The notes under the pieces were generated by a model. It saw only the letters and a program-made list of their open reading frames with translations, made no database searches and was not told the DNA's origin. Positions 1-52,273 of a stretch of 52,273 nucleotides of DNA are shown here, in pieces (position 1 is the first letter of the stretch; each line of letters starts with the position of its first letter). Source of the stretch: an uncultured Erysipelotrichaceae bacterium (GTDB lineage: Bacteria; Bacillota_I; Bacilli_A; Erysipelotrichales; Erysipelotrichaceae). Location of the stretch: assembly GCA_949296305.1 (NCBI GenBank), contig CASFOT010000081.1, positions 1 to 52,273 of the forward strand. The letters run 5' to 3'. The position numbers were made by a program, and so were the translations under genes.

Positions 1-72
1 CGCATCGTTCCATTTGATATGTTCCCGAATACTGCAAAAGTAGAGACGATCGTATCGTTGAAACGCCGATGA
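1..72 (+). CDS. rlmD: C-terminal end of a 23S rRNA (uracil-5-)-methyltransferase, RlmD/RumA type (partial)
   Basis: Frame 1 is open from the first base to a TGA at 70-72 and encodes 23 residues including PFDMFPNTAKVETIV. This matches the conserved end of RlmD/RumA/TrmA-type SAM-dependent RNA (uracil-5-)-methyltransferases, where a D-M-F-P-x-T-xx-V-E segment closes the Rossmann domain just after the catalytic region. Only the last 23 codons are inside the window, so the TRAM domain, Fe-S cysteines and catalytic Cys cannot be checked. The specific target, U1939 of 23S rRNA, is inferred from the commonest family member in Firmicutes. No clear terminator follows directly. Confidence 0.7.
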   Translation, partial: RIVPFDMFPNTAKVETIVSLKRR

Positions 73-504
73 AATAGGACAGAGGATAATGATGGAAGGC
101 GTTCACCTTTCTTGAAAATTTTGGGAATTATAATTATAATAAAGGTAGTTGCTTGCAAATGAGGGGTGGGCTTTGATGCTGACGAAAAAAGATCAGACAG
201 AAGCCCCTTTCTTTATCAGAATCATGTGTTTTTAAACAATCTGTGTAGTTTTTATTATGCTATTTTATTGAAAATAATAAAGAATTAACGATGAAATGGA
301 GCATCTGTCTAAGGAGAGTGGTAGTATAACGAACAGATCATTTTTATCTTGTTTATCATTATGAATGAAGGATACAAACATACTTAGAGGGGGTGATGCA
401 AGGGGGCAGATCGTTTTGCTTCCGATAAAGAATCGAGGGTCATGAAGAACTTTATTAAGAAACAGGGGAAGAAATGAAAAAATAGAAAAGAAGAGGTTAT
501 AGAA
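73..504 (+). other. Intergenic region upstream of the surface-protein gene
   Basis: No full-size gene is present. After the promoter at 112-140 there is a possible 19-codon ORF at 176-235 (ATG to TAA) behind GAGGGG. A GC-rich helix is possible between GGGCTT (168-173 region) and AAGCCC (201-206), followed by a pyrimidine-rich stretch. This could be a leader peptide with a hairpin or just chance. From about 240 to 490 the sequence is AT-rich. The real gene start at 505 is set by AGAGGT about 9 nt upstream. Confidence 0.4.
112..140 (+). promoter_or_regulatory. Sigma-A type promoter (TTGAAA-17-TATAAT)
   Basis: TTGAAA at 112-117 and a perfect TATAAT at 135-140 are separated by exactly 17 bp, giving a predicted start near 147. 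It would drive a leader of roughly 360 nt ahead of the surface-protein gene at 505, or a short independent transcript. Confidence 0.6.
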
Positions 505-3282
505 ATGAAAAAACGAATATTTAGTTGCGTATTATCGTTGATGCTCTTGGTAGGATTGCTGCCAACTGCAACAGTAACCGCCTTGAATGTGCCAGAATCA
601 TTGAAAGTAAGTCAAACAGCGACGAATCTGGACAGTGATTATATTTCAAATGTAACGATGACCATTCCTTCCGATTCGACTCAACAGCCTATGGATATCG
701 TATTCGTATTGGACGGATCAACAAGCAGCGACGCAAGTACTTTAGCTACGGATGCTGCAGAAATGTTAAAAGAATTAGCTAATGTCAAAACGACAAATGT
801 TCATGCTGGATTAGTGATTTTTGGCGGGGAAAATCCAATTCTGTATGCCAGCGAAAGTCTTGGAAGCATTGCAGATGACAATGTGCTCGAAACGTTGACT
901 AGCAATATGACTGATAAGACATATGATGGTGCAACAGGACGTTCTGGAAGTAATCTGCAAGCTGGTATTGAAAAAGCACGTACTTTATTGAAGACGGGTT
1001 CAGCAGAGAGCGAAAATAAATATCTCATCCTGCTGACAGATGGTGGTGCCCGCATGTGGATCAATGATGAAGGGGAATCCCTGGCACAGCTGCCTTATGA
1101 GAATAACTGGAATACTACAGAAGATTTCATTGCTCGTTATATATCAGGAAATCTTGAGCTGCGTACATTTGATCAAATTATGGCTGATGCAGCAAATGGA
1201 AAAGAAATTGGAAAATACGGAATTACAAAAGAGCATAGCAAAGATTCTGCATATCTCGTAAGAAATTTAGAGCCAGGCATGAATGTGAATACAGATTTAG
1301 ATTACTATTCAAATTTAGAATCAGCAACTTACTTTGCGGCAAAGTCAATCATTGAATTGACTGATGCAGATGAAGCAAATGTGTTCTGGATCGACTATCC
1401 ATACAATAAAGGAAGCAAATATGGAGATTACACAGAATTTTTTAAATCTTGGTTAGCCGATGAAAATTATGTGACACGTTATGACAGTGATCAGATCGCA
1501 GATCCGTTAGCACAATTAAAAGATAATCTGCTTTATTATGTTGGTGAAGGTTCGGTCATTGAAAACGAAATTGGCTATGGAAAGGATAATTATGGAAATG
1601 CATATGATTTTAAAATGGTCAATTTGGATCAGCTGCAATTAACTGTTGGTTCAGATAAGCTGACAACAACAAAGATCGGTGAAAATCACTATGGATTTGG
1701 TACATTAAACAGTGAAGGAAAATATCCTTATGAACTGACATATTATCCAAACGGAAAAGATGACAGCGGCAAAGATAACTTTGAACTGGCAATTAACACA
1801 GCTGTATACTTAGATGCATCCATTAAATTGGATTATCAGGTGCAGTTAACGAATCCACAAAAAGTAGGCGGCACTTATGGTACGTATGATGAGGATGGAA
1901 GCGAATCGCTTGATTCATTGCTGGTCAGCAAAGAAGCTACCTTCAAACCAGTATATTCTGATGGTACTTTAGGAACAGAAATCCCGTTCCCTCTGCCAAC
2001 AGTATCTTACGTGGTAACACCAGCTGTGGAAGAGACCGTTAAAATCAATCTTGTGCCACTGACGGTTTATGTGGGTGGAGATGGTTATGAAAGTGTTGTA
2101 GAAGATAGCCAAGGCAATGTAACTTCTGTTACTAAAAATGGTCTCCCAGAACCAGGTTATATGCTGGAACTGCCAGAAAGTTTAGATGATTGGCTGAGAG
2201 AACAGCTTGGCATCAGCAAAGATACTGCTGTAGATTTGACGAATTATCTGACATTTACATATGATGATGGACAACAAACTCGTAAATGGACCTTAGAACA
2301 CTATGATCAAAACGAAGGAAACAGCAGTCAGGTAAATGGCCGTTACCTTTACCGGATTGTTTCTTTAGAAGATCAACCATCAGTTCGTTTGGAATTTAAA
2401 GATGAAGAAGGAAACTTGATAACCAGTGATGATTTCACAATCAGCCAGAATCATCCAAACCAGACCTATACGATGTCCATCTATGCGGGCAGTTTGGATC
2501 AAGGATTGGTAAAGGCTGAAATCAAACTTCCTGGGGCAACAGGTACGCATAGCTATAACCTTGTAATCGAAGGTGCAGAATTGAAGATCCGCGGAGTAGT
2601 TTCTGATTCTGAAAATATAACGACTGCAATTGTTGAAGGAAAAGAACCGCAAGAAGCTGTAACGAATATAACAGCTCAAGTTCCACAGGGAACAGAGTAT
2701 TATTACAAAACGACCGATAATCAGGTTTCAAGCATTCAAGTTGCAGATTCCAGCGCAGTCCGACTGCTTGTAGATGAAGTGTTGTCTACTGCAAAAGCTA
2801 CTTTGGAAGAAGAAGCTGTAAAAGCATTTGATGTCCTGCCGGAAAATTATAATATCGAAATGAAATATCTCGATTTGGTATACACGAATAACGGAAATGC
2901 AGTTGTAGGTGCTAATAATCCAATTACGATTTACTGGCCTTATCCAGAAGGAACAGATGAAAATACAGAGTTCTTTATCGTGCACTACAATGGGTTGGAT
3001 CGCAACGATGATGAGGCATTGACCGATGACTACACAATGGAACTGTATTCTGCAGATCAAGAAGATCCTGCTTACAAGTTAGAAAATACAGAAAAAGGAA
3101 TCAAGATTATAGTAGATTCTTTCTCGCCATATGCATTGTTCTGGGCTGATGACGATGCAGCTGCAGATTCTATGGAAACACCAGGAACCGGTGTATCCAA
3201 TATGGCAACGAACTGGATAATGCTGTGTGGAGCTTGTGCAGTTGTTGCAGCCGTTACTTATAAAAGAAAGAAAGCACAATAA
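505..3282 (+). CDS. VWA-domain cell-wall-anchored surface protein
   Basis: A 925-residue exported surface protein, probably an adhesin or matrix-binding factor. Residues 1-26 form a signal peptide (KKR, hydrophobic core, cleavage near VTA). A von Willebrand A domain follows: the MIDAS metal motif D-G-S-T-S lies at residues 70-74, and the second metal-site aspartate is in LLTDGG near residue 177. The middle (about 360-800) is beta-rich, repeat-poor and acidic, like Ig/Cna-type stalks. The C terminus has TPGTG (892-896), a hydrophobic stretch and a KRKK tail, which is a sortase signal of the xPxTG type with Thr replacing Leu. It is a single-gene unit ended by a strong terminator at 3391. No sortase or pilin gene is nearby. 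The ligand cannot be inferred. Confidence 0.85.
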   Translation: MKKRIFSCVLSLMLLVGLLPTATVTALNVPESLKVSQTATNLDSDYISNVTMTIPSDSTQQPMDIVFVLDGSTSSDASTLATDAAEMLKELANVKTTNVHAGLVIFGGENPILYASESLGSIADDNVLETLTSNMTDKTYDGATGRSGSNLQAGIEKARTLLKTGSAESENKYLILLTDGGARMWINDEGESLAQLPYENNWNTTEDFIARYISGNLELRTFDQIMADAANGKEIGKYGITKEHSKDSAYLVRNLEPGMNVNTDLDYYSNLESATYFAAKSIIELTDADEANVFWIDYPYNKGSKYGDYTEFFKSWLADENYVTRYDSDQIADPLAQLKDNLLYYVGEGSVIENEIGYGKDNYGNAYDFKMVNLDQLQLTVGSDKLTTTKIGENHYGFGTLNSEGKYPYELTYYPNGKDDSGKDNFELAINTAVYLDASIKLDYQVQLTNPQKVGGTYGTYDEDGSESLDSLLVSKEATFKPVYSDGTLGTEIPFPLPTVSYVVTPAVEETVKINLVPLTVYVGGDGYESVVEDSQGNVTSVTKNGLPEPGYMLELPESLDDWLREQLGISKDTAVDLTNYLTFTYDDGQQTRKWTLEHYDQNEGNSSQVNGRYLYRIVSLEDQPSVRLEFKDEEGNLITSDDFTISQNHPNQTYTMSIYAGSLDQGLVKAEIKLPGATGTHSYNLVIEGAELKIRGVVSDSENITTAIVEGKEPQEAVTNITAQVPQGTEYYYKTTDNQVSSIQVADSSAVRLLVDEVLSTAKATLEEEAVKAFDVLPENYNIEMKYLDLVYTNNGNAVVGANNPITIYWPYPEGTDENTEFFIVHYNGLDRNDDEALTDDYTMELYSADQEDPAYKLENTEKGIKIIVDSFSPYALFWADDDAAADSMETPGTGVSNMATNWIMLCGACAVVAAVTYKRKKAQ

Positions 3283-3390
3283 ACCTTTGCGCTGAATGCA
3301 ATAGGATGATGAAAAAGAGAATGTCATAAAATAAGCGTTTTGACAGATGCTTCTCAATCGTCTTTTGTGCATTCCAAACGTATGAAATGA

Positions 3391-3422
3391 AAAGAGAGCA
3401 GCTACGGCTGCTTTCTTTGTGT
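3391..3422 (+). terminator. Rho-independent terminator of the surface-protein gene
   Basis: AGCAGC (3397-3402), loop TACG, GCTGCT (3407-3412), extended on both sides by A/T pairs and followed by TTTCTTTGTGTTT. The A-run on the left could make it act on both strands. Confidence 0.8.
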
Positions 3423-3606
3423 TTGGATCATTTTGCACACATATGGATGGGTGGTCATGCGGTGCTTACATAGGCTGGAAAAAATGATTGATGTCCTGAT
3501 CGGCAAAAGACTCCTTTAAGAAAGAATGAGCGCAGAAAGCAAGTGCTTGAATGAAGCAAAAGTAGCGCTTTGACCTATCACTGCTCATATCGGCGGAACG
3601 CTAATG
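3423..3606. other. Intergenic gap between convergent genes
   Basis: Together with the two flanking terminators this makes a 346-base non-coding stretch (3283-3628) between the convergent surface-protein and MATE genes. I see no ORF with a ribosome binding site, no repeat and no convincing RNA fold between the terminators. Confidence 0.5.
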
Positions 3607-3630
3607 AAAAAGCCACCTAACGTGGCTTTT
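3607..3630 (-). terminator. Terminator of the marR-MATE operon
   Basis: AAAAGCCAC/GTGGCTTTT inverted repeat with a CCTAA-type loop. On the minus strand it ends in a T-run and overlaps the TAA stop of the MATE gene at 3629-3631. It is symmetrical enough to act in both directions. Confidence 0.8.
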
Positions 3631-5002
3631 ATTGTTCATGCATCTGTTTCATCAGCTTTTTAAAGTTGATGGTAAATAAGGTGACCGTTGTAGCGACAGC
3701 AATCGTATCGGCAATTGGTTCTGCAAGGAAAATGGCGAATACATGATCGCTGCAGATCTGTGGCAGAAGATAGATCAAAGGAATCAGGACGAGTATCTTT
3801 CGGTATATGGCAAGAAATGCACTGACTTTGGAGTTGCCGAAAGCAATGAATGTCTGTTGGCAGGATGTTTGCAGACCCATCAATAAGATTCCTGCCATGT
3901 AGATGCGCAATGCCCATACACTGATCTGGGTCAGCGTAGGATCGTTCGTAAAGATTGCTACAAAGCATTGCGGGATGAACAAGATGGCAAGCCACATGCA
4001 TGTGGTATAAGAGAAGCAGATGAGGGTTTGAAGGAAAAATGCTTTTTTGATTCGTTGAGGGTTGTTTGCGCCATAATTGTAGCTGATGATCGGCTGTCCG
4101 CCTTGTGTCAGTCCTTGCAGAGGAAGCATTGCAAACTGCATGATGCTTGATAGAATCGTCATGGCGCCAACGGCTAGATCTCCCCCATAGTAGAGAAGGG
4201 ATGAATTAAAACAAAGGACAAGCAGACTTTCCGTAGATTGCATGGCAAAAGGTGATATGCCAAGCGCAATGCAAGGCATCAATATTTTTTTCTGTATGAC
4301 CAGATTTTCTTTTTTTAAGCGCAGGATCGTTTGTTTGCCGCAAAGAAAACGCACGGCCCATAAGGCACTGATCGCCTGTGACAAAACAGTTGCCAGAGCA
4401 GCACCTCGAACATCCATATGAAAACCGAAAATCAGAATCGGATCCAATATGATGTTGGTGACTGCACCGATGATGACTGTGAGCATGCTGATCGTAGAAA
4501 AGCCTTGGGCAGAAATGAATGCATTCATTCCAAGCGTCAATTGCACGAAGATCGTTCCGATGGCATAGATTGCAATATACTCGCTAGCATAAGTGATCGT
4601 TTGCTCACTGGCACCAAACAGATATAATAGAGGTTCTTTGAAACAGAGGACGACCAGTGTCAACAAGATTGCAACCAGCACAAGTGCAGAAAAACAGTTT
4701 CCTAAGATCTTTTCAGCTTCTTCATTCTTTTTTTTGCCCATGTAGATGCTTGCTCTTGGAGCTCCGCCCATGCCAAGCAGATAAGCAAAGGCAGAGATGA
4801 TCATGATGATCGGGAAGCAGACACCGACTCCGGTCAAGGCGATGGAACCTATATTTTCAATATGGCCGATATACATTCGGTCTACCATGTTGTATAATGC
4901 GTTGACTACTTGCGATGTGATGGCAGGAAGAGCCAAGATCAATAAGAGTTTTCCGACCGGTTCTTTCCCTAGATCAACTTCTCTGGACATGGATAGTTTC
5001 AT
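3629..5002 (-). CDS. MATE-family multidrug/Na+ antiporter
   Basis: A 457-residue inner-membrane transporter of the MatE (MOP) superfamily, about 12 transmembrane helices in two similar halves. The N terminus has the family pattern PVGKLLLILALPAI followed by NMVDRMYIGH, typical of NorM/DinF-like proteins that export cationic drugs or metabolites using Na+ or H+. The length is normal (440-480). The start is clear: AAAGGAGG lies 6 nt upstream, inside the last codons of marR, and ATG overlaps the marR stop as ATGA, so translation is coupled. Being downstream of a MarR repressor suggests induction by a ligand, probably one of its substrates. The substrate is unknown. Confidence 0.9.
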   Translation of the reverse strand: MKLSMSREVDLGKEPVGKLLLILALPAITSQVVNALYNMVDRMYIGHIENIGSIALTGVGVCFPIIMIISAFAYLLGMGGAPRASIYMGKKKNEEAEKILGNCFSALVLVAILLTLVVLCFKEPLLYLFGASEQTITYASEYIAIYAIGTIFVQLTLGMNAFISAQGFSTISMLTVIIGAVTNIILDPILIFGFHMDVRGAALATVLSQAISALWAVRFLCGKQTILRLKKENLVIQKKILMPCIALGISPFAMQSTESLLVLCFNSSLLYYGGDLAVGAMTILSSIMQFAMLPLQGLTQGGQPIISYNYGANNPQRIKKAFFLQTLICFSYTTCMWLAILFIPQCFVAIFTNDPTLTQISVWALRIYMAGILLMGLQTSCQQTFIAFGNSKVSAFLAIYRKILVLIPLIYLLPQICSDHVFAIFLAEPIADTIAVATTVTLFTINFKKLMKQMHEQ

Positions 5003-5439
5003 TTGGATACCTCCTTTAGAAAACGCTCCGTAATTTTTTGGATCGTCTTTTCTACTTGCATGATTTCCTCTTCACTGATATCAGCCAATACCTGTTGATT
5101 GATCATATTGATCTCTTTCCTTAAACGGGCAATCAGGCCGCTGGCTTGTTCAGTTAATAAAAGATGTGTGATCCTGCGGTCCTTTTCATCGATCTTGCTA
5201 GTGAGGATCTCTCGGCTGCATAGATGATCGACGCTTCGGCTTACTAAACTTTTTGAAACATTCAGTAGGACACTTACCTGAGTCGCAGTAGTAATGTGGG
5301 GATTGTTCGATAAGAGGATCAATATGGCAATCTCGTTTGGTGAAAGGTCTGCGTCTTTCATCCGCTCGTTTAATAAGGATGCATGTACCTTTCGTATTTG
5401 ATTGCAAGAATATAATAAGGATTCAACCGTAGGCAACAT
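4999..5439 (-). CDS. MarR-family transcriptional regulator
   Basis: A 146-residue winged-helix regulator. Helices for dimerisation flank the DNA-binding core (LSPNEIAILILLSNN, then TTATQVSVLLNVSKSLVSRSV as recognition helix and DEKDRRITHL as the wing with the conserved D-x-R-R). MarR proteins usually repress their own operon and release on binding small phenolic or drug ligands. The start is placed at the ATG at 5439: GGAGG (5448-5452) sits 8 nt upstream. The longer open frame from TTG at 5454 would contain this ribosome binding site inside its first codons. It is cotranscribed with the MATE gene (4-nt overlap) and has an operator-like inverted repeat in its promoter. Confidence 0.88.
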   Translation of the reverse strand: MLPTVESLLYSCNQIRKVHASLLNERMKDADLSPNEIAILILLSNNPHITTATQVSVLLNVSKSLVSRSVDHLCSREILTSKIDEKDRRITHLLLTEQASGLIARLRKEINMINQQVLADISEEEIMQVEKTIQKITERFLKEVSK

Positions 5440-5457
5440 CAAGATTTCCTCCAAATA

Positions 5458-5471
5458 GTTAACTTGTAAAC
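5458..5471 (-). promoter_or_regulatory. Putative MarR operator
   Basis: GTTAAC-TT-GTAAAC is an imperfect inverted repeat (5 of 6 positions match between half-sites) lying just downstream of the -10, over the expected start site, a usual position for MarR autorepression. The assignment is inferred from location and symmetry. Confidence 0.45.
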
Positions 5472-5478
5472 AAATTAG

Positions 5479-5507
5479 ATTATAGTCTTCCGATGAAGAA
5501 AAAGCAA
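5479..5507 (-). promoter_or_regulatory. Promoter of the marR-MATE operon
   Basis: On the minus strand TTGCTT (5502-5507) and TATAAT (5479-5484) are spaced by 17 bp. The -35 lies directly beside the T-run of the upstream gene's terminator. Confidence 0.7.
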
Positions 5508-5508
5508 T

Positions 5509-5533
5509 AAAAAGAAGTACCTTTCAGTACTTC
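5509..5533 (-). terminator. Terminator of the DUF815 gene
   Basis: GAAGTAC, 6-nt loop, GTACTTC, then TTTTT on the minus strand. The stem overlaps the last codons and stop (5524-5526) of the DUF815 gene. Confidence 0.75.
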
Positions 5534-6861
5534 GAGTCATGTTTCCATTTTTCGATCATCGCTTTGCCGCTGAGATCATAGATGAGCTGTTGTGCAGCCC
5601 GGCCGCTCATGCCGCCATGACTAAGCTCCCATTTGCGCGCTTCTGTAATCAGTTCTTCCTCGCTCAAAGTGATCTCTGGGTAACGTTTTGCTAATTGCAA
5701 GACGATGTTATAGTAGTTTTTCTGGTTTGGTTTTTCATAACAGATCGATAAGCCAAAACGAGCTGCTAAGCTCAGCTTTTCTTGGATCGTGTCACTGTGA
5801 TGCAGTTCATCTTCGCTCATGTCGCTGCGATCGCCCCATGTCTCTTTGATTAGATGGCGGCGGTTGCTGGTAGCATAGATCAAAATATTATCAGGACGGG
5901 TTTCAACACCGCCTTCGATGACCGCTTTTAAAAACTTGTATTCAGTTTCAAAATCTTCAAATGAAAGGTCATCCATATAAATGATGAAACGATAGTTGCG
6001 CTTTTTTAGCCGGGCGATCAAATCAGAAAGATCGCGGAATTGATGCTTATAGATTTCCACCATGCGAAGCCCCTGCTCGTAAAACGCATTGACGATCGCT
6101 TTGATGCTGGTGGATTTACCAGTGCCGCTGTCTCCGTATAGTAAAACGTTATTTGCATTTCTTCCTTCTACGAATGCTTTTGTATTTTCGACCAATAAGT
6201 CTTTTTGCAGTTGATAGCCGATCAGATCATCTAAAACAACGGTATCCATGTTGCGGATCGGAAGAAAACGAAGTTCTCCTTCTTTATCCCGCTCGAAGCG
6301 GAATGCACGATTCATCGCAAACATGCCAATTCCGTATTGTTGATAAAAAGAAGTCAGGACATCAAACATGTCTTGTCCATCTTTCGCTTTTTCTAATTGA
6401 TGGCAGACATGGGCGATGACCTTTGAAGCATGCAGATCACACATGCGTGACGGTTTTTCAATTGCTTGATAATGAGTGATGATATCAAAGCAATCGGTGT
6501 GCAATGCTTTTTGCAGTGGCTGAAAATCGTATTCGAACAGCTGGCGGAATATCGTCAGGTCATGAAGGACCAGCTGTTTGATCGATCCTTCTTGAACTTC
6601 GCGTTTTTCACTTGTTAATGTGAATGAATTTTCATTTGTCAATAACAGCCATGTCAGATAACGATGCCATAGATTGCCGTCAAAACCAAGACTGGTAGAG
6701 AGATCCAACAGGGCCTTGATCTGGGCATGGACACGGTCAATCAGTTCGATATGGCTGCATAGGTTTTTATCAAAATCATAATAAATGCTGCATAATTGCC
6801 GGATGATGCTGTCTTTTGGATAATTGCGGTAAACGATTAACTGGGAAAATTTTTGATACAT
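5524..6861 (-). CDS. DUF815-family AAA+ ATPase
   Basis: A 445-residue protein of the DUF815 (PF05673) family, an AAA+-like ATPase with no assigned role. The N-terminal 200 residues are helical and family-specific. The ATPase core has Walker A GDSGTGKST at about 243-251 and Walker B FIIYMDDLSFE near 293-303, then ATSNRRHL (sensor-1 region) and a C-terminal SGRAAQQL arginine segment. The start is chosen at ATG 6861 because AAAGGG lies 9 nt upstream; earlier in-frame ATGs at 6870 and 6879 overlap that site. It is a monocistronic unit with its own promoter and terminator, expressed divergently from the ilv operon. Function unknown; a role in protein or nucleic-acid remodelling is only a guess from the fold. 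Confidence 0.85.
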   Translation of the reverse strand: MYQKFSQLIVYRNYPKDSIIRQLCSIYYDFDKNLCSHIELIDRVHAQIKALLDLSTSLGFDGNLWHRYLTWLLLTNENSFTLTSEKREVQEGSIKQLVLHDLTIFRQLFEYDFQPLQKALHTDCFDIITHYQAIEKPSRMCDLHASKVIAHVCHQLEKAKDGQDMFDVLTSFYQQYGIGMFAMNRAFRFERDKEGELRFLPIRNMDTVVLDDLIGYQLQKDLLVENTKAFVEGRNANNVLLYGDSGTGKSTSIKAIVNAFYEQGLRMVEIYKHQFRDLSDLIARLKKRNYRFIIYMDDLSFEDFETEYKFLKAVIEGGVETRPDNILIYATSNRRHLIKETWGDRSDMSEDELHHSDTIQEKLSLAARFGLSICYEKPNQKNYYNIVLQLAKRYPEITLSEEELITEARKWELSHGGMSGRAAQQLIYDLSGKAMIEKWKHDSKY

Positions 6862-6886
6862 GTTACTCATCCCTTTCATAGACTTA

Positions 6887-6914
6887 ATTATAGTAAAAAA
6901 AGTTTTATTTGCAA
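6887..6914 (-). promoter_or_regulatory. Promoter of the DUF815 gene
   Basis: Minus-strand TTGCAA (6909-6914), 16-bp spacer, TATAAT (6887-6892), about 25 bp upstream of the chosen start codon. Confidence 0.65.
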
Positions 6915-7015
6915 AGGAACGGATCAGAAAAGAACGGCGAATCGTAAAAAAAGAACATAAAGATGAAAGATTTTACCCAAATAGGAAGGACGAGAAAAGT
7001 ATCATTGGTAACGAT

Positions 7016-7029
7016 TTGTAGCGTTTACA
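7016..7029 (-). promoter_or_regulatory. cre-like CcpA box upstream of the ilv promoter
   Basis: Read on the minus strand, TGTAAACGCTACAA matches 13 of 14 positions of the cre consensus TGWAARCGYTWNCW. Its centre is about 92 bp upstream of the predicted ilv start site. In Bacillus subtilis the ilv-leu operon is activated by CcpA from a far-upstream cre, so this site may be activating rather than repressing. That role is inferred. Confidence 0.5.
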
Positions 7030-7051
7030 CATCGGTTGAAAAAAATGCAAA

Positions 7052-7066
7052 TATTTTCTGAAAATT
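7052..7066 (+). promoter_or_regulatory. CodY box upstream of the ilv promoter
   Basis: TATTTTCTGAAAATT matches 14 of 15 positions of the CodY consensus AATTTTCWGAAAATT and lies 13 bp upstream of the -35. CodY senses branched-chain amino acids and GTP and commonly represses ilv operons in this phylum. Confidence 0.65.
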
Positions 7067-7079
7067 TCATTGAAATATA

Positions 7080-7108
7080 TTGACATGTTTAATAAAAAGA
7101 TTTAAACT
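7080..7108 (+). promoter_or_regulatory. Promoter of the ilv operon
   Basis: Perfect TTGACA (7080-7085), 17-bp spacer, TAAACT (7103-7108), giving a start near 7115. The transcript opens with a small hairpin, CCGTG-AGAA-CACGG (7119-7132). Confidence 0.8.
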
Positions 7109-7157
7109 AAGGTCAACACCGTGAGAACACGGAGATTGAAAGGAAGTGGACAAAGTG

Positions 7158-7241
7158 ATGATAATCGTAGCAGTCATTATTATTATTTTGGTCCTTAGTC
7201 AGTCTGTTTTTCTTTCAAGAAACCGCATGGTTCTCCGATAA
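7158..7241 (+). CDS. ilv operon leader peptide (27 residues)
   Basis: A 27-codon ORF starting ATG ATA ATC GTA GCA GTC, then four consecutive ATT codons, TTG, GTC and CTT, ending in TAA. Fifteen of the 27 residues are Ile (6), Val (5) or Leu (4), packed mainly in codons 2-13. That is the hallmark of a regulatory peptide whose translation senses charged tRNA-Ile, tRNA-Val and tRNA-Leu. AAAGGAAG lies about 11 nt before the start. It sits between the strong ilv promoter and the attenuator ahead of ilvA. Its job is the act of translation, not the product. No T-box is present, so this appears to be the main tRNA-sensing device. Confidence 0.82.
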   Translation: MIIVAVIIIILVLSQSVFLSRNRMVLR

Positions 7242-7292
7242 CAGATTCTTTTGTCATTGTGACGAGGGCATCGAGGAATGAAAGAAAAGCAG
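7204..7292 (+). promoter_or_regulatory. ilv attenuator: antiterminator helix
   Basis: CTGTTTTTCTTTC (7204-7216, inside the leader-peptide codons after the Ile/Val/Leu run) can pair over 13 bp, with one G-U, with GAAAGAAAAGCAG (7280-7292). The second segment includes most of the left arm of the terminator at 7285. Pairing here therefore excludes the terminator. A ribosome stalled on the Ile/Val/Leu codons (7161-7196) would leave the first segment free and allow readthrough. Confidence 0.7.
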
Positions 7293-7320
7293 CTATCAAT
7301 TCGATGAGCTGCTTTTTTGC
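7285..7320 (+). terminator. ilv attenuator terminator
   Basis: AAAAGCAGCT (7285-7294), 12-nt loop, AGCTGCTTTT (7307-7316) followed by a T-run to 7318: a strong intrinsic terminator placed between leader peptide and ilvA, 22 bp before the ilvA start. Confidence 0.85.
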
Positions 7321-7342
7321 TTAAAGGTACAGGAGGAAAGTC

Positions 7343-8545
7343 ATGGAAAGCAGAGATGTTGAAGCTGCGGCGAAGCGTCTGCAGGGAAAGATCCACAATA
7401 TCCACGTGAGCAGCTCACAGACGTTTTCGACGATGAGCGGCTGTGAGTTATATCTTAAATGTGAAAATCGTCAAAAGACGGGTTCGTTTAAAGTTAGAGG
7501 CGCTTATAACAAACTGGCTATATTGAAAGAAAATGGTGGTTGTGAACGCGTCATTGCGAGCAGTGCCGGCAATCATGCGCAAGGAGTGAGTTTTGCCAGC
7601 GCACAGTTAGGAATGCAAGCAACGATCGTTATGCCGAAAAGCACACCAATTGCCAAAGTGAGCGCAACGCAAGGGTACGGAGCGGAGGTCGTTTTGGCTG
7701 GTGACAATTATGATGAATGCTATGAAGAGGCAAAACGCATCCAAGAAGAGAAAAAAGCGATCTTCATTCATCCATTTGATGATGAAGATGTCATCGCCGG
7801 ACAGGGGACCATTGCTTATGAAATATTGCATGATCTGCCAAATTGTGATGTGATCGTCGTGCCGGCTGGCGGCGGAGGATTGCTGTCAGGTATCAGCTTT
7901 TATGCAAAACAGATCAATCCGCGGATTAAAATCGTTGGCGTGCAGGCGGAAGGCGCGGATGCGATCGTCCAGTCATTTAAACAAGGAAAACACTGTTCAA
8001 CAGCCAGTGTGAACACGATTGCCGATGGAATTGCCGTAATGAACCCTGGAGATCTTACAGTAAAGATGATCCAAGAAAACGTGGATGAAATGGTGACGGT
8101 CAGCGATGATGAAATCGCTTCAACGATCTTGCTGCTGCTGGAACGTGAAAAACAGGTCGTCGAACCGGCTGGTGCTTGTTCATTGGCAGCCGTGCTGAAT
8201 CACAAGATCGATGTAGAAGGAAAACGAGTGGTATGTGTCCTTTCCGGAGGAAATATCGACGTATCTTTTATTCATAAAGTCGTGGAAAAAGGTCTGGTTA
8301 CACGCGGACGAAATATGAAATTTAAAACACCGATGCTAGATGTTCCTGGATCATTGGAAAAAATGGCACATATCTTGCATGAAGCTAATGCAAATATCAT
8401 AGAAGTACGCTATGACCGCATTCAGGCCGACCTTAACCTGAATGAAACGATCATCCATATCGGTGTCGAAGTCAGCAGCAAAGAACATGGAGCGAAGATG
8501 ATCGCCATGTTGGAAGAAAATGGTTATGAGATCACATTAGAATAG
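7343..8545 (+). CDS. ilvA: Threonine ammonia-lyase (threonine deaminase) with ACT domain
   Basis: A 400-residue PLP enzyme converting L-threonine to 2-oxobutanoate, the entry step to isoleucine. The PLP lysine is Lys50 in KTGSFKVRGA. SAGNHAQG (about 73-80) and the glycine loop PAGGGGLLSG (about 173-182) hold the cofactor phosphate. The C-terminal 75 residues form one ACT-like domain (LDVPGSLEKMAHIL), the medium form shared with TdcB-like enzymes. As first gene of the attenuated ilv operon it is assigned a biosynthetic role rather than the catabolic one of TdcB. Start: GGAGG 8 nt upstream of ATG. Sixteen bases separate it from ilvB, so they are cotranscribed. Confidence 0.92.
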   Translation: MESRDVEAAAKRLQGKIHNIHVSSSQTFSTMSGCELYLKCENRQKTGSFKVRGAYNKLAILKENGGCERVIASSAGNHAQGVSFASAQLGMQATIVMPKSTPIAKVSATQGYGAEVVLAGDNYDECYEEAKRIQEEKKAIFIHPFDDEDVIAGQGTIAYEILHDLPNCDVIVVPAGGGGLLSGISFYAKQINPRIKIVGVQAEGADAIVQSFKQGKHCSTASVNTIADGIAVMNPGDLTVKMIQENVDEMVTVSDDEIASTILLLLEREKQVVEPAGACSLAAVLNHKIDVEGKRVVCVLSGGNIDVSFIHKVVEKGLVTRGRNMKFKTPMLDVPGSLEKMAHILHEANANIIEVRYDRIQADLNLNETIIHIGVEVSSKEHGAKMIAMLEENGYEITLE

Positions 8546-8560
8546 GGGAGGAAGAGCCGT

Positions 8561-10228
8561 ATGAAGATGAATGGTTCACAAATACTGATACAGGCATTGA
8601 TCGATCAGGGCGTTGATACGATCTTTGGTTATCCGGGAGGCTCTGTATTAAATATTTATGATGCGCTGTATGAACGACAAAATGATATTCGTCATATCCT
8701 GACATCCCATGAACAAGGGGCAGCGCATGCCGCAGATGGGTATGCGCGAAGCACTGGAAAGACCGGTGTCTGTTTAGCGACCAGCGGACCAGGTGCGACC
8801 AATCTGGTTACAGGTATTGCGACCGCTTATATGGACAGCGTACCAGTGGTAGCAATCACTGGTAATGTATCGAATGATCTGATCGGAAGGGATTCCTTTC
8901 AGGAAGTCAATATTGCAGGCATCACGATGCCGATCACAAAACATAATTTTATCGTACAAAATGTAGAAGATCTGGCTGCTACGGTACGAAAAGCGTTTAT
9001 CATCGCGAATTCTGGCCGCAAAGGTCCAGTGTTGATCGATATTCCTAAAGATGTGACAGCAGCCATCACAGAATATGTGCCGCTGCCAAAATTCCGGATC
9101 CGCAAATTGCCGAAAGTGGATGAAGTTGAGTTTGCCAATGCAATGGAAGTCATCAAAGAAGCAAAACGCCCTTTGATCTATGCAGGCGGCGGTATCATCA
9201 GTGCGAATGCAACAAGAGAATTATTGAAATTCTCGAAACAGATGGATATTCCGATTTGTACATCCATGATGGGGTTATCCGCAGTGCCATATGACTATGA
9301 TCTTTATTTAGGCATGGTCGGCATGCATGGAACACCTGTCGCGAATTATGCAACATTGAATGCTGATTTGATCATAGCGATCGGGGCGCGTTTCTCTGAT
9401 AGAGTAGCGGGCAACCGTGAAGAGTTTGGAAAAGGAGCAAAAATCATACATTTTGATATCGATGCTTCAGAGATCTCTAAAAATGTACATTCGGATATTT
9501 CGATCGTTGGTGATGCACGTTATATTTTGAAGCATATGATCGCCGTGATGCCGACAACGAAGCGGACAGAGTGGACAAAGACGTTAAAAGATTTCAAAAC
9601 CAAGATCGGACTTCCAAAGCCAAAAGCGGGCGATGGCGTGGATCCAAGAGATCTGGCTTTGACCTTGCATACGATCGTCGGTGAAGATGCGATCATCGTT
9701 ACCGATGTTGGCCAGCATCAAATGATCATGGCACAGTATTATCAATTTTCTCGTCCGCGCAGCTTTATCAGTTCCTGCGGTTTAGGAACGATGGGCTTTG
9801 GCTTAGGTGCTGCAATCGGCACAAAGATCGCCAATCCAAATCGGCCTGTTATTTTGGTCAGCGGGGATGGCAGCTTCCATATGAACATGAATGAAATGGC
9901 AACTGCAGTTACACAGAAATTGCCGATCGTTGTTTTGATCTTTAATAACCATGTGCTCGGCATGGTACGTCAATGGCAGACATTGTTCTATGAACATCGC
10001 TATTCACAAACAACGATTGACCGTCAGACAGATTATGTGAAGCTAGCTGAAGCATTTGGCGGAAAAGGGCTTCGCATCAAGACGCGCCATGATATCCTGC
10101 CAGTGATGAGAGAAGCATTAGCAAGCAATGTTCCTTGTATCGTCGATTGCTGGATCGATAAAGATGATTGTGTATATCCGATCATTCCACCTGGAAAGAG
10201 CGCTAAAGATATCATTATTGGAAATTAG
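8561..10228 (+). CDS. ilvB: Acetolactate synthase large (catalytic) subunit
   Basis: A 555-residue thiamine-diphosphate enzyme condensing pyruvate with pyruvate or 2-oxobutanoate, the committed step for valine/leucine and isoleucine. The N-terminal Pyr domain carries the catalytic glutamate Glu51 in SHEQGAAHAADGYAR. A central FAD-type domain follows, and the C-terminal PP domain has the ThDP/Mg motif GDGSFHMNMNE ending in NN. GMVRQWQ is the characteristic AHAS segment with the Trp/Gln near the active site that distinguishes it from catabolic ALS. Length is usual. The paired regulatory subunit gene starts 11 bp downstream. Start supported by GGGGAGG upstream. Confidence 0.95.
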   Translation: MKMNGSQILIQALIDQGVDTIFGYPGGSVLNIYDALYERQNDIRHILTSHEQGAAHAADGYARSTGKTGVCLATSGPGATNLVTGIATAYMDSVPVVAITGNVSNDLIGRDSFQEVNIAGITMPITKHNFIVQNVEDLAATVRKAFIIANSGRKGPVLIDIPKDVTAAITEYVPLPKFRIRKLPKVDEVEFANAMEVIKEAKRPLIYAGGGIISANATRELLKFSKQMDIPICTSMMGLSAVPYDYDLYLGMVGMHGTPVANYATLNADLIIAIGARFSDRVAGNREEFGKGAKIIHFDIDASEISKNVHSDISIVGDARYILKHMIAVMPTTKRTEWTKTLKDFKTKIGLPKPKAGDGVDPRDLALTLHTIVGEDAIIVTDVGQHQMIMAQYYQFSRPRSFISSCGLGTMGFGLGAAIGTKIANPNRPVILVSGDGSFHMNMNEMATAVTQKLPIVVLIFNNHVLGMVRQWQTLFYEHRYSQTTIDRQTDYVKLAEAFGGKGLRIKTRHDILPVMREALASNVPCIVDCWIDKDDCVYPIIPPGKSAKDIIIGN

Positions 10229-10239
10229 GAGGTGAACAC

Positions 10240-10731
10240 ATGGAAAGAAAAGTTTTATCGCTGTTGGTAGCGAATCAATTTGGTGTGTTGACCCGAGTGA
10301 GCAATTTGTTTGGACAGCGAGGATTCAACATTGATTCGCTTGCTGTTGGGGAGACAGAAAATCCGCGATTTTCACGGATCACGATCACAACGCATGGTAA
10401 CGAGGCGATCATCAATCAGATCAAGCTTCAGCTGGCTAAGCTGGAAGATGTGAAGAATGTCATGGAAATACCTCAGGAACAATTATTTATCCGTGAGGTC
10501 GTATTGATCAAATGTGAACCAAAAGAAAAACAGATTCCTGCATTTTTGCATACGGTCGAAGATTTTGGCGGCCGCTGTCAGATCATCGAAGGCGTTACAT
10601 ATGTCGTTGAATTGACAGATACACCAGACAGCATCAATTATTTTATTGAAGAACTGCACGAGTACCATATTACTGAGATCAGCCGTACAGGCGGAGTTGC
10701 TTTGCAGTTATCAAAGGAAACGGTATATTAA
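10240..10731 (+). CDS. ilvN: Acetolactate synthase small (regulatory) subunit
   Basis: A 163-residue regulatory subunit that binds IlvB, raises its activity and confers valine feedback inhibition. The N-terminal ACT domain begins KVLSLLVANQFGVLTRVSNLFGQRGFNIDSL, covering roughly residues 3-78, and contains the conserved valine-site N-x-G-V-L. The C-terminal IlvH-type domain spans about 85-160. Length is the standard 160-ish residues (IlvH form). AGGAGGTG lies just before the ATG, the strongest Shine-Dalgarno in the operon, consistent with good expression relative to ilvB. It lies between ilvB (11 bp) and ilvC (54 bp). Confidence 0.94.
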   Translation: MERKVLSLLVANQFGVLTRVSNLFGQRGFNIDSLAVGETENPRFSRITITTHGNEAIINQIKLQLAKLEDVKNVMEIPQEQLFIREVVLIKCEPKEKQIPAFLHTVEDFGGRCQIIEGVTYVVELTDTPDSINYFIEELHEYHITEISRTGGVALQLSKETVY

Positions 10732-11781
<1,050 letters not shown>

Positions 11782-11792
11782 GTGGTGAGAAT

Positions 11793-13457
11793 ATGACTAG
11801 ACCAAGTGACAGAGTGCTTAAAGGAGATTCCTGTGCACCACAGCGTTCTTTGTTTTATGCATTAGGGCTCACGGAAGAAGAACTTTCCCGCCCATTGATC
11901 GGGGTCGTTTCCGCCTACAGTGAGATCGTTCCTGGACATCTGCATCTGGATAAGATCACAGAAGCAGTCAAGGCGGGGATCCGCCTGGCTGGAGGAACAC
12001 CGATCATGGTGCCGGCTATTGGCGTATGCGATGGAATCGCTATGGGTCATGTTGGAATGAAATATTCGCTGGCTTCTCGTGAATTGATCGCAGACAGCGT
12101 AGAAACGATGGCAAATGCCCATGGATTTGACGGTTTGGTACTGGTACCAAACTGTGATAAGATCGTACCTGGCATGTTGATGGGGGCTTTACGTGTCAAT
12201 CTGCCAGCAGTCGTAATGAGTGGCGGAGCGATGCTGCCAGGGAATGATAAGGGAAAAGACATGAGCTTATCGACGATGTTTGAAGCGGTAGGTGCCAAAA
12301 AAGCTGGATTGATCGATCAGGATGAATTGACATATATCGAACAGAACGCCTGCCCAGGCTGTGGATCTTGCTCCGGAATGTTTACCGCAAACTCTATGAA
12401 TTGCTTATGTGAGGTTTTAGGTATTGCTCTTCCAGGCAATGGAACGATTCCTGCTGTTTATTCAGGCCGTATGCAGCTAGCGAAAAAAGCGGGCATGGCC
12501 GTGATGAAGATGGTGGAACAAAATATCCGTCCGCGTGATATCGTCAATGAAAAATCACTGCGCAACGGATTGGCTTGTGATATGGCATTAGGATGTTCTT
12601 CTAATACGGTGCTTCACCTTTTAGCGATCGCGAAAGAAGCACAGGTGGATATTGATCTGAACATGATCAATGAAATCTCACAGTCAACACCAAATCTATG
12701 TAAATTAGCTCCTGCCGGACCAGATCACATCGTGGATCTCTACCGTGCAGGCGGTGTTCAGGCCGTGATGAAAGAATTGCAGAAAAAAGGACTGATCGAT
12801 GACTCACTGATGACCGTAACCGGAAAGAGCATCAAGGAAAATCTTGAAAAGGTACAGAATTTGGATCATCATATCATCAAAGATATCGAATCACCGAATT
12901 CACCTACCGGAGGTATTGCCGTTTTATTCGGAAACATCGCACCGAAAGGATGTGTCGTAAAACGCAGTGCAGTTGATCCTTCCATGTTGAAACATACAGG
13001 TCCTGCTCGTGTGTTTGACAGTGAAGAAGAAGCGATTGATGCGATTTATAATGGAAAGATTGTCAAAGGGGACGTGGTCGTCATTCGCTATGAAGGACCA
13101 AAAGGCGGACCAGGCATGCGCGAGATGCTGAATCCGACCAGTGCTTTGGCAGGCATGAAGCTAGATAAAGATGTTGCCTTGATCACGGATGGTCGTTTCT
13201 CCGGCGCAACACGTGGGGCGGCAATCGGTCATGTCTCACCAGAGGCAGCAAGCAAAGGACCAATTGCGGTCATCCAAGAAGGGGAATTGATCGACATTGA
13301 CATCAATGCAGGTACGATCCATCTACAGATCAGCGAAGAAGAAATGCAAAAACGATTGGATGCATGGCAGGAGCCAGAACCAAAAGTCACAGATGGCTGG
13401 CTGGCACGTTATGCACGTCTGGTTGCTTCTGCTGATGAAGGAGCCGTATTGAAATAA
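11793..13457 (+). CDS. ilvD: Dihydroxy-acid dehydratase
   Basis: A 554-residue Fe-S dehydratase making the 2-keto acids of valine and isoleucine from their dihydroxy precursors. Cluster and substrate signatures are [11 protein letters not shown] (about 118-128) and [18 protein letters not shown] (about 187-204). The C-terminal GGPGMREML and [10 protein letters not shown] motifs are also present. Length is standard. It starts 11 bp after ilvC with a modest GGTGAG site and ends the operon before a terminator at 13464. The operon stops at the keto acids: no branched-chain aminotransferase (ilvE) and no leu genes are present here, so the last step must be encoded elsewhere. Confidence 0.95.
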
Positions 13458-13463
13458 GAGATA

Positions 13464-13488
13464 AGGGGCAGGAGACTGCTCCTTTTTA
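13464..13488 (+). terminator. Terminator of the ilv operon
   Basis: AGGGGCAG, loop GAGA, CTGCTCCT, then TTTTT. One G-T pair; directly follows ilvD. Confidence 0.8.
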
Positions 13489-13503
13489 TAAGAGAGGTCA
13501 TAG

Positions 13504-13998
13504 ATGAATAGTATATTTGAACGTACAAGCGTACGAAGTTATAAAGCCCAACGTTTAAAGAAAGAAGAAGTACAGCAAATTTTACAAGCTGCTTTTTGTG
13601 CACCAAGTGCAAGAAATGCGCAGCCTTGGTATTTCATTGTCATACAAGATAAAGGAAAATTAGAAAAACTCAGTCATTTTTCTCCTTATGCTTCTTTTTT
13701 GAAAGAGGCAGCGATGGGCATGATCGTTTGCGGAGATCTTTCAAAGAATGCAAGCATTGACTATTGCCAACAAGATTGTGCTGCAGCAACGCAAAATATG
13801 CTGATCGAAGCAAAGAAATTAGGAATCGGCACTTGTTGGTTAGGTGGTTATCCGAATGAAGACCGTGTTTCATATCTTCGCGAACAAATGCAGATCAAAG
13901 AACCGCTCATACCTTTGTGGATGATTTCTTTCGGCTATCCAAAAGAAGAACCAGCGATCAAAGATAAATGGGACGATTCAAAGATCCGTTTTGAATAA
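13504..13998 (+). CDS. Nitroreductase-family flavoprotein
   Basis: A 164-residue short member of the nitroreductase (FMN/FAD-dependent NAD(P)H oxidoreductase) family. The start RTSVRSYK is the conserved FMN phosphate-binding segment, followed by AAFCAPSARNAQPWYFIVI, a classic family pattern. GIGTCWLGG and ISFGYPKEE form the second FMN site and C-terminal extension. The length is near the lower limit, typical of the Firmicutes/Archaea subfamily. It reduces quinones, nitro-compounds or flavins; the physiological substrate is unknown. It begins 15 bp after the ilv terminator with GAGAGG upstream, so it is probably transcribed partly by readthrough from ilv, as no separate strong promoter was recognised. 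Confidence 0.88.
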   Translation: MNSIFERTSVRSYKAQRLKKEEVQQILQAAFCAPSARNAQPWYFIVIQDKGKLEKLSHFSPYASFLKEAAMGMIVCGDLSKNASIDYCQQDCAAATQNMLIEAKKLGIGTCWLGGYPNEDRVSYLREQMQIKEPLIPLWMISFGYPKEEPAIKDKWDDSKIRFE

Positions 13999-14003
13999 AA
14001 AGC

Positions 14004-14046
14004 AAAAAGTCCATTGGTCGATTTTTTCAGACCATTGGACTTTTTT
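14004..14046. terminator. Bidirectional terminator between convergent genes
   Basis: A 16-bp stem with a single mismatch (AAAAAGTCCA...TGGTC against GACCA...TGGACTTTTTT) and T-runs on both strands, lying between the nitroreductase gene and the minus-strand membrane-protein gene. Confidence 0.85.
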
Positions 14047-14052
14047 AAATCG

Positions 14053-14919
14053 TTACTTTTCTGATTTTGCATATGTTTGATATAGCCAGCAGACGCGGTA
14101 CCCATCATTGTCTGCACTGTGATAAGCTAAAATAAAGGATAAGAGCGAACTGTGCACAGAGAGGCAAAGGCCGTATGCATAGATCGCAGAAGAGGAAAAG
14201 ACAGTCAAAGGAATTTCAATCATATCAAACAGTCCGACACAGCAGAGGGCTGATAAAGACAGCAAAGCTAAGTTCAACAAGAACCATAGCATCAAATTTA
14301 TGAATTTGGAGCGGATCTTAAGAAAATGAAAGAGGATGGCTGGAATGAGTGCTGTTAAAGAAAAGATTGCTAAAGCGATCAGACAGGCAGCTGAGGAGAG
14401 CTCAGCCGGAATTTTAAAGAAGCCGCATTCCGCCAAAAAGAAGTATATGCCGGTTATTAAGAGAAAAGAGAGTGGCAGCAGCAATCCGAAACGAAGGATG
14501 TGATTGTTCATCCGTTTGATTTCTGAGATTGTCTGATGCAGGTGGATGTTGAGCAAGATCTGCTGTTTTTGTTCCTTTGACAGACTGCTGCAATGCTCAT
14601 CCATGGTGTTGAACATAGACCATAACGGTCCATCTTGATATAAAAATTGAAGCGTTTTTCTTGTTGATGCATGCGCAGATGGATCAACCGGTCGTGGCGG
14701 CAGGATCCGTGCCTGAAGCTGATGAAGTGCATGATGGAGCTCAATTTCTGTTTGTGCTGTGATGATTCGTTCTTTAGCTTTGTCGATCGAGCGGATCAAA
14801 GCTTCATTGCGTTTGCTTTTGTGTGTATAAAAGTAAATGCAGAGAGAGCAGAATACCGACAAAATGATGATCATTGCACAAATGATGATCAGAAATTTCC
14901 AAAAATCTTTTTCATACAT
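14053..14919 (-). CDS. Multipass membrane protein of unknown function
   Basis: A 288-residue protein I do not recognise. Residues 7-31 form an N-terminal membrane helix. A soluble, mostly helical stretch (about 33-138, with the IDKAKERIITAQTEIELHHALHQLQ coiled-coil-like region) follows, then about four membrane helices between 142 and 268. The loop has many histidines, but no metal motif is obvious. Start: AAAGGAG 12 nt before ATG. A promoter with extended -10 TGTTATAAT (minus strand, -10 at 14944-14949) lies upstream. It is a single-gene unit convergent with the nitroreductase gene. Function cannot be assigned. Confidence 0.75.
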   Translation of the reverse strand: MYEKDFWKFLIIICAMIIILSVFCSLCIYFYTHKSKRNEALIRSIDKAKERIITAQTEIELHHALHQLQARILPPRPVDPSAHASTRKTLQFLYQDGPLWSMFNTMDEHCSSLSKEQKQQILLNIHLHQTISEIKRMNNHILRFGLLLPLSFLLITGIYFFLAECGFFKIPAELSSAACLIALAIFSLTALIPAILFHFLKIRSKFINLMLWFLLNLALLSLSALCCVGLFDMIEIPLTVFSSSAIYAYGLCLSVHSSLLSFILAYHSADNDGYRVCWLYQTYAKSEK

Positions 14920-15089
14920 GTAAGATCACTCCTTTTTGTATTATTATAACAAATCTTTTTTTCTGTTGTGAATTTCCATGCAAAGCATCCAAGCAAAAAC
15001 TTCACGGATCGTTCACTAGTTTTTCATTTGTTGTTCCTTTACTTTTCGAACGGTTTTTCTTATGCTTGATATATCATGAGGGGGAATAT

Positions 15090-15734
15090 ATGGTGTTAAG
15101 AGAGAAAATCGGCATCCTGGCACTCACCTTGCTTTTGACCGGCTGCAGCAATGTCAAAGAAGTTGAAACGGAAAAGATGGAAGAAGTGTCCTATGATACA
15201 TATCGGGAAGTCATTGAGCGATTAGATCAGGTAAACAGTTATCATGTCACAACACAATCCTATGATCACGAATATGCAAGTGAGTATCAGTATTTGGAAG
15301 AGGCAGAATCGGATGTCACCGTGGGAGAAGTCAGTGATGCTGCACAAGAAACGATTCGAATGTATTTTGTTTATGAAGACGGAACAAAAGAAGATGTGAC
15401 TTGCAATTCAACAGAATTAGCGGATGGGGATCAAACAAAGGGCTGCACGCTCATTCATCAATTCAGTGATGAAACGCTTCTATATAGCGATGGATATGAG
15501 ACAAGCACCGAATCCAGAATGTCTGCACATTATTTTATGATAATGGAAAATTTGGAAGAGGCTGCTTATTCAAAACAAGGAAATACATGGACGATCAAGG
15601 GAACTTCAGATGCGGACAATGATTATATTGCGACATTAACGGTAGATGAAGAAGGTTATCCAAAGACGTTTACATATGCGTATGATTCTTTAGGAATTTC
15701 AATGACTCGAACCGTAAGTGAGATCAAAGATTAA
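15090..15734 (+). CDS. Putative lipoprotein, unknown function
   Basis: A 214-residue exported lipoprotein. The N terminus is a short positively charged segment followed by ILALTLLLTGC, a type II signal peptide with lipobox L-L-T-G-C giving cleavage before the Cys at about residue 21. The mature part is very acidic (rich in Glu, Asp, Thr and Tyr) and looks beta-rich, resembling lipoproteins that carry a LolA/LppX-like fold, though no family was recognised. The start at 15090 is preferred because GAGGGGG lies 4-10 nt before it; the longer frame from TTG at 15066 lacks a ribosome binding site. It stands alone between divergent and terminator-separated neighbours. Confidence 0.78.
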   Translation: MVLREKIGILALTLLLTGCSNVKEVETEKMEEVSYDTYREVIERLDQVNSYHVTTQSYDHEYASEYQYLEEAESDVTVGEVSDAAQETIRMYFVYEDGTKEDVTCNSTELADGDQTKGCTLIHQFSDETLLYSDGYETSTESRMSAHYFMIMENLEEAAYSKQGNTWTIKGTSDADNDYIATLTVDEEGYPKTFTYAYDSLGISMTRTVSEIKD

Positions 15735-15735
15735 A

Positions 15736-15764
15736 AAACAGCACGGAATGGTGCTGCTTTTTCG
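15736..15764 (+). terminator. Terminator of the lipoprotein gene
   Basis: CAGCAC (15739-15744), loop GGAATG, GTGCTG (15751-15756), then CTTTTTC. Confidence 0.7.
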
Positions 15765-15826
15765 GTAATAAAAGATTAGGAAAAAAGAGTATCCTGAGGG
15801 ATTGTTTTCTTTTTTTGTCAGAGTTA

Positions 15827-15835
15827 TGCTATAAT
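15827..15835 (+). promoter_or_regulatory. Extended -10 promoter of the flippase operon
   Basis: TGCTATAAT contains a perfect -10 with the TGn extension; no good -35 is present 17 bp upstream (TTTCTT). Predicted start near 15842. Confidence 0.65.
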
Positions 15836-15853
15836 TCGTAAAAGGGACATACA

Positions 15854-15883
15854 GCTTGTTTCTTAATCATGTAAGAAACAAGC
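15854..15883 (+). repeat. 12-bp perfect inverted repeat in the flippase 5' leader
   Basis: GCTTGTTTCTTA (15854-15865), 6-nt loop ATCATG, TAAGAAACAAGC (15872-15883). No T-run follows, so it is not a terminator. It starts about 12 nt after the predicted transcription start. Confidence 0.75.
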
Positions 15884-15930
15884 ATGCAGGTTTATATGAA
15901 CAAAGAGAATACGGAGAGGAGTTTGTTGAT

Positions 15931-17550
15931 ATGAGCAACAAGAAACAATCCTTGCTCGTAGGTGGATTGATCAGCAGTGCAGGCATGTTTTTTGCGAAAG
16001 CGATCGGTGTGCTCTATGCAATTCCATTTAACTCGATCATGGAAACGACGACCAATATCAATTTATATGGTTTTGCTTATCAGATCTATAATTACTTGTT
16101 AAATATTGCGTTAGCGGGATTTCCATTTGCAGTATCTGCATTGGTTGCCAAATATTCTACCTTAAATCATTATCGAACGGTATTATTGGTCCGAAAGCTT
16201 TCTCATTCGATGATGATGATGGCCGGATTGATCATGATGGTCTTGGTCATCGCTTTTTCAGGCATATTAGCACCTTTGATGACCAGAATTGGTGTAGATG
16301 AGATGCAGCGTGTATTGATCATCTTATCGCTGGCTTTATTTTTTGTTCCGATCCTTTCGGTAACGCGCGGTTTTTATCAAGGACTCAAAGATATGGAAGT
16401 CTATGCCGCTTCCCAGGTTTTGGAACAAGTGGGACGTGTTGCTTTTCTTTTAGGAACAAGCTCCATTGCGATTTATATTTTTCATATGGATCGGGTCTGG
16501 GCTGTTTATTTTGGCGTTCTATCAACGAGCGTTGCGGCAATCTTGGCTATCACACATTTGAAATTTTATGATCGCAAAACGATGCCGATGATCCGCAAGA
16601 AAGCAAAAACAGATACAGAAACTTTTGAAAAGAAAGTGATCTTTAAAGAGCTTGTGCTTGTCGCCATGCCGTTTTTGTTTGTAGCCTTGCTGGGTTACAG
16701 CGATAATATCATCAATTCGCTGTTTGTGACCAATGGCTTGCTCGCTAGCGGCATGAGCGCAGCGGAAGCAGAGATCTATACGCAATCGATCAATTACGGA
16801 ACCTTGAAGCTCGTGTCGATTCCGATGATCTTGGCACCGGGATTTAGTGCAGCGATCTTGCCGATGATCACGACGTACCTGACAGAAAATAATTTAAAGA
16901 AAGTATCAAGGTCGATCAGCGAGTGTGTGGAGAGCGTGATCTATATTTGTACACCGCTTTGCTGCTGTTTGTTTCTTTATGCGAAACCGCTGTATGATAC
17001 ATTATTTCCGCCAGAAAAAGGGCTGGATATCTGTGCGTACGTATTGCAATGGTATTCGGTAGAAACGTTTTTTGCTACTCTTTCACCGATCTTTACTTCG
17101 ATCGTCATGGCTGTTGGCATGCGTCATAAAAAATTGAAATATTCCAGCATCATTACGGTGATGAAGTTATGCATTACCTATCCGATGATCTGTATCTTTG
17201 GTTTTGAAGGATTGGTGATGTCCAGCATCTTTACCTACACGATCTATATCGGTGTTGATTACTTCTTATTATCAAAACATTTTCATGTCCGCTGGAAATA
17301 TACATGGCGGCGGCTTCTGTTAATCTTATTATCATTGATCCCTGCTGCATTGGTCTTCTTCTTGTTTAACTGGATAGGAATTGATGGCTATGGACATGGC
17401 AAGCTGATCAATTTCATACAGATGGCTGTTAGCGGTGTATGTGTGTTAGGCACTTATTTTGGCGTTACTTATCTTTTTGGCCTGCCACAGTTGATCCTGC
17501 ATCTGGATCTGCGCCGCTTATGGAAGAAAGTGAGGGGTTCACGTGGCTGA
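15931..17550 (+). CDS. MurJ/SpoVB-like lipid-linked oligosaccharide flippase
   Basis: A 539-residue membrane protein with about 14 transmembrane helices of the MOP superfamily polysaccharide-transport branch. The start [26 protein letters not shown] and the [16 protein letters not shown] motif are typical of the YtgP/SpoVB group. These proteins flip undecaprenyl-linked cell-wall precursors such as lipid II across the membrane. The start ATG at 15931 is preceded by GGAGAGGAG. The reading frame runs further upstream to 15856, but that part codes for the inverted repeat and has no start signal. The stop overlaps the acyltransferase gene by 8 nt, so both are one operon and probably act in envelope polysaccharide synthesis. 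Confidence 0.85.
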
Positions 17551-18235
17551 TCTGAAAAAAGCAGCATCCCGATTTTATCGCTATTTATATAAACGACGAT
17601 TAAAATATAAAGGACTCTTGCAATATCATGGAAAATGCACGATCAGTAAATCTTGTACGTTTGAGGGGAATAACCTGATATGGGACCGCACCCGTTTGAA
17701 TCATGTTCATATGGGATTTGGTTCCTTTACCGGCAGTGATTGTTATTTCTGCAATACACGGATCGGCAGATATTGTTCGATCGGGAATTATGTGACGGTT
17801 GCATTAGGTATCCATCCGACCAAGGACTATGTATGCAATCATCCGGCATTTTATTCGACGTTAAAACAAGTTGGTTTTACTTATGCAAAAGATCAGACAT
17901 TTCCGGATACAAAATTTGTTGATGAAGAAGCAAATTTGGCTGTGTGTATCGAGGATGGTGTATGGATCGGTAATAATGCATTGATCTTGAATGGCGTGAC
18001 GATCAAAGAAGGAGCAATCATTGCTGCTGGAGCTGTTGTCACAAAGGATGTAGGGCCATATGAGATCGTCGGCGGTGTACCTGCACGAAAGATCAGGGAT
18101 CGTTTTAATGAAGAACAAAAGCAGTTTCTGCTGGATTTTAAGCTTTATGAAAAAGACCCGTTGTTTTACAGCGAACATGTAGAAGAAATGCAGCATATTG
18201 AGACATTTATACAAAGGATGAAAGAAAAAGAGTGA
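17543..18235 (+). CDS. Hexapeptide-repeat O-acetyltransferase (CatB/WbbJ-like)
   Basis: A 230-residue left-handed beta-helix acyltransferase. Hexapeptide repeats start around residue 40 ([22 protein letters not shown]). An inserted loop with the catalytic-type histidines ([13 protein letters not shown]) follows, then the terminal coils [19 protein letters not shown] and [12 protein letters not shown], characteristic of CatB-related O-acetyltransferases acting on sugars or small molecules with acetyl-CoA. It starts with GTG (17543) behind GAGGGG and overlaps the flippase by 8 nt. The context suggests O-acetylation of a cell-envelope glycan; the exact acceptor is unknown. GTGA overlap at its end couples it to the next gene. 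Confidence 0.85.
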
Positions 18236-18237
18236 AA

Positions 18238-18714
18238 ATGAATATGCAGATACGGAGAGCAGAAGAAAAAGATATGAAACGGATCGAGGCGCTGTTATTG
18301 CAGGTAGCAGCTGTCCATCATCAAGGACGTCCGGATCTGTTCAAGAAGGGAACACGCAAATATAACGATGATGAATTGTTGGCAATCATCAAAGATGATG
18401 CACGTCCGATCTTGGTTGCTTGCGATGAGGAAGATCAAGTGCTGGGGTATGCTTTTTGCATCTTTCAGCAGCATGTCGATGATTCTATCCTGACGGATAT
18501 CAAGACATTGTATATCGATGATTTGTGTGTAGATGAAACTTTGCGTGGCAAGCATATTGGAAAAAATTTATATGAAGCCGTATTGATTTATGCAAAAGAG
18601 CATGACTGCTATAATGTGACATTAAATGTCTGGGCATGCAATACATCTGCGATGCAATTCTATGAAGCTTGTGGTTTGAAACCGCAAAAAGTCGGCATGG
18701 AAGTAATTTTATAA
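18238..18714 (+). CDS. GNAT-family N-acetyltransferase
   Basis: A 158-residue acetyl-CoA-dependent N-acyltransferase. The core motif A is LCVDETLRGKHIGKNLYEAVLIYAKEH, with the R-G-x-x-I-G-K/R acetyl-CoA pyrophosphate loop, and motif B is NVTLNVWACNTSAMQFYEACGL. The start is uncertain: GTG at 18232, ATG at 18238 and ATG at 18244 are all in frame, and none has a strong Shine-Dalgarno. Translational coupling to the preceding acyltransferase (stop at 18233-18235) makes an early start likely. Third gene of the flippase operon. The substrate cannot be inferred: it could be a protein N terminus, an amino sugar or a small amine. Confidence 0.82.
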   Translation: MNMQIRRAEEKDMKRIEALLLQVAAVHHQGRPDLFKKGTRKYNDDELLAIIKDDARPILVACDEEDQVLGYAFCIFQQHVDDSILTDIKTLYIDDLCVDETLRGKHIGKNLYEAVLIYAKEHDCYNVTLNVWACNTSAMQFYEACGLKPQKVGMEVIL

Positions 18715-18716
18715 AA

Positions 18717-18760
18717 AGAAGAACTGTGAGAAGGAAATGGACTTTTCACAGTTTTCTTTT
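18717..18760 (+). terminator. Terminator of the flippase operon
   Basis: AACTGTGA (18722-18729) pairs with TCACAGTT (18746-18753), extended by A/T pairs and followed by TTCTTTT. Confidence 0.75.
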
Positions 18761-18819
18761 AGACTCTTTTCAATGTTGTTGTGACATGATAAAATCTGTT
18801 CAGACATGGGAGGGATTTG

Positions 18820-20685
18820 ATGGCTTTTTTACCTACGACACGTGAAGAAATGCTGGAACAAGGGTTTGAACAAGTGGATTTTGTATATGTGCTGGGTGAT
18901 GCTTATGTCGATCATCCATCCTTCGGCTGTGCCATCATCACTCGCACGCTGCAGGCATTTGGATACAGTTGCGCGATTTTATCACAACCGGATTGGCATC
19001 AAGATGAAGAATTTCTGCAATTTGGTACTCCACGATTAGGATTCTTAGTGTCTGCCGGCAATATTGATTCTATGGTCAATCACTATTCCGTCAATAAACG
19101 CAGAAGAGATAAAGACTCTTATACGGATCAAGGCGTGATGGGAAAACGTCCCGATCGAGCAACGATCGTATATACCCAGATCTTGAAACGGCTGTTTCCG
19201 CATGTGCCGATCTTGATCGGAGGCATTGAGGCGAGTCTTCGCCGTTTGGCGCATTATGATTATTGGGATGACCAAGTCCGTCGTTCGATCTTGATGGATT
19301 CACAAGCGGATCTGTTAATGTTCGGCATGGGAGAAAATACGATCATCGAAATAGCAGATGCATTGAACAGCGGTTTGTCTGTTGAACATATTTGTTATAT
19401 CCGTGGGACGGTATGGAAGAGCAAATCAATCGATTGGATCGTTGATGACTATATTTTATTGCCGGATTATGAGACGATTCGCAAGGATAAAAAAGCATAT
19501 GCAAAGAGCTTTTTGACACAATATGAGAATCAGGATGCAATCAACTCTAAGATCTTGATCGAACCATATGACGGCTGGTATGTCATCTGTAATCAGCCTC
19601 CGTTGCCATTGACACAGGAACAGATGGACTTTACTTATTCGCTTCCTTATGAGCGGACATTCCATCCAAAATATACTTACGTACCGGCGATTGAAGAAGT
19701 GCAGTTTTCAATCACAGCGAATCGAGGCTGTTTTGGCAGCTGTGCATTTTGTGCAATTACCTCTCATCAAGGCCGCATCATTTCCTCAAGAAGCATGCAA
19801 AGCGTAGTGGAAGAGGCGAAAAAGATTACAGAGATGCCCAATTTTAAAGGTTATATCCATGATGTAGGCGGACCGAGCGCAAACTTTACGCGGACAGCTT
19901 GTGATAAACAAGCAATGCATGGCGCATGTCCAAAACGCCAATGTCTTTGGCCAAAGCCTTGTCCAAATCTGAAGGTCGATCATTCAGGTTACGTGGCTAT
20001 GCTGGATGCGATCCGGGCATTGCCGAAAGTAAAGAAAGTGTTCATTCGCTCTGGAATCCGCTATGATTATCTGATGTATGATAAAGATGAGACATTTTTT
20101 GATCGTTTGGTCAAATACCATATCAGCGGACAGTTGAAAGTGGCACCAGAGCATGTCAGTGCAAAAGTGCTAGATAAGATGGGGAAACCGCGCAAAGAGC
20201 TTTATCTGAAGTTTGTAGATAAATATCATGAAAAAAATGAAGAATTTGGAATGAAGCAATTCCTTGTACCGTATCTGATGAGTTCTCATCCAGGATGCGA
20301 CCTCCATGATGCAATCGAATTGGCTTGTTATCTAAAAAAAATCCATCATACGCCAAAACAGGTTCAAGATTTCTATCCGACGCCGGGAACACTGGCGACA
20401 TGTATGTATTACACGGGTGTGGATCCTCGGACCATGAAGCCGGTTTATGTTGCAAAGACATATGAAGAAAAATTAGAACAGCGTGCATTGATGCAGTTTT
20501 CATATCCAAAAAATTATGATATCGTATATCGTGCATTAAAAAAAGCACATCGGGAAGACCTGATCGGATCAGATCCGAAATGTCTGATTCCATATAAGCG
20601 TCCTTCTCAACAGCAAAGAGAGGCTAAAAAATATCCAAAGAAAGCTGCTTCATGGAAGCGTGGATCTTCAAGGAAACGTTCATGA
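18820..20685 (+). CDS. YgiQ-family radical SAM protein
   Basis: A 621-residue radical SAM enzyme of the YgiQ family (UPF0313). An N-terminal domain of about 290 residues (FVYVLGDAYVDHPSFG, PHVPILIGGIEASLRR) precedes the radical SAM core with CFGSCAFC: Cys304, Cys308 and Cys311 bind the 4Fe-4S cluster. Five further cysteines, in CDKQAMHGACPKRQCLWPKPCPN (given only as landmarks), may bind another metal or cluster. The C-terminal tail is Lys/Arg/Ser-rich and looks disordered. The reaction is not established. The start at ATG 18820 has GGGAGGG 5 nt upstream; a TTG three bases earlier is not needed. Its stop overlaps the next gene by ATGA, so it is cotranscribed with the transporter S component. 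Confidence 0.9.
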   Translation: MAFLPTTREEMLEQGFEQVDFVYVLGDAYVDHPSFGCAIITRTLQAFGYSCAILSQPDWHQDEEFLQFGTPRLGFLVSAGNIDSMVNHYSVNKRRRDKDSYTDQGVMGKRPDRATIVYTQILKRLFPHVPILIGGIEASLRRLAHYDYWDDQVRRSILMDSQADLLMFGMGENTIIEIADALNSGLSVEHICYIRGTVWKSKSIDWIVDDYILLPDYETIRKDKKAYAKSFLTQYENQDAINSKILIEPYDGWYVICNQPPLPLTQEQMDFTYSLPYERTFHPKYTYVPAIEEVQFSITANRGCFGSCAFCAITSHQGRIISSRSMQSVVEEAKKITEMPNFKGYIHDVGGPSANFTRTACDKQAMHGACPKRQCLWPKPCPNLKVDHSGYVAMLDAIRALPKVKKVFIRSGIRYDYLMYDKDETFFDRLVKYHISGQLKVAPEHVSAKVLDKMGKPRKELYLKFVDKYHEKNEEFGMKQFLVPYLMSSHPGCDLHDAIELACYLKKIHHTPKQVQDFYPTPGTLATCMYYTGVDPRTMKPVYVAKTYEEKLEQRALMQFSYPKNYDIVYRALKKAHREDLIGSDPKCLIPYKRPSQQQREAKKYPKKAASWKRGSSRKRS

Positions 20686-21173
20686 CCACACGGGAACTTA
20701 CTCGGATTGCAATGATGGGCACCTTGCTGTACATCGTATTTCATGCATTTTCAAATATCTTATATCTGGAATTGATCACATTTACGATCCTTTCCTTTTC
20801 ACAGGTATTTGCCAAAAGGGATACAGTGCTTGCCTGTGTGCTTTTTGCGTCATTGCACATGCTGCTGCATGGCGTATTGATCTGGAACATTGCATACTTG
20901 CTGATCTTTCCAGCATACGGCTATTTATTTGCTTCGATGAAGCGATTGTTCAAAGGCCATCTGCTAGTGACTGCGTTGGCGGCAGGTATCTGTTCTTTTT
21001 TGATCGGCCAGCTGGTCGATCTCCCTTTTATTCTCTTCAGCAAGACCGTCACTATGTTCTATCTTTTGTTAGGGTTGAAAACATCGCTGATTCAAGGTTC
21101 TTTGACCTTTATCGCCACTTTATTTCTCTATGAACCTGTGCAAAATGTCTTGATGAGGATAAAAGATCAATGA
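20682..21173 (+). CDS. ECF-transporter S-component-like membrane protein
   Basis: A 163-residue hydrophobic protein with five to six membrane helices. N-terminal TTRELTRIAMMGTLLYIVFHAFSNIL matches the start of many ECF-type vitamin-transporter S components (the xxLxxIAMMxAL pattern with the interaction alanine helix), and the size fits. S components bind a micronutrient and use a shared EcfA1-A2-T energising module, which is not encoded here. The start at 20682 overlaps the ygiQ stop; the longer frame from 20652 is inside ygiQ. The DUF4430 gene follows 22 bp downstream. DUF4430 is related to the transcobalamin C-terminal domain, so a cobalamin-like ligand is possible but unproven. Confidence 0.65.
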   Translation: MTTRELTRIAMMGTLLYIVFHAFSNILYLELITFTILSFSQVFAKRDTVLACVLFASLHMLLHGVLIWNIAYLLIFPAYGYLFASMKRLFKGHLLVTALAAGICSFLIGQLVDLPFILFSKTVTMFYLLLGLKTSLIQGSLTFIATLFLYEPVQNVLMRIKDQ

Positions 21174-21195
21174 AACACAAGAGGAGGAATATCGA

Positions 21196-21624
21196 ATGAA
21201 AAAGAAATGGCTGTATGCAGGTATGGCTGTCCTGTTGATCGTTATCGTAGTAGCGATCAGTGCATGGCAGAAGAAGGGTACAAGCACAGGCAGCAAAACG
21301 ATCGAGATCACGATCATTGATCGCACACAGGAAGAAGAAAAACAAGTGTTTGATCAAAGCTATCACAGTGATGCGCAGACATTGACCGAATTATTGAAAG
21401 AATGTGATGATCTGAATGCAGAAATTGAAGAGAGCACATATGGTTCATTATTGACGAGCATCTATGGTCTGGACCAAGATATGAACAATGGACCTTGGCT
21501 TGTGTTTGAATCTGAAAATAACGCATCGTGCAAAGACAATGGCGGTATGTGCCCGGCAATGGATGATGTTGTCATTGAAGATGGGGATCATTTTACGTTT
21601 GCTTTGATAGCTAGTTTTTCATAA
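21196..21624 (+). CDS. DUF4430 (transcobalamin-like) domain protein, membrane-anchored
   Basis: A 142-residue protein with an N-terminal signal anchor (residues 4-24) and no lipobox. The extracellular part (about 35-142) fits the DUF4430 family: TLTELLKE, then GLDQDMNNGPWLVFESENN, and a terminal VVIEDGDHFTFAL strand. The family shares its fold with the beta domain of transcobalamin and intrinsic factor. GGAGG lies 8 nt upstream of the ATG. It is the last gene after ygiQ and the S-component-like gene. A surface ligand-capture role for the transporter is inferred from this pairing. Two cysteines (CKDNGGMC) could form a disulphide. Confidence 0.75.
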   Translation: MKKKWLYAGMAVLLIVIVVAISAWQKKGTSTGSKTIEITIIDRTQEEEKQVFDQSYHSDAQTLTELLKECDDLNAEIEESTYGSLLTSIYGLDQDMNNGPWLVFESENNASCKDNGGMCPAMDDVVIEDGDHFTFALIASFS

Positions 21625-21651
21625 GGAATTTTATGACGACGGAATGAAAAT

Positions 21652-21726
21652 AAAAAAAGGCAGGACATCCTTGCAGTGAACCCGATCATTTGGGTATTTA
21701 CAGGAATCATGCCTTTTTATTTTTTA
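21652..21726. terminator. Complex bidirectional terminator / structured 3' element
   Basis: Outer stem AAAAAGGCA (21654-21662) with TGCCTTTTT (21710-21718) and T-runs on both strands. Inside are two further nested helices, TCCT/AGGA and ACCC/GGGT, separated by internal loops. It lies between the convergent DUF4430 and pyrophosphatase genes. The interior is longer than a simple terminator needs. Confidence 0.65.
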
Positions 21727-23364
21727 GATGGCTGAATTGATGATCGCTCTGGATAATAGAGGAACGATCTGATTTTTGCGTGAAAGGATATCTTCTTGGA
21801 AACTATGCGGGCCATTCTTATCTGGGAAGGCTTCTTTGACGATGTCTTTTAATGCACCGCTCGCATAGAAGATCGAACCATTTTCTAAGATGCTGGTGAC
21901 TGCGACAACGAACAGATCCAAACTGCGGTTGGACGTAAACTGCTCCATTTCTTTGCGCAGTGCATCTTCGATTTCCCGCATTTCATCAACAGCAGCAATG
22001 ATTACTTGAGCAATCATTACTTTTTTGTTGTTGATGTGGAAAGTCTTGACATCTTGTGAAATGAGATCATATGGACTCTTTTGCGAGATGTTTGAACTGA
22101 TCTTGAACATTTCTGAAGCAAAAGAATCAATTTCCAATCCAGCGATATCGGCTAACATTTTAGCGATGCCAATATCTTTTCCGGTCGTTGTAGGGGAACG
22201 GAACTTTAATGTATCCGAGAGGATGGCACCAAGCAGCAATCCAGCAAGATCTTTTGGAATATCCATCTGATTTTCCATATAGATCGAAGCGATGATGGAT
22301 GCAGTTGAACCAATGATCTCATTACGGAAATTGATCGGCTGGCTCGTTGCGATGTCACAGATGCGGTGGTGGTCGATGATTTCCAATAAATCCGCATTTT
22401 CGACTCCTTTGACAGATTGCGCGTATTCATTGTGATCAACCAAGATGACTTGTTTGTTCCGATAATCCAAGATGTGGTAACGGGAAATGTAACCTTTCAG
22501 ATAATTGTTGTTATCGATCACCGGATAGCTGCGATAACGGCTTTTTAGCATTTTTTTACCTACATCTTCAGCAAATTCATCGATATTGAAGCTGATCAGT
22601 GAGCGGATCATGATCAAACTGACTGGCGGAGCAAAGTACAGATAACGAGAAGTATTCATCGTACCGTGTCCGGAGATGATGATCGGACAATGGTGCTGTT
22701 TTGCTAGTTCTAGGACAGCTTCGCTGATCGTCTGTGTCCAGACAACGATCAAAACGCCAGCACCTTTGCGGATTGCTTCCATTTGTGCTTCTTGATCATT
22801 TCCAAGCAAGACCAGCCGGTCTTTGACGTCATAATTGGATAATCCGGTTTCTGTCATGGCGATGATGCTAACTTTTCCGTTGAAGTGGTACTCTTCATCC
22901 ATATAAACGATGCGCCCGCTTAATGTTTTGGCAAAGTTCTCTAATGGTGTTTCTTTTAACAGCTGGATACTGGCAGCGGTATCTCCTAATCCGATGGATG
23001 CGAGATCACTGCGGGTGACCATGCCGAGCAGCTGTCCTTTTTCATTCACGACCCCATAGGATTGTTTATTATGCTTTTGCATGAGCTGCAATGTTTCGTA
23101 GATGGTCGTATCCGGCGTGATCGTTAGCGGTGGATCCATTTCAATTTCACGGATGGTCGCACGAGCATCTTCAAATAACATAGGTTCTTTAAAGCCAAAG
23201 CGATCCAGCAGCCATTTCGTTTCCGTGTTGATGCTTCCTAAACGGCATGCGACAGCATGAACACCTTTTCGTTTCTGTAGTTCTGCATAGGCAATCGCTG
23301 AAACGATCGAATCTGTATCTGGATGGCGGTGGCCAGTAATGTAAACGGTTCTTTGACGTTCCAT
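21724..23364 (-). CDS. ppaC: Manganese-dependent family II inorganic pyrophosphatase with CBS and DRTGG domains
   Basis: A 546-residue enzyme hydrolysing pyrophosphate to phosphate. The DHH-type motif GHRHPDTDS is at residues 11-19 (His12, Asp16 and Asp18 are metal ligands), with VDHNEYAQS and IDHHRI further on and a DHHA2 C-terminal domain (about 420-540). Inserted between them are two CBS motifs (about 65-125 and 245-305) around a DRTGG domain. In characterised relatives this insert makes activity respond to AMP, ADP, ATP and diadenosine polyphosphates. The start ATG at 23364 has AAGGAGG 5 nt upstream; the frame extends 8 codons further but contains that site. Own promoter TTGAAA-17-TAGATT at 23413-23441. 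Confidence 0.92.
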   Translation of the reverse strand: MERQRTVYITGHRHPDTDSIVSAIAYAELQKRKGVHAVACRLGSINTETKWLLDRFGFKEPMLFEDARATIREIEMDPPLTITPDTTIYETLQLMQKHNKQSYGVVNEKGQLLGMVTRSDLASIGLGDTAASIQLLKETPLENFAKTLSGRIVYMDEEYHFNGKVSIIAMTETGLSNYDVKDRLVLLGNDQEAQMEAIRKGAGVLIVVWTQTISEAVLELAKQHHCPIIISGHGTMNTSRYLYFAPPVSLIMIRSLISFNIDEFAEDVGKKMLKSRYRSYPVIDNNNYLKGYISRYHILDYRNKQVILVDHNEYAQSVKGVENADLLEIIDHHRICDIATSQPINFRNEIIGSTASIIASIYMENQMDIPKDLAGLLLGAILSDTLKFRSPTTTGKDIGIAKMLADIAGLEIDSFASEMFKISSNISQKSPYDLISQDVKTFHINNKKVMIAQVIIAAVDEMREIEDALRKEMEQFTSNRSLDLFVVAVTSILENGSIFYASGALKDIVKEAFPDKNGPHSFQEDILSRKNQIVPLLSRAIINSAI

Positions 23365-23412
23365 TTGCTCCTCCTTAGAAGGAATCATTGTGATACCTCT
23401 TACAATAATTTA

Positions 23413-23441
23413 AATCTATCATGATTTCTGTTTCTTTTCAA
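23413..23441 (-). promoter_or_regulatory. Promoter of the pyrophosphatase gene
   Basis: Minus-strand TTGAAA (23436-23441), 17-bp spacer, TAGATT (23413-23418). Confidence 0.6.
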
Positions 23442-23545
23442 GGGAGGTTCTGTGATATCAGAAACTTGTGGCGCTCAGGGAAATCGCTTATAGGAAAAGC
23501 ATGCGTGCATTGTTTGTGAGAATAGATGTAAAAATGAGATGATTA

Positions 23546-23554
23546 TGGTATATT
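23546..23554 (+). promoter_or_regulatory. Extended -10 promoter of proC
   Basis: TGGTATATT with the TGn extension, 30 bp before the ATG; the -35 is poor. Confidence 0.45.
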
Positions 23555-23583
23555 GAAAGAAATAAAACAAGGGAGGAGACAAT

Positions 23584-24372
23584 ATGTTAGATCAGATCAA
23601 TGTAGGATTTATCGGTTTTGGAAATATGGGTTCTGCTATGGCAGAAGGAATGTTGAAGACCAAAAGCATAAGCAGCAAACAGCTGTGGGCCTGCGCTCGC
23701 AATAAGGAAAAATTACAAGGCAGATGCCAAGCGCTCGGAATCCATCCCTGCGATGATGCACAAAGCGTCTTAAAACAGTGCAATGTGATCATTTTAGCAG
23801 TGAAACCCTATCAGCTGGCGATGGTGATCGATCCCCTTAAAGATCAGCTGAAAGACAAGATCATCATATCGATTGCTGCTGGAAAGCCATTTGCTGAGTT
23901 AGAAAAGCTGCTTCCTAAAGGAACAGCTCATCTCTCGACAATTCCCAATACGCCGATCTCAACGGGGAATGGTGTGATCGTATGCGAGCACACCCATTCA
24001 TTGGATGATCTGCAGTTGGAAATCGTAAAGAAATTATTTTCCCCTTGTGCGCAGATGATCTTTGTAGAAACAAAATTACTGTCCGTTGCAGGGACCTTGA
24101 GCGGCTGTGGTCCTGCCTTTGTCTTTTTGATGATCGAAGCCTTGGCCGATGCAGGCGTAAAATATGGCTTGGATCGGGCGACTGCCTATGATCTGGTAAG
24201 TGCTATGGTCAAAGGAAGCGGAGCCTTGCAGGCAGAAACCAAACAGCATCCAGGTGTTTTGAAAGATGCTGTATGTTCTCCAAAAGGAACGACGATCAAA
24301 GGAATCAGTGCGTTAGAAGAGAATGGATTTCGATCGGCTTTGATCCAGGCAATCGATGCAATTGAGCAATAA
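23584..24372 (+). CDS. proC: Pyrroline-5-carboxylate reductase
   Basis: A 262-residue NAD(P)H-dependent enzyme making L-proline from pyrroline-5-carboxylate, the last step of proline synthesis. The Rossmann start VGFIGFGNMGSAMAEGML (about residues 7-24) and VIILAVKPYQL bind the cofactor. The family signature near the C terminus covers AVCSPKGTTIKGISALEENGF. LSGCGPAFVFLMIEALADAGV is the dimer-helix and substrate region. Length is usual. GGGAGGAG lies just upstream of ATG. proA and proB are not in this window, so the precursor may come from them elsewhere or from arginine/ornithine catabolism. It is followed after 49 bp by a HAD phosphatase, probably in the same transcript. Confidence 0.94.
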   Translation: MLDQINVGFIGFGNMGSAMAEGMLKTKSISSKQLWACARNKEKLQGRCQALGIHPCDDAQSVLKQCNVIILAVKPYQLAMVIDPLKDQLKDKIIISIAAGKPFAELEKLLPKGTAHLSTIPNTPISTGNGVIVCEHTHSLDDLQLEIVKKLFSPCAQMIFVETKLLSVAGTLSGCGPAFVFLMIEALADAGVKYGLDRATAYDLVSAMVKGSGALQAETKQHPGVLKDAVCSPKGTTIKGISALEENGFRSALIQAIDAIEQ

Positions 24373-24421
24373 TTATTCTATGTAAAAGGACGGCTCATAA
24401 CTGAAAAGGAGGAATGATGAG

Positions 24422-25243
24422 ATGATCAAAATGGTATTGTTGGATATGGATGAAACTTTATTGGTAGACTTTCATGTTCCGCTGATCAATCAGCAGGCAA
24501 TCAAAAAAGCAAGAGAACAAAAAGTGTATGTGACTCCTGCGACCGGACGTTCCTTTGCGCTGATACAAGAAATCTTAAAAGAGATGGGAACCAAAGACTG
24601 CAAGGGGGAGTACAGCATTTGCTTTAACGGCGGCGCCATTTATGAGAATTGCAGCAATGAACCGCTATATTATCGCGCGCTCGATTACGAGCAAGTTCGA
24701 AGCATCTATGAGGTCTGTGAGAAAAATGATCTTTGTTTCATGGCATTCTCCTTGAATAAGATTTTTATGTACCGTCCATCAGAAAGCGAAATCGCACGCA
24801 AGACCAAGCAAAAGGCGGATTTCGTGATCGAAACAGATCTGACATGTTTGAAGGATCAAAAAATAATAAAAGCAGTCATTCAATCGGATCATGAAGAAGA
24901 ACTGTATGAAATTGGTCTGCAAGAAGCACAGCGGTTTGAAAAGGAGAAGATCGAAGTGAGTTTTTCCTCTGGACGTTTTATGGAATGTACCTGTAAAGGC
25001 GTAAGCAAAGGAAGTGCCTTGCATTGGATCAAAGACTATCTGCATCTTGAAATCGATGAGATCATGGCTGTTGGTGATAATTTCAATGATATAGAGATGC
25101 TGAAAGAGGCAGGATTGGGCGTATGTGTTGGTGATGGACGCCAGGAGGCAAAAGAAGCAGCAGATCAAGTGACAGAGCGTGGATATCGAGATGGTGCTGT
25201 TGCAGAGGCGCTTGAGCGATTTGTCTTGCATGCAGAGGAATGA
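24422..25243 (+). CDS. Cof-type HAD-IIB phosphatase
   Basis: A 273-residue cytosolic hydrolase of the haloacid dehalogenase superfamily, subfamily IIB (Cof/YbiV-like). Motif I is LLDMDETLL with nucleophile Asp8 and acid Asp10. Motif II is in VTPATGRS, a conserved Lys in motif III lies in CKGVSKGSALHWI, and motif IV is AVGDNFNDIEM with the metal aspartates. The cap (about 90-185) is the C2 alpha/beta type. Such enzymes dephosphorylate sugar phosphates, FMN or PLP with broad specificity. AAAGGAGG lies 9 nt before ATG. The context (proC before, azlCD after) does not reveal a substrate. Confidence 0.9.
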   Translation: MIKMVLLDMDETLLVDFHVPLINQQAIKKAREQKVYVTPATGRSFALIQEILKEMGTKDCKGEYSICFNGGAIYENCSNEPLYYRALDYEQVRSIYEVCEKNDLCFMAFSLNKIFMYRPSESEIARKTKQKADFVIETDLTCLKDQKIIKAVIQSDHEEELYEIGLQEAQRFEKEKIEVSFSSGRFMECTCKGVSKGSALHWIKDYLHLEIDEIMAVGDNFNDIEMLKEAGLGVCVGDGRQEAKEAADQVTERGYRDGAVAEALERFVLHAEE

Positions 25244-25307
25244 TGCAGGTCTAGGAACAGGAAGAAACAAGTGTAAGAAAAAACCGTCTAGCTTCTTTTT
25301 GAAATAA

Positions 25308-25316
25308 TGCTATAAT
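25308..25316 (+). promoter_or_regulatory. Extended -10 promoter of azlCD
   Basis: TGCTATAAT with a perfect -10 (25311-25316). Transcription would start near 25323, only about 10 nt before the likely azlC start, giving a very short or absent leader. Confidence 0.55.
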
Positions 25317-25332
25317 GTCCATGGTGATTTAT

Positions 25333-26046
25333 GTGATAGAAAATAGATTTCAAAAGGGGATACAGGATGGCTTGCCGATTGCGTTGGGATATTTATCGGT
25401 ATCTTTTGCTTTTGGCATGATGGCGGCAAATCAGGGGATGCCGCTTTGGGCAAGTGTCATGATTTCATTTACAAATTTAACAAGTGCAGGTCAATTTGCA
25501 GCATTGAGCATCATTGCGGCAGGCGGTTCGATGATCGAAATGGCGCTGTCGCAATTTATCATCAATTTACGCTATTTTCTGATGTCGCTTTCTTTGACTC
25601 AGAAAGTAGATGAGCGGATGGGGACCGTCAAGCGTATGATCATTTCGCATGGAGTCACGGATGAGATCTTTGCGGTATCAACTTCTCGTAATGAAGGTGT
25701 GGGGTTTGCTTATATGGTCGCTTTGATGCTCTTGCCGATCATCGGTTGGACGTTAGGCACTTTTTTAGGCGGTGCGGTGAGTTCACTGCTGCCTATGACT
25801 TTGCGGGATGCATTAGGCATCATGATTTACGGCATGTTTTTAGCAATCATTCTGCCGCCTTGTCATCGTTCAAGAGAAATTTTTATGGTCGTCATCATTT
25901 CTTCTTTGACAAGCTGTGTTTTTCAGCTGGCGTCTTCCATCATTAAAATCGGCAGCGGTTTTGTGATCATCATCTGCACGATCGTCGGAGCAGGGATCGG
26001 TGCTTGGCTTTATCCTGTAGAACAGGGGGAAGAAACGCATGAGTAG
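25333..26046 (+). CDS. azlC: AzlC-family branched-chain amino acid exporter, large subunit
   Basis: A roughly 237-residue membrane protein with about seven helices. FQKGIQDGLPIALGYLSVSFAFGMMA is the AzlC family start, and FTNLTSAGQFAALSII and NLRYFLMSLSLT are conserved. AzlC/YgaZ forms, with AzlD/YgaH, an exporter of valine, leucine or isoleucine. The start is uncertain: ATG 25315 lies inside the -10 box and ATG 25321 just before the predicted transcript start, so GTG 25333 with GGTGA 5 nt upstream is preferred. It overlaps azlD by 8 nt. Placing an exporter 12 kb from the ilv operon may help remove surplus branched-chain amino acids; this is inference. Confidence 0.88.
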   Translation: MIENRFQKGIQDGLPIALGYLSVSFAFGMMAANQGMPLWASVMISFTNLTSAGQFAALSIIAAGGSMIEMALSQFIINLRYFLMSLSLTQKVDERMGTVKRMIISHGVTDEIFAVSTSRNEGVGFAYMVALMLLPIIGWTLGTFLGGAVSSLLPMTLRDALGIMIYGMFLAIILPPCHRSREIFMVVIISSLTSCVFQLASSIIKIGSGFVIIICTIVGAGIGAWLYPVEQGEETHE

Positions 26047-26344
26047 ATTGATTGGTTATATGTTGGTGATGGCTGTGACGACCTATTTGATTCGCAGCCT
26101 GCCTTTATTATTTTTCCGCAGACGGATCAAAAACCATTTTATACAGTCCTTTTTATACTATGTTCCATATGCGGTATTGGGGTCGATGACCTTTCCGGCA
26201 ATCTTTATGTCTACGGGAAGTCTGATTCCTTCCTGTGTGGGCTGTGCTGTGGGCGTGGTTCTTGCATATCGTGAGAAAAGTTTGCTGCTGGTTGCATTAG
26301 CTGCTTCTTTTGCAGCTTATCTGACAATGCTTTTAGCCGGATGA
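26039..26344 (+). CDS. azlD: AzlD-family exporter small subunit
   Basis: A 101-residue protein with three to four membrane helices. The start RLIGYMLVMAVTTYLIRSLPLLFF and the FLYYVPYAVLGSMTFPAIF motif define the AzlD (YgaH-like) family, which only works together with AzlC. Its ATG lies within the last codons of azlC (8-nt overlap), with GGGGGAAG upstream, so it is translationally coupled. A terminator follows at 26402. Nothing is odd about length or composition. Confidence 0.9.
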   Translation: MSRLIGYMLVMAVTTYLIRSLPLLFFRRRIKNHFIQSFLYYVPYAVLGSMTFPAIFMSTGSLIPSCVGCAVGVVLAYREKSLLLVALAASFAAYLTMLLAG

Positions 26345-26401
26345 ATGAAATCTGCAGGAAGAGAAGAAAGTGTAGCGGATCATTCGAATTTATGATTGCA
26401 G

Positions 26402-26426
26402 AAAGCATCTTTTTTGATGCTTTTTC
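26402..26426 (+). terminator. Terminator of azlCD
   Basis: AAAGCATC, 6-nt T loop, GATGCTTT followed by more T's. Confidence 0.7.
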
Positions 26427-26493
26427 TATACTTTTTTTTGCTGCCATGCTATATTGAACCTGAATAAGGATCGATTTTGGGGATGATTGCCAT

Positions 26494-26510
26494 TTTACAC
26501 CAATTTAACA
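26494..26510 (+). promoter_or_regulatory. PhoP-box pair upstream of the two-component operon
   Basis: TTTACA (26494-26499) and TTAACA (26505-26510) are direct repeats spaced by 5 bp, the same 11-bp-period TT(A/T/C)ACA arrangement known for Bacillus PhoP. They end about 33 bp before the -10 candidate CATAAT (26543-26548). Confidence 0.55.
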
Positions 26511-26553
26511 TCGGGATGAATATTTCTTTACGGCAATCATGGCATAATACAAA

Positions 26554-26570
26554 TGTAAAGGATATGTAAA
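26554..26570 (-). promoter_or_regulatory. Second PhoP-box pair, opposite orientation
   Basis: TGTAAA (26554-26559), 5 bp, TGTAAA (26565-26570). On the minus strand this is TTTACA-5-TTTACA. It covers the predicted transcription start of the two-component operon, suggesting autoregulation. Confidence 0.55.
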
Positions 26571-26656
26571 ATCCATGAAAACATCGATGCCTGCATCACG
26601 GATGATCGATCATGATCAGACAGATGCAGCACAGCGAGATAGAGGGGGACCACACG

Positions 26657-27343
26657 ATGGCAAAAGTACTAGTTGTAGAAGATGATGAAAGTATCCGCAG
26701 CTTGATCAAGCTGACTTTGCATCAATTTCAATATGAGACAGAGGTGTTTGAAGATGCAGAACATGCATGGAATTATCTGCAGACGGAATCTGCAGATATC
26801 GGGATCTTTGATCTGATGCTGCCAGGCATGAGCGGTCTTGAATTGATTGAAAAGATCCGAAAAGACGAACATCTTCATGACTTTCCTGTTATTATCTTAA
26901 CTGCGAAAGACAGCGAAATTGATAAAGTGATCGGTTTGGATCAAGGTGCAGATGATTATATGACCAAACCATTCTCTGTGTTGGAATTAACCGCACGTAT
27001 TCGTTCTTTGCTGCGTCGAAGCGTACCGCATACAGAAGAAAGCCATGGTTTCTATGAGGGCGGCCTGGAAGTGGATTTTGATGGCCGTACGGTTCATGTG
27101 CAGCAGCGTCAGGTAGAACTGACATTTAAAGAGTTTGAATTATTGAAATATCTGATCGGTCATAAAGGAAAGGCAGTCAGCCGCCAAGAACTGCTAAATC
27201 AGATCTGGGGATATGATTTTGTCGGTGAAAGCAGAACATTAGATGTTCATATCAATTCTTTGCGGCGCAAGCTGGGAGAACCTTATGATGGATGGATCCA
27301 GGTCATTCGAGGTGTTGGTTATCGTTTTGTAATGGAGGGATAG
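26657..27343 (+). CDS. phoP: OmpR/PhoB-family response regulator, PhoP-like
   Basis: A 228-residue response regulator. The receiver domain (1-120) has acidic residues Glu8, Asp9 and Asp10, phosphoacceptor Asp52 in IFDLMLPG, the Thr of LTAKD and the Lys of TKPF. The winged-helix domain (about 128-226) reads ELTFKEFELLKYLIGHKGKAVSR and ends IRGVGYRF. The start at 26657 follows GAGGGGG; the earlier in-frame codon at 26612 has no such site. Assignment as PhoP rests on the PhoP-type repeats at this promoter and at the downstream Na/Pi transporter promoter. By sequence alone it could be any PhoB/YycF-like regulator. Confidence 0.85.
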   Translation: MAKVLVVEDDESIRSLIKLTLHQFQYETEVFEDAEHAWNYLQTESADIGIFDLMLPGMSGLELIEKIRKDEHLHDFPVIILTAKDSEIDKVIGLDQGADDYMTKPFSVLELTARIRSLLRRSVPHTEESHGFYEGGLEVDFDGRTVHVQQRQVELTFKEFELLKYLIGHKGKAVSRQELLNQIWGYDFVGESRTLDVHINSLRRKLGEPYDGWIQVIRGVGYRFVMEG

Positions 27344-27344
27344 T

Positions 27345-28754
27345 ATGAGAAAGAGGATATTAAGAGATTATGTCCTTGTCGTTACTGCTGCATTGCTCTG
27401 TGGTTTTTTGATTTTCTATCTGGTGGTTTCAAATATCATGATGGAGGCTACGAAGAAAGATCTTCATTATACGTTAAAAACCTTAGAGGTATTCCCGAAA
27501 GAAGAGCTGGTACAGCGTGATGAGGACATTGCTGCAGCTTTAGAAGATGAAAATTCACGTATTACGATCATTGATGCAGATGGAACGGTCTTGCTGGACA
27601 GCGATGTGGATGGAGAGATGGAAAATCATTTGCAAAGAGATGAAGTCCAAATGGCATTGCAAGAGGGAGAAGGATATGCTGTGCGCTATTCTACTACGTT
27701 AGAAATGCCTATGTTGTATGTAGCTTCTTATTCGCAGCAGCAGGCGTGTATCTATCGTATCGCCATCCCTTATAATGGATTGGAGGAATATGGCGTTTTA
27801 TTATTGCCTGCCGCCATCGTTTCATTCCTAGTTGCATCGCTGATTGCCTTGATATTAGCTCGAAAATCAGCCGTTTCTCTTACGAAACCATTGCAAGAAA
27901 TCGGCAATGAGATTCGACGTTCCCAAGACAGTGATAAGCCGTTGACATTCCATTCGTACCATTATGAGGAACTCAATGAGATCGCAGATACGATCAAGCA
28001 GATGCAGGAAGAAATTCAGCATTATGTAAAACGTTTAAAAAGGGAAAAGAAGATCCGTCAAGAATTTTTTGACAATGCTTCCCATGAGCTGAAGACACCG
28101 CTGACCAGTATCCGCGGATATGGTGAATTATTGAAGAACGGGGTAGTAGATGATCCAAAGCAGGCACAGGAATGCATCGATCATATCTTGAAAGAAACGA
28201 CGCATATGACCGCATTGATCACAGATATCCTGATGATTTCACGATTGGAAGGCAATGATGTGGTAGAAGAAAAAGAGGACATTGCTTTGCGTTCTTGTGT
28301 TGAAGAGGTCCGAAAAACGTTAGATCCTAGCGCGAAGGAAAATCATATACGGTTAGATGTGCAGGCAGAAGATTGTGTTGTTCATATGTCAAGGAAGCAC
28401 ATCGAACAATTATTAAGCAATTTGATCAGCAATTCGATCAAATATAATCATGAAAACGGAACGGTCGATGTGTTCTTGAAGAGCGAGCGCCGCCGGCTGA
28501 TCCTTGTCGTTGAAGATGATGGGATCGGAATCTCGAAAGAAAATCAAAAACATGTATTTGAACGCTTCTATCGGGTAGATAAAGGCAGAAGCAGAAAAAT
28601 AGGCGGAACAGGATTGGGATTGTCGATCGTAAAACACATCGTTCGATATTACAATGGAACGATCGATCTGGTTTCAAAAGAAAATGTGGGAACCAAGATT
28701 TCGATCACTCTTCCAAATGTTGTTGTTGATGATGAAGGAGAGCAGCAAGCGTAA
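27345..28754 (+). CDS. phoR: Sensor histidine kinase, PhoR-like
   Basis: A 469-residue membrane kinase paired with the regulator 1 bp upstream. One membrane helix lies at about 10-31, an extracellular or PAS-like sensor domain at 35-145, a second helix at about 150-172, then a HAMP-type linker (SLTKPLQEIGNEI). The dimerisation domain carries the phospho-accepting His247 in NASHELKTPLTSI. The ATP-binding domain shows N box NLISNSIKYN, G1 DDGIGI, F box RFYRVDKG and G2 GGTGLGLSIV. This architecture equals PhoR/ResE-type kinases. The likely signal is phosphate limitation, inferred from the PhoP-box-bearing phosphate transporter behind it. Confidence 0.88.
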   Translation: MRKRILRDYVLVVTAALLCGFLIFYLVVSNIMMEATKKDLHYTLKTLEVFPKEELVQRDEDIAAALEDENSRITIIDADGTVLLDSDVDGEMENHLQRDEVQMALQEGEGYAVRYSTTLEMPMLYVASYSQQQACIYRIAIPYNGLEEYGVLLLPAAIVSFLVASLIALILARKSAVSLTKPLQEIGNEIRRSQDSDKPLTFHSYHYEELNEIADTIKQMQEEIQHYVKRLKREKKIRQEFFDNASHELKTPLTSIRGYGELLKNGVVDDPKQAQECIDHILKETTHMTALITDILMISRLEGNDVVEEKEDIALRSCVEEVRKTLDPSAKENHIRLDVQAEDCVVHMSRKHIEQLLSNLISNSIKYNHENGTVDVFLKSERRRLILVVEDDGIGISKENQKHVFERFYRVDKGRSRKIGGTGLGLSIVKHIVRYYNGTIDLVSKENVGTKISITLPNVVVDDEGEQQA

Positions 28755-28771
28755 AAGCTGCTTTTCTTTTT
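28735..28771 (+). terminator. Terminator of the two-component operon
   Basis: AGCAGC (28741-28746) with GCTGCT (28757-28762), extended by A/G-T pairs and followed by TTTTCTTTTTC. It overlaps the kinase stop codon. Confidence 0.7.
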
Positions 28772-28778
28772 CTCACAA

Positions 28779-28806
28779 TGTAAATAATAGGTAAAATCTA
28801 TGTAAA
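28779..28806 (-). promoter_or_regulatory. Triple PhoP box of the Na/Pi transporter gene
   Basis: TGTAAA (28779-28784), GGTAAA (28790-28795) and TGTAAA (28801-28806), each separated by exactly 5 bp. On the minus strand these are three TTTAC(A/C)-type repeats with 11-bp period. The last overlaps the -35 position of the promoter at 28825, as expected for activation by phosphorylated PhoP. Confidence 0.65.
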
Positions 28807-28824
28807 GAAAAGATGAAATATTCC

Positions 28825-28830
28825 TATAAT
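28825..28830 (+). promoter_or_regulatory. -10 box of the Na/Pi transporter promoter
   Basis: Perfect TATAAT with no recognisable -35 at the right spacing (GTAAAG), consistent with an activator-dependent promoter. Confidence 0.55.
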
Positions 28831-28886
28831 TTTGCAACCAAGTATGATATCATAGCTTTGTCTATTTAAGAATCGGAGGGAATTAG

Positions 28887-30536
28887 ATGGGTGCGATTCT
28901 AGAAATCATCGTTTCCATGCTTGGAGGACTCGCTTTATTTTTGTATGGGATGCGCATGATGTCCAACGGATTAGAGCTGACTGCAGGTAATTCGATGAAA
29001 TCGATTTTAGAAAAATTAACTTCCAGCCGGATTGTCAGCATTTTTGTAGGAGCAGCGGTAACTGCGTTGGTTCAAAGCTCTTCAGCAACGACCGTTATGC
29101 TGGTTTCGTTTGTCGGTTCATCTATCATGTCATTGGAGCAAGCCGTATGGATCATCATGGGTGCGAATATAGGTGCGACGATGACAAATATGCTGACTGC
29201 GCTCAATATTTCGATGGTAGCAAGCATGCTGGCAATCATCGGTGTTATTGCGATCGTCTTTATAAAGAAGCCGAAGGTAACTCATATCGGTTTTATCTTG
29301 GCTGGATTAGGAATCTTGTTTATCGGGATGGAATTGATGTCGGCGGCGGTATTACCGCTTCGTGAATTCGAGGCTTTTCATAATATCATGTCCACATTTA
29401 CCAATCCACTGATCGGGGTTTTATTTGGTGCGGTCTTTACGGCCATCATTCAAAGTTCCAGTGCTTCGATCGGTATCTTGCAGTCGTTGTCAGTAACAGG
29501 AGCTATTTCGATGAATAGTTCTCTATATCTGATCTTTGGTATGAATATCGGAACTTGCATCACAGCAGCTCTTGCCAGCATTGGTGCAAACAGTGATGCC
29601 AAACGAACGGCCATGATCCATTTTCTGTTCAATGTGATCTCTACGGTGATCTTCGTGGTCTTGATTCAGTTTATTCCATTTGCACAATGGATGCAGGCAA
29701 GCAGTTTAGATCCAAAAGTACAGATTGGTAATGCAAACGTCGTTTTCAAGGCTGTATCTGTCTTGATGCTGTTTCCGTTTGGCAATCAATTAGTAAAACT
29801 GAGTCGTCTATTGATCCGTGGAGAAGAAGATAAGAAACCATTGCTGTCTGAAGTGGGTGTTGACCGTTTTGGCGGGGTCGGTGCATCAGCTGTCGTTGTT
29901 ACTTCTTTCGAAAGAGCAATTGATTATATGGCGCAGATGGTATCTGATAACCTGAATCTTTCATTGCATGCATTGATCTATCATGAAGAAAAACATTGTG
30001 AAGAACTATATGAGCGTGAGAAAAAAATCAATGCCTGCCGTAAGGAAATTGGGGATTATATGAATCGTATCTCATCACTAGAATTAAGCGAACATGATGC
30101 TGAAGTAGTTTTATCGTATTTCAAGATCACAACGGATCTGGAACGTTTAGGAGATCATGCAAAAAATTTGATGGGCTATGTTTCCGATGAACCATTAAAT
30201 CCGGAGGCAACGGCTGAGTTAACCGTATTGGCGTCATTCTTTAAGGATGCGATCGGTTGCTTTTATCGGCAAAATATGGATGAAAATGAAGAATATCTGC
30301 ATGTGGAAGAAATTGAACGCCGAGTAGACCGATTGACGCAGAGCTATCAAGAAGAACAGCTGCAGCGTTTGAAAGAGAAAGTATGTTCCCCGGCACAATG
30401 TGTTATCTATGTAAATGCATTAGTTGATATCGAACGAGTATTTGATCATTTGATGAACATCGTAGAAGAATGCCGTGATCACCATTATTATTTGATGGGG
30501 CATGGAGAAGTGCAGGAAGTTGCAGCTGCTTGTTGA
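28887..30536 (+). CDS. Na+/phosphate cotransporter with C-terminal PhoU domain
   Basis: A 549-residue membrane protein. The first 310 residues hold two inverted Na/Pi cotransporter repeats, with the QSS motifs ALVQSSSATT and AIIQSSSASIG that bind substrate and Na+, each preceded by a glycine-rich membrane helix (GGLALFLYGMRMMSNGL at the start). The cytoplasmic C-terminal part (about 335-545) is a PhoU-like helical domain with E/D-rich metal-binding segments (LERLGDHAKNL). Together this is the NptA/YjbB architecture. It imports phosphate by Na+ coupling. GGAGGG lies 6 nt before ATG. Behind a triple PhoP box, it is the likely direct target of the adjacent two-component system. Confidence 0.92.
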   Translation: MGAILEIIVSMLGGLALFLYGMRMMSNGLELTAGNSMKSILEKLTSSRIVSIFVGAAVTALVQSSSATTVMLVSFVGSSIMSLEQAVWIIMGANIGATMTNMLTALNISMVASMLAIIGVIAIVFIKKPKVTHIGFILAGLGILFIGMELMSAAVLPLREFEAFHNIMSTFTNPLIGVLFGAVFTAIIQSSSASIGILQSLSVTGAISMNSSLYLIFGMNIGTCITAALASIGANSDAKRTAMIHFLFNVISTVIFVVLIQFIPFAQWMQASSLDPKVQIGNANVVFKAVSVLMLFPFGNQLVKLSRLLIRGEEDKKPLLSEVGVDRFGGVGASAVVVTSFERAIDYMAQMVSDNLNLSLHALIYHEEKHCEELYEREKKINACRKEIGDYMNRISSLELSEHDAEVVLSYFKITTDLERLGDHAKNLMGYVSDEPLNPEATAELTVLASFFKDAIGCFYRQNMDENEEYLHVEEIERRVDRLTQSYQEEQLQRLKEKVCSPAQCVIYVNALVDIERVFDHLMNIVEECRDHHYYLMGHGEVQEVAAAC

Positions 30537-30548
30537 TCCAAAGTATAA

Positions 30549-30579
30549 AAAAAACCTGTTTTGCTCGAACAGGTTTTTT
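30549..30579. terminator. Bidirectional terminator
   Basis: AAAAAACCTGTT (30549-30560), 7-nt loop, AACAGGTTTTTT (30568-30579), perfect 12-bp stem with T-runs on both strands, between convergent genes. Confidence 0.88.
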
Positions 30580-31438
30580 ATGCTTTATGCTGTAAGCGAT
30601 AGATCACGATCTCACTAGAAGAAAATAATCGTGCATTAATGTTTGTCGTTCCTACGCCGCTAGAGACTTGCAGTTCCATGTTGTTGATCTGATATTTTCC
30701 TAACGGATATTTATTCGCTCCTTCTACGTAGGTATATGGCCCTAAAAGAGGAATGTTGATCTGTGAACCATGCGAATGACCTGCGATGCCTAATGCAATG
30801 GAAGTGTACGGGAAACCATCTTGGGCAAATAGATCAGGACAATGAGTTACCAGAATGTTATATTCTTCTTCACTGATCTTTGCTGTCGCTTGTTCGATAT
30901 TTGGTTCTCCATTGATAAGTGGATCGACACCAATGATGACAATACCGCTGTTGGTACCGTTTCGGATATGCAACGATCGATTATTGAGGATCTCAAAATC
31001 TGCCTCTAGCAAGATTTCAGTCATTTGTTTTTTTATGTCTTCGTTTTTACAGTCGCGCTCGCCTAATACAGCGAATTTACCTAGCGGAGCATCAATGCTT
31101 TTTAATAGCTCGGTGACGGTTTTTATATCTTCTTCGCTGGCTTTTGAAGCATCATCAAACAGATCTCCACCAAAGATCACGACATCAGGTCCGTTATAAT
31201 TGAGCATATCGATAATGGAAGAAAACCGTTCTTCATCAATGGAAAATCCATATTCCAGATCTGTAAAATAAGCGATCTTTACGTTATCCATCACTTTAGG
31301 AATTTTTGTTGAAGACAGTGTTTCATAGCGGACACTTGTTTGCTTGACTGCGATGAACAGTGAATAGTAGATCATTAGCATGACAAGGACGGCAACGACG
31401 AATAAAAAAGTGACGATATTTAAATGTCTTCTTACCAT
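30578..31438 (-). CDS. Calcineurin-like metallophosphoesterase with altered metal motifs
   Basis: A 286-residue membrane-anchored protein (helix at about 8-30, catalytic domain outside). The fold and order of motifs fit the YkuE-type metallophosphoesterases: GGDLFDD (motif II), THCPD (motif IV) and GHSHGSQ (motif V) are intact. However, motif I reads AYFTDLEYG, with Glu where the family has the metal-binding His, and motif III reads GERD in place of GNHD/E, losing both Asn and His. Either the metal site is changed or the enzyme is weak or inactive. Start: the ATG at 31438 has GAGG 7 nt upstream; the ATG at 31444 is too close. Single gene. Substrate unknown. Confidence 0.82.
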   Translation of the reverse strand: MVRRHLNIVTFLFVVAVLVMLMIYYSLFIAVKQTSVRYETLSSTKIPKVMDNVKIAYFTDLEYGFSIDEERFSSIIDMLNYNGPDVVIFGGDLFDDASKASEEDIKTVTELLKSIDAPLGKFAVLGERDCKNEDIKKQMTEILLEADFEILNNRSLHIRNGTNSGIVIIGVDPLINGEPNIEQATAKISEEEYNILVTHCPDLFAQDGFPYTSIALGIAGHSHGSQINIPLLGPYTYVEGANKYPLGKYQINNMELQVSSGVGTTNINARLFSSSEIVIYRLQHKA

Positions 31439-31523
31439 GGGCATACCTCATTCCTTTGTTATTCTATCATAGGGAATGTAAAAAAAGAAGTCATAAGAAA
31501 AAGCAGACATCTTATAAAAGTGT

Positions 31524-31537
31524 TGTAAACGCTTACA
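31524..31537 (+). promoter_or_regulatory. Perfect cre (CcpA) palindrome
   Basis: TGTAAACGCTTACA matches every position of the cre consensus TGWAARCGYTWNCW. It lies 8 bp upstream of the -35 of the lipoprotein gene, a position used both for CcpA activation and for repression. Confidence 0.75.
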
Positions 31538-31545
31538 CTATTTCG

Positions 31546-31574
31546 TTGAGTTTAGGGGATGGACTTGTTATAAT
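31546..31574 (+). promoter_or_regulatory. Promoter of the CBM9-like lipoprotein gene
   Basis: TTGAGT (31546-31551), 17-bp spacer, TATAAT (31569-31574) with extended TGT. Confidence 0.75.
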
Positions 31575-31610
31575 GAAATTGAAAAGAATGGCAAAGTGAG
31601 GAGGATGATT

Positions 31611-32399
31611 ATGAAAAAGCTATGCCGAAGTGCCATGATTTCTACTTTTGCGGCTGGGATGCTGCTGATCAGCGGCTGCAGTAATTCAAATGCAGCGGAT
31701 GCAAGTACCAGTGCTGTTGCCTACAATCAAGCAAATACGCCACATTATGATGTTGTTAAGCGAGATGCCAAAGCAGATATTGATGCGGCCTTGAATGATG
31801 AGGTATGGGCAGATGTGCCTTCCATCAGCGGAGGTTTCCATTTTCCTTGGGACAGCAAAGAAGCGCCGTTGACTGTATTTAAGGCCTATCATGATGGAAC
31901 AGATTTCTATTTCTGCTTTGAAGTAACGGATAATGAAGTAGTTACAGAAGAAGAATGGAAAGAGGATGAAAGCACGGTCGATAATGAAGATCGTGTAGAA
32001 TTATTCTTTGCGGGAGGCAGCGTTGACAAGCCGACACCGAATGGCATGGAGAAGTATTATGGAATCGAAGTAGATCCAAAGGGACGTGTACATGATTATT
32101 CGATTGAATACTATCGCCATTTTGATGGAACTTGGAATTTAGAAGGACTTGAGACAAAAGGCATTTCTACGGATAATGGCTATATCGTCGAAGGTAAGGT
32201 CCCTCTGAAATCATTAGAAGATCTGAATCTGATCCGCGATAACGTCATGCGTGCCGGTGTATATCGTGCAGAATTCTCGAAAGAGAATGGCGGAGATCAG
32301 GAACTGATCATGGAATGGATCTCTTGGGTAGATCCTAAGACAGAAGCACCTGACTTCCATGTAGATTCTTCATTTGGTGAATTCCGCTTCTTGCAGTGA
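31611..32399 (+). CDS. Lipoprotein with a CBM9/DOMON-like sugar-binding domain
   Basis: A 262-residue exported lipoprotein. The signal peptide ends in the lipobox L-I-S-G-C (Cys at about residue 23). The mature protein is one domain of the carbohydrate-binding family 9-like type: DIDAALNDEVWADVP, then a central strand pair GTDFYFCFEVTDNEVV and EDRVELFF, and YIVEGKVPLKSL, all typical spacing for this beta-sandwich. Such domains bind sugars or heme-like groups at xylanases, dehydrogenases or alone. No catalytic domain is attached. It has its own promoter with a perfect cre site, so expression should respond to carbon source, which fits a sugar-linked role. GAGGAGG lies 5 nt before ATG 31611; an earlier GTG at 31596 is rejected. 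Confidence 0.78.
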   Translation: MKKLCRSAMISTFAAGMLLISGCSNSNAADASTSAVAYNQANTPHYDVVKRDAKADIDAALNDEVWADVPSISGGFHFPWDSKEAPLTVFKAYHDGTDFYFCFEVTDNEVVTEEEWKEDESTVDNEDRVELFFAGGSVDKPTPNGMEKYYGIEVDPKGRVHDYSIEYYRHFDGTWNLEGLETKGISTDNGYIVEGKVPLKSLEDLNLIRDNVMRAGVYRAEFSKENGGDQELIMEWISWVDPKTEAPDFHVDSSFGEFRFLQ

Positions 32400-32464
32400 T
32401 CATAGAATATTGAAAACAAGGAGTCCAGATCAATGGATAGATCATATTGATTGAATGGTCAAAG

Positions 32465-32499
32465 AAAGCATCTTGTAACATTTTGCAAGATGCTTTTTA
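32465..32499 (+). terminator. Terminator of the lipoprotein gene
   Basis: AAAGCATCTTG (32465-32475), 9-nt loop, CAAGATGCTTT (32485-32495), then TTTAC. Confidence 0.8.
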
Positions 32500-32583
32500 C
32501 ATAGGATGGGGAAGTTCCTGATCTTGATACAGGTCAAATGAATGAACAAGAGCAGTAAAGATACAAAACCAGTCAACAGGTTG

Positions 32584-32612
32584 AAAAAAAGGTCTAACCA
32601 TGCTGTTAGACC
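32584..32612 (-). terminator. Terminator of the RNase J gene
   Basis: Minus-strand GGTCTAAC, loop AGCATG, GTTAGACC, then seven T's; about 50 bp after the rnjA stop. Confidence 0.85.
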
Positions 32613-32663
32613 TATTGTACAGGATCATTCATGAACGATCGAGCTTTTATGTGGTCAGCTTTC

Positions 32664-34532
32664 TTATTGCGCTGCTTTGCCTGCAGAAGAACGAGGTTTC
32701 TTGTTTTCTTTTTTTGCTTTGGTGTTCTCGCCTGCTGACTTTTCTTTTGCGGACATTTTTTGTGCCCGTATCGCTTCGATCTGTGCCATTGTAGATTTCG
32801 AGTTGATGATGACAGGGATCACGATCGGATTTCGATGCGTCTTGTTGTATAAGAATGGTTCCAACGTGGAACGTACGCAATTTTTGAGTTCTCCAAAGGT
32901 CGTGCGCTGTGCCATCTTTTCTTTTAATGCCTGATGAACGATATTTTCTGCTTCTTTCAACAGGCTCTGCGAATCTTTGATGAAGACGAAGCCGCGTGAA
33001 ACGATGACAGGTTTCATCAAGATCTTGTTCTCTTTAGAATCGATCGCGATCACGACGGAGACTAAACCGTTGTTTGCTAAGATCTTGCGGTCTTTGAGCA
33101 CGGCTGTTGATAGACCGCTGATATCATTGCCGTCAACGTAAATATCGTCTGCCTGAATACGCCAGCTGCTCGGAAAGACTTGATGATCACGAAGGATCAG
33201 GACATCACCGTTCGCACAAGTAAAGATATTCTCAGGCGGAATACCTGTCTCAATGGCAGTGTTTTTGTGCTGGACGAGCATCTTGTATTCGCCATGTACC
33301 GGCATGAAGTATTTTGGTTTGATCAGCTGCAGCATCAGTTTTTGTTCCTCTTGGGAAGCATGGCCGGTCGTATGCAGGTTGTTTAATACGGATTTGGTCA
33401 AAACATTGGCTCCAGCGCGGAAGAGTTTGTTTACCACTTGGTTGACACTGGCTCCATTGCCGGGGATCGGTGAAGAAGAGAATACGACCGTATCTCCTGG
33501 AATCAGTTTGATCCAGCGGTGCGTGCCGCTGGCAATGCGTGATAAAGCAGCCAAAGGTTCTCCCTGGGAACCGGTGCATACGATGCAGATCTTGTTCGAT
33601 GGGGTATGATTAAGTTCTTCTGGTGCTAAGAAATGTTCTTCACCAATATTGATATTGCCCATCTTTCGACCGATGGTAACTACATTTTCCATGCTTCGTC
33701 CGAAAATGCACACTTTCCGTCCGCATTTAACAGCAGCTTCTAAGATCTGCGCTACACGAAGCACGTTGCTGGCAAATGTAGCAACGATCAAACGTCCATT
33801 GGTCTTGCGCATGATATCCAAGATTTCTTGTGCTACCTTCTTTTCGGAGATCGAGAAATCTTCAACGCCAGAATTGGTGGAATCACTCATCAACAGATCC
33901 ACACCGATCTGTCCCATATATGCCATTACCTGGTAATCTGCATTCAGACCCAGCGGGGTCAGATCGAATTTAAAGTCACCGGTCTCGACGACACGTCCGT
34001 TTGGCGTGTTGATCAAGATGCCAAGTGAATCTGGGATCGAATGGATCGTATTGAAAAAACCGACCGTGAAATGCTTCATGTTTACGGAAGAGCGGTCATC
34101 GATCTCGATCAGCTTGACATTTTTGACCATGCGGTGTTCTTCTAATTTTTTGCGAATGAGCGCACTGGCAAAACGCGGAGCATAAATTGCTTCGATGTTG
34201 ACGGAACGCAGCAAAAATGGAATGCCGCCGATATGATCTTCATGACCATGCGTGATGATCAGCACTTTACGTTTACGGTTATGTTTAACTAAATGTGTGT
34301 AATCTGGAATTACATAATCGACACCGAGCAGGTTGTCTTCCGGAAAACGAACACCAGCATCGACGATCAAGATCTCGTTGCCATGTTCAAAACAATAGGT
34401 GTTCTTGCCAATTTCACCTAATCCGCCCATAGCATAGAGCAACGTATCGTTTTTCTCTACGGTCGTTTTATTATATTCATTTCGAAAACTTCCTAACTCT
34501 TGTGGTGCCAGTGAATGCGGTTGTGAATTCAT
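32664..34532 (-). CDS. rnjA: Ribonuclease J
   Basis: A 622-residue metallo-beta-lactamase/beta-CASP nuclease with 5'-to-3' exonuclease and endonuclease activity, central to mRNA decay and rRNA maturation. The metal site THGHEDHIGG puts His95, His97, Asp99 and His100 in place. ETGDFKFD and the beta-CASP segments STNSG, ATFASNVLR and CTGSQGEP follow, and HGEY is the later histidine motif. The C-terminal domain is about 100 residues plus a Lys/Ser/Ala-rich low-complexity tail (after about 585). The N terminus has about 28 extra residues before the conserved core. AAAGGAG lies 7 nt before ATG. Two candidate -10 boxes lie upstream (TATAAT at 34586 and 34656, minus strand). def is the upstream neighbour. 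Confidence 0.94.
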   Translation of the reverse strand: MNSQPHSLAPQELGSFRNEYNKTTVEKNDTLLYAMGGLGEIGKNTYCFEHGNEILIVDAGVRFPEDNLLGVDYVIPDYTHLVKHNRKRKVLIITHGHEDHIGGIPFLLRSVNIEAIYAPRFASALIRKKLEEHRMVKNVKLIEIDDRSSVNMKHFTVGFFNTIHSIPDSLGILINTPNGRVVETGDFKFDLTPLGLNADYQVMAYMGQIGVDLLMSDSTNSGVEDFSISEKKVAQEILDIMRKTNGRLIVATFASNVLRVAQILEAAVKCGRKVCIFGRSMENVVTIGRKMGNINIGEEHFLAPEELNHTPSNKICIVCTGSQGEPLAALSRIASGTHRWIKLIPGDTVVFSSSPIPGNGASVNQVVNKLFRAGANVLTKSVLNNLHTTGHASQEEQKLMLQLIKPKYFMPVHGEYKMLVQHKNTAIETGIPPENIFTCANGDVLILRDHQVFPSSWRIQADDIYVDGNDISGLSTAVLKDRKILANNGLVSVVIAIDSKENKILMKPVIVSRGFVFIKDSQSLLKEAENIVHQALKEKMAQRTTFGELKNCVRSTLEPFLYNKTHRNPIVIPVIINSKSTMAQIEAIRAQKMSAKEKSAGENTKAKKENKKPRSSAGKAAQ

Positions 34533-34585
34533 AGATTCTCCTTTCCCTAATACAGCTGTTTGATATTCAATGCACCTTTTATCAT

Positions 34586-34594
34586 ATTATACCA
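34586..34594 (-). promoter_or_regulatory. Extended -10 promoter of rnjA (proximal)
   Basis: Minus-strand TGGTATAAT, about 54 bp before the start codon. A second TATAAT on the same strand at 34656-34661 may be a distal promoter; both lack good -35 boxes. Confidence 0.55.
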
Positions 34595-34699
34595 CAGTTT
34601 CATTAAAAACATACGAGCTGTTTCTTGTAAATTGATCTGTGGCACAGCTTGTACTATTATACATTTTTTTACAAAAAAAAACTAGCAAGATTTTTTGGT

Positions 34700-34737
34700 A
34701 ATAAAAAACCGAAAACGAGGTGTCCTGTTTTCGGTTG
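34700..34737 (-). terminator. Terminator of def
   Basis: Minus-strand ACCGAAAAC, 10-nt loop, GTTTTCGGT, then TTTTTTATTA, 10 bp downstream of the def stop. Confidence 0.85.
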
Positions 34738-34746
34738 TATGTATGA

Positions 34747-35301
34747 TCATCCGATGACAACGGCTTCCGGATCTTCTTTCCATGGATCATCTTTGTTGAT
34801 GCGGTCATAGAAAAGAGTGCCGGAAAGGTGGTCGATCTCGTGTTGAAGGCAGATCGCGGTATAGCCATTTGCACGGATACGAATATTTTCTTTACGTAAA
34901 AGATCATAACCGGTCACAGTGATGCGGGCATGACGGTATACGAGTCCTTGATGTTCTTCTAATACGGATAAACAACCTTCGCCTTGTGCCAGGTACGCAT
35001 TCTGAACACTTTCAGAAACAATCTTAGGATTTGCTAAAGCGAATTCATCACTGCCTTCTTCCGTTGGTACGCTGACAGCGATCAGCTGTTTTGGAATGCC
35101 CAGTTGGATAGCAGCAATGCCGACGGCTGCGCGCAGGTTCTCTTTTTCTGCTAATTCGTCATCTTGTGAATTGCGGACATAAGTGATCATCGCATCCAGC
35201 AATTCTTCGTCTTCTTTTGAAAGTGGAAGCTTGACGCGTTCACTTTTGGTGCGGATCCTGGGATCCGTATCTAAGATGATGTTGTCATTGTTGATTTTCA
35301 T
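34747..35301 (-). CDS. def: Peptide deformylase
   Basis: A 184-residue metalloenzyme removing the N-formyl group from new proteins, essential in bacteria. The three family motifs are visible: VGIAAIQ (60-66, motif I with Val-Gly where most have Gly-x-Gly), EGCLSV (108-113, metal ligand Cys110) and QHEIDH (153-158, ligands His154 and His158, catalytic Glu155). The length and the insert after strand 2 indicate the type 2 (Gram-positive) form. The start is the ATG at 35301, behind GAGAGGAAGG; upstream frame from 35334 lacks a site and is rejected. It is transcribed toward rnjA but separated by a strong terminator. Confidence 0.94.
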   Translation of the reverse strand: MKINNDNIILDTDPRIRTKSERVKLPLSKEDEELLDAMITYVRNSQDDELAEKENLRAAVGIAAIQLGIPKQLIAVSVPTEEGSDEFALANPKIVSESVQNAYLAQGEGCLSVLEEHQGLVYRHARITVTGYDLLRKENIRIRANGYTAICLQHEIDHLSGTLFYDRINKDDPWKEDPEAVVIG

Positions 35302-35443
35302 CTGATCCTTCCTCTCTGTTTTTTTATATATCATTCTTATTCTATCTTTTTTTGCAAGAGATGGAAAGTTATTTTCATAAATTGTCCATGTAAAAGAGTA
35401 TGATATATGTTAGAATGTTTATGCTGTAAAGGAGATGAGGTCG

Positions 35444-36709
35444 ATGGCACAAGAAAAAAAGAAAAGAATGCTGGAAGCGTTTCGCATGCCGAAAGAAAAA
35501 GATTTATGGCTGCATTATACGGTCCTTACATTGACCTTATTTGGCTCATTTATGATCATATCGACCAACATGGGCAATGTGACTGCCAATAATTATGCGA
35601 TCCTCATCGTTTTTATCAAACAGATGGTCTTTTTGGTCGCTGGTTATATAGGAATGCTGATTGCCAGCAGACTGATGAACTTTCCGCTGGTCTACCGCAT
35701 CAGCAAACTGTTATTTGCTTTTTTGCTGTTGTTGATGATCGTGCCGTTATTCGGGATTGAGCAAAATGGTTCCCGCGCATGGATCTATCTGAATTTAGGT
35801 GTTACCAGCGTGTCGATCCAGCCTTCCGAATTTTCAAAACCATTCATGATCGTTTTGATCGCATCTTATTTTTATGCAGCCCAGCATAAACGCTCTTTGC
35901 AGCGCAGCAGCTGGCTCATGCTGAAAGTACCTGTATTGTGTTATATTGCTTTTGCTGTAGTCTTGCTTTTGCAAAAGGATATGGGAGCCCTCGCTATTCT
36001 GACATTGGTCTGCTTTGGCTGTGTTCAAGTGCCAACATTTCCTTCCTTGCGTTCTTTGCAGAAATGGATCCGCCGTTTGACTTTGGCAGCGGTGTGCGGG
36101 GTCATATTATGTATGTCTCCGCTAGGCGAACCCATCGTAGAAAAATTGGCAGATACGCCAGGAATTAGTTATATAGCGACCCGGATCGTCAATGCAGCGA
36201 ATCCTTTAGGACAGGGTGGAAATGATATTTATAATCAGAGCTATCAGTCTGCCAATGGGCTGTATGGAATCGCAAATTCAAATATCGTCGGGCAGGGGAT
36301 CGGTGGATCTTCGCGTAAATTTGGTTATCTGACACAGGCTGACAGCGATTATATCTTAGCTGTTATCATAGAAGAAACTGGAATTTTTGGTCTGCTCATC
36401 ATTGCGGGAGGCTATGCGATCATCTGGTTCCGTTTGTTCAAATATGCGTTTTTGACTAATTATATGCCATATAAGATCATATTAAGCGGTTCAGCTGTGT
36501 ATTTCTTTTCTCATTTTGTTTTGAATATTGGCGGAGTGAGTGCTTTGATCCCGTTGACCGGTGTGCCGCTCTTATTTATTTCGAATGGCGGTACCGCGTT
36601 GGTTTCTTCTTATCTGACGATCGGGATCTGTCAATCCGTGATCGGTTCGATTCGTCGTAAAGAAGTGCCAAATCAAGGAAAAAAGAAGTCCGGCTATGCG
36701 GACTTCTAA
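35444..36709 (+). CDS. SEDS-family peptidoglycan polymerase (FtsW/RodA type)
   Basis: A 421-residue membrane protein with about ten helices. GSRAWIYLNLG followed by IQPSEFSKP is the SEDS hallmark containing the catalytic-loop region; NIVGQGIGGSSRKFGYLTQADSDYILAVIIEETG is the large extracellular loop with the conserved ESDFIF-like segment (here DSDYILA). IGGVSALIPLTGVPLLFISNGGT closes the family. It polymerises lipid II glycan strands with a partner class B PBP. FtsW and RodA cannot be separated with confidence: no pbp2 or mreBCD lies nearby, and the motif spacing fits FtsW slightly better. Start at ATG 35444: AAAGGAG is 9 nt upstream, whereas ATG 35435 touches it. Confidence 0.9.
   Translation: MAQEKKKRMLEAFRMPKEKDLWLHYTVLTLTLFGSFMIISTNMGNVTANNYAILIVFIKQMVFLVAGYIGMLIASRLMNFPLVYRISKLLFAFLLLLMIVPLFGIEQNGSRAWIYLNLGVTSVSIQPSEFSKPFMIVLIASYFYAAQHKRSLQRSSWLMLKVPVLCYIAFAVVLLLQKDMGALAILTLVCFGCVQVPTFPSLRSLQKWIRRLTLAAVCGVILCMSPLGEPIVEKLADTPGISYIATRIVNAANPLGQGGNDIYNQSYQSANGLYGIANSNIVGQGIGGSSRKFGYLTQADSDYILAVIIEETGIFGLLIIAGGYAIIWFRLFKYAFLTNYMPYKIILSGSAVYFFSHFVLNIGGVSALIPLTGVPLLFISNGGTALVSSYLTIGICQSVIGSIRRKEVPNQGKKKSGYADF
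36679..36706 (-). terminator. Minus-strand terminator-like hairpin in the 3' end of the SEDS gene
   Basis: GAAGTCCG (36685-36692), loop GCTATG, CGGACTTC (36699-36706), preceded by six A's. It codes for the last residues of the SEDS protein. On the plus strand no T-run follows; on the minus strand it reads as a standard terminator. Confidence 0.5.
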
Positions 36710-36819
36710 AGAAAGGGAAGAGGAGAAACAAAGATTGGGGGTTTCACATCCGTTGTTTCGCCGGATGCATTAGTATCATGCCCGCTTTCATCGTAGATAT
36801 ACGTGAGGAGTTGAAAAAA

Positions 36820-37374
36820 ATGAGAATTGTTGCAGGTGAGTTTCGTTCCCGCACCTTGGCCAGTGTTGATGGAAACCAGACCAGGCCAACGGCAGATAAG
36901 ATCAAGGAAGCTGTTTTTTCCAGCATAGGACCTTATTTTGACGGGGGGATCATGCTGGATGCTTATGCAGGCAGCGGGAATATCAGTTTTGAGGCACTGA
37001 GCCGCGGAATCGAAAAAAGTTATCTTTGTGATATCAGCGGGAAAGCAATCTCAACGATCAAGAAGAACACTGCGATGCTGCAAGTACAGGATCGCTGCAA
37101 GATTTATAAACGGGATGTTTTTTTGATGCTGGATCAATTTGTTGAAGAACAGCTGCAATTTGATCTTGTGTATATGGATCCTCCTTATCGTTTGCAGCGC
37201 TGTGACGCGTTAATGGAAGAATTGATGAAACGGGATCTGCTGGGCAAAAAAGCGCTCGTCATCGTAGAAAGCCTGAAAGAAGATACGTTTGAGAACATGC
37301 ATGGCGATCTGCAAAAACAAAAAGAGAGCATTTATGGAATCACCAAGATCACATATTATAGGAGGGCGTTATGA
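36820..37374 (+). CDS. rsmD: 16S rRNA (guanine(966)-N(2))-methyltransferase
   Basis: A 184-residue SAM-dependent enzyme that methylates G966 of 16S rRNA. It starts MRIVAGEFRSRTLAS, matching the family N terminus, then RPTADKIKEAVFSSI. The SAM motif LDAYAGSGNISFEALSRG occupies about residues 46-63, and the catalytic motif DPPY lies at about 124-127 in LVYMDPPYRL. Start: ATG at 36820 behind GAGGAG; the frame extends to 36778 without a site. Its stop overlaps the coaD-rnc start as TTATGA with AGGAGGG in its last codons, so expression is coupled. rsmD followed by coaD is the usual order in Firmicutes. Confidence 0.93.
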   Translation: MRIVAGEFRSRTLASVDGNQTRPTADKIKEAVFSSIGPYFDGGIMLDAYAGSGNISFEALSRGIEKSYLCDISGKAISTIKKNTAMLQVQDRCKIYKRDVFLMLDQFVEEQLQFDLVYMDPPYRLQRCDALMEELMKRDLLGKKALVIVESLKEDTFENMHGDLQKQKESIYGITKITYYRRAL

Positions 37375-38594
37375 CAAAAGCAGTATTTCCGGGATCTTTC
37401 GATCCGATCACACTTGGACATTTGCATCTGATTGAGCGTGCTGCGCGTTTGTATGAAGAAGTGATCATCGTCATCGCAGTCAATTCTTCAAAGCATGCGT
37501 TGTTTACGATCGAGGAAAGACGTGCCTTGATCGAGGAAAACATTCGATCAGCAGCAAATGTGCGGGTGGATGTCGCTGAAGGCCTATTAGTAGAGAAAGT
37601 GAAAGAGCTGCAGGCAACGGTCATGCTGCGCGGCGTACGGGATCTGCAGGATTTTGCTTATGAGAAACAGATTGCATGGGCAAACCACGAGCTGGATCCT
37701 TCGATTGAAACGATCTGCATGTTTGCCGCAGAAGGATATGGGGCGCTGTCCAGTTCCATCATCCGTGAGTTTGCTTCCTATGGCAAAGACGTTTCCCGTT
37801 ATGTGCCGGCGAACGTGGCAAAAGCGATCGCTGAGAAATATGCAGATAAAAGAAAGGAAAAAAGCAGTGTTTCGATTTCAAATGAAAACACTGCTGCGGT
37901 AAAAGAAATGGGAAATACGATGTTTGACTGGCTGAGGGAAAATCATATTCCTTTCAGTCGGAAAGATTTGATCACAGAAGCATTGACGCACTCATCTTAT
38001 TTGAATGAACATAAAGAGATGGTGCATGATAACGAACGTTTAGAATTTATGGGTGATGCGGTTTTGCAGCTTTGGACGACAGAGAAACTGTTTCGGCTGA
38101 AGACCCCGCTGGATGAAGGGAAAATGACGACTTTGCGCTCACAGCTGGTTTGTGAAGCTGCACTTGCACACTACAACCGAGAACTGGGATGGGGACAATA
38201 TCTGCTGCTGGGCGTTGGGGAAGAACGAACAGGCGGAAGAGAACGAGATTCTTTGTTAGCAGATATGTTTGAAGCCATGCTGGGCGCTTTGTATTTGGAT
38301 CAAGGAATGCAGCCGGTATCCATGATCTTGGAACGGGTGCTCACACCAGCGATCGATGAACCGAAAAATGAAGTGCTGATCGATTACAAGACCAAACTGC
38401 AGGAAGTCGTGCAGGCAGACACCCGCAAGACGCTGCAGTATGAGTTGCTGAATACGCAAGGACCGACCAATCATCCGGAGTTCGAGATGGCCGTATTATT
38501 GGATGGCATCGTACTTGGCAAAGGAAAAGGAAATTCAAAGAAACGTGCTGAACAGATGGCCGCAAAAGCCGCTTTTGAAAAGATGGCACGGTAA
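37371..38594 (+). CDS. coaD/rnc: Fused phosphopantetheine adenylyltransferase (CoaD) and ribonuclease III
   Basis: One 407-residue frame with two complete enzymes. Residues 1-163 are CoaD (4'-phosphopantetheine to dephospho-CoA): PGSFDPITLGHL (nucleotide-binding H-x-G-H type), RGVRDLQDFAYE and the SSSIIREFASYGKDVS motif. Residues about 184-407 are RNase III: NERLEFMGDAVL signature, EAMLGALYLDQG with catalytic acids, and a C-terminal double-stranded RNA-binding domain with GKGKGNSKKRAEQMAA. The linker (about 164-183) is polar. No strong ribosome binding site precedes ATG 37908 or 37920, so separate RNase III translation is not supported. RNase III is normally an independent gene by smc. Length of both halves is normal. 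Coupled to rsmD by ATGA. Confidence 0.9.
   Translation: MTKAVFPGSFDPITLGHLHLIERAARLYEEVIIVIAVNSSKHALFTIEERRALIEENIRSAANVRVDVAEGLLVEKVKELQATVMLRGVRDLQDFAYEKQIAWANHELDPSIETICMFAAEGYGALSSSIIREFASYGKDVSRYVPANVAKAIAEKYADKRKEKSSVSISNENTAAVKEMGNTMFDWLRENHIPFSRKDLITEALTHSSYLNEHKEMVHDNERLEFMGDAVLQLWTTEKLFRLKTPLDEGKMTTLRSQLVCEAALAHYNRELGWGQYLLLGVGEERTGGRERDSLLADMFEAMLGALYLDQGMQPVSMILERVLTPAIDEPKNEVLIDYKTKLQEVVQADTRKTLQYELLNTQGPTNHPEFEMAVLLDGIVLGKGKGNSKKRAEQMAAKAAFEKMAR
37863..37895 (-). repeat. 10-bp perfect inverted repeat in the CoaD-RNase III linker
   Basis: AGCAGTGTTT (37863-37872), 13-nt loop, AAACACTGCT (37886-37895), with six A's just to the left. On the minus strand it is a terminator-shaped hairpin with T6. 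On the plus strand it lies in mRNA immediately before the RNase III coding part. Confidence 0.75.
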
Positions 38595-38608
38595 GACAGG
38601 GTGATGAT

Positions 38609-39859
38609 ATGAAAAAATGCAGCATAGGGATTCTTTTAGCTTGCTTGCTGTGCATATTGCCTGTGCCGATCAAGGCAGTAAGCACCGTGCAGTTGCATAG
38701 TACATACGCATTGGTTGCAGATCTGAATACGCTGCAAACGATTTACGGAGAAAAAGAGGATGACAAATTATATCCGGCATCCATGACGAAAGTGCTGACC
38801 GTATTGACCGCTATGGATCAGATCGATGATCTGGATCAAGAAGTGACTATTACGCCAGAGATGTTGGTAGGACTGGAAGATGGTGTTTACTCCTTAGCCG
38901 GGTTTTTAAATGGCGAAGTGATAACGATGCGGGATCTGCTGTATGGAGCGATGCTGCCAAGCGGTGCAGATGCCTGTCAGGCATTGGCAGTTGAGCTGTT
39001 TGGCAGTGAAGAAAACATGGTTGATGCAATGAATAAAAAAGCGCAATCGATCGGCATGGAGCACTCGCATTTCACGAATACCGTAGGAATGCATGATGAT
39101 GATCATTATACGACCGCCAGCGATCTGGTATTGTTGATGAAAGCAGCATGGTCAAATGAAGAAATCAAGACGGCTATGTCTACGAAGACGTATTCGACTT
39201 CCTCTTCCTATTATCATGGAGAGGGGCTTGCATTGAAAAATACATGGACGTACCAGCTGCAGGCAGCCGGGATCGATGATCCGCATGTGATCGGCGGAAA
39301 AACCGGTTATACGCCTGAAGCTGGTTACTGTTTCTTTGGTGTTTGTGAGATCGATGAGCAATCTGTGATCGTCGTTGTCGCAAAATATGAAGATGACGAG
39401 GATAGCGTTGGCATGGGGTCCATGCTGGATATAGAGAACTTATGCACATTTGTGGAAGAACAGAAACAGCCGGTGCTTTTAGCTGAAAAAGGCGATTTGA
39501 TTGCCGAACTGGATCTGCGTTATACGTTTCATGAACCATTATCTTTAACGACACCTTGCGATCTGATTGTCTGGGTCGATCAAACATCGGATGAAAAACC
39601 GCAGATCCAAGTGGAATACAAGAAATCACAGGCACCGGTCGCCAAAGGGGAGCTGATCGCCGAAGCTGTGATTCTCTATGATGATAAAGAAGCCGCCAGG
39701 GTTGCGATCCTTGCAGATCAAACGATCGATCGTGATATCACAGCAGTGATCGTCGATACGCTGACAGATCTGGTTTGGCCATATGGGCTGACCATTATGC
39801 TGGTTGCTGCAGCCGGCAGCTTGCTGATCGGAAGAAAAAAGAAACTGCGCAAAAAATAG
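38609..39859 (+). CDS. D-alanyl-D-alanine carboxypeptidase (penicillin-binding protein 5/6 class)
   Basis: A 416-residue envelope enzyme that trims the terminal D-Ala from peptidoglycan stem peptides. Signal peptide 1-23. Active-site motifs: SMTK (Ser58 nucleophile, Lys61), SGA at about 117-119 where most have SGN, and GGKTGYT with KTG near Lys230. The C terminus (about 385-416) has a membrane helix and a KKKLRKK tail, so it is bound by a real transmembrane helix rather than an amphipathic one. The beta-rich domain II (about 270-370) is present. Signature loss of the SGN asparagine could alter acylation. GGGTGATG lies upstream. It follows coaD-rnc closely and is probably in the same transcript. 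Confidence 0.9.
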   Translation: MKKCSIGILLACLLCILPVPIKAVSTVQLHSTYALVADLNTLQTIYGEKEDDKLYPASMTKVLTVLTAMDQIDDLDQEVTITPEMLVGLEDGVYSLAGFLNGEVITMRDLLYGAMLPSGADACQALAVELFGSEENMVDAMNKKAQSIGMEHSHFTNTVGMHDDDHYTTASDLVLLMKAAWSNEEIKTAMSTKTYSTSSSYYHGEGLALKNTWTYQLQAAGIDDPHVIGGKTGYTPEAGYCFFGVCEIDEQSVIVVVAKYEDDEDSVGMGSMLDIENLCTFVEEQKQPVLLAEKGDLIAELDLRYTFHEPLSLTTPCDLIVWVDQTSDEKPQIQVEYKKSQAPVAKGELIAEAVILYDDKEAARVAILADQTIDRDITAVIVDTLTDLVWPYGLTIMLVAAAGSLLIGRKKKLRKK

Positions 39860-39871
39860 GAGGGAACAAAG

Positions 39872-41041
39872 ATGGATTTTGAAGAATTGATCGAACGAGG
39901 AGAAGACAGTGAGAAATGGCAAGGAGCCAAAGCCAAAGACGAACTTCCACTATGGGTGGCTGATATGGATTTTGCCTGCAGCGATGCGATCATAGAAGCA
40001 TTGCGCCAGCGTGTAGATGAACGGATCTATGGATATACCAATGGAATGCAGGAGGATTATAAACAATGTGTACAAGCGTATTACCAGCGTCATTTTCACT
40101 GGCATTTTCCGATCGAGGATCTTTTCTTTTCCAATGGTGTCGTCCAAGGAATCTCTCTTTTATTGCAATTGCTGAGCAATGAAGGAGATGGCGTGCTCAT
40201 TCAGACACCGGTTTATCATCCATTCCGCCGTCAGATCGAAGCAAACCGCCGCTGTTGCGTGACGAGTTCCTTGATTCATCATGAAGATGGCCGTTACGAA
40301 ATGAATTTTGCAGATCTCGAAGAAAAAATGAGCCGTTCGACCGTTGCAGGGATGATCTTATGCTCTCCGCATAATCCAGTAGGACGTGTTTGGAAGATTG
40401 AAGAACTGCAACGTGTGTGTGCGATCGCAAAACGATATCATAAGTGGATCATCAGTGATGAGATCCATTGCGATATCATCAAAGAAGGTTATGTTCATCA
40501 TCCTTTAGAAACCATTGCACCCGAATATAAAGAAGAAATCATTACGTGTGTAGCACCGACAAAGACCTTTAATATCGCTGGTGCTGAATGTTCTCATATC
40601 ATTCTTCATAAGGAAGAATATAAAAAACGTTGGAAAGCATTTGTCATCGATCAGCTGTGCATCAGTGCACCGAATTGCTTTGCGCTCAGCGCAAGCAAGG
40701 CAGCGCATGCGAATAGTGATGAATGGCGTGCACAGATGAATCAAAAAATTGACGAAAACGAGCGTTATGTACGAGCCTTTTTACAAAAAGAACTGCCTGA
40801 AGCTGTTTTATCACCTAGAGAGGGTACCTATCTTCTGTGGGTCGATCTATCTGCTTATGAAAAAGACCCTGAACGGTTACAGCAGCGCATGCGGAAACAT
40901 GCCCGCCTGCATTTCAATGAAGGCATCATGTTTGGCGAAGAAGGCGCTTGTTTTGAACGAATCAATATTGCCTGTCCTGCTTCGATCTTAAAAGAGGCAT
41001 GTCATCGTCTGGCAGTTGAGCTGAAGAAAGAGAGAGTATGA
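39872..41041 (+). CDS. MalY/PatB-family PLP enzyme (probable cystathionine beta-lyase)
   Basis: A 389-residue fold-type I PLP enzyme. The PLP lysine is Lys231 in APTKTFNIAG. LPLWVADMDFACSDAI at the start, YTNGMQEDY, and SPHNPVGRVW with the conserved Asn-Pro-x-Gly are typical of the MalY/PatB subgroup, which cleaves C-S bonds of cystathionine or cysteine rather than transaminating. ISDEIHCDII contains the aspartate that binds the pyridine nitrogen. GGAGGGAAC lies just before ATG. It ends 51 bp before polC and starts 12 bp after the carboxypeptidase gene, so it lies within the cell-growth operon. A role in methionine synthesis or cysteine desulfhydration is inferred from the family. Confidence 0.87.
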   Translation: MDFEELIERGEDSEKWQGAKAKDELPLWVADMDFACSDAIIEALRQRVDERIYGYTNGMQEDYKQCVQAYYQRHFHWHFPIEDLFFSNGVVQGISLLLQLLSNEGDGVLIQTPVYHPFRRQIEANRRCCVTSSLIHHEDGRYEMNFADLEEKMSRSTVAGMILCSPHNPVGRVWKIEELQRVCAIAKRYHKWIISDEIHCDIIKEGYVHHPLETIAPEYKEEIITCVAPTKTFNIAGAECSHIILHKEEYKKRWKAFVIDQLCISAPNCFALSASKAAHANSDEWRAQMNQKIDENERYVRAFLQKELPEAVLSPREGTYLLWVDLSAYEKDPERLQQRMRKHARLHFNEGIMFGEEGACFERINIACPASILKEACHRLAVELKKERV

Positions 41042-41092
41042 TCCGCTCCTCTTTTTCATCTTTAAAACGGATCGTTGAAAAGAGGGATCAAG

Positions 41093-44000
41093 ATGGAACT
41101 GAAAATCAAAGAGTTTGTGAATAAACTGGCATTGGATGAAGAATCCAGATCATGGATCGAGACAGGTTCTTTTTCGATGCGTCCGGTCTATCATCGCAAT
41201 AACAATCTTCTTGAATTACAGATAAAGTTGAAAAAAGCCCTGCCCTATATGGTGTATCATCGCTTGCTTTCGCGTCTGCATATGTATCTGAAAGCGAAGA
41301 TCGACCTGCAGATAGAAGCTGAAGATGGAAATGTTGCAATCAGGGATCTATTGGATTACATTCAGCATCTGGCACAGCGGAAACCAAGTGCGCGCATCTT
41401 CGAAGAAGTGATGCCTTCCATTCATGAACATACGATCCTCTATCAAGTACAAGATGAAATGATCAAAGAACAGCTGGATGCAGGCGTCGTCTTATTAAAA
41501 GATTTTTTGGAAAAAGCAGGAATTACCATGGAGATCAAGATCGAGATCAAACAAGTATCAGAAGCGATCCCCGTGGTTAAATGTGAAAATGTGCCGATCA
41601 AGAATCCGCCTTTGACAGAGCCTAAAAAAGATCATGGATTCAGACATCGCAAGATATCATTAAAAGATTACATGAAGGTCGATATCAAAGACCTGCAAGA
41701 CGGCATGTCAAATGTGATGATCCATGGACATATCTTCCAAAGTGAGATCACGACATTTAAAAATGGAAAAAGCATGCAGACATTGTATCTGAGCGACGAT
41801 GATGATGCGATCATCATCAAGCGTTTCGAACGTGGCGCGACGACAAAAGAAGAATTAGAAAGCATAAGAGAAGGCGATACCGTCACAGCGTATGGACAAG
41901 CGGTAATGGATTCATTTTTGTCAGATCTAGTGTTCATGCCGAATCAGATCGAGAAAGTTGAAGCACCTAAGCGCAATGATCTGGCAGAAGAAAAGCGGGT
42001 AGAGCTTCATGTGCATTCAAACTTTTCAGAAATGGATGGCGTTTGTGATATCGCACAGTTCATCAAGACTGCAGATGCATGGGGCATGGATGCCATTGCT
42101 TGCACAGACCATCTGGTTGCTCAAGCATTTCCAAAAGCACAGTCGACATTGGCAGCGGTAAATAAGAACCGCGAGAAACCGATGAAAGTATTGTATGGCG
42201 TGGAGATGAACATGGTCGATCCTGACCTGCAAATCGTATATCATCCAAATGATACGATCTTAGAGGAAGGGACCTATTGTGTATTCGACTTGGAAACGAC
42301 GGGACTATCCGCCCGTTATGACCATATCATTGAATTTGGCGGTGTGATCGTTGAAAACCGATCTTGTGTCAAGAGCCTGCAGCTGTTTGTACGGCCGCCG
42401 CATGAGCTGAGTGCTTTTACGACAGAACTGACCGGCATCAGCGAAAAGGATGTTCAACAGGCTGCTTCTTTTGAGGAATGTGTCGATCAGATCCTTGATT
42501 TTATCGGAGATCATATCTTAGTTGCACACAATGCTTCTTTTGACTTTTCTTTTTTGAACAGTGCTTTACGCCGAATCGGCAGAAAACCATTGACCAATCC
42601 GGTCATTGATACATTGGATCTGGCTCGTTCTTTGCAAACAGAGCGAAAATCTTATACATTGGGTGCAATTGCTCGTTCCTATGGGATCGCTTATGATCAA
42701 GAAGTTGCCCATCGAGCGGATTATGATGCGGATGTGCTCGCCCAGACCTTTTTGCATATGCTCAATGAACTTCGCGATATTCAGACATTGAACGATCTGC
42801 AGGGACGGCAGAACCCGGAAAGCTTCAAGAAAGTACGTACGAAACATGTGGTCGTGCTGGCAAAAAACCAATGCGGTCTGAAAGAACTGTTTGAATTGGT
42901 TACGTTGAGCCATACAACGTATCTTGCTTATAATGGAAAAACAGCCTTATCAGGAGTTGCTGAACCGCGCATTCCGCGTATCGAGATCGAGAAACGCCGT
43001 ATGAATGGCAATTTGTTGATCGGTTCTGCTTGCGCAAATGGGGAAGTTTTTGAGATGGCTCAAACACGGGATGTGGATGTGCTAAGGGAAGTCATGCAGT
43101 TTTATGATTATATCGAGCTGCAGCCATTAGCGAATTATCAGTATCTGATCGATCGAAATTCGATCATCGACCAAGCACGATTGAAAGAAATCTTAAATGG
43201 CATCATCGATATGGCGGATGAACTCGGTAAACCGATCGTAGCAACCAGTGATGCGCACTACGTTCATCCCAACCAAAAGAGGATCCGTGACATTTATATC
43301 AATTCCCAAGCCATTGGTGGACTGCGCCATCCTCTGTATATTTATAATTCCGAGAAGCGACATCAATTTCATGCACCGGATCAGCATTTACGCACGACGA
43401 AAGAGATGCTGGATGCATTTGCCTGGACAGGAGAACGCGCGTATGAATTTGTCGTGACTAATACAAACCGGATCGCTGATCAGATCGAGATGATCTATCC
43501 AGTAAAAGATAAGTTATATCCGCCGGATATTGAAGGATCCGATCAGAAGTTGCGTGAAATTTGTTATCAAAATGCTCATAAGAAATATGGAGAAGTTCTG
43601 CCGGATATCGTTGAACAACGTTTGAAAAGAGAGCTGGATGCCATCATTGGCGCCGGTTATTATGTGGTTTACTACATTTCGCACCTATTGGTAAAAAAGA
43701 GCCTGGATGACGGGTATTTGGTCGGCAGCCGTGGCTCGGTCGGTTCTAGTTTTGTCGCGACGATGTCTGAGATCACAGAAGTAAATCCGCTGGCTCCCCA
43801 CTATGTTTGTCCAAAATGCAAGTATTCCCATTTTTACACGGATGGCAGCGTGCTCAATGGTTTCGACCTTCCGGATAAGAAATGTCCCAACTGCGGCACG
43901 ATCATGCGTGGCGATGGACAAGACATACCATTTGAAACCTTCTTAGGTTTTGAGGGTGATAAAGTACCGGATATCGATCTGAACTTTTCCGGTGATTATC

Positions 44001-45421
44001 AGCCAAGGGCACATGCGTACACGAAAGAAGTTTTCGGTGATGAACATGTCTTTCGTGCAGGTACCGTTGGTACCGTTCAGACACAGACAGCGTTTGGGTA
44101 CATCAAAGGATTTGAGGAAGCAATGGGCATCGAAGGAACGATGCGCAATCCGAAACGCATGGATCTGGCGAAATTGTGTGAAGGGGTGAAGCGTACGACC
44201 GGCCAGCATCCTGGCGGAATCGTTGTCGTGCCCCTCGATATGGATGTGCATGACTTTACCCCGGTTCAGTATCCAGCAAACAATCCGTTTGCAGACTGGA
44301 AGACGACCCACTTCGATTTCCATCAGATCCATGATAATATCTTAAAATTTGATATCTTGGGCCATGTAGATCCTACGGCGATGAAGATGCTGGAACGCAT
44401 GAGCGGAATTGATGTGCGCACGATACCGATGAATGATCCGGAGACGATGAGCATCTTTTCCAGCGTACAGGCATTGAATATCGATACGAGCAAAAATACA
44501 GAGGAAACCGGTGCAGCCGGTCTGCCTGAATTTGGCACGCCTTTCGTGCGTGGGATCTTAGAGCTGACCAGACCGACGACCTTTGACGAGCTGCTGAAGA
44601 TCTCTGGTTTGAGCCATGGTACCGATGTTTGGTTAGGAAATGCAAAAGATCTGATCGACCGCGGCATCTGTACGCTGAAAAGCGTTATCGGATGTCGTGA
44701 TGACATCATGGTCTATTTATTGCATAAAGGAATGAAGCCAAAGCTTGCCTTTACGATCATGGAATCTGTTCGTAAAGGAAAAGGTTTGAAAGATGAATGG
44801 ATCACAGAAATGAAAGCAAACGGAGTAGAAGACTGGTATATCGATTCTTGCAAGAAGATCAAATACATGTTCCCAAAAGCACATGCGGTCGCTTATGTCA
44901 TGATGGCCGTACGCATTGCTTGGTTCAAGGTCCATATGCCGTTGGTTTATTACTGCATGTTCTTTTCCATTCGCTGCGATGCCTATGACATCGAGACGAT
45001 GATCAATGGAGAGGCCAGCATTCGCCAGCGCATGGCACAGATCCAAGAGCTTTCTCGCAGCAATGATCGTAATGTGAAGCCGAGCAAAAAAGACTTAGAT
45101 ACGTATTCGACATTGGAATTAGCATTAGAGATGGTGCTGCGCGGATATCATTTCTCCAATATCGATATCAATCGATCGGCGGCCAGCGAGTTTATCATTG
45201 ATACAGAGCATAAGAATGCGATCATTCCTCCATTTACCAGCATTGATGGACTGGGCGCCAGCGTTGCAGAATCCATCGTAAAAGCACGGGAAGAAGCACC
45301 ATTCTTGTCAAAAGAAGATCTGTTGAAACGAAGTTCGCTCAGCGGTTCCTTGTTGAAAAAACTGGATGCGCTCAATGCACTGGAAGGATTGCAGGAAGAA
45401 AATCAGTTATCCTTGTTTTAA
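41093..45421 (+). CDS. polC: DNA polymerase III, PolC type
   Basis: A 1442-residue replicative polymerase of low-GC Gram-positives. Order: an OB-fold region at about 190-290, the PHP domain first half (VELHVHSNFSEMDG, about 302), an inserted DEDD 3'-5' proofreading exonuclease beginning VFDLETTGL at about 395, the rest of PHP, a four-cysteine zinc site (CPKC...CPNC, about 905-935) and the palm with DIDLNFS near residue 958. The C-terminal part contains a tandem helix-hairpin-helix and ends in SLF, near the LSLF beta-clamp-binding motif (QLSLF). The start ATG 41093 is behind AAGAGGG; the upstream frame is rejected. Length fits PolC (1430-1460). Essential for replication. Confidence 0.96.
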   Translation: MELKIKEFVNKLALDEESRSWIETGSFSMRPVYHRNNNLLELQIKLKKALPYMVYHRLLSRLHMYLKAKIDLQIEAEDGNVAIRDLLDYIQHLAQRKPSARIFEEVMPSIHEHTILYQVQDEMIKEQLDAGVVLLKDFLEKAGITMEIKIEIKQVSEAIPVVKCENVPIKNPPLTEPKKDHGFRHRKISLKDYMKVDIKDLQDGMSNVMIHGHIFQSEITTFKNGKSMQTLYLSDDDDAIIIKRFERGATTKEELESIREGDTVTAYGQAVMDSFLSDLVFMPNQIEKVEAPKRNDLAEEKRVELHVHSNFSEMDGVCDIAQFIKTADAWGMDAIACTDHLVAQAFPKAQSTLAAVNKNREKPMKVLYGVEMNMVDPDLQIVYHPNDTILEEGTYCVFDLETTGLSARYDHIIEFGGVIVENRSCVKSLQLFVRPPHELSAFTTELTGISEKDVQQAASFEECVDQILDFIGDHILVAHNASFDFSFLNSALRRIGRKPLTNPVIDTLDLARSLQTERKSYTLGAIARSYGIAYDQEVAHRADYDADVLAQTFLHMLNELRDIQTLNDLQGRQNPESFKKVRTKHVVVLAKNQCGLKELFELVTLSHTTYLAYNGKTALSGVAEPRIPRIEIEKRRMNGNLLIGSACANGEVFEMAQTRDVDVLREVMQFYDYIELQPLANYQYLIDRNSIIDQARLKEILNGIIDMADELGKPIVATSDAHYVHPNQKRIRDIYINSQAIGGLRHPLYIYNSEKRHQFHAPDQHLRTTKEMLDAFAWTGERAYEFVVTNTNRIADQIEMIYPVKDKLYPPDIEGSDQKLREICYQNAHKKYGEVLPDIVEQRLKRELDAIIGAGYYVVYYISHLLVKKSLDDGYLVGSRGSVGSSFVATMSEITEVNPLAPHYVCPKCKYSHFYTDGSVLNGFDLPDKKCPNCGTIMRGDGQDIPFETFLGFEGDKVPDIDLNFSGDYQPRAHAYTKEVFGDEHVFRAGTVGTVQTQTAFGYIKGFEEAMGIEGTMRNPKRMDLAKLCEGVKRTTGQHPGGIVVVPLDMDVHDFTPVQYPANNPFADWKTTHFDFHQIHDNILKFDILGHVDPTAMKMLERMSGIDVRTIPMNDPETMSIFSSVQALNIDTSKNTEETGAAGLPEFGTPFVRGILELTRPTTFDELLKISGLSHGTDVWLGNAKDLIDRGICTLKSVIGCRDDIMVYLLHKGMKPKLAFTIMESVRKGKGLKDEWITEMKANGVEDWYIDSCKKIKYMFPKAHAVAYVMMAVRIAWFKVHMPLVYYCMFFSIRCDAYDIETMINGEASIRQRMAQIQELSRSNDRNVKPSKKDLDTYSTLELALEMVLRGYHFSNIDINRSAASEFIIDTEHKNAIIPPFTSIDGLGASVAESIVKAREEAPFLSKEDLLKRSSLSGSLLKKLDALNALEGLQEENQLSLF

Positions 45422-45423
45422 AG

Positions 45424-45450
45424 AGGAAGTCATCGTGACCTCCTTTTTTC
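45424..45450 (+). terminator. Terminator of polC
   Basis: AGGAAGTCA, loop TCG, TGACCTCCT with one mismatch, then TTTTTC; 3 bp after the polC stop. Confidence 0.75.
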
Positions 45451-45560
45451 TTTTGTCAATGTAACCTCTATCTTTTTCGGCTTATGAAACGTTGTGGAAA
45501 AAAGATTGGGAAAGAGTGGAAAAACAGTGAAAAGAACTGTACTTTCCTATGTGAATTCTT

Positions 45561-45566
45561 TATAAT
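45561..45566 (+). promoter_or_regulatory. -10 box of the lactate permease promoter
   Basis: Perfect TATAAT 27 bp before the ATG; the -35 at the right spacing (TGTACT) is poor. Confidence 0.5.
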
Positions 45567-45592
45567 GTTACAGAAAAAGGAGTGGGAGAAGG

Positions 45593-47149
45593 ATGGAATT
45601 TGGTATGTTCCTTTTGGGCCTGAGCCCGATCTTATGGATGATCATCGCACTTTGCGGATTTAAGATGGCTGGATATAAAGCAAGCTTTGTAGCGATGATA
45701 TTAGCGGCTATCCTTTCAATCAGTGTATGGAAGCTGCCAGTTCTCGATACGGCAACTGCTGCATTGGAGGGCTTTGCGATGGCAGTTTGGCCAATTATCT
45801 TGGTTATTATCGCTGCAGTATTTTTATACAACCTTTCTCTGCATACAGGGAAAATGGAAATCATCAAACAGATGATCACGAGCGTATCTGCAGATAAGCG
45901 CATCTTGGTGATACTGATTGGATGGTGTTTTGGCGGATTTATGGAAGGCATGGCAGGTTTTGGTACCGCGATTGCCATTCCTGCGGGTATGTTAGCCGGA
46001 TTAGGCTTTCCTCCATTATTGGCATGTCTGGTATGTCTGGTAGCAAATGGTACCCCTACACCGTTTGGTTCGATCGGTATCCCAACCGTGACTTTGGCAA
46101 ATTTGGTTGGTCTGGACAACGCAACGCTGGCATTCACAGAAACTTTACAGCTGGCACCGTTTATGATCTTAGCGCCGTTTTTGATGGTGATCATTACTGG
46201 TAAGGGAATCAAAGCATTAAAAGGGGTATTTATGATCACCCTTCTATCTGCACTTTCCTTCGTGCTGCCTCAATTGGCCGTTGCGTATTTTGTCGGCAGT
46301 GAATTAGCGGTTGTCGTAGGATCCATCTGTTCTTTGTTAGTGACGATCGTTGTATCCATGCGTCATGAAAAACGTGCTGGAACGCCTGATGAATATCGTA
46401 TGGAACAGACAACAAAACAAAGCATTCATTTAAAAGATGCCTTGATTGCCTGGGCACCGTTCATTCTTGTATTTGTATTTTTGTTATCAACGAGCAAATT
46501 GGTTGCACCACTCAATGCGTTCTTGAATCAGTTCAGCAGTGCAGTGCCAATTTACACGGGAGAAGGTGCTTCGCCATATACCTTTACCTGGATCAATACA
46601 CCAGGAATCTGGATCTTCTTATCTGCTTTCATTGGCGGATTTATCCAAGGCGCATCGTTTACGGGCATGCTTCGTGTATTAAAAGCAACGCTTGTGCAAA
46701 TGTCAAAGACGATGGTGACGATGTTATGTGTATTGGCAACAGCAAAGATCATGGGATACAGCGGAATGATTGCTAGCATTGCCAATATGTTCGTGTTGAC
46801 ATTAGGTTCATTCTACCCATTTGCTGCACCATTGATCGGTGCGTTAGGAACATTTGTTACCGGAAGCGGTACAAGTTCATCTGTTCTGTTTGGTAATGTA
46901 CAGCTGCAGGCAGCAGAAGCAATCGGTGCTAACGCATACTGGATGGTTGCTTTAAACAGCTTAGGTGTTGCTGTGGGCAAGATGATGGCACCACAGAGCT
47001 TGGCAATAGGATTAGTTGCAGTTAATGAAAGCGGAAAAGATGGTGAACTGCTCAAACGTGTATTTCCATACGCATTTGGTTTCCTGATTTTGATGGCATT
47101 GCTTGCTTTCTTTGGTATGGGCGTATTTGACATGTTGAATCTTGGATGA
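45593..47149 (+). CDS. lctP: L-lactate permease (LctP family)
   Basis: A 518-residue transporter with 12-14 membrane helices. GWCFGGFMEGMAGFGTAIAIPAGML and LVANGTPTPFGSIGIPTV are the LctP/GlcA hallmark with the conserved ME-G-x-x-G-F-G loop. The C-terminal half repeats the pattern with GTFVTGSGTSSSVLFGNVQ. It carries L-lactate (also glycolate) by H+ symport, in either direction according to the gradient. AAAAAGGAG precedes ATG. It is a single gene between terminator and promoter; there is no lactate dehydrogenase or lutABC neighbour. Whether it imports lactate or exports fermentation lactate cannot be told from the sequence. Confidence 0.93.
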   Translation: MEFGMFLLGLSPILWMIIALCGFKMAGYKASFVAMILAAILSISVWKLPVLDTATAALEGFAMAVWPIILVIIAAVFLYNLSLHTGKMEIIKQMITSVSADKRILVILIGWCFGGFMEGMAGFGTAIAIPAGMLAGLGFPPLLACLVCLVANGTPTPFGSIGIPTVTLANLVGLDNATLAFTETLQLAPFMILAPFLMVIITGKGIKALKGVFMITLLSALSFVLPQLAVAYFVGSELAVVVGSICSLLVTIVVSMRHEKRAGTPDEYRMEQTTKQSIHLKDALIAWAPFILVFVFLLSTSKLVAPLNAFLNQFSSAVPIYTGEGASPYTFTWINTPGIWIFLSAFIGGFIQGASFTGMLRVLKATLVQMSKTMVTMLCVLATAKIMGYSGMIASIANMFVLTLGSFYPFAAPLIGALGTFVTGSGTSSSVLFGNVQLQAAEAIGANAYWMVALNSLGVAVGKMMAPQSLAIGLVAVNESGKDGELLKRVFPYAFGFLILMALLAFFGMGVFDMLNLG

Positions 47150-47181
47150 GCACCATAGGGAGCTGCACTTAGCAAATCTGG

Positions 47182-47210
47182 TTGAAGTTTCACCTGCATT
47201 TTATTATAAT
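47182..47210 (+). promoter_or_regulatory. Promoter of the TPR-like membrane-protein gene
   Basis: TTGAAG (47182-47187), 17-bp spacer, TATAAT (47205-47210). Confidence 0.75.
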
Positions 47211-47248
47211 GTTGCTTGTATGAACAAACGAACAGGTGGTGAAAAAAC

Positions 47249-47929
47249 ATGGATAATCAGGGAAATATGATCGTTGTTTGGATCTTGGCTGTTGTATTGA
47301 TCGTTTTTGGCCTTGGGTATTTGCTGTTGAAATATCAGCGAGTGAATGCGATGAGCAAAGCAATCAAAGCAGGTGATTTTGAAAAGATCTTGGTATTATG
47401 CGATGAACCGCGGAATCGCAAGATGCTGGGCAACTATACGTGTGATCTTTATCAGTTTAATGCACTTCGTTCTTTGAAACGAATGGATGAGCTGAAAGAG
47501 GCTTTGGATGAAGCAATTGCCAATTATGGCGGTCAAGAACTAGAGAAAATTTTAGAATTATATTATCATTATTTCTTAAATCATAAAGACTATACGTATG
47601 CACTGAAGCTGTTGAGTGATATTCGTGATACAGGAAACAATCCTTTTATTCTTTGCAGCGAATGGAGCTATCAGGTCATTGCAGAAGGCCGGCATGATCT
47701 GTTCAATGCCATGGAAGATGCAGTCAATGCCAATACATTTAAAGGGTATTCCTTAGGCATTGTCCTATATTTGATGGGTCTGCAGTTGGAATGGGAAGGC
47801 GGTTTAGAAGAAGCAAAAGGATATTACCAAACAGCTATGGAGTGTCTTCCGCCATTGGCTATTTATAAGACCTTGTGTGAACGTCATATTGATGCGGTCG
47901 ATGACCGCATGGACACGGCAGATGCATAA
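47249..47929 (+). CDS. Membrane-anchored TPR-like protein, unknown function
   Basis: A 226-residue protein with one N-terminal membrane helix (about 8-27) and a cytoplasmic all-helical domain. Helix pairs at about 32-60 (AMSKAIKAGDFEKILVLCDE), 66-95 (FNALRSLKRMDELKEALDEAI), 100-128 (YHYFLNHKDYTYALKLLSDI) and 170-200 (LMGLQLEWEGGLEEAKGYYQTAM) have the 34-residue-like spacing of TPRs, but only the last matches the TPR consensus (W...G..E.A...Y..A). I do not recognise the family. AGGTGGTG lies 8 nt before ATG. Single gene. It may be a scaffold. Confidence 0.75.
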   Translation: MDNQGNMIVVWILAVVLIVFGLGYLLLKYQRVNAMSKAIKAGDFEKILVLCDEPRNRKMLGNYTCDLYQFNALRSLKRMDELKEALDEAIANYGGQELEKILELYYHYFLNHKDYTYALKLLSDIRDTGNNPFILCSEWSYQVIAEGRHDLFNAMEDAVNANTFKGYSLGIVLYLMGLQLEWEGGLEEAKGYYQTAMECLPPLAIYKTLCERHIDAVDDRMDTADA

Positions 47930-47961
47930 AATTGATGACAGTATATGTATTTGATCTGATC

Positions 47962-48002
47962 ATGGATGTCTCTGTTACTTTGATAGGCGGCATCCATTTT
48001 TT
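47962..48002 (+). terminator. Terminator after the TPR-like gene
   Basis: ATGGATGTC (47962-47970), 18-nt loop, GGCATCCAT (47989-47997), one G-T pair, then TTTTTT. Confidence 0.65.
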
Positions 48003-48136
48003 AACTTTTGCGGATATTTTTGACAAATGGCTGAATTCAGGGATCAAACGATCCATCAATGTTTAAGAAACAGGTCAGATCAAATAATTAAATCATGTGA
48101 TATAACGAAGTAGGTTTTAATAAAAAGGAGAAAAAT

Positions 48137-49393
48137 ATGGCTAAAAGAATTATTCAAATTGAAGAAAAAGTTCCTTTTAAACTGATGCTGCCATTAAGCA
48201 TTCAGCATATGTTTGCAATGTTTGGCGCTTCTGTGCTGGTGCCGTTCTTGTTTGGAATCAATCCGGCGATCGTTTTATTGATGAACGGTATAGGAACTTT
48301 ATTATTTATGTTGATCACGAAAGGAAAAGCACCGGCATATTTGGGAAGCAGTTTTGCTTTTATTGCACCTGCAAATATCGTTATTGCTCAGTTTGGCTAT
48401 GAGTATGCACTTGGCGGTTTCGTCGCTGTTGGCTTTTGTGGCTGTCTGCTGGCTGCCCTGATCAAAAAATTTGGGACGAAATGGATCGATATCGTTCTCC
48501 CTCCTGCTGCAATGGGACCGGTCGTAGCTTTGATTGGTTTAGAATTATCAAGCAATGCAGCCAGCACGGCAGGTTTATTAGATGAAGTGATCGATCCAAG
48601 TAACGTGATCGTGTTTGGCGTGACATTAGGTGTTGCAATCGTAGGCAGTGTTTGTTTCAAGAAATTCTTGAGCGTCATTCCTATTTTGATCGCGGTCATC
48701 TGCGGATACCTAGCTGCTGTGTGCTGTGGGATGATCGATTTCTCACCGGTGATGGAAGCTCATTTCTTTGCACTTCCTGCATATACCTCGCCCAAATTTA
48801 ATCTTAGTGCCATTTTGATGATCTTGCCGGTCATCCTAGTTATTGCTTCTGAGCATATTGGTCATCAGATCGTTACTGGAGAAGTCGTTGGACGCGATCT
48901 GATCAAAGATCCGGGACTACATCGGTCATTGTTTGCAGACAACTTCTCTACGATGCTGTCAGGTTTTATCGGCTCAGTTCCAACAACTACGTATGGAGAG
49001 AACATCGGTGTTATGGCAATAACGGGTGTTTATTCCGTTCAGGTTATCGCGGGTGCAGCGATCCTTTCGATCATCTGTTCTTTTATTGGTCCTCTAGCAG
49101 CATTGATCCAAACGATACCAAATCCTGTGATCGGTGGTATCAGCTTCTTGCTTTACGGTATGATCGGTACCAGTGGTCTAAGGATCTTGGTTGATAAACG
49201 AGTTGATTATGGCAAGAGCATCAATTTGATCTTAACATCTGTTGTCTTTGTTACCGGCCTGAGCGGAGTGGTCGTAGTGATTGGTACTACTTCATTGACA
49301 GGCATGGTGCTTGCATGCATCACTGCGATGGGGATGTCTTTATTGTTCTATCTGTTTGATAAGCTTCATCTGTTGAACAAAGAGGAAGAATGA
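48137..49393 (+). CDS. uraA: Uracil permease (NCS2/UraA type)
   Basis: A 418-residue nucleobase:cation symporter-2 with about 14 helices. QHMFAMFGASVLVPFLFGI is the conserved N-terminal helix with the Q-H pair, LGSSFAFIAP is the TM3 half-helix, and ASEHIGHQIVTGEVVGRDLIKDPGLHRSL with its Glu (TM8) plus TTTYGENIGVMAITGVYS (TM10) form the substrate site of uracil permeases. It brings in uracil with H+. AAAAGGAG precedes ATG. No pyr genes and no PyrR-binding loop were recognised upstream; the -10 candidate TATAAC near 48102 is weak. A perfect-stem terminator follows. Confidence 0.9.
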   Translation: MAKRIIQIEEKVPFKLMLPLSIQHMFAMFGASVLVPFLFGINPAIVLLMNGIGTLLFMLITKGKAPAYLGSSFAFIAPANIVIAQFGYEYALGGFVAVGFCGCLLAALIKKFGTKWIDIVLPPAAMGPVVALIGLELSSNAASTAGLLDEVIDPSNVIVFGVTLGVAIVGSVCFKKFLSVIPILIAVICGYLAAVCCGMIDFSPVMEAHFFALPAYTSPKFNLSAILMILPVILVIASEHIGHQIVTGEVVGRDLIKDPGLHRSLFADNFSTMLSGFIGSVPTTTYGENIGVMAITGVYSVQVIAGAAILSIICSFIGPLAALIQTIPNPVIGGISFLLYGMIGTSGLRILVDKRVDYGKSINLILTSVVFVTGLSGVVVVIGTTSLTGMVLACITAMGMSLLFYLFDKLHLLNKEEE

Positions 49394-49413
49394 CGTAGAT
49401 GGAGGATGATCGG

Positions 49414-49445
49414 ACGGTTCGAAAGGAGCTTCGAACCGTTTTTTA
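49414..49445 (+). terminator. Terminator of uraA
   Basis: ACGGTTCGAA (49414-49423), 6-nt loop, TTCGAACCGT (49430-49439), then TTTTT. Confidence 0.9.
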
Positions 49446-49487
49446 TGTTCACCAAACAGGAAAAGGAGATTCAGGTCTGATCGCTGC

Positions 49488-49530
49488 AAAAAAAAAGATC
49501 AAATCTGATACATGATCTTCGATTTGATCC
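49488..49530 (-). terminator. Terminator of yigZ
   Basis: Minus-strand GATCAAATC (49521-49529), 15-nt loop, GATTTGATC (49497-49505), then nine T's. Confidence 0.85.
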
Positions 49531-49543
49531 TTGAGGGATTCCA

Positions 49544-50152
49544 TCATTTATCAACTTCACATAAGACCTCTTTATCATAGACCGGAATATAATTTCCATT
49601 GGTAAGCGAGCAGATTTCTTCTCGATTGTCTTCTTCACATAAATATGCATAGCATACATCTTCTTCATATCGTTTTTCCAAGATGAGGATCCCTTTTTCA
49701 CGAAAATAGTGGTCTAATCGTCCGATCAACGCGTAGTCAAAATGAAGTTCATATCGTTTCAGCCATTTTTTTTCTACGAGGACAGCTTCATCTAATGCAT
49801 GCGAAACACTTTTTGCATAAGCGCGGATCAAGCCGCCTGCACCAAGCTTGATACCGCCAAAATAACGAACGGTTACGGCAGTGATATCTTGCATCTGATG
49901 ATGATCCAGACATTCCAGCATCGGCACCCCAGCAGTGCCTGCAGGTTCGCCATCGTCATTGCTGCGGCGGATCTCACTTTGTTCTCCGATCAAAAAGGCA
50001 TAACAATGATGGGTGGCGTTGGGATGCAGCTTTTTGATGGATTGGACAAATGCCTTTGCTTCTTCTTCGCTGTTCGTACGATGCAGATAAGTGATAAAGC
50101 GGCTTTTTTTGATTTCTAACTCTGAAGTTGAATCTTCTTTGATTCGATACAT
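49544..50152 (-). CDS. YigZ/IMPACT-family protein
   Basis: A 202-residue protein of the UPF0029/IMPACT family. The first domain (about 1-125) contains KKSRFITYLHRTNSEEEAKAF, NATHHCYAF, SNDDGEPAGTAGVPML and AVTVRYFGGIKLGAGGLIRAY, the family core; the second (about 130-200) is the DUF1949 ferredoxin-like domain. The eukaryotic member binds GCN1, but the bacterial function is unproven, possibly linked to ribosomes. The start at ATG 50152 is preferred because a TATAAT (minus strand, 50168-50173) lies just 16 bp upstream, within the extra codons of the longer frame. GGTGAT is a weak ribosome binding site. Single-gene unit. Confidence 0.9.
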   Translation of the reverse strand: MYRIKEDSTSELEIKKSRFITYLHRTNSEEEAKAFVQSIKKLHPNATHHCYAFLIGEQSEIRRSNDDGEPAGTAGVPMLECLDHHQMQDITAVTVRYFGGIKLGAGGLIRAYAKSVSHALDEAVLVEKKWLKRYELHFDYALIGRLDHYFREKGILILEKRYEEDVCYAYLCEEDNREEICSLTNGNYIPVYDKEVLCEVDK

Positions 50153-50167
50153 AGCATCACCGAGTGC

Positions 50168-50173
50168 ATTATA
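50168..50173 (-). promoter_or_regulatory. -10 box of yigZ
   Basis: Minus-strand TATAAT; the predicted start near 50161 leaves a leader of about 9 nt before the chosen ATG. The -35 is poor. Confidence 0.5.
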
Positions 50174-50235
50174 ATATAAATGGCATGGAAACAAAAGGTG
50201 AATTCATCAAAATTCATGCAAAAGGGCATAGACTA

Positions 50236-50244
50236 TGCTATTAT
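50236..50244 (+). promoter_or_regulatory. Extended -10 promoter of the degV pair
   Basis: TGCTATTAT, giving a leader of about 125 nt before the first DegV gene. The leader starts with an AAACAG/CTGTTT hairpin; nothing else was recognised in it. Confidence 0.45.
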
Positions 50245-50374
50245 ATATAAGCAATAAACAGGATTTCTGTTTGTGAAAACCAGGTTGATGTGCAGCTGTT
50301 CTTTTGGTGTTCTCACAGATTTCGATCAAGAAAACGTTGCATCGATCTATTATGGAATAGTGGAGGAAAAGAAT

Positions 50375-51238
50375 TTGAAAATAGCAGTAATCAGTGACAG
50401 CGGAACAGGCTGGAGCGAAAAACAAGCAAAGGAAAAAGGCATCTTTTATCTGCCTTTACAAGTAAAATGCGGAGAAGAAGAATTTTTAGATGGTGTGGAT
50501 ATCACCGTGGAGGAATTATATGATCGTTTGCGTCGTGGGGAGATGCCGACGACATCGATGCCGCCGCTAGGACGTGTGGAAGCATTGTTTGAAGAGCTGA
50601 AGGAACAGGAATATGAGCATGTCATTGCTGTACCATTATCTGCGGGCATTTCATCAACCGCGAGCATGATCGAAGCTGCCGCAAAGCGTGCAGATCTGCC
50701 AATTACGATGATCGATCCATATACGACGGTGAATGCACAAGGATATTTGGCAGAATGTGCGGTTGCGCTGGCAAAACAAGGACTGGAACCGGCAGAAATC
50801 GAACGCCGTCTTAAAAACAGTGCAGAAAGCGCAAATACCTTATTGGTGCCAGATGATCTGGAACATCTCAAACGCGGCGGCCGTTTGACTCCATTGGCAG
50901 CTGCTTTAGGAAGCATGTTGAAGATCAAACCGATCTTGCAGCTGAACATTTCTACACAGGGAAAAGTGGATGTTCTTGATAAAGTGCGCACGATGTCAAA
51001 AGCGTTATCACGCATGGTAGAAGCCGCTAAAGAACAAGGGTTTGACCCGGCTACGTATGAATTGCGCTTGTTAGACAGCGAGGGCGGAGACAATGTCGAT
51101 ACCTTGCGCCGATTGCTGGAAGAGACCTTCCCAGGCTGTGTCATTGAACGCAGTCCGGTTTGTCCGGTCATTGCGGCACATACTGGATTAGGAGTAGTGG
51201 CAATCCAATATCAGAAAAAAGTGGAAGGTATTTCATAA
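50375..51238 (+). CDS. DegV-family fatty-acid-binding protein (first copy)
   Basis: A 287-residue DegV protein. DegV proteins bind a long-chain fatty acid and, as FakB, present it to the kinase FakA for phosphorylation and phospholipid synthesis. The N-terminal domain starts KIAVISDSGTGWS with the T/S-x-x-P-x lipid-head loop TSMPPLG, and VPLSAGISSTA is the second carboxylate-binding loop. The C-terminal domain holds LVPDDLEHLKRGGRLTPLAAALG. Start: TTG at 50375 with GGAGG 8 nt upstream. The frame runs back to 50273 without a ribosome binding site and with no DegV similarity. Followed after 22 bp by a paralogue. No fakA is present in the window. Confidence 0.85.
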   Translation: MKIAVISDSGTGWSEKQAKEKGIFYLPLQVKCGEEEFLDGVDITVEELYDRLRRGEMPTTSMPPLGRVEALFEELKEQEYEHVIAVPLSAGISSTASMIEAAAKRADLPITMIDPYTTVNAQGYLAECAVALAKQGLEPAEIERRLKNSAESANTLLVPDDLEHLKRGGRLTPLAAALGSMLKIKPILQLNISTQGKVDVLDKVRTMSKALSRMVEAAKEQGFDPATYELRLLDSEGGDNVDTLRRLLEETFPGCVIERSPVCPVIAAHTGLGVVAIQYQKKVEGIS

Positions 51239-51260
51239 AGACAGAAAGGAGTGATCGCAG

Positions 51261-52109
51261 ATGAAAACTGCATTTGTAACAGACAGTGGTACAGGAGAAA
51301 CCATTGAACAATTGTGGGAAGATGGTATTTACAGCGTGCCGTTGCAAGTAAGCGATGATCAACAGAATTATAATGATTCAGTAGATATTACGATCGATGA
51401 AGTATATCAAAAGATGCGCGAAGGAAAGATGCTGAGAACTTCTCTGCCATCTCTGGGTAAGATCGAAGAATTATTTGAAAAATTAAAAGCAGAAGGATAT
51501 GAACGGATCTTTGCGGTGCCGATCTGCAGCGGGCTTTCTGGCACGATTAATGCGATGGGCATGATCGCAAAACAATTAGATTTGGCCTTTGAATATGTAG
51601 ATTGCCATGTGACTGCGGTCGTACAGGGATATTTGATTCGTTTGGCTAAACGCATGAATGAAAATGGTAAAAGCATGGAAGAAATCAAAGAGGCTTGTGC
51701 TGCGGTCATTCATTCGACCGATACGCTTTTGTTGCCGGATGATCTGCAGCATTTGAAACGCGGCGGACGTTTGACTCCTTTGGCAGCTGCTCTGGGGGGA
51801 TTGCTGAAGATCAAACCAATCTTAGCGATCAATGAACAGACCCAAGGAAAAATTGACGTTGCCGGTAAAGTGCGGACGATGTCAAAAGCGATGGACACGG
51901 TGATCGAACGCATGAAACAGGCAGGTGTCGATCACGATTATGTCATCACGGTCGCCCATGCCGATGATCTGCAGCAAGCTGAAGTTTATCGTAAAAAAAT
52001 CGAGCAAGCGCTCGGAGATGTACATGTGAATGTGATCAAACTGGTCAGTGTTGTTGGCGTACATACGGGCAGAGGTTGCCAGGCATTGCAATATTTTAAA
52101 CCGATCTAA
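51261..52109 (+). CDS. DegV-family fatty-acid-binding protein (second copy)
   Basis: A 282-residue DegV protein, clearly paralogous to the preceding gene: KTAFVTDSGTGET, TSLPSLGK, VPICSGLSGTIN and LLPDDLQHLKRGGRLTPLAAALGGLLKIKPIL align along the whole length, with the strongest identity in the HLKRGGRLTPLAAALG block. Ligand loops differ (SLPSLG against SMPPLG; SGLSGT against AGISST), which fits separate fatty-acid preferences, as seen among FakB1/FakB2 sets. AAAGGAGTG lies 9 nt before ATG. It shares a transcript with the first copy and ends before two hairpins at 52118 and 52139. Confidence 0.88.
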   Translation: MKTAFVTDSGTGETIEQLWEDGIYSVPLQVSDDQQNYNDSVDITIDEVYQKMREGKMLRTSLPSLGKIEELFEKLKAEGYERIFAVPICSGLSGTINAMGMIAKQLDLAFEYVDCHVTAVVQGYLIRLAKRMNENGKSMEEIKEACAAVIHSTDTLLLPDDLQHLKRGGRLTPLAAALGGLLKIKPILAINEQTQGKIDVAGKVRTMSKAMDTVIERMKQAGVDHDYVITVAHADDLQQAEVYRKKIEQALGDVHVNVIKLVSVVGVHTGRGCQALQYFKPI

Positions 52110-52117
52110 GAATAATC

Positions 52118-52137
52118 AAGGCTGTTCAACAGCCTTT
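52118..52137 (+). terminator. Hairpin after the degV pair
   Basis: AAGGCTGT, loop TCA, ACAGCCTT; only a short T-run follows, so it may be a weak terminator or 3'-end stabiliser. Confidence 0.5.
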
Positions 52138-52138
52138 C

Positions 52139-52190
52139 AGACCGTTGACAAAGTCGCTCTTTGAGCAGACTTTGTCATACGGTCTTTTTT
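52139..52190 (+). terminator. Strong terminator after the degV pair
   Basis: AGACCGT (52139-52145) and ACAAAGTC (52148-52155) pair with GACTTTGT (52168-52175) and ACGGTCT (52179-52185), small internal loop, then TTTTTT. After it (52191-52273) I see no assignable feature. Confidence 0.85.
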
Positions 52191-52273
52191 AATCTCCACT
52201 TTTAAAGAGAAAACAGGCAATCTTAAGCCATCATTTATATAAAATTACCTGAAAAATGGTTGATAATCCCCAC

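Follow-up and report, generated by a model that had tools for sequence, protein, structure and literature searches.

Animal coenzyme A (CoA) synthase is a fusion of pantetheine-phosphate adenylyltransferase (PPAT) and dephospho-CoA kinase, in which PPAT activity forms one domain of a larger polypeptide and the partner catalyzes the pathway step that follows. Class I RNase III, which works as a dimer, is known as a free-standing protein with a catalytic domain and a double-stranded RNA-binding domain (dsRBD) (TIGR02191; PDB 1o0w), and bacterial PPAT is likewise known as free-standing CoaD (TIGR01510; PDB 3nd5 and 1b6t). In a crystal, CoaD forms a hexamer with two- and three-fold symmetry, and roles have been described for its Lys42, Arg88, Arg91 and SSS motif (PMC12784347). 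A gene joining coaD and rnc was identified in the window, i.e. the whole stretch of 52,273 nucleotides analyzed here, which comes from an Erysipelotrichaceae bacterium. Its CoaD part shares the full domain, the motifs, the single copy and the position behind rsmD with free-standing CoaD, but continues at the C terminus into a linker and an entire RNase III. The RNase III part has the usual catalytic domain, dsRBD and complete acidic site, but lacks a free N terminus because CoaD and the linker stand in front. As in animal CoA synthase, PPAT is one domain of a larger chain, whereas the partner is an unrelated ribonuclease. With good confidence, we regard the product as a two-enzyme polypeptide of approximately 45 kDa that originated in two steps and whose halves most likely work independently.

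The features of the locus are collected in Table 1. The frame at 37371-38594 (+) comprises 407 codons without an internal stop, and the encoded protein exceeds the cut-offs of two NCBIfam equivalog models: TIGR01510 for CoaD (residues 4-156; 179.6 bits vs. 103.3) and TIGR02191 for RNase III (residues 190-404; 238 bits vs. 166.25). Pfam matches were CTP_transf_like, Ribonucleas_3_3 (PF14622, residues 198-324) and dsrm, the last being a single dsRBD located C-terminal to the RNase III catalytic domain. The closest solved structures were PDB 3nd5 for the CoaD half (residues 4-159, E 5e-42) and PDB 1o0w for the RNase III half (residues 186-406, E 5e-47). Equivalents of the CoaD active-site residues (H17, K41, R87, R90 and S127-129) and the nucleotidyltransferase motif (P7-H17) are present, with Ser9 where PGTFDP has Thr; the acidic site of RNase III is complete (E222, E225, D229, D298 and E301, within NERLEFxGD and LADxFEA). 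All these active-site residues are invariant across the three Merdibacter species discussed below. A previous reading of this DNA from sequence only had proposed one continuous CoaD-RNase III frame with both catalytic motif sets intact; both proposals were borne out, as the frame is open, both models pass and every residue checked is present. By its sequence features, the first half is an adenylyltransferase with predicted activity and hexameric assembly, and the second is a class I RNase III with predicted dimerization and cleavage of double-stranded RNA. Since a strong AGGAGG site is found at 37360, translation into one polypeptide would be expected.

Table 1. Positions of the fusion gene, its parts and its neighbors in the window.
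Feature	Position	Strand	Remarks
ftsW/rodA-type gene, upstream neighbor	35435..36709	+	
rsmD	36778..37374	+	coaD start overlapped by 4 nt
AGGAGG, ribosome binding site of fusion gene	37360..37365	+	-10.7 kcal/mol
coaD-rnc fusion gene	37371..38594	+	407 aa plus stop; homologues in relatives
CoaD (pantetheine-phosphate adenylyltransferase) domain, aa 1-157	37371..37841	+	TIGR01510, PDB 3nd5
Linker, aa 158-184	37842..37922	+	variable in sequence and length; codon alignment, dN/dS
AAAGGA, Shine-Dalgarno-like	37853..37858	+	conserved in 3/3 species
Possible RNA stem-loop in linker	37863..37895	+	arms 37863-37872 and 37886-37895
ATG (Met180)	37908..37910	+	retained in 3/3 species; one codon from free-standing rnc start position
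RNase III catalytic domain, aa 185-324 (NERLEFMGDAV; LADMFEA)	37923..38342	+	PF14622, PDB 1o0w
Double-stranded RNA-binding domain, aa 339-404	38385..38582	+	Pfam PF00035
dacA-type D-Ala-D-Ala carboxypeptidase	38609..39859	+	named by sequence
patB-type aminotransferase	39872..41041	+	named by sequence
polC	41075..45421	+	directly 3' of rnc in most unfused coaD-rnc sister genera

The window was assigned to the genus Merdibacter by kinship to two named records of that genus. The same fusion occurs at the same locus in the other two species examined, Merdibacter massiliensis (413 aa) and Candidatus Merdibacter merdigallinarum (417 aa). Matches over the full length (residues 1-407) were confined to these three genomes, one in each. 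The window comes from a draft assembly that is 85.8% complete, and a missed stop or indel could in principle have joined two genes; this reading has practically no probability left, because independent genomes carry the same fusion with differing linker lengths, and one of them belongs to a cultured isolate, a type strain, that was mate-pair sequenced (PMC6538751). The distribution of the fusion was examined within the phylum. The remainder of the order Erysipelotrichales, family included (316 genomes, 80 genera), gave no fusion. The class and the phylum were sampled evenly (395 and 392 genomes, respectively), at a match threshold that a fused protein should pass, and these samples gave none either; a scan of 84,980 species genomes with short peptide patterns reaches close relatives only. 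No paper on a CoaD-RNase III fusion was found in a literature search. The earlier statement that no established enzyme of this kind is known is supported, as neither a fusion outside the genus nor a describing paper was found in these searches. The fusion is real, fixed, restricted to the genus, and composed of two complete enzymes. The pairing is new to the sources searched, and the type of event, fusion of tightly adjacent genes, is known.

Comparison with relatives revealed how the two genes may have come together. A family-wide comparison of coaD and rnc positions showed the two genes unfused and tightly adjoining in at least nine further genera (g2, g19, g24, g26, g27, g28, g30, g48 and g58), where they occupy the corresponding locus with the gene order ftsW-(rsmD)-coaD-rnc-polC. 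These pairs (e.g., in G220, G163 and G157) share the gene order, with recG-X elsewhere, but differ from Merdibacter in keeping the coaD stop, which overlaps the rnc start or lies within 3 nt of it wherever the junction was read exactly, commonly as ATGA. Mostly, rnc is in a different frame from coaD. In G220 (L073/L078), the two share a frame and are separated solely by TGA ACT before the rnc ATG, with the single TGA as the stop between them; this genome is one codon short of a comparable fusion. Of the 12 unfused coaD-rnc genomes checked, 11 have recG followed by X, the former neighbor of coaD, and the same recG-X order is present in Merdibacter. In relatives whose RNase III is most similar, coaD and rnc lie at two different loci, ftsW-rsmD-coaD-X and recG-rnc-(others)-polC, and the sister family f2 has recG-plsX-rnc, with coaD elsewhere. 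Several local variants were also observed. The dacA- and patB-type genes (38609-41041) separate rnc from polC in Merdibacter. In L074 (G169, genus g29), rnc lies directly 3' of plsX as in f2, representing a third rnc neighborhood in the family. Finally, rsmD was undetected between ftsW and coaD in L092, L094, L095, L100 and L103 (g24 and g28) and is present there elsewhere in the family; the g24/g28 copies may have been lost or moved.

In a concatenated tree, Merdibacter is sister to the coaD-rnc genera (SH-aLRT 99.8 in a quick IQ-TREE run; FastTree 1.0), and the recG-rnc genera branch outside both. Single-gene trees conflict, with RecG grouping Merdibacter with the recG-rnc genera and FtsW grouping it with the coaD-rnc genera. 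Because these two trees give opposite answers, the sister position is likely but not certain. The simplest history, which is likely to be correct, runs from recG-(plsX)-rnc through a rearrangement to coaD-rnc plus recG-X, and then to fusion in Merdibacter. In the first step, an ancestor common to Merdibacter and at least nine sister genera would have undergone a chromosomal rearrangement that set rnc-polC behind ftsW-rsmD-coaD and, reciprocally, moved X behind recG; in the second, the coaD stop would have been lost in the Merdibacter lineage, with the frames brought into register at the tight junction. The rearrangement should be older than the fusion, since the unfused coaD-rnc genera also carry recG-X. 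Two other origins were considered and rejected. Joining of recG|rnc with coaD|X does not by itself account for the fusion, as unfused adjacent pairs together with recG-X are present in many other genera. Horizontal acquisition of coaD is not indicated either: its identities to relatives (39-50%) lie inside the range among other genera (38-73%), and both halves show identities to free-standing relatives within the normal range.

The evolutionary rates of the domains and the linker were compared among the three species. Amino acid identity of the domains is 84-92% and synonymous sites are near saturation. Purifying selection is strong on both domains, with dN/dS of roughly 0.05-0.11 in CoaD and 0.02-0.03 in RNase III. 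A further coaD or rnc was not found in any of the three genomes, of which the window assembly is 85.8% complete and that of M. massiliensis, with a single coaD and a single rnc, is 99% complete. As only this coaD and this rnc were found per genome, both halves must work. The linker has about 27 residues in the window, with 7 and 10 additional codons in the other two species; its dN is 0.21-0.51 (codon alignment, three species), and its residues differ except for KEKS and a few others. All its indels are multiples of three and the frame is kept throughout. In simulations of neutral drift by substitution only, before indels are counted, the observed divergence left all three linkers open in about 4-17% of runs, so that drift by itself would seldom preserve the frame in every copy. 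The linker is mostly hydrophilic and probably flexible. It is also variable and long enough to be exposed, and a protease might cut there to release two free enzymes; with no evident conserved cleavage motif, this outcome appears quite improbable. Independent enzymes within one chain are favored, because the linker is poorly conserved as protein.

At the nucleotide level, the three linkers share AAAGGA, a possible stem-loop that is always 33 nt long, and an ATG at constant spacing (37853-37910). Pairing of AAAGGA with the 16S tail was -10.3 kcal/mol in the window and -10.0 in M. massiliensis, compared with -10.7 for the AGGAGG of the fusion gene. Several sister-genus coaD 3' ends carry Shine-Dalgarno-like sites just before rnc, and for this reason AAAGGA may be what remains of the ribosome site of a once separate rnc, enclosed in the 3' end of coaD. 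The stem-loop had z-scores of -4.4, -3.0 and -2.7 in the three species, showed changes on both sides at 4 of its 10 pairs (three sequences), and exceeded synonymously recoded versions in stability (p = 0.005, 0.017 and 0.105; amino-acid-controlled Fisher p = 7e-4). Because other parts of the gene reach scores as low and only three sequences are available, it is a possible lead. No Rfam match was obtained. A -1 frameshift signal (A-run plus hairpin) was rejected, given that the A6 run is broken in Ca. M. merdigallinarum and the zero frame is open throughout. An intrinsic terminator was rejected as well, as there is no U-tract 3' of the stem on the + strand and a terminator scan detected none there.

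These elements bear on whether internal initiation in the linker also yields free RNase III, making one gene the source of two products. Initiation might use AAAGGA with ATG180, or TTG174 in M. massiliensis and ATG178 in Ca. M. merdigallinarum, perhaps helped by the intervening stem-loop. The strong pairing of AAAGGA and its conservation at the DNA level, the retention of ATG180 in three species despite differing neighbor codons, the support for the stem-loop from z-scores, recoding and paired changes, and the rnc ribosome sites inside coaD in sister genera are all consistent with such a model. However, the three species share no in-frame start that is suitably spaced from AAAGGA: the well-spaced start in the window is GTG 37867, which is out of frame, and the pairing ahead of the in-frame ATG180 is just -3.1. 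Besides the similar RNA-structure scores elsewhere in the gene, a stronger chance Shine-Dalgarno-like site occurs in the RNase III part of the Ca. M. merdigallinarum copy, and three sequences give little power. We therefore judge a second product to be unlikely. The sequence-only reading had stated that there is no strong internal ribosome binding site, which needs qualification: AAAGGA itself pairs nearly as well as the gene's own site, while the starts available to it in the window are out of frame or weak.

For the favored single polypeptide, CoaD would be N-terminal and class I RNase III C-terminal, so that the two are made 1:1 and tethered by the variable linker. CoaD would assemble into the hexamer normal for this enzyme, and the RNase III domains would dimerize either inside one hexamer or between different ones. 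In the first arrangement, the six domains could form three dimers round a CoaD hexamer, since 32 symmetry provides two-fold axes; in the second, the dimers would link hexamers. A linker of about 27-37 residues seems compatible with either arrangement. The mismatch between hexameric and dimeric symmetry suggested earlier thus appears overstated, given the two-fold axes already available. An AlphaFold model from three homologues (pLDDT 37.5) was too poor to use.

No evidence that the fusion couples the two activities was obtained. The fusion might be a regulatory device in which the assembly or ligands of CoaD control RNase III, or tethering of RNase III regulates CoA synthesis. Its retention in three diverged species and the strong constraint on both halves would fit such a device, but the constraint is explained by single-copy function alone, the partners were already adjacent without fusion in at least nine genera through rearrangement, and the linker is not conserved as protein; regulation of this kind is considered very improbable. 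A specific version has three RNase III dimers mounted on the CoaD hexamer, whose occupancy by ATP, phosphopantetheine or CoA would alter the place or efficiency of their cutting, with linker RNA tuning the amount of free RNase III. It is a highly speculative scheme with little chance of being correct, and if true, RNA processing would follow the CoA state. The earlier proposal that the fusion connects CoA level with RNase III is unsupported, the two genes being tight neighbors already in the sister genera. To our knowledge, no pathway is common to CoaD and RNase III, and the fusion has one origin among the genomes searched, so that a Rosetta-stone argument does not apply. As sister genera already have the two genes as tight neighbors, the pairing is explained by adjacency, and the merger probably arose from it rather than from shared function.

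An essential metabolic enzyme and a global RNA-processing enzyme in one chain represent an unusual joining, here in a small genus of gut bacteria. In annotation, such an open reading frame may be named after just one of its halves. The case also cautions that fusion alone is not proof of functional linkage. With the precursor states visible in living relatives, from recG-rnc through adjacent coaD-rnc to the fusion, Merdibacter is a clean test case for two questions: whether a functional reason is required for domains to fuse, and how hexameric and dimeric enzymes share one chain.
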